Shown here: positions 1-15,445 of the stretch, one piece after another
Position numbering within the stretch: position 1 is the first letter of the stretch
Layout: each line of letters starts with the position of its first letter
From: Rhizobium sp. LCM 4573
GTDB lineage: Bacteria; Pseudomonadota; Alphaproteobacteria; Rhizobiales; Rhizobiaceae
DNA length: 15,445 nucleotides
Direction of reading: 5' to 3'
Assembly (NCBI RefSeq): GCF_001854865.1
Contig: NZ_MDDW01000005.1
Coordinates: 162,035-177,479 of the forward strand
Notes under the pieces: generated by a model
Seen by the model: only the letters and a program-made list of their open reading frames with translations
Told to the model about the DNA's origin: nothing
Databases searched by the model: none
Made by a program: the position numbers and the translations under genes

Positions 1-2
1 AC

Positions 3-1139
3 ATGAGAAAGCTTCTCCTAAAAACCGCCGTAGAGAAAACGGGAAACGATACGGTGATCCGCGTTTTTCTGATTGGCGACGGCCTGCCGCGCGAAGTACA
101 AGACGGCGGCATCTACTTCCATCTGAAAGGATATACAGGCTTCAAACCCTCGTCTCTCCACGATGGCCTGATGTTTCTTTTCCTTTTCGTGGCGATGGAA
201 GGCTTTGACGTATTCGAGATTGACGCTCCTGTAAGCCGCAAGGCAATCCGAAATGCTCATGCATTCCAGGAGGCGTGGGCTTGTCTGATGCCCGACCGAT
301 ACAAAGCGTGCAAAATCTCAGCCAAGAAAGAGGTTGGCGACTTCTGGCTTTCCCTTCGGCGCAGTGAGACAGCGCTGTCAGCCTTCTCGGGCGGCTTAGA
401 CGCAACCTTTCTAGCAGTCCGCCAGTCTCAGTCGCACAATTGGACGTACCCGCTCAAAGCATCTGTAATGATCCACGGCTTCGACGTTCGCTACGATAAC
501 GATGAAGCCTTTGACCGGCTCGTGTCGCGCGTGGAACCATTATTGTCAGGCTTGAAGATCAAGCCGTACTTGGTGAAAACCAACATTCGACAGTATGAGT
601 TGCAGAGTTGGGAACACAGCTTTGCCGCCCAGGCAGCCGGCGTAATGCACCTGTTCTACAAGGATTACTCCTACGCCCTGTTCGGAAGCTCCGAACCATA
701 CGACAACCTCGTATTCCCATGGGGATCTACGCCGGCGACTGATTACTTGTTGTCCGGCGCAGGCTTGGATTTAGTCCACGAGGGAGCCGGTTACTCGCGA
801 ACCGAAAAGGCCGCCCTTGTCGCCACTAACTCCATCGCGAAACGCACCCTCAAAGTGTGCTGGGAGGGACAAGATCAGGCCGTGAACTGCGGCCGCTGCG
901 AAAAATGCGTGCGGACTCGCCTTAACTTCATGGCAGTGGGGGTGCCGAATCCCGAGTGCTTCAATGAACCATTCGAGGCCGACATGATCCGCACTATATC
1001 AGTTAAGGTGCCTGCCCAGCTTACAGAATTGAAAACGATACTGGATTATTGTCGCAAGCACGATGTGCATGGCGAATGGGTCACAATCCTTCACAAGAAA
1101 ATCGAGGAGCAACAGTTGCGATTGGCGAAGGCGGCTTAG
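3..1139 (+). CDS. QueC-like PP-loop (adenine nucleotide alpha hydrolase) family protein, accessory gene
   Basis: A 378-residue protein of the large N-type PP-loop family to which QueC and asparagine synthetase belong; its substrate is unknown. Seen: a P-loop SGGLDA at residues 129-134 (the consensus ends in Ser, here Ala), and a probable zinc site with Cys286, Cys296, Cys299 and Cys302 in the CGRCEKCVRT segment, resembling the C-terminal Cys cluster of QueC. The stretch GSTPATDYL...HEGAGYSRTEKA before the cysteines is also typical of an uncharacterised QueC-like family. Known: PP-loop enzymes adenylate a substrate with ATP. Inferred: an accessory (moron) gene, not a virion part, because it lies on the opposite strand at the end of the late operon and is visibly poorer in G+C (28 of the first 60 bases). 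Only two bases precede the ATG, so the true start could lie outside the window and no ribosome site can be judged. No queD, queE or folE partner is visible. Family is fairly sure; function is not. Confidence 0.8.
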   Translation: MRKLLLKTAVEKTGNDTVIRVFLIGDGLPREVQDGGIYFHLKGYTGFKPSSLHDGLMFLFLFVAMEGFDVFEIDAPVSRKAIRNAHAFQEAWACLMPDRYKACKISAKKEVGDFWLSLRRSETALSAFSGGLDATFLAVRQSQSHNWTYPLKASVMIHGFDVRYDNDEAFDRLVSRVEPLLSGLKIKPYLVKTNIRQYELQSWEHSFAAQAAGVMHLFYKDYSYALFGSSEPYDNLVFPWGSTPATDYLLSGAGLDLVHEGAGYSRTEKAALVATNSIAKRTLKVCWEGQDQAVNCGRCEKCVRTRLNFMAVGVPNPECFNEPFEADMIRTISVKVPAQLTELKTILDYCRKHDVHGEWVTILHKKIEEQQLRLAKAA

Positions 1140-1145
1140 TCTAAG
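1135..1145. other. Symmetric convergent stop junction
   Basis: The 11-base palindrome CTTAG-T-CTAAG places a TAG stop on each strand (1137-1139 for the PP-loop gene, 1141-1143 for the fibre-linked gene) with one base between. It cannot fold into a useful hairpin because the loop would be one base, and no U-run follows on either strand, so it is not a terminator. Confidence 0.75.
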
Positions 1146-1470
1146 GCCACTCGATAGGCGCAATCCCTGCAACGAAGACTTCGATGCTCGGAGGATCGAT
1201 CTCGCCCGCTTCGACAGCGGCGAGTTGCGTAAACATGTAGGCCAGCGCGGCGTCGCGCCACGAAATGAAGGCTTCCGCCTCGGCGTTCCATTGCGGGTTG
1301 GTGCTGCCGAGATAGCTGACGATGGTCAGGCGGCTATCGTATTGCCGCTCTCGGGCGACAGCATCGAGATGATCGTCGAAGGCCGCCTTGTAGGCTGAAA
1401 GCAGGGTCGCGCGACTTTCGATGGCCTTCTGCTCGGCCGTGACAATCTTGGAGAGATCAGGCTTCCACAT
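1141..1470 (-). CDS. Small fibre-linked phage protein (possible tail fibre assembly helper)
   Basis: A 109-residue protein, last gene of the minus-strand late operon. It begins MWKPDLSKIVTAEQKA and is mostly helical, then turns hydrophobic and ends in IAPIEWP. Position directly after a fibre gene and its partner suggests a fibre assembly or capping helper, but it is shorter than classic tail fibre assembly proteins and I do not recognise a named domain. The start is taken as the ATG at 1470 because GAGGAGG lies 6 bases upstream; the in-frame TTG at 1485 overlaps that site and is unlikely. It overlaps the preceding gene by 14 bases, consistent with coupled translation. Confidence 0.72.
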   Translation of the reverse strand: MWKPDLSKIVTAEQKAIESRATLLSAYKAAFDDHLDAVARERQYDSRLTIVSYLGSTNPQWNAEAEAFISWRDAALAYMFTQLAAVEAGEIDPPSIEVFVAGIAPIEWP

Positions 1471-1780
1471 CGTCGGCCTCCTCAACTGGATCGGAGGGGA
1501 ATATCAAATCGCCGTCAGGCGGATCGATGATTGGCGCAGGAAACGCGACCGCCGGAGATGGGTTTGGCCCATGCGGGAGGCAGAGAGATAGGTGGACTTT
1601 GCCGTTTACGCGCTCAACCGGGCCGCAAATCCAGTCACATGGAATCTCCCTGGCCGGGATTGTCGCGCCGTCGGGAAGGTCGGTAAAATCGAAGTGGTCG
1701 CCGTTGATGGTGAGGATATCTCCGGATTTCACAACGGAGAGTGTCGCGTCATCACGACGCGGAGACAGTGAGATGTGCAT
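1457..1780 (-). CDS. Conserved-looking phage protein of fibre region, function unknown
   Basis: A 107-residue protein beginning MHISLSPRRDDATLSVVKSG. The first 40 residues look like beta-strands (DILTINGDHFDFTDLPDGA), the middle carries IPCDWICGPVERVNGKVHL and LPHGPNPSPAVAFP, and the tail is acidic and proline-rich. This pattern, next to a short tail fibre, is one I associate with alphaproteobacterial prophages; that is from memory. Function is unknown, but a fibre-associated or fibre-chaperone role fits the position. The start is the ATG at 1780, which shares its A with the stop of the fibre gene (TGATG) and has GGAAGGTGG upstream. A longer reading from 1891 would sit inside the fibre gene and is rejected. 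Confidence 0.72.
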   Translation of the reverse strand: MHISLSPRRDDATLSVVKSGDILTINGDHFDFTDLPDGATIPAREIPCDWICGPVERVNGKVHLSLCLPHGPNPSPAVAFPAPIIDPPDGDLIFPSDPVEEADDVEA

Positions 1781-2730
1781 CAGAACCACCTTCCAATTGC
1801 GCCAATACGAGAGAAGACGCCTCCGTTGAATGATGCCCATGCGACCATGTTCCAACCACCCGTGGCGCTTACCACTTGTGCATTGACCCATGCCGAGTCA
1901 GCGGCGGCATGACCAAACCCGTGAGGAGTTGCTACGAAGTTTGCGGGAAACGCCTGCGCAATCGGGTTTGATCGGAACAGCGAACCAACCGCGACGTTTG
2001 TTGTTGGTTGTAATAGCGGGGAGATACAAATCTGCGTTCCGTCGGCATAGCGGACGTATTCCCCATTCGCATTGCTGCCGCGCTCAATAAGTGCTCCGGT
2101 AGGCGTGCCACCCGTTTGCGAGACCGTACCGAGAATGTTCCCCCGCCGAAATGCCTTGTCGGCAGTGAGGTCGTTTCGCATTTGGGCGCTGGGTACGAAT
2201 CCACCGGCATCGTTAACGCCAATTCCTTGACGATGCGCAGCCGCGTCTGCATCATCGCGCAGCCCCGCCATAAACGCGCTGAACCCCAGCGCCTGCAATC
2301 GCTCTTCTTCCGTCGCGGCAGCCAGAAAGTCACGCGCCTCCTGGTCAAATGCCGTCAACCCCATCTGCCCAGAACCGGTGAAGTACGGCAGCGTGTTAGG
2401 CGCGCTCTCAAGTCCACCAAGGGCCTCCAGATTGCCGGAGCCGCCGAGCATCTCGATCAGGGCGCGCGCCTGGGCAGAGAAGCGCGATCCGTCGCTCTGA
2501 TAGCGCAGGCGGTAGGCGGCGCCCGAAAGCGCACCTCCCCTCCAAGGCTGGTCGAGCGTGAGAGCAGTGTTGCTCTCGACGGACTTGACGACTCCGGTGT
2601 AGCCGTCTGCAAACAGCAGGTCACCCTCGCGGAAGCCTGCAGCAACCCAGCCTGTGCCAACGCCGGTTACCGCTGTGCCATTTGCGGCAACCGAGATCGT
2701 GCCGGAGGTGTAATCACTCAGCAGCGCCAT
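1780..2730 (-). CDS. Short phage tail fibre protein
   Basis: A 316-residue fibre. Residues 1-80 form a beta-rich collar/attachment region with the alternating small and polar residues seen in phage fibre N-termini (SGTISVAANGTAVTGVGTGW, then DLLFADGYTGVVKSV). Residues 85-170 are helical linker, with LEALGGLESAPNTLPYFTGS typical of fibre shafts. Residues about 195-230 carry SQTGGTPTGALIERGSNANG and YVRYADGTQICIS, a repeated theme in siphophage fibre tips, and the protein ends in aromatic GAIGRWF. Inferred role: binds the host surface as part of the tail tip complex. The start is firm: AGGAGGTGA ends 3 bases before the ATG at 2730. The gene overlaps the coiled-coil gene by 17 bases upstream and touches the next gene downstream. 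Confidence 0.85.
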   Translation of the reverse strand: MALLSDYTSGTISVAANGTAVTGVGTGWVAAGFREGDLLFADGYTGVVKSVESNTALTLDQPWRGGALSGAAYRLRYQSDGSRFSAQARALIEMLGGSGNLEALGGLESAPNTLPYFTGSGQMGLTAFDQEARDFLAAATEEERLQALGFSAFMAGLRDDADAAAHRQGIGVNDAGGFVPSAQMRNDLTADKAFRRGNILGTVSQTGGTPTGALIERGSNANGEYVRYADGTQICISPLLQPTTNVAVGSLFRSNPIAQAFPANFVATPHGFGHAAADSAWVNAQVVSATGGWNMVAWASFNGGVFSRIGAIGRWF

Positions 2731-2929
2731 CGTTCACCTCCTGCGGCTTGGCTCGGCCTTTGCTCGACTTGCTGGCCAGTGCCTTCCTCATCGTTTCCAG
2801 TTCCTTTTTGAACTGGTCGCGCTCGCTGGTGACCTCGGCCAGCTTCTGGGCCAGCACGAGGCTTCGATTGCGCAGCATGGCGGCAAGCGCAGCTTCTTCC
2901 TGAAGCTGAACCTCAAGACTGATGTTCAT
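2714..2929 (-). CDS. Small coiled-coil protein between tail tip and fibre genes
   Basis: A 71-residue protein starting MNISLEVQLQEEAALAAMLR. Residues about 5-50 are strongly helical with heptad-like hydrophobic spacing (LVLAQKLAEVTSERDQFKKE), followed by a basic tail SKSSKGRAK and an acidic end. It has no recognised domain; a structural or assembly role linking the J-like protein and the fibre is inferred only from position. The ATG at 2929 is chosen because GAGGA lies about 7 bases upstream, overlapping the J gene's stop in TGAGGAAATCCATG; the same stop/Shine-Dalgarno fusion occurs before the chaperone gene. Longer readings would run inside the J gene. Confidence 0.75.
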   Translation of the reverse strand: MNISLEVQLQEEAALAAMLRNRSLVLAQKLAEVTSERDQFKKELETMRKALASKSSKGRAKPQEVNDGAAE

Positions 2930-2937
2930 GGATTTCC

Positions 2938-5900
2938 TCAGCGTTTCCAGAGTACGAAACGGCAGTTGGCGCTTGCGGCGACAGCGATCGGGGCACCTGT
3001 GACCCGTACCTGCGCCTCGTAAACGTTCCATCCCTGCGCGTTGTTGATGCCGATCCGGAACCTTTCGATGTTCCGGCTGGCGCTGCCGTTGGTGCCGATC
3101 TGCAAAGTTTCCTGATGGATGACGTCGTTCGTGGTGATGTTGATCAATCGCCACTCGATCTGCACCGAGCCTTGACCGGGGGTCTGTCCGTTCATCGAAC
3201 CAGCGACATCGATCATCACAGGTGCCGGGTTCGGATTGTCTGCACCCAACTCCCCCATGACGTACCAGCCGTTAGTAGCTTGGCCGCCATAGGAGCCATT
3301 AATGACGCCCCCGAAGGTGATCGCGCTGATCTGCAGCTTCTCGGTGCCGATCGTCAGGTTCACGATATTGGCGTTCGTCACCTGCAGATTGTTGACCACC
3401 GCGTCCTGGATATCGGCCCAGCCGATCTGCACGTCGGTGATTTTCGCCCAGTTAACGAACAACTCATTGGCGAAGATCGAGCCGCCCTGCACCACGAAGG
3501 GACGCCTGACGTCGTTGCCAGCGATGACGACGAACTGGTCAGCGTTGATGGCTACCCGGCTCAAGCCGCCGGCGATGGCGTCCAGGAATATCGAAGCGGA
3601 GGATGTTTGGCCGCTCCCCGATGCAGCAACGCTCATCCCGATACGCGCGAGGGCACCGGACGGCGTTGCCTCGGTCGTGACCCGGAATTTGCCTTCGGCG
3701 GAGAAACGATCGACCGTGCTGTCCAGCTCGAGCACCGAATCCGCAATGGCCGTTACAAGGCCATCCACTTCCTCGACCTCGACCTTCAAAGCCGAGACTG
3801 CGGTAGCAACCGCAGGCAGGCCGGTTTCTGGGTCGAATATCTCGGCACTGAGGCTTTCGATACGCAGCGCCAGGGCGTGGTCGGCTTCCGCAAGGACTTC
3901 AACCCTGCGCTCATACTCGGCCGTCACCGTGTCATAGGTGACCTTGAGCTGTTCGCGGAGCTGTTGCCGCTCATAGCTGTTTCCGAACTCCTGGTCAGCA
4001 ACCCTCGCATCAAGCTCCGCAAGCGTCTCCTCGATGTCGCGGAGACCCGAGCCTATCCAATCCTGGTATTCCTTCAGGTCTTGCCCGAGCTGCTCGAAGC
4101 CAATCACGCCAGCATAGGGCGACGTAAAGAACCCGGTGGGATCATCCGTCGTCACCCATGGCGTATAGGTCTTGAGCCGGTCCGGAACCGTCGTGATGGT
4201 CGCGCGGGCGACATAGCGCACGCCCGAGACCACGTCCTTCATCGTTCGATGGATGCCGCTCTCCGGGTCCGTGGACTGGTCCTCGAAAAGCTCTGTGGTT
4301 CCCTCGATCTGGTAGAAGAACCGGACTGCTATGATGCTCGGATCGTCCGGCGGGGTCCAAGTGAACTCCAGTGCCGGCACCTGATAGCCTTCGGCTCCTT
4401 CCACCAAGCCAGCTTCGACATTGAAGTTCTGGATAGTCGAGAGCAGCGACGGATTGACCGGAGGCGTCGGCGGGATGACGATTGGGCCGGGATCGATATT
4501 GTGATCGTCGTAGATATCGGCGCCCGTCTCGGAGAGCTTCAGCGTGATCCTGAAACGCTCATCGGCAGCCCACTCGGAAATCATCCACGTGCGGCCGCGC
4601 CAGGTGATCCACTCCCCCTCCTGCACCCGCATACCGACGCGCCGGCTAACCGGAAGCGTGGCAGTGCCGCCCTTCCGGTTCTGGCGGTAGCGAATGTTAA
4701 GCAGGTACTGCGCGATATCCGGATCGGTGACCTGAAGGAAGTCGTTGGTGGCCTGTCTGTTGCGACCGTCGGCGGCGATATCCGCGTTTACATAGACCGG
4801 CTTCAGGCTCTCCGGGTTCCACATTGCCTCGATCGAGGTGAACTGGCCGGAAAGGTGATTAAACCGCTCGAAGGCAGACTTCCGATACTGAACCTCCTTA
4901 GCCCGCTCCATAGGAATGTCCGCTGGCGTGACCTCAAGTACCGGGATCTGCGGAGCGCCGGAAATGACGCCAGAGAGCCCACGGCGATTGATGCCGTAGC
5001 CCGCCATGGCATCATCGAATTCCTTCAGTATCTCGGTATGGTCATCGTCTCCATTGACCCAGAGCGAGCATTCATATCGCCGCTTGCCGTCGCTGCGCAG
5101 GCTGTCGCAGACGTTCATTGAGGCGAAGTACGTGCCGAGATCGAGTTGGCCGAGGCTCTTTCCTTCCCCTATCAGCGTCCGGCCCGAGACAAGCGCGCGA
5201 AGGCCAAGCTGATAGTTCAGCCGGTGGACTGCCGGGTTCTTCGTGTGTGCCCAGGTCGCAGGATCGTTAAGCCGCTGCGGACCGGAGCCACCAGCAACGG
5301 TCGAATCCTTGCGGGGGTCGTATTCGCGAAGACCGCGGAGCACAAATTCAATGTCGGGCTTGCCGTTCTTGAAAAGGCTGCTGCTGTAGCGCCGCTCCAC
5401 GACGACATAGCAGATGCCTGCATTGACGCTCGTCGCCTTCCACGTCTGACCAAGAGCAGCCGTGTCATTGACCAACTTCTGATCCACGCCCTGCCCCGGC
5501 CGCCCGTCATAGAAGCGGATCGAGAAGAAGTGCGCACCGTCGCTGACAAAGCCTTCCACGCCATAATGCGCGACCTCGTTACCGATGATCGGCCGCGCGA
5601 CGAGGTTGTGCTTCTTGCCGTAGAAATAGACATACGGCTCCAGCCCGTCGCACCAGCCGTTGGCGAGAAGGAACACTTCCGAATTGAACTTGTTGCCGCT
5701 GCCGAACTTGGCATAGTAGCTTCGCTGTCCCTTGGCCTTTCCAGCGCCGAAGAGCGTGCCAACAGGCACATCACCGCCGTATTGGGTCTCACCCTGGACG
5801 GCAGCGTACTTCCGCTTCTTCGGGCGGTTTAGATAGCTAAGGCCGAGCTGCGCACCGAAAGCCAAGACGCCTGCAATGACCTTGGTCGCCAGTGCGATGG

Positions 5901-5961
5901 ACGCGGCCGAAGTGAACAGCGCCCCGGCAATTGCGCTACCGATCGCGGAAAAAATAGCCAT
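2938..5961 (-). CDS. J: J-like central tail-tip (host specificity) protein
   Basis: A 1007-residue protein, close in size to lambda gpJ (about 1130). Seen: a Gly/Ala-rich hydrophobic N-terminus (residues 4-45) that could form one or two membrane-type helices; a large beta-rich region (about 50-480) matching the hub/baseplate part of J-like proteins; a proline linker PGPIVIPPTPPVNP (491-504); a fibronectin type III-like segment (about 508-612); a long coiled coil (about 620-755); then VVQGGSIFANELFVNWAKIT (823-842) and the following QIGWADIQDAVVNNL, the phrase-like pattern of the J C-terminal domain; finally a beta-sandwich tip (about 880-1007) ending RFVLWKR. Known: lambda J forms the central tip that contacts the receptor. 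Inferred: the last 130 residues are the likely receptor-binding part. It starts 7 bases after the NlpC-like gene with only a weak GGGTAA-type site, so translation may be coupled. Confidence 0.9.
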   Translation of the reverse strand: MAIFSAIGSAIAGALFTSAASIALATKVIAGVLAFGAQLGLSYLNRPKKRKYAAVQGETQYGGDVPVGTLFGAGKAKGQRSYYAKFGSGNKFNSEVFLLANGWCDGLEPYVYFYGKKHNLVARPIIGNEVAHYGVEGFVSDGAHFFSIRFYDGRPGQGVDQKLVNDTAALGQTWKATSVNAGICYVVVERRYSSSLFKNGKPDIEFVLRGLREYDPRKDSTVAGGSGPQRLNDPATWAHTKNPAVHRLNYQLGLRALVSGRTLIGEGKSLGQLDLGTYFASMNVCDSLRSDGKRRYECSLWVNGDDDHTEILKEFDDAMAGYGINRRGLSGVISGAPQIPVLEVTPADIPMERAKEVQYRKSAFERFNHLSGQFTSIEAMWNPESLKPVYVNADIAADGRNRQATNDFLQVTDPDIAQYLLNIRYRQNRKGGTATLPVSRRVGMRVQEGEWITWRGRTWMISEWAADERFRITLKLSETGADIYDDHNIDPGPIVIPPTPPVNPSLLSTIQNFNVEAGLVEGAEGYQVPALEFTWTPPDDPSIIAVRFFYQIEGTTELFEDQSTDPESGIHRTMKDVVSGVRYVARATITTVPDRLKTYTPWVTTDDPTGFFTSPYAGVIGFEQLGQDLKEYQDWIGSGLRDIEETLAELDARVADQEFGNSYERQQLREQLKVTYDTVTAEYERRVEVLAEADHALALRIESLSAEIFDPETGLPAVATAVSALKVEVEEVDGLVTAIADSVLELDSTVDRFSAEGKFRVTTEATPSGALARIGMSVAASGSGQTSSASIFLDAIAGGLSRVAINADQFVVIAGNDVRRPFVVQGGSIFANELFVNWAKITDVQIGWADIQDAVVNNLQVTNANIVNLTIGTEKLQISAITFGGVINGSYGGQATNGWYVMGELGADNPNPAPVMIDVAGSMNGQTPGQGSVQIEWRLINITTNDVIHQETLQIGTNGSASRNIERFRIGINNAQGWNVYEAQVRVTGAPIAVAASANCRFVLWKR

Positions 5962-5968
5962 TCAGCGA

Positions 5969-6373
5969 TTACCCGATGCGGAATGCAGCGATGACGTCGG
6001 AAAGGCCGTAGTCCTGCCGGCCCTTGTCAGCTTTCGTGACGAAGCGCAGCCCGAGGCAAACGCCGACGTGCTCGGCACCATCAGAAAGGCGAAGGATCAC
6101 CAAGTCCCCTAGTTGAGCCTCGGCGGCTGCAATGGGCTCTCTGCCGAGCTCTGCCGCCCAGAAGCTCACGAGGCTCTTATGGCCACGCTTGCGCAGCGCA
6201 CGATTGGCGCCGCCGAGCGTCTTGTAGGCGCCGCGGTACTTCGAAACGAGTGACGTCCCCTCAAGAGCATCGACCACCGCGCAGCCCAGGAAGAAGCAAT
6301 CCCCTTCCCCATAGACATACGGCTTCGCCAGCTCCGCGGTGAGCGCAGCTTCGACAATTCGGAAACGGTTCAT
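5969..6373 (-). CDS. NlpC/P60-like tail-tip peptidase (DUF6950-like, lambda gpK position)
   Basis: A 134-residue protein in the usual slot just before the J-like gene, where lambda K and gene transfer agent gp14 sit. Seen: YVYGEGDCFFLG with candidate catalytic Cys26, and GAEHVGVCLG with candidate His102; the spacing and flanks fit compact NlpC/P60-like folds called DUF6950. Known: these peptidases cleave peptidoglycan stems and may open the wall during DNA entry. Inferred: tail-tip cell-wall hydrolase. A basic stretch (RALRKRGHKS, about 58-67) may contact the glycan or partner proteins. The ATG at 6373 is 4 bases after the previous stop; an upstream in-frame start at 6430 lies inside the preceding gene and is rejected. 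Confidence 0.83.
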   Translation of the reverse strand: MNRFRIVEAALTAELAKPYVYGEGDCFFLGCAVVDALEGTSLVSKYRGAYKTLGGANRALRKRGHKSLVSFWAAELGREPIAAAEAQLGDLVILRLSDGAEHVGVCLGLRFVTKADKGRQDYGLSDVIAAFRIG

Positions 6374-6377
6374 TGGA

Positions 6378-6965
6378 TCAGCCTGACCTCTGGCCCCATT
6401 CCTCGGGGATGGTGGCATTCGTGGCGACATATTCGAGACCCGTATCGGTCGCGAGATTGTCGAACTGCTGTTCAGCTATGGAGCGCTTGACGCCGGTGGA
6501 GCCTCGCGCCGATCGCCCAGGCGGCTGCAGATCGATCGAGAGCGTAAGCGAACGCTCGGAGCCGGATACCGCGCCTTCGTTGTATCGGACCTGGTCAATC
6601 TCATAGATGGACGAGGCAAGGATACCGACCACCTGATCAGTCTCCGGATCACCAGCAAGATGGGCAATGATGACCGGCGAGTTCTGATAGTTGAACTCCT
6701 CGATCTTCGCGATCGCATCATCCGGATTGGCCGTGGGGATGTTCGAGAAGACAATCGTGCGGGTCGTAACGGCCACCCCGACCGCACCGGTCATGCTTCC
6801 CATCTGCAGGAAGCGGTTCGGCAGGTAGGTGAGGCCGTTGTAGGTGTACGGCCGGCCGCCTCGATGGTAGCCGACCGATTTTCCAGGCAGATCGAAGCGG
6901 ATCAGGTCCAGCCGGGCGAATTGCCCCTCATCGACCAGTTCAAGAACACCGGGATCAAGAGCCAT
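6378..6965 (-). CDS. Tail hub / minor tail protein (lambda L or GTA gp13 position)
   Basis: A 195-residue protein between the distal tail protein and the NlpC-like peptidase. Seen: beta-rich sequence, with YTYNGLTYLPNRFLQMG resembling the phrase around the first strands of DUF2163/gpL-type hub proteins, then TTRTIVFSNI and a C-terminal segment GVKRSIAEQQFDNLATDTG. Known: in lambda and in the Rhodobacter gene transfer agent this position holds a tail-tip protein on which J assembles (in lambda, gpL with an iron-sulphur cluster). There is no cysteine in the sequence I read from the chosen start, so an iron-sulphur site like lambda gpL's is not supported. The start at 6965 has AGAGGTG upstream and overlaps the preceding gene by 11 bases. 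Confidence 0.75.
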   Translation of the reverse strand: MALDPGVLELVDEGQFARLDLIRFDLPGKSVGYHRGGRPYTYNGLTYLPNRFLQMGSMTGAVGVAVTTRTIVFSNIPTANPDDAIAKIEEFNYQNSPVIIAHLAGDPETDQVVGILASSIYEIDQVRYNEGAVSGSERSLTLSIDLQPPGRSARGSTGVKRSIAEQQFDNLATDTGLEYVATNATIPEEWGQRSG

Positions 6966-7614
6966 TGATGAACACCTCTGTCGCGGTGAAGCTGATTTCA
7001 CGATTGTCCCAGGACGCCGGGCCATCGTAGCTGCCTGGGTCAATCTGCATGGTGCAGGACGGCTTTTCGAAGTGTGCCGTGCAGGGCAGCGTGAACACTC
7101 CGGTATCGAGCCCGTACTTGATCGAGAGGGTTACCACGCCGGAACTATTCGCCGTCGCCGCCTGCCGGATCCTGTGAAGGGACCGAACAAGAGAAGACTT
7201 GCGGATTTCCACATAGTCACCGGGCGAAAGCTGGAAGCCTGCCGGCAGCCCGGAGACGACGATTGTGCGAGTGTCGAGGATCGACTGAAGGACGGCGTCA
7301 CCATTGAACACCCCTCCCGCCGCCATCGTGCCCGAGAGTGGAGCCCCGGTGTCCATCAGGATCGGCCGGGGCCGGAACACGTCATACCCAAGGAAGGTCT
7401 CGCCATCGTCTCCGGCCTCCATCATGAAGGCGTCCATCAGTCCGTAAGCCTTCTTGTCCAGCCAGACGGTGCGAAGCCGCATTGTCCAGTAGGGAGTGCC
7501 GAAGCTTTGGGCTTCCGTTCGGCGCCCTTCCATGCGTTCGGTATCGCGGGGACGGACGGGATCAAACACCCTCTCCTTCCAGCCCACGAGCGGCATCGAG
7601 ATCGGATCAGCCAT
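6955..7614 (-). CDS. Probable distal tail protein (Dit-like)
   Basis: A 219-residue protein directly downstream of the tape measure gene, the normal place for lambda gpM or Dit. Seen: an N-terminal half with RRTEAQSFGTPYWTMRLR and GETFLGYDVFRPRPI, and a beta-rich C-terminal half with LPAGFQLSPGDYVEIRKSSL and HFEKPSCTMQIDP. Known: Dit-type proteins form a ring that caps the tube and carries the tip. The assignment rests mostly on position and beta-rich character. The ATG at 7614 is preferred over the GTG at 7623 because GGAGGTG lies 7 bases before it; it overlaps the end of the tape measure gene by 8 bases (ATGGCTGA). Confidence 0.75.
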   Translation of the reverse strand: MADPISMPLVGWKERVFDPVRPRDTERMEGRRTEAQSFGTPYWTMRLRTVWLDKKAYGLMDAFMMEAGDDGETFLGYDVFRPRPILMDTGAPLSGTMAAGGVFNGDAVLQSILDTRTIVVSGLPAGFQLSPGDYVEIRKSSLVRSLHRIRQAATANSSGVVTLSIKYGLDTGVFTLPCTAHFEKPSCTMQIDPGSYDGPASWDNREISFTATEVFINGS

Positions 7615-9700
7615 AATCGACACCTCCGTTCTGATACCGGTTTTCGCGGGCCTTGTTGCTCTCCTGAACCACCGTCACGGCAATATCCTGGCTTTCTGCC
7701 CGGATGGTCGGCCGGAACATCGGCCCTTCCTCTCCGATGACGCGAAGCACTACCTCCTGACGCGCGGGCGCGCTGGTCGCCGCCGGCGAAAGATTGCTGT
7801 TTGCGGCACGAAGCTGATGGTTCGGAACGACCTGCTCGCCGCCCTTGAACCGAACGAGTTCCGGGCCTTCCTCACCCACGATTGCCATGCCGGCACGAGC
7901 GGATGCGGTGCCCGAGGCGTATAGGCCAACCGAAGGCGCCGGCGGGAAGTAGCTAGTGCCACGCCCACCGCCAAACAGACCGCCAAAAATTGAGCTGAGA
8001 AACCCTCCGCCACCGCCGCCACCAATACCGGATGATGCGGAGTTCACCTTGAAGAGGGCATCCATTACCTCGTTCAGCAGCTTGTCCGTGATGCGATCGA
8101 GGACATTCAGCGCAGCTTTACCGAAACTGGACCAGAAGCCCTCACCGTTCTTGAGCCCGTTCCGAAGGTCGTTGACGAAGCCTGCAGTCGTTTCCTTGGC
8201 GAAATCAAGCGCCTCTTTGGCCTTCTTCGTCGCGAGCTCGGTGGCCGCCATCTGACCCGCGAGACCTGACAGCTCCGCGCGCTGAGCAGCCGTCAGGTTG
8301 ATGCCCCTCTGCTGTGTCTGGTTCAGCAGATCGGTTTCGTACTTGAGCTTGAGAGCGGCTTCCTCGGTCATGCCGAGGGCGGCTTCCTCTGCCTTCAGCG
8401 AGGCAATACGACGGTTTGCGCCATCGACGATATCCGAATACTTCTCTGCTTCGGTTTTGCCGCCCTTCTTCTTCGATTTTTCATCGACTTCCGTCAGGCT
8501 CTTAGCAAGTTCCTTGAGCTTAGCGGAGGCGGCAGATGCACCATTGCTGATCGCCGCACCGATATCCCCGAGGTAGTCATGGTTCAGCGCATCCGCGACC
8601 GCCTTGTTGCGCGCCGCAACACCTTCGGAAAGGTCGGAGGCATACGAGTTTTCGAACTGTCCAAAATCAACAGAGCCAATTTCGCCAATCTGAAAGCCGC
8701 CCGGAAGATTGGCCAATGCACCATTTACGCTCTGGATGAGCTGATTGAGCAGGCCCGAAGCAGCGTTGATCATCTTCTCCATGGCGGAGATGGCCGCATT
8801 TGCCGCCCCGACGGCAGCGGCGCCAACGATGTTCGGGAACTGGTTCCACACGAACTTGATGTCTTCGAAGGCAGCGACGAACGAGCCAATGACAAGGTTC
8901 ACGCCGGTCTTTGCCGCGCCGACGATGTCTACTCCGAAGATCTTCGTCAGCTCGTCCCGGAATATGCTGGCGGCAGCAACGGCGGCCGTGATCCCGGCTA
9001 CGAAGGCAATCGCCGGGTTAGCTGCGGCGAAGGATGCCGCGAGACCGAGTGCGGCGACCGATAGACGGCCAAGGAGCGCGATAAGCTGCACAGTGCCGCC
9101 GATGATGGCGGGAGCATAGAGAAGCGCCAGGCCAGCAGCCGCGGCGGCAGCGTAAGGCGCAATCGTCTGGAGAACGTCGGCAAGCCCATTCAAGGCTGCC
9201 GCGGCAAGACCAGACCAATCGACCAACTGCAAGCCAGCAGCGGCCACAGCAGTGAGGGCGATCGATACCAGCGTTACCGGAGATAGCAGAGAGGCGAAAG
9301 CCGCCGCGAAGACCGATGAAGCCTTAGCTCCGCCCTGCATCGCCATTTCCATCTGGCCGGCGATCTGTGTACCCTGCTGGAGCGCGATCAGCAGCGGGTT
9401 CATGCCCATGGCGGCCGTCACTGCAACATCTTGCGCTTGCGCCGCCAGCCCCGACATGCTGCCACCCATACGACGAGCATTGTCATTCATGGCGACGGCT
9501 TGCGCCTTTGCCGCAGTTGCCGCCTTCTGAAATCCTCCCGCAGCGGATGCTGCCACGGCTCCAGCATTCTTCGTGGATGCCGACAGGCCATCAGCCGCCA
9601 CATCCGCTGCCTTCGCCGCATTGGTGAGCCTGGTCAGTTCGGATGTCGCCCGGTCAGCACCTTTGCTGCGAATTTCGATCCCCAGTGAGGCGACGTCCAT
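7607..9700 (-). CDS. H: Tail tape measure protein
   Basis: A 697-residue tape measure protein. Seen: a helical N-terminus with many Ala; NPLLIALQQGTQIAGQM at 101-117, a hallmark of the lambda gpH-type tape measure N-terminal domain; two hydrophobic Ala/Gly-rich stretches (about 129-215 and 216-275) suited to membrane insertion during DNA injection; a Lys/Glu-rich helical rod (about 390-510); a glycine run (560-566); and GEEGPELVRFKGGEQVVPNH at 609-628, a common C-terminal motif. Known: the rod sets tail length and is chaperoned by the gpG/gpGT pair. The ATG at 9700 is preferred to the TTG at 9706; only a weak AAGG lies upstream. Unlike other junctions, it is separated from the chaperone gene by about 800 bases holding the opposite-strand HNH gene. 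Confidence 0.93.
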   Translation of the reverse strand: MDVASLGIEIRSKGADRATSELTRLTNAAKAADVAADGLSASTKNAGAVAASAAGGFQKAATAAKAQAVAMNDNARRMGGSMSGLAAQAQDVAVTAAMGMNPLLIALQQGTQIAGQMEMAMQGGAKASSVFAAAFASLLSPVTLVSIALTAVAAAGLQLVDWSGLAAAALNGLADVLQTIAPYAAAAAAGLALLYAPAIIGGTVQLIALLGRLSVAALGLAASFAAANPAIAFVAGITAAVAAASIFRDELTKIFGVDIVGAAKTGVNLVIGSFVAAFEDIKFVWNQFPNIVGAAAVGAANAAISAMEKMINAASGLLNQLIQSVNGALANLPGGFQIGEIGSVDFGQFENSYASDLSEGVAARNKAVADALNHDYLGDIGAAISNGASAASAKLKELAKSLTEVDEKSKKKGGKTEAEKYSDIVDGANRRIASLKAEEAALGMTEEAALKLKYETDLLNQTQQRGINLTAAQRAELSGLAGQMAATELATKKAKEALDFAKETTAGFVNDLRNGLKNGEGFWSSFGKAALNVLDRITDKLLNEVMDALFKVNSASSGIGGGGGGGFLSSIFGGLFGGGRGTSYFPPAPSVGLYASGTASARAGMAIVGEEGPELVRFKGGEQVVPNHQLRAANSNLSPAATSAPARQEVVLRVIGEEGPMFRPTIRAESQDIAVTVVQESNKARENRYQNGGVDYG

Positions 9701-9710
9701 GCTCAATACC

Positions 9711-9739
9711 TTGTTTCTAAAGGGATTGGAGCATATAAA
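9711..9739 (+). promoter_or_regulatory. Candidate promoter of the HNH gene
   Basis: TTGTTT (9711-9716) and TATAAA (9734-9739) are 17 bases apart, a good sigma-70-type spacing with a strong -10 and a weak -35. Transcription would start near 9746, exactly at the foot of the leader hairpin. Prediction only; it overlaps the tape measure gene's leader on the other strand. Confidence 0.45.
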
Positions 9740-9745
9740 CGAGCA

Positions 9746-9779
9746 AGGCCGTCGGGTGCTGGTAACACCGCAACGGCCT
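9746..9779 (+). other. 5' leader hairpin of the HNH mRNA
   Basis: AGGCCGT (9746-9752) pairs with ACGGCCT (9773-9779), and inside it GGTG (9755-9758) pairs with CACC (9766-9769) across the loop CTGGTAA, with a small internal loop. No U-run follows in either direction, so it is a poor terminator. If the candidate promoter is right it sits at the very 5' end of the HNH transcript, 19 bases before the GGAGG site, and could stabilise or control that mRNA. Confidence 0.55.
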
Positions 9780-9808
9780 CTAACCAGCCAACCTTGTCGG
9801 AGGTCAAC

Positions 9809-10519
9809 GTGGCTAATTCTCGTCTATGCTCGATTCCCAGCTGTTGCAAGAAGCACTATGGCAACGGCTTCTGCGTTGCCCATTACACTCGCCACCGTCG
9901 TTATGGTGACCCTCTGATTGGCGGAGAGACGATTAAGGCCCCGCCACCCGTCACTTGCACCGTTCCCGGTTGCGGCAAGAAAGCTCGCGGCCACGGCCTT
10001 TGCCAAAGCCATTACATGCGCCAGCGCCGCACCGGAGACCCGCTCGGCAGCAATAGGCGTGAAGCCAAGTTGCTAAAGTGGATCAGGGATCACGCGGAAT
10101 ACGACGGCGATGGATGCCTAACGTGGCCCTTTCATAAGCACCCGGTAGCACCTGGCGATACCTACATCGAAGGCCGGAAGGCGAAGGCTACCCGTATCAT
10201 GTGCGAAATCGCGCATGGCCCTGCCCCATCGCCCGACCACGAGACTGCCCACAGCTGCGGTATGGCCCATGAGTGGTGCATCCATCCGCAGCATTTGCGA
10301 TGGGACACTCACAAGGGCAACCACGAAGACCGCATCGAACACGGCACATCGAACCGTGGCGAGCATAACGGACGAGCTAAGCTTACCGCCGCAGACGTCC
10401 GCGCTATCCGTGAACTGCGGGGCAAAGCAACCCAAGAAGACATAGCCGATCGCTTCAACGTCTCACGGCGGACAATTGGTGACATATACAATGGTCGCCG
10501 TTGGGCTTGGTTGGACTAG
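9809..10519 (+). CDS. Free-standing HNH homing endonuclease with paired zinc modules
   Basis: A 236-residue DNA endonuclease. Seen, in order: two similar zinc modules with identical spacing, C7-x4-C12-x9-C22-x2-H25 and C50-x4-C55-x9-C65-x2-H68, each followed by an R-rich YGDPL or TGDPL phrase; an HNH_3-type nuclease core (AHSCGMAHEWCIHPQHLRWD, about 147-166, then HKGNHEDR), where His159 stands where Asn is usual; and a C-terminal helix-turn-helix (about 190-235, KLTAADVRAIRE...EDIADRFNVSRRTIGDI) for target recognition. Known: such genes spread by cutting alleles that lack them. The GTG at 9809 is chosen because GGAGGT lies 4 bases upstream; the TTG at 9794 lacks a site. It lies opposite to all neighbours, its stop overlaps the chaperone's stop by 4 bases, and the tail transcript must cross it in antisense. 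Confidence 0.9.
   Translation: MANSRLCSIPSCCKKHYGNGFCVAHYTRHRRYGDPLIGGETIKAPPPVTCTVPGCGKKARGHGLCQSHYMRQRRTGDPLGSNRREAKLLKWIRDHAEYDGDGCLTWPFHKHPVAPGDTYIEGRKAKATRIMCEIAHGPAPSPDHETAHSCGMAHEWCIHPQHLRWDTHKGNHEDRIEHGTSNRGEHNGRAKLTAADVRAIRELRGKATQEDIADRFNVSRRTIGDIYNGRRWAWLD
10516..10519. other. Shared CTAG double stop
   Basis: The palindrome CTAG supplies TAG to the HNH gene (10517-10519) and TAG to the chaperone extension on the minus strand (10518-10516). No terminator is visible, so transcripts from either side probably continue into the other gene in antisense. Confidence 0.85.
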
Positions 10520-11285
10520 CCCTTCCCCGGCTTTTCATTCGCCACTCGCTGCGCCTCGCGCTCCTTGGAAAGAGCATCGAGGTATGCGTCGTCCATATCG
10601 GTGATGATGGTGATTTCCTCTCGGAGGAGGATTTCTCCGGTAAGACGGGACCAAGAGGCGATCTCGGCATAGGTGAGCGGCTGGGGTCCGTTCATTCCCT
10701 GCGGGCGGCGCCGGTTGAGCAGCCAGAACGCCGCCCACAGGCTTTCACCCTCTTCCGGTATCTCCGGCTCCTGGATCAGTTCATCGCGGCCAAAGCGCTC
10801 GTACATCTCTCGCTTGGAGACGATGTCCTTTCCATCTCGGCCCCGGTCGAGTTCATATCCAGGGGTGTTGAACTCGACCGTGATGGAGACCGCCTGAGTT
10901 AAGCGGTCTCCGAGAGTGCGAAAAAAGCCGCTTCGTCTCCGAGAGCAACGTCGATCTGCTTGGCGAGCGCCGGCACCGCGAGCAGCTTGCGCTTGTTCGC
11001 TTCGGTGCAGGCCGGTTTCTTGTCGCCGCCCAGATTGGCATCGCCGGAGAAGGTCCATGACACGATGGCCGCCGAAAGGAGAGCGATGGTGTTGTCATCG
11101 ATCTTCTCGGCGGTGACCGTGTTCCGGCCGCCCTTGAGCGCCTTGTTCTTCAACTGGCGCTCGACGGCCTTCACCTCATCGCTTTCGAGACTGCGAAGTT
11201 CGACAGTGACGCCCAGGTTTTCGCCGGTCGCCGGATGCTTGAGGTCAAGCGTGATGGTATTCGGCTGGAGGGTAAGAAGGTCCAC
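10516..11285 (-). CDS. Frameshifted tail assembly chaperone (gpGT-like fusion)
   Basis: A 256-residue fusion made by a -1 ribosomal frameshift: 122 residues in the first frame (to Phe121-Phe122), then 134 residues in the -1 frame starting RTLGDRLTQAVSITVEFN. Seen: the second frame (re-read from 10920 to 10516) has no ATG, GTG or TTG near its beginning and no ribosome site, the first in-frame ATG being deep inside (MYERFGRD), so it is best explained as an extension. It contains LWAAFWLLNRRRPQG and LTYAEIASWSRLTGEILL, then an acidic/basic helical end. Known: lambda G and GT act together, the T part binding tube subunits while they coat the tape measure. Slippage at 10920-10926 is described separately. 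Confidence 0.85.
10871..10926 (-). promoter_or_regulatory. Programmed -1 frameshift signal (slippery site, hairpin, possible pseudoknot)
   Basis: Reading the minus strand: slippery heptamer T TTT TTC at 10926-10920, in phase with the first frame (GCT TTT TTC GCA); spacer of 8 bases (10919-10912); a perfect 9-bp stem GGAGACCGC (10911-10903) with GCGGTCTCC (10893-10885); loop TTAACTCAG containing the zero-frame TAA (10901-10899). AACTC of the loop (10900-10896) is complementary to GAGTT downstream (10875-10871), so an H-type pseudoknot with 9- and 5-bp stems is possible. Geometry matches known -1 signals; the pseudoknot is inferred. Confidence 0.85.
10899..11285 (-). CDS. G: Tail assembly chaperone (gpG-like, unshifted product)
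   Basis: A 128-residue protein, product of normal termination at the TAA inside the frameshift loop. Seen: beta-rich start MDLLTLQPNTITLDLKHPAT, then a helical middle (SLESDEVKAVERQLKNKALK) and helical end (KRKLLAVPALAKQIDVALGD). Position between the tube and tape measure genes and the frameshift into a second frame identify it as the lambda G counterpart. Known: G is made in excess over GT and coats the tape measure before tube assembly. The start is a GTG at 11285 with GAGGTG about 5 bases upstream, fused to the previous gene's stop (TGAGGTGATCCGTG). Low sequence conservation in this family means recognition is by context. Confidence 0.87.
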   Translation of the reverse strand: MDLLTLQPNTITLDLKHPATGENLGVTVELRSLESDEVKAVERQLKNKALKGGRNTVTAEKIDDNTIALLSAAIVSWTFSGDANLGGDKKPACTEANKRKLLAVPALAKQIDVALGDEAAFFALSETA

Positions 11286-11293
11286 GGATCACC

Positions 11294-11782
11294 TCAGGGC
11301 GTTTCGACAGGGGCAATGAAGAGCGGGCGCTGATCGGTGAAGGCCACGGTGTAGCTTTCCCGGATGAAATCGTCGGTGCTTCCGCCGAGAAGCTGAGGAC
11401 CGGATACCGGCCCAGCCGCATACATGATCGTATTCGACCATTCCGGGCCGGGTGCGTCCGCATATTCTATCTTGACCGCATAGTTGAACTTGGTTCCCGC
11501 GGCCGCCCGCATGGCGATCTGACCGGGGTCATCGAAGATGCGAGCAACCTCGATCGACAGCTCGCCGGCATCCTCAACTCCCTTGGCCTTCGAGGTCACT
11601 TCCGTGTCCAAGGTGTTGTAGGAGACGATGTTCGGCGCGGCGCCATAGTCGCCCAGGTTGCCGACCGAGCCGACGGGCGTGAAGGTAAGCGCACCGAAAC
11701 CCGCGGCGTTGAGCGGAAGCGTGACGGGAGCGGTGCTGATCGACACCAACGCCCCTTGAAGTGTGGTCTTGATACCAGCCAT
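11294..11782 (-). CDS. Major tail tube protein
   Basis: A 162-residue protein beginning MAGIKTTLQGALVSISTAP. It is beta-rich, with segments such as YGAAPNIVSYNTLDTEVTSK and GELSIEVARIFDDPGQ that look like tube proteins of the lambda gpV/HK97 gp6 fold, and an aromatic C-terminal part (IRESYTVAFTDQRPLFIAPV). Known: hexamers stack to form the tail tube around the tape measure. The order terminator, tube, chaperones, tape measure is the canonical siphophage order and supports the call. The ATG at 11782 has GGAG upstream and follows the terminator gene's TAA after one base; a reading from 11806 would start inside that gene. Confidence 0.87.
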   Translation of the reverse strand: MAGIKTTLQGALVSISTAPVTLPLNAAGFGALTFTPVGSVGNLGDYGAAPNIVSYNTLDTEVTSKAKGVEDAGELSIEVARIFDDPGQIAMRAAAGTKFNYAVKIEYADAPGPEWSNTIMYAAGPVSGPQLLGGSTDDFIRESYTVAFTDQRPLFIAPVETP

Positions 11783-11783
11783 G

Positions 11784-12209
11784 TTAGTTCTCCGGGGTGA
11801 ATGCAAAGTACGGGATGGAGACGGGAACCCTCATCCGGTCCACGTCTTTGAGTGGGCTTGCTGCCCAGGGCTCGCTGCTGATCGTGATCTTCACGCCAGA
11901 GGCGAATAGGGTTTGGTTCTTGAAGCGGTCGATGATCTGCCCGGCGACCTCGAGGGCTTCGGTCAGCCCGATACCGAGCGGCCACATCACCGACGCCTGC
12001 ATGATGCCCCGCTTCTGCTGCGGATCGTCACCCATCGTGATCTGACGGGTTTGGTTGGGCAGGAAGGTGAGTTCGATGAACTTGCCCGGCTTCGTCTGGC
12101 CTGAGGCCGGGAACGTGACGTTCGGTCCAGCGATCGGCAGGATGTTCGGTATGGTGCGCAAATGCGTTGCCAGCGCACTGAAGATGATTGCGTCCGTGCC
12201 CGTCGGCAT
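11784..12209 (-). CDS. Tail terminator / tail completion protein
   Basis: A 141-residue protein directly before the tube gene, the slot of lambda gpU. Seen: helical start (DAIIFSALATHLRTI), then FIELTFLPNQTRQITMGDD, a QQKRGIMQASVMWPLGIGL strand pair, a second helix (EALEVAGQIIDRFKNQTLF) and a final strand (RMRVPVSIPYFAF). This alpha-beta layout and the phrase around the R-G-x-x-Q strand match the DUF4128/phage tail terminator-like family. Known: the hexameric terminator caps the finished tail and joins the head. The ATG at 12209 overlaps the previous gene's stop by one base (TAATG), with GAGGA about 10 bases upstream. Confidence 0.8.
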   Translation of the reverse strand: MPTGTDAIIFSALATHLRTIPNILPIAGPNVTFPASGQTKPGKFIELTFLPNQTRQITMGDDPQQKRGIMQASVMWPLGIGLTEALEVAGQIIDRFKNQTLFASGVKITISSEPWAASPLKDVDRMRVPVSIPYFAFTPEN

Positions 12210-12475
12210 TAGAAACGGTCCTCGACGACGACTTTCACTTTGCCCCTGAGGGTTTCCCTCAGGATGTCGCCGGTCTTTTTGTCGAAGGCCAGGTTGTCGG
12301 CCTCGGTGCGGACGCAGCGGCGAACTTCTCCTGCCTCCTCATCAGCCATCACGGCATCCCGCACCTTCTCCCCGTCGAGGTAGACGGTGACAATCTTGCG
12401 ATCGCCATTCAGCTTGCACCAATCCGCATAGCCGGGGTCGGCCTTGTCCGAGGAAACCCGCATATGATACTCCAT
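12209..12475 (-). CDS. Small phage protein of the head-tail region, function unknown
   Basis: An 88-residue protein starting MEYHMRVSSDKADPGYADW. Seen: a beta-type pattern with VTVYLDGEKVRDAVMADEEA, GEVRRCVRTEADNLAFD and a basic/hydrophobic end RGKVKVVVEDRF. I associate small proteins of this pattern (YLDG...ADE..GEV) with prophage structural regions, from memory, and do not know a function. Its ATG overlaps, on the opposite strand, the ATG of the plus-strand ORF at 12474 (CCATGG). It is joined to the tail terminator gene by TAATG, so the two are probably co-translated. Confidence 0.75.
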   Translation of the reverse strand: MEYHMRVSSDKADPGYADWCKLNGDRKIVTVYLDGEKVRDAVMADEEAGEVRRCVRTEADNLAFDKKTGDILRETLRGKVKVVVEDRF

Positions 12476-12701
12476 GGGAATGTCTAGAAAGCCGCCCCTA
12501 TCGGACAGCGAGATCTACGAGCGCCTGCACAAGGCACTGAAGCCTTTGACGGGCGTGGAGGGCGAAACCGCCCTCGGGAAGAATTCGTTAAACGCGGCGA
12601 GGCTCGTGCTGACTGGACTGCAGATGTCGTTGCTGAAACGGTCCGAAGAGCTCAAAGACCCAGACGGGCTCTTGTCTCCACAGCCTTCCGATCAACAATG
12701 A
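12474..12701 (+). CDS. Possible small helical protein on the opposite strand
   Basis: A 75-residue (from ATG 12474) or 73-residue (from ATG 12480) ORF. An in-frame TGA at 12465-12467 limits the start to these two ATGs; neither has a good ribosome site. Seen: mostly helical, protein-like sequence (SDSEIYERLHKALKPLTG, ALGKNSLNAARLVLTGLQ, SLLKRSEELKDPDG) with G/C-ending codons. In its favour, it fills a 176-base gap where no minus-strand gene is plausible. Against, no promoter or Shine-Dalgarno site is evident and it overlaps the gp10-like gene's end by 50 bases. Function unknown. Confidence 0.5.
   Translation: MGMSRKPPLSDSEIYERLHKALKPLTGVEGETALGKNSLNAARLVLTGLQMSLLKRSEELKDPDGLLSPQPSDQQ
12558..12575. 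other. G+C-rich hairpin in the gap between phage genes
   Basis: GAGGGCG (12558-12564) pairs perfectly with CGCCCTC (12569-12575) over the 4-base loop AAAC. It lies in the only sizeable stretch of the head-tail operon with no minus-strand gene. No U-run follows on either strand, so it is not a classic terminator; it may be an RNA processing or stabilising element, or simply part of the plus-strand ORF. Confidence 0.45.
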
Positions 12702-13098
12702 TCGGCCAGTTCTGGGCCGCCATGCGGACGAATGCGTCTGCTGGCTGACCATTGGCCCCGTACTCGCGATGTGCCGCATAGGCGGCCGTGTAGCCGAAAT
12801 AGAGGGTATCCCCGATATCAGCTCCGGCTATGACTGCTTCGATCTGGGCGAAGTTGGGAGAGTAGCTCCCACCCTCCACCGGATTTGCGTTCGCCTGGAT
12901 CGTGGGCATCGCCGTGGTCGAAGCCAGCAGCGATGCTCGTAGGAAGCCGGTGTCCACCCTCATTCGGCCGCCCTGCCCGGTCGGCGTCTGCATTTCCTCG
13001 ACGACTTCTTGCGCCGCCTCCTTGAAGATGACCTCGATCGCACCCGGTACTTTGTCAGCCCAGGCGGCAACAGAGGCGCTGAACGAGAGCTTGGCCAT
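12652..13098 (-). CDS. HK97 gp10-like neck / tail completion protein
   Basis: A 148-residue protein. Seen: N-terminal helices (SFSASVAAWADKVPGAIEVI, FKEAAQEVVEEMQTP), MRVDTGFLRASL (the V-D-T-G-x-L-R phrase characteristic of gp10-like/tail completion proteins), and TLYFGYTAAYAAHREYGANG (the A-x-x-H-E-Y-G phrase), followed by DAFVRMAAQNW. These motifs in this order are diagnostic of the family. Known: the protein is needed at the head-tail joint or tail tube completion. The ATG at 13098 shares a base with the previous stop (TGATG) and has GGAAGTG upstream. Its last 50 bases overlap the plus-strand ORF. Confidence 0.85.
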   Translation of the reverse strand: MAKLSFSASVAAWADKVPGAIEVIFKEAAQEVVEEMQTPTGQGGRMRVDTGFLRASLLASTTAMPTIQANANPVEGGSYSPNFAQIEAVIAGADIGDTLYFGYTAAYAAHREYGANGQPADAFVRMAAQNWPIIVDRKAVETRARLGL

Positions 13099-13304
13099 CA
13101 GTTGAACACTTCCGCCTTCAGCTTCCGCAAAACATCATCCTTCGTTTCCGCAAATTGGAACCAGAGAGGGCCCGGCTCCCAAAATCCGCCTCGCGAGTCC
13201 ACGAAAGACTCGCGTTTCGCTTCTCCATACCACCCACCGACAGCGCGTTGGCGTGCCCGGAAATTCCACTCACCTGCTGTATGGTAAAACCAAGGGCTCT
13301 CCAT
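13098..13304 (-). CDS. Small Trp-rich phage protein, function unknown
   Basis: A 68-residue protein beginning MESPWFYHTAGEWNFRARQR, with GGFWEPGPLWFQFAETKDDV and a charged helical end LRKLKAEVF. It is rich in Trp and Phe. No domain recognised. The ATG at 13304 shares its A with the stop of the Mu F-like gene (TGATG), and GGAG lies about 9 bases upstream; its own stop is shared with the gp10-like start. The translational chain suggests a role in the head-tail joint, but that is inference. Confidence 0.68.
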   Translation of the reverse strand: MESPWFYHTAGEWNFRARQRAVGGWYGEAKRESFVDSRGGFWEPGPLWFQFAETKDDVLRKLKAEVFN

Positions 13305-14338
13305 CAGGCGGTCTCCGCTCGATACCGACGCACGAGAGCACCGGCATAATCGATCTTGTATTGCAGCCGGCACCGGCAGCCGGATATCTCGCTCACTGGC
13401 GCCTGCGGGTCACCGGGATAGCGCAGCAACGCACCGGATGGGCTTTGGAATGTCTCATCCACTCCCACGCTTTTGCCGTTCAGCGCCCGATGGGTATGGC
13501 GCACCCGATTGTCACCAGCCGTGCGCCAGATCTTGGTGACGTCCTGCGCCTCGATCTTTCCGGCGGCGATCTGCTGGCGAATGGCATTGTCCCGCGCCGA
13601 GCTGAGCGCCATCATGGTTTCGGTTCGAGCCAGCATTTCGCCGCGGAACATCAGGTTTCGGTCGTTCAGCCGCGAAATCATCTTCTGCAGCATCTCCGGA
13701 GTGACGGGCCGCTCGTCTCGTATGGCGGCCAAGACTGTCCGGTCAAAGCGCCGGTCCCGCGTCTTCAGTTCCAGATACTGCCTCATGAGCTTTGCATCGC
13801 CGGATGCAAGGTTCACCCTCGCCCGCTCGATGAACTCAATCTGATGGGCAGTTAGCCCAATGACACCACCTTCTCGCCGTCCGGTGACACGGTTCTGCCG
13901 TCCGATGACGTCGAGGGCGGTGGCGCGAGGGTTCAGGCCACGAGCAAGCCCATATTCAAGCGCCTGGCGCACTCCCTGCCGCTGATCCTCAGTGATGTGC
14001 GTAACCATCGAGGAGGAAAGTTCCCGAAGGATGCGTTCCGCCTCCGGGTTGCGAACACCGAAGCGCCAGACGACGCGGGCACCGTCCGGCCCCTTAGTCG
14101 GAAGCTCCTCGACCATATTGATGCCGCCGGCATTGAACGCCTCCTGCAGTGCAATCTCCAAGGTGGAGAACGCCTCCCGATCAAGCTCCATGGCTTCGAC
14201 GGCGCCGAGGATGTCGCCGCGCTCCAGACGCTCTATCACGCGGGCAAGCACGATACTCGACTTGATCGCCTCTATGCTCTCGCGGAAAGCTGCGGCAACC
14301 CGCGGCTCGTACGTGTCGAGCAGTTCATCGAAGGTCAT
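13304..14338 (-). CDS. Mu F-like minor head / head morphogenesis protein
   Basis: A 344-residue protein of the phage Mu gpF / SPP1 gp7 family. Seen: long helical N-terminal part (1-230), then MLARTETMMALSSARDNAIR (235-254) and the domain signature WRTAGDNRVRHTHRALNGKS (271-290), SGALLRYPGDPQAPVSEISG (301-320) and Cys321-x-Cys323 (GCRCRL), all typical of the Mu F domain with its His and Cys residues. Known: these proteins sit inside the procapsid near the portal and some are ejected. Its place downstream of a neck gene rather than next to the portal is unusual; the portal is not in the window. The ATG overlaps the neck gene's stop by 4 bases (ATGA). Confidence 0.9.
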   Translation of the reverse strand: MTFDELLDTYEPRVAAAFRESIEAIKSSIVLARVIERLERGDILGAVEAMELDREAFSTLEIALQEAFNAGGINMVEELPTKGPDGARVVWRFGVRNPEAERILRELSSSMVTHITEDQRQGVRQALEYGLARGLNPRATALDVIGRQNRVTGRREGGVIGLTAHQIEFIERARVNLASGDAKLMRQYLELKTRDRRFDRTVLAAIRDERPVTPEMLQKMISRLNDRNLMFRGEMLARTETMMALSSARDNAIRQQIAAGKIEAQDVTKIWRTAGDNRVRHTHRALNGKSVGVDETFQSPSGALLRYPGDPQAPVSEISGCRCRLQYKIDYAGALVRRYRAETA

Positions 14339-14697
14339 GCGAGGCGACCCTGCACGATGTGGACCACATCCGTGACCCCGTCATATCGGTTCGGATCACC
14401 GTTTATGATGCGGAACGTCTTGCCGTTGGCGGTGACGGTGTCGCCGGGGCTGGGCACGATCGCGAGGCCGACACTGCTGATGTAAATCTGGACGTCGCCG
14501 GCGAGGATCACCGTCCCGTCGATCTCGTTCGCCAGGTAAGTCATGGGCACGAGCTTGGCCGGGTAGTCGAAAGGCTGCGGCTCACCGCCCTCTACAGGGT
14601 CAGGAGCGCTGAAGCGGGTTACCGTGCCGGATTGCCCGTATGAGCTAATAAGCCGATGGGCAGTCGCCTGTAGCCGGGCATAGAGGCGATTGGACAT
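14335..14697 (-). CDS. Head-closure / neck protein
   Basis: A 120-residue protein starting MSNRLYARLQATAHRLISSY. Seen: helical start, then beta-rich sequence GQSGTVTRFSAPDPVEGG, PFDYPAKLVPMTYLANEIDG and TVILAGDVQIYISSVGL, and NGKTFRIINGDPNRYDG. The D-G-T-x-I-x-x-G-D pattern is common in small head-tail connector or stopper proteins of siphophages. Inferred role: seals the filled head and docks the tail. Start at 14697 has only a weak GGGG site. It lies 54 bases downstream of the unidentified open frame, the longest gap in this part of the operon. Confidence 0.78.
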   Translation of the reverse strand: MSNRLYARLQATAHRLISSYGQSGTVTRFSAPDPVEGGEPQPFDYPAKLVPMTYLANEIDGTVILAGDVQIYISSVGLAIVPSPGDTVTANGKTFRIINGDPNRYDGVTDVVHIVQGRLA

Positions 14698-14751
14698 TGG
14701 ACCCCGCGATCGAGCGGCCCATTGATGAGCCGCCCTTATCTAATTTGACAC
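14698..14751. other. Short intergenic gap, no firm signal
   Basis: Contains a weak inverted repeat GCGGC (14714-14718) with GCCGC (14729-14733), loop of 10 bases, without a following U-run. A TTGACA at 14745-14750 has no matching -10. I see no convincing promoter or terminator here. Confidence 0.4.
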
Positions 14752-15445
14752 TTACTGTCTGAACTCTGGTGACGCGCGATCCAGCAATTGAGGTAGTTGA
14801 AGTGCCCTGTTCCTCAGGATCGATGCGTCCGGCACAATCTGTTGTGTTGCCGGCACACGATTGCTTGGCGCCGGTCTCCTGGCTCTAGACTTCTGCCCTG
14901 AACTGGGTGGGCGCGCCGACGGTGCCGAAGGCTGGTTGACTACGAACACCAGTTGCGGTCCAGCGGGTGGCGCAGGAGGCGTGAACTGGAAATCTACGGT
15001 GCGAATGGTGGTTCTTTTTCCAGCTATACCACCGCCCACAGTCCATCTTCCATCTTCGAAGTCGGCGCCTATTCCGCCGCCGAACGTAATCGTTACTCTA
15101 ACTGAATACGAAAAGCCGGTGAGCTGCTTCCCAGTCGACGAGGAGACCTGATCGACCCATTCTCGCAGGCGGAAGTCACTCGGAGTAACCACCAACATTC
15201 TCTGCGACCCAACACGTTCGCAGGCTTCGGTGTCATTCCCGACGACAAAGACGTAGTCAGCCTTAGCGTTGCGCCACCCCTCCTTGTCAGCGTCTGCGTC
15301 GGCCCTGTAAACAAGGCTATCCACACCGGCCGGGGATATCCATCTAAGTGGATTTGCACTGCCACTCACATAGGAAGTTGTATTCTGCGTGATGGTGTAT
15401 CCTGCTGTCCAACCGGCGAAGTTCAGACGTTCGGGTTGAGTGTAC
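14752..15445 (-). CDS. Unidentified protein, N-terminus beyond the window
   Basis: The frame is open from the right edge to a TAA at 14752, giving at least 230 residues, so the gene is partial here. A GTG at 15369 has no ribosome site and is probably internal. Seen: SANPLRWISPAGVDSLVYRA, then KADYVFVVGNDTEACERVGS followed by a hydrophobic RMLVVTPSDFRLREW; next a Gly-rich beta segment (TFGGGIGADFEDGRWTVGGG); last about 75 residues are Pro/Ser/Arg-rich and probably disordered. I do not recognise a domain. It is unlike the head or neck proteins expected upstream of the closure gene, so it may be an inserted accessory gene. The hydrophobic/acidic core faintly recalls nuclease-like alpha/beta folds, but no catalytic motif is clear. 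Confidence 0.6.
   Translation of the reverse strand, partial: YTQPERLNFAGWTAGYTITQNTTSYVSGSANPLRWISPAGVDSLVYRADADADKEGWRNAKADYVFVVGNDTEACERVGSQRMLVVTPSDFRLREWVDQVSSSTGKQLTGFSYSVRVTITFGGGIGADFEDGRWTVGGGIAGKRTTIRTVDFQFTPPAPPAGPQLVFVVNQPSAPSARPPSSGQKSRARRPAPSNRVPATQQIVPDASILRNRALQLPQLLDRASPEFRQ

Follow-up and report, generated by a model that had tools for sequence, protein, structure and literature searches.

Does the locus examined here, on the minus strand of a 15,445-nucleotide stretch of Rhizobium sp. LCM 4573 (contig NZ_MDDW01000005.1, positions 162,035 to 177,479; hereafter, the window), encode two tail assembly chaperones in one gene, and, if so, which sequence elements would carry ribosomes from one reading frame into the other? 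A sequence-only reading of the window had described a −1 frameshift cassette in a tail chaperone gene, together with a possible pseudoknot. The elements that it described are all present, and we consider it very probable that −1 programmed ribosomal frameshifting yields two tail assembly chaperones from one prophage gene, in the manner of lambda G/GT. ORF layout, family matches, conservation, and codon and structure statistics form the basis of this explanation, and from them we infer that slipping occurs, how efficient it is, what each stimulator contributes and that the products act as chaperones.

Gene layout and homologues

The genes concerned are as follows (window coordinates).

11294..11806, minus strand: major tail protein gene, the upstream neighbour (phrog_158, E = 1.6 × 10−17)
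10899..11285, minus strand: G-like tail assembly chaperone ORF of 128 amino acids (GTG start and TAA stop, from the ORF list)
10516..10926, minus strand: −1-frame T part of 136 codons, starting at the heptamer and ending in TAG (Phage_TAC_18 match)
7607..9706, minus strand: tape measure protein gene, the next tail gene downstream (TMP_2, E = 9.6 × 10−10; phrog_8892, E = 4.1 × 10−117)

The G-like ORF, with its GTG at 11285 and its TAA at 10901-10899, matched a tail assembly chaperone family (phrog_313, E = 1.8 × 10−12), and a Pfam search of it gave no match. The ORF of T's −1 frame matched Phage_TAC_18 (PF23812, E = 4.6 × 10−14). As in lambda G/GT, T is in the −1 frame and overlaps the end of G, and the pair has the major tail protein gene on one side and the tape measure gene on the other. 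Since 136 codons of the −1 frame lie between the heptamer and the TAG, the G+T fusion is predicted to be 256 amino acids long. In three Rhizobium phage records, the G and T regions are annotated as separate hypothetical proteins. Searches of NCBIfam with G, T, the HNH protein and the first ORF of the window (both described below) gave no match, nor did a sequence search of solved structures with the G profile at E values up to 1. Rfam returned two matches in 10500-11300 at E values up to 5, with scores that fell far short of the gathering threshold and both to other elements, and a simple promoter scan of 10500-11350 found no promoter-like site.

An HNH endonuclease ORF (9794-10519, plus strand; phrog_59 and phrog_5351 matches) separates T from the tape measure gene. 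Among 27 loci, the gap between these two genes ranged from −6 to 1652 nt (0 in L007 and L008), and 3 of the 27 had a match to the window's HNH protein, namely its own copy and those of L007 and L017, which are placed elsewhere, upstream of G. Phage RHph_X2_24 has an annotated homing endonuclease at the T/tape-measure junction. Also on the strand opposite the tail genes is a 378-amino-acid ORF (3-1139, plus strand) with weak matches to DUF6395 and to a QueC-like phage family.

Homologous loci were gathered from GTDB contigs (3), from IMG/VR (24 and 42, in overlapping sets), from relatives (14 of 300, 6 of 397 and 39 of 394 genomes, the window's own genome being counted each time) and from Rhizobium phages (4 records of 3 phages, of which 3 records were used). 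With the window, these amounted to 123 sequences and 77 unique sites, and the 46 heptamer-bearing sites formed 21 clusters at 85% identity.

The slippery heptamer and probable entry into the second frame

The elements around the proposed slip are these.

10937..10940, minus strand: SD-like GGAG, 10 nt before the heptamer (from codon bias and a positional anti-SD scan, 46 sites)
10920..10926, minus strand: slippery heptamer T_TTT_TTC (from phase and conservation)
10912..10919, minus strand: spacer of 8 nt (from sequence)
10903..10911, minus strand: 5′ arm of hairpin 1, GGAGACCGC (from folding, codon nulls and the cluster scan)
10899..10901, minus strand: zero-frame stop TAA, within the loop of hairpin 1 (from sequence)
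10885..10893, minus strand: 3′ arm of hairpin 1, GCGGTCTCC (from folding, codon nulls and the cluster scan)

In the G frame, the heptamer at 10926-10920 reads GCT TTT TTC, the phase for tandem −1 slipping, and the letters of the minus strand thus confirm, for this site near the end of G, the claim that TTTTTTC lies in the correct phase. An in-phase TTTTTT(C/T) was present in 46 of the 77 unique sites (40 with C, 6 with T), including 46 of the 48 closest (HMM E value up to 1 × 10−35). The two exceptions among these 48 are L044, whose six T are in a different phase, and L102, in which TTTTTTC is displaced by one base from the required phase and a simple −1 slip would therefore miss the T frame. 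In L102, T would need a +1 (or −2) shift, which may reflect a real variant or a sequencing error. The other 31 unique sites comprised 16 with AAATTTT, one each with AAATTTC and GGGTTTT, and 13 without an in-phase heptamer, 9 of which, judged by eye, carry a U_UUU or U_UUC tetramer there. AAATTTT replaces U6 at the same place in a distant branch (L038, L041, L043, L104-L108 and others), in several sites of which GGAGG or GAGGA precedes the heptamer and a hairpin is predicted to follow it.

Codon choice at the slip site was skewed, by counts made over related sites, which are non-independent events. Phe-Phe occurred within the last 22 codons of G in 48 of the 77 unique sites, unconditioned on the heptamer, and its first Phe was TTT in all 48; at other positions in G and T of the 46 sites, TTT made up 59 of 230 Phe codons. 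The alanine preceding Phe-Phe was GCT in 37 of 38 sites, against 106 of 634 alanine codons at other positions in G of the 46 sites.

The point of entry into T is narrowed by stop codons on both sides. In 18 of the 46 sites, a stop closes the −1 frame at most 12 nt upstream of the heptamer (directly abutting it in L103), so T would be entered at or just after the heptamer, and the earliest zero-frame stop falls 13 nt after the heptamer's first base. Conservation of T sets in at the heptamer, with FFRxLG in many sites, and only 3 of 46 sites have a T-frame start codon between the heptamer and a point 75 nt further on. These observations bear on whether T might instead be translated independently from an internal start, the heptamer being incidental. 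The window does offer candidate starts, with an ATG at 11058 in a −1 frame that stays open upstream and another ATG at 10806-10804; however, a conserved T that begins at the heptamer, an upstream −1 frame closed within 12 nt in 18 of 46 sites and the scarcity of start codons up to 75 nt past the heptamer (3 of 46) argue against this. Because stops bracket the slip and start codons are so few, we regard independent initiation of T as extremely unlikely.

A second route to a fusion would be slippage of RNA polymerase on the T6 run, giving mRNAs of altered length from which normal translation would make the fusion. The run is indeed present, and has seven T at six sites, but bacterial cases are on runs of nine A or T in the available text of PMC5009743, whereas 40 of the 46 sites here have six. 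The phase of the heptamer, the placement of the hairpin and the SD-like site point to the ribosome rather than the polymerase, and we consider polymerase slippage highly improbable.

Family matches, conservation of the heptamer, bracketing by stops and a well-placed structure signal (below) thus bear out the central claim of the sequence-only reading, and a −1 frameshift cassette in the tail assembly chaperone gene is strongly supported. In the proposed mechanism, most ribosomes would translate the 128-amino-acid G and terminate at the TAA, and a minority would slip back one base on U_UUU_UUC, with both Phe-tRNAs re-pairing with UUU, and read on in the −1 frame to give a 256-amino-acid GT fusion with the Phage_TAC_18 domain. 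A hairpin beginning 8 nt downstream would aid the slip, as probably would the GGAG 10 nt upstream, by pairing with the 3′ end of 16S rRNA in the elongating ribosome. If lambda is a guide, the tape measure protein would be bound by the G part, with the T part bringing in the tail tube protein.

Candidate stimulators on either side of the heptamer

Upstream, GGAG, on which the sequence-only reading had not remarked, lies in the codons of G-D-E-A-A-F-F, where codon use departed from that of the rest of the gene. Glycine occupies the GGAG codon in 42 of the 46 sites and is encoded by GGA in 30, GGG in 11, GGT in 1 and GGC in none, with GGC accounting for 209 of 305 glycine codons elsewhere in G; at the cluster level, GGA or GGG is used in 16 of 17 glycine-bearing clusters (binomial P = 1.8 × 10−8 on a background of 0.28). 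For the glutamate that precedes the heptamer codon by two codons, GAA is used in 41 of 45 sites (17 of 20 clusters; P = 2.6 × 10−4), and GAG at that position would set GAGG beside the slip site. In the 9-mers ending 8 and 5 nt before the heptamer, predicted anti-SD pairing was 2.1 and 1.9 kcal/mol stronger than the codon null; it was 1.7 and 1.8 kcal/mol weaker than the null in the two 9-mers adjoining the heptamer, and stayed within 1 kcal/mol of the null at the remaining positions of the roughly 150 nt scanned. Taken sequence by sequence, the anti-SD test was not significant, with P < 0.05 in only 1 of 43; the pooled codon and positional tests were made after this result and the codon columns were known.

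These patterns suggest that the upstream GGAG probably acts as an SD-like frameshift stimulator. Its distance from the heptamer is the same as in dnaX, where the SD-to-heptamer spacing is 10 nt. We compared the GGAG, 10 nt before the heptamer, with the upstream-SD rule given in the accessible part of PMC4066793; the passage seen there counts 3 of 13 IS and prophage clusters, which it does not name, as having conserved SD-like sites, and an excerpt of PMC5009743 describes an upstream SD in dnaX and estimates that 56% of IS elements have one. A less likely but still plausible alternative keeps the frameshift and its hairpin and ascribes the GGA/GGG and GAA bias to something other than SD pairing, such as a stretch kept unstructured. 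It would fit with the single significant sequence among 43, with the tendency of G-D/E residues by themselves to favour an SD-like GGNGA, and with the absence of glycine there in 4 of the 21 clusters. It would account less well for GGG being retained no less than GGA and for the avoidance of GGC and GGT, for predicted anti-SD pairing that stands out 5-8 nt before the heptamer from roughly 150 nt scanned, and for pairing weaker than the null immediately beside the heptamer.

Downstream, the 8-nt spacer, the perfect 9-bp stem and the zero-frame TAA in its loop had all been read correctly, as the letters confirm. The loop between the arms is TTAACTCAG; RNA folding lengthens the stem from 9 to 11 bp by adding a U-G and a U-A pair, leaving AACTC as the loop. 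The hairpin starts 8 nt past the heptamer, in keeping with the rule, in the portion of PMC4066793 available, of a hairpin that starts 4-10 nt past the motif with a G-C pair. In the window, its z score was −2.83, with 4 of 200 dinucleotide shuffles equally stable. Because the T frame is coding, we used codon-preserving nulls, under which P was 0.078 when only codons past the zero-frame stop were randomized and 0.040 when all −1-frame codons past the heptamer were. The LG(D/E) protein motif of the T frame fixes part of the hairpin's 5′ arm, which is why nulls that keep this arm matter. The window's own hairpin is thus only borderline under codon-preserving nulls, and the strength of the case comes from homologues. 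Across 43 unique sequences, the mean z score was −1.24 with codons past the zero-frame stop randomized (P < 0.05 in 14 of 43) and −1.47 with all −1-frame codons past the heptamer randomized (P < 0.05 in 18 of 43). A cluster scan along the gene placed the strongest signal at +8/+11 from the heptamer's first base (mean z score −1.02/−1.04), where 19 of 21 clusters had negative z scores, that is, were more stable than the codon null, and the mean MFE was about −16 kcal/mol.

The hairpin is kept in different forms: its 3′ arm shifts register between clades, which are nearly invariant internally in the covariation analysis, and clade-specific stems include CGGCGAGC/GCTCGCCG, CGGCGAC/GTCGCCG, a bipartite stem in L056-L064 and one of 12 bp in L028. 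Within clades, there is little covariation of the stem, with pairs counted for A2 and A3, two of five alignments. The one G-C to A-U double change, in L019, was matched by 104 of 500 shuffles, and stem 1 in the window's clade has no covariation, with one mismatch each in L030 and L008 and one G-U in L007. In some relatives the hairpin is absent or weak (L046 has no 5-bp stem, and z1 is above 0 in L067, L077 and L046).

Several further features of this region were recorded. The cluster scan had another peak at +80 (mean z score −0.90; 18 of 21 clusters negative; about 10846-10801 on the minus strand of the window), a structure signal that spans about 80-126 nt past the heptamer in the T frame with folds that vary by clade, and a weaker one at −196 (mean z score −0.68; 15 of 21 clusters). 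The 11-base CTCTCGGAGAC occurs twice on the minus strand, at 10945-10935 and 10916-10906; because one copy is at the SD-like site and the other at the hairpin start, the hairpin 3′ arm could in principle pair with either. The hairpin was also considered as a terminator and rejected, as neither of the two terminator-like sites in a scan of 10500-11350 is at the hairpin.

The sequence-only reading had further proposed that the loop AACTC pairs with a downstream GAGTT, making an H-type pseudoknot, with the 9-bp stem as stem 1 and AACTC/GAGTT as stem 2, the stimulator of the same frameshift. Two more features are relevant here.

10871..10875, minus strand: GAGTT, the proposed pseudoknot partner, 9 nt past the stem, judged a chance match
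10845..10880, minus strand: a second hairpin in the predicted fold (−17.9 kcal/mol), which would hide GAGTT

The letters do fit, and stem 2 is intact in the window and in L030. In the four-sequence window clade, 90.0% of stem 2 cells are paired versus 94.4% for stem 1, a difference by which this clade alone does not decide on the pseudoknot. Yet the match was no better than codon-matched chance (P = 0.6), as 60% of codon-randomized downstream sequences paired equally well in the window, a consequence of V-E-F fixing much of GAGTT. Across 45 sequences, P had a median of 0.96, with a match of 5 or more in 5. The suggested check by covariation, which found none for stem 1 in the window's clade, gave no help to stem 2 either: L007 and L008 each lose one of its pairs without a compensating change (L008 also has one U-G), and stem 2 was not found in other clades. 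Forming the pseudoknot would cost two inner pairs of stem 1 (from −18.8 to −16.1 kcal/mol, a loss of 2.7 kcal/mol) for a duplex of −3.0 kcal/mol. In a fold that cannot itself contain pseudoknots, the probability that GAGTT is unpaired was 0.001 or less once at least 75 nt downstream were folded, and GAGTT was partly free when 60 nt were folded. The region of the second hairpin, at offset +44, was no more structured than the codon null across clusters. Failing the codon null, the comparison with other clades and the accessibility of GAGTT, the pseudoknot was rejected as the likely stimulator, and we consider it very unlikely.

Relation to known frameshift systems and meaning

Frameshifting of the G/GT type, and U_UUU_UUC as a predicted site in tail genes, are already known, and that the window holds a further case is well supported. 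The lambda G/GT tail assembly chaperone frameshift was reportedly described by Xu, Hendrix and Duda in 2004. Like lambda G/GT, the pair in the window precedes the tape measure gene, has T in the −1 frame and would slip near the end of G; unlike lambda, whose slippery site is GGGAAAG, the window's gene combines U6C with an SD-like site and a hairpin, and its fusion is a predicted one. The TAC domain in T is a further likeness to lambda G/GT and its relatives. The excerpt of PMC5009743 describes G-T frameshifting as widely conserved in long-tailed phages, with a lambda ratio of 30:1; in an HK97-like cluster, two fs-genes gave measured frameshifting of 6% and 7% (PMC3711429, from the part available). 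The window's heptamer, U_UUU_UUC, is also the predicted −1 site in the tail chaperone 17.5/17.5* of SPP1 (PMC6316719) and in the putative tail assembly genes of PaMx73, core ORFs 35/36 (PMC4378225), phages of Bacillus and Pseudomonas, respectively; the portions of these two sources examined differ from the present case in describing no stimulators.

In its layout, with an SD-like site upstream, a heptamer and a hairpin downstream, the cassette resembles those of dnaX and IS911, as presented in the available passages of PMC7282821, PMC5009743 and PMC4066793, which give the IS911 upstream SD-like site as GGAG, as in the window. The dnaX and IS911 genes are unrelated to the tail chaperone, and the dnaX heptamer is A_AAA_AAG; the likeness is an analogy of mechanism, not membership. 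The earlier view that so strong a structure is notable here fared unevenly: the hairpin itself was borne out, but it is less exceptional than supposed because conserved hairpins are predicted in other phage frameshift clusters (3 of 5 in the text seen of PMC4066793, whose authors judged few of them relevant). A limited literature search found no description of an SD-like site and a hairpin together in a tail chaperone gene.

Together, these results lead us to favour, somewhat tentatively, a reading in which an entire lineage of tail chaperones, common to rhizobial phages and prophages, uses a three-part cassette (SD, U6C and hairpin) like those of dnaX and IS911. Heptamer and SD-like site would be constant, sequence resembling an SD would be kept out of the immediate neighbourhood of the slip site, and the hairpin would have been rebuilt, clade by clade, in new registers. 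If this reading is true, each phage may set its own G:GT ratio, because the hairpin would be rebuilt per clade while the heptamer and SD-like site stay fixed. The G and T of these phages should be annotated as one frameshifted gene. The 21 clusters form a natural series, with the heptamer and, mostly, the SD-like site constant and the hairpin variable, that is suited to measuring how stimulators set the G:GT ratio.
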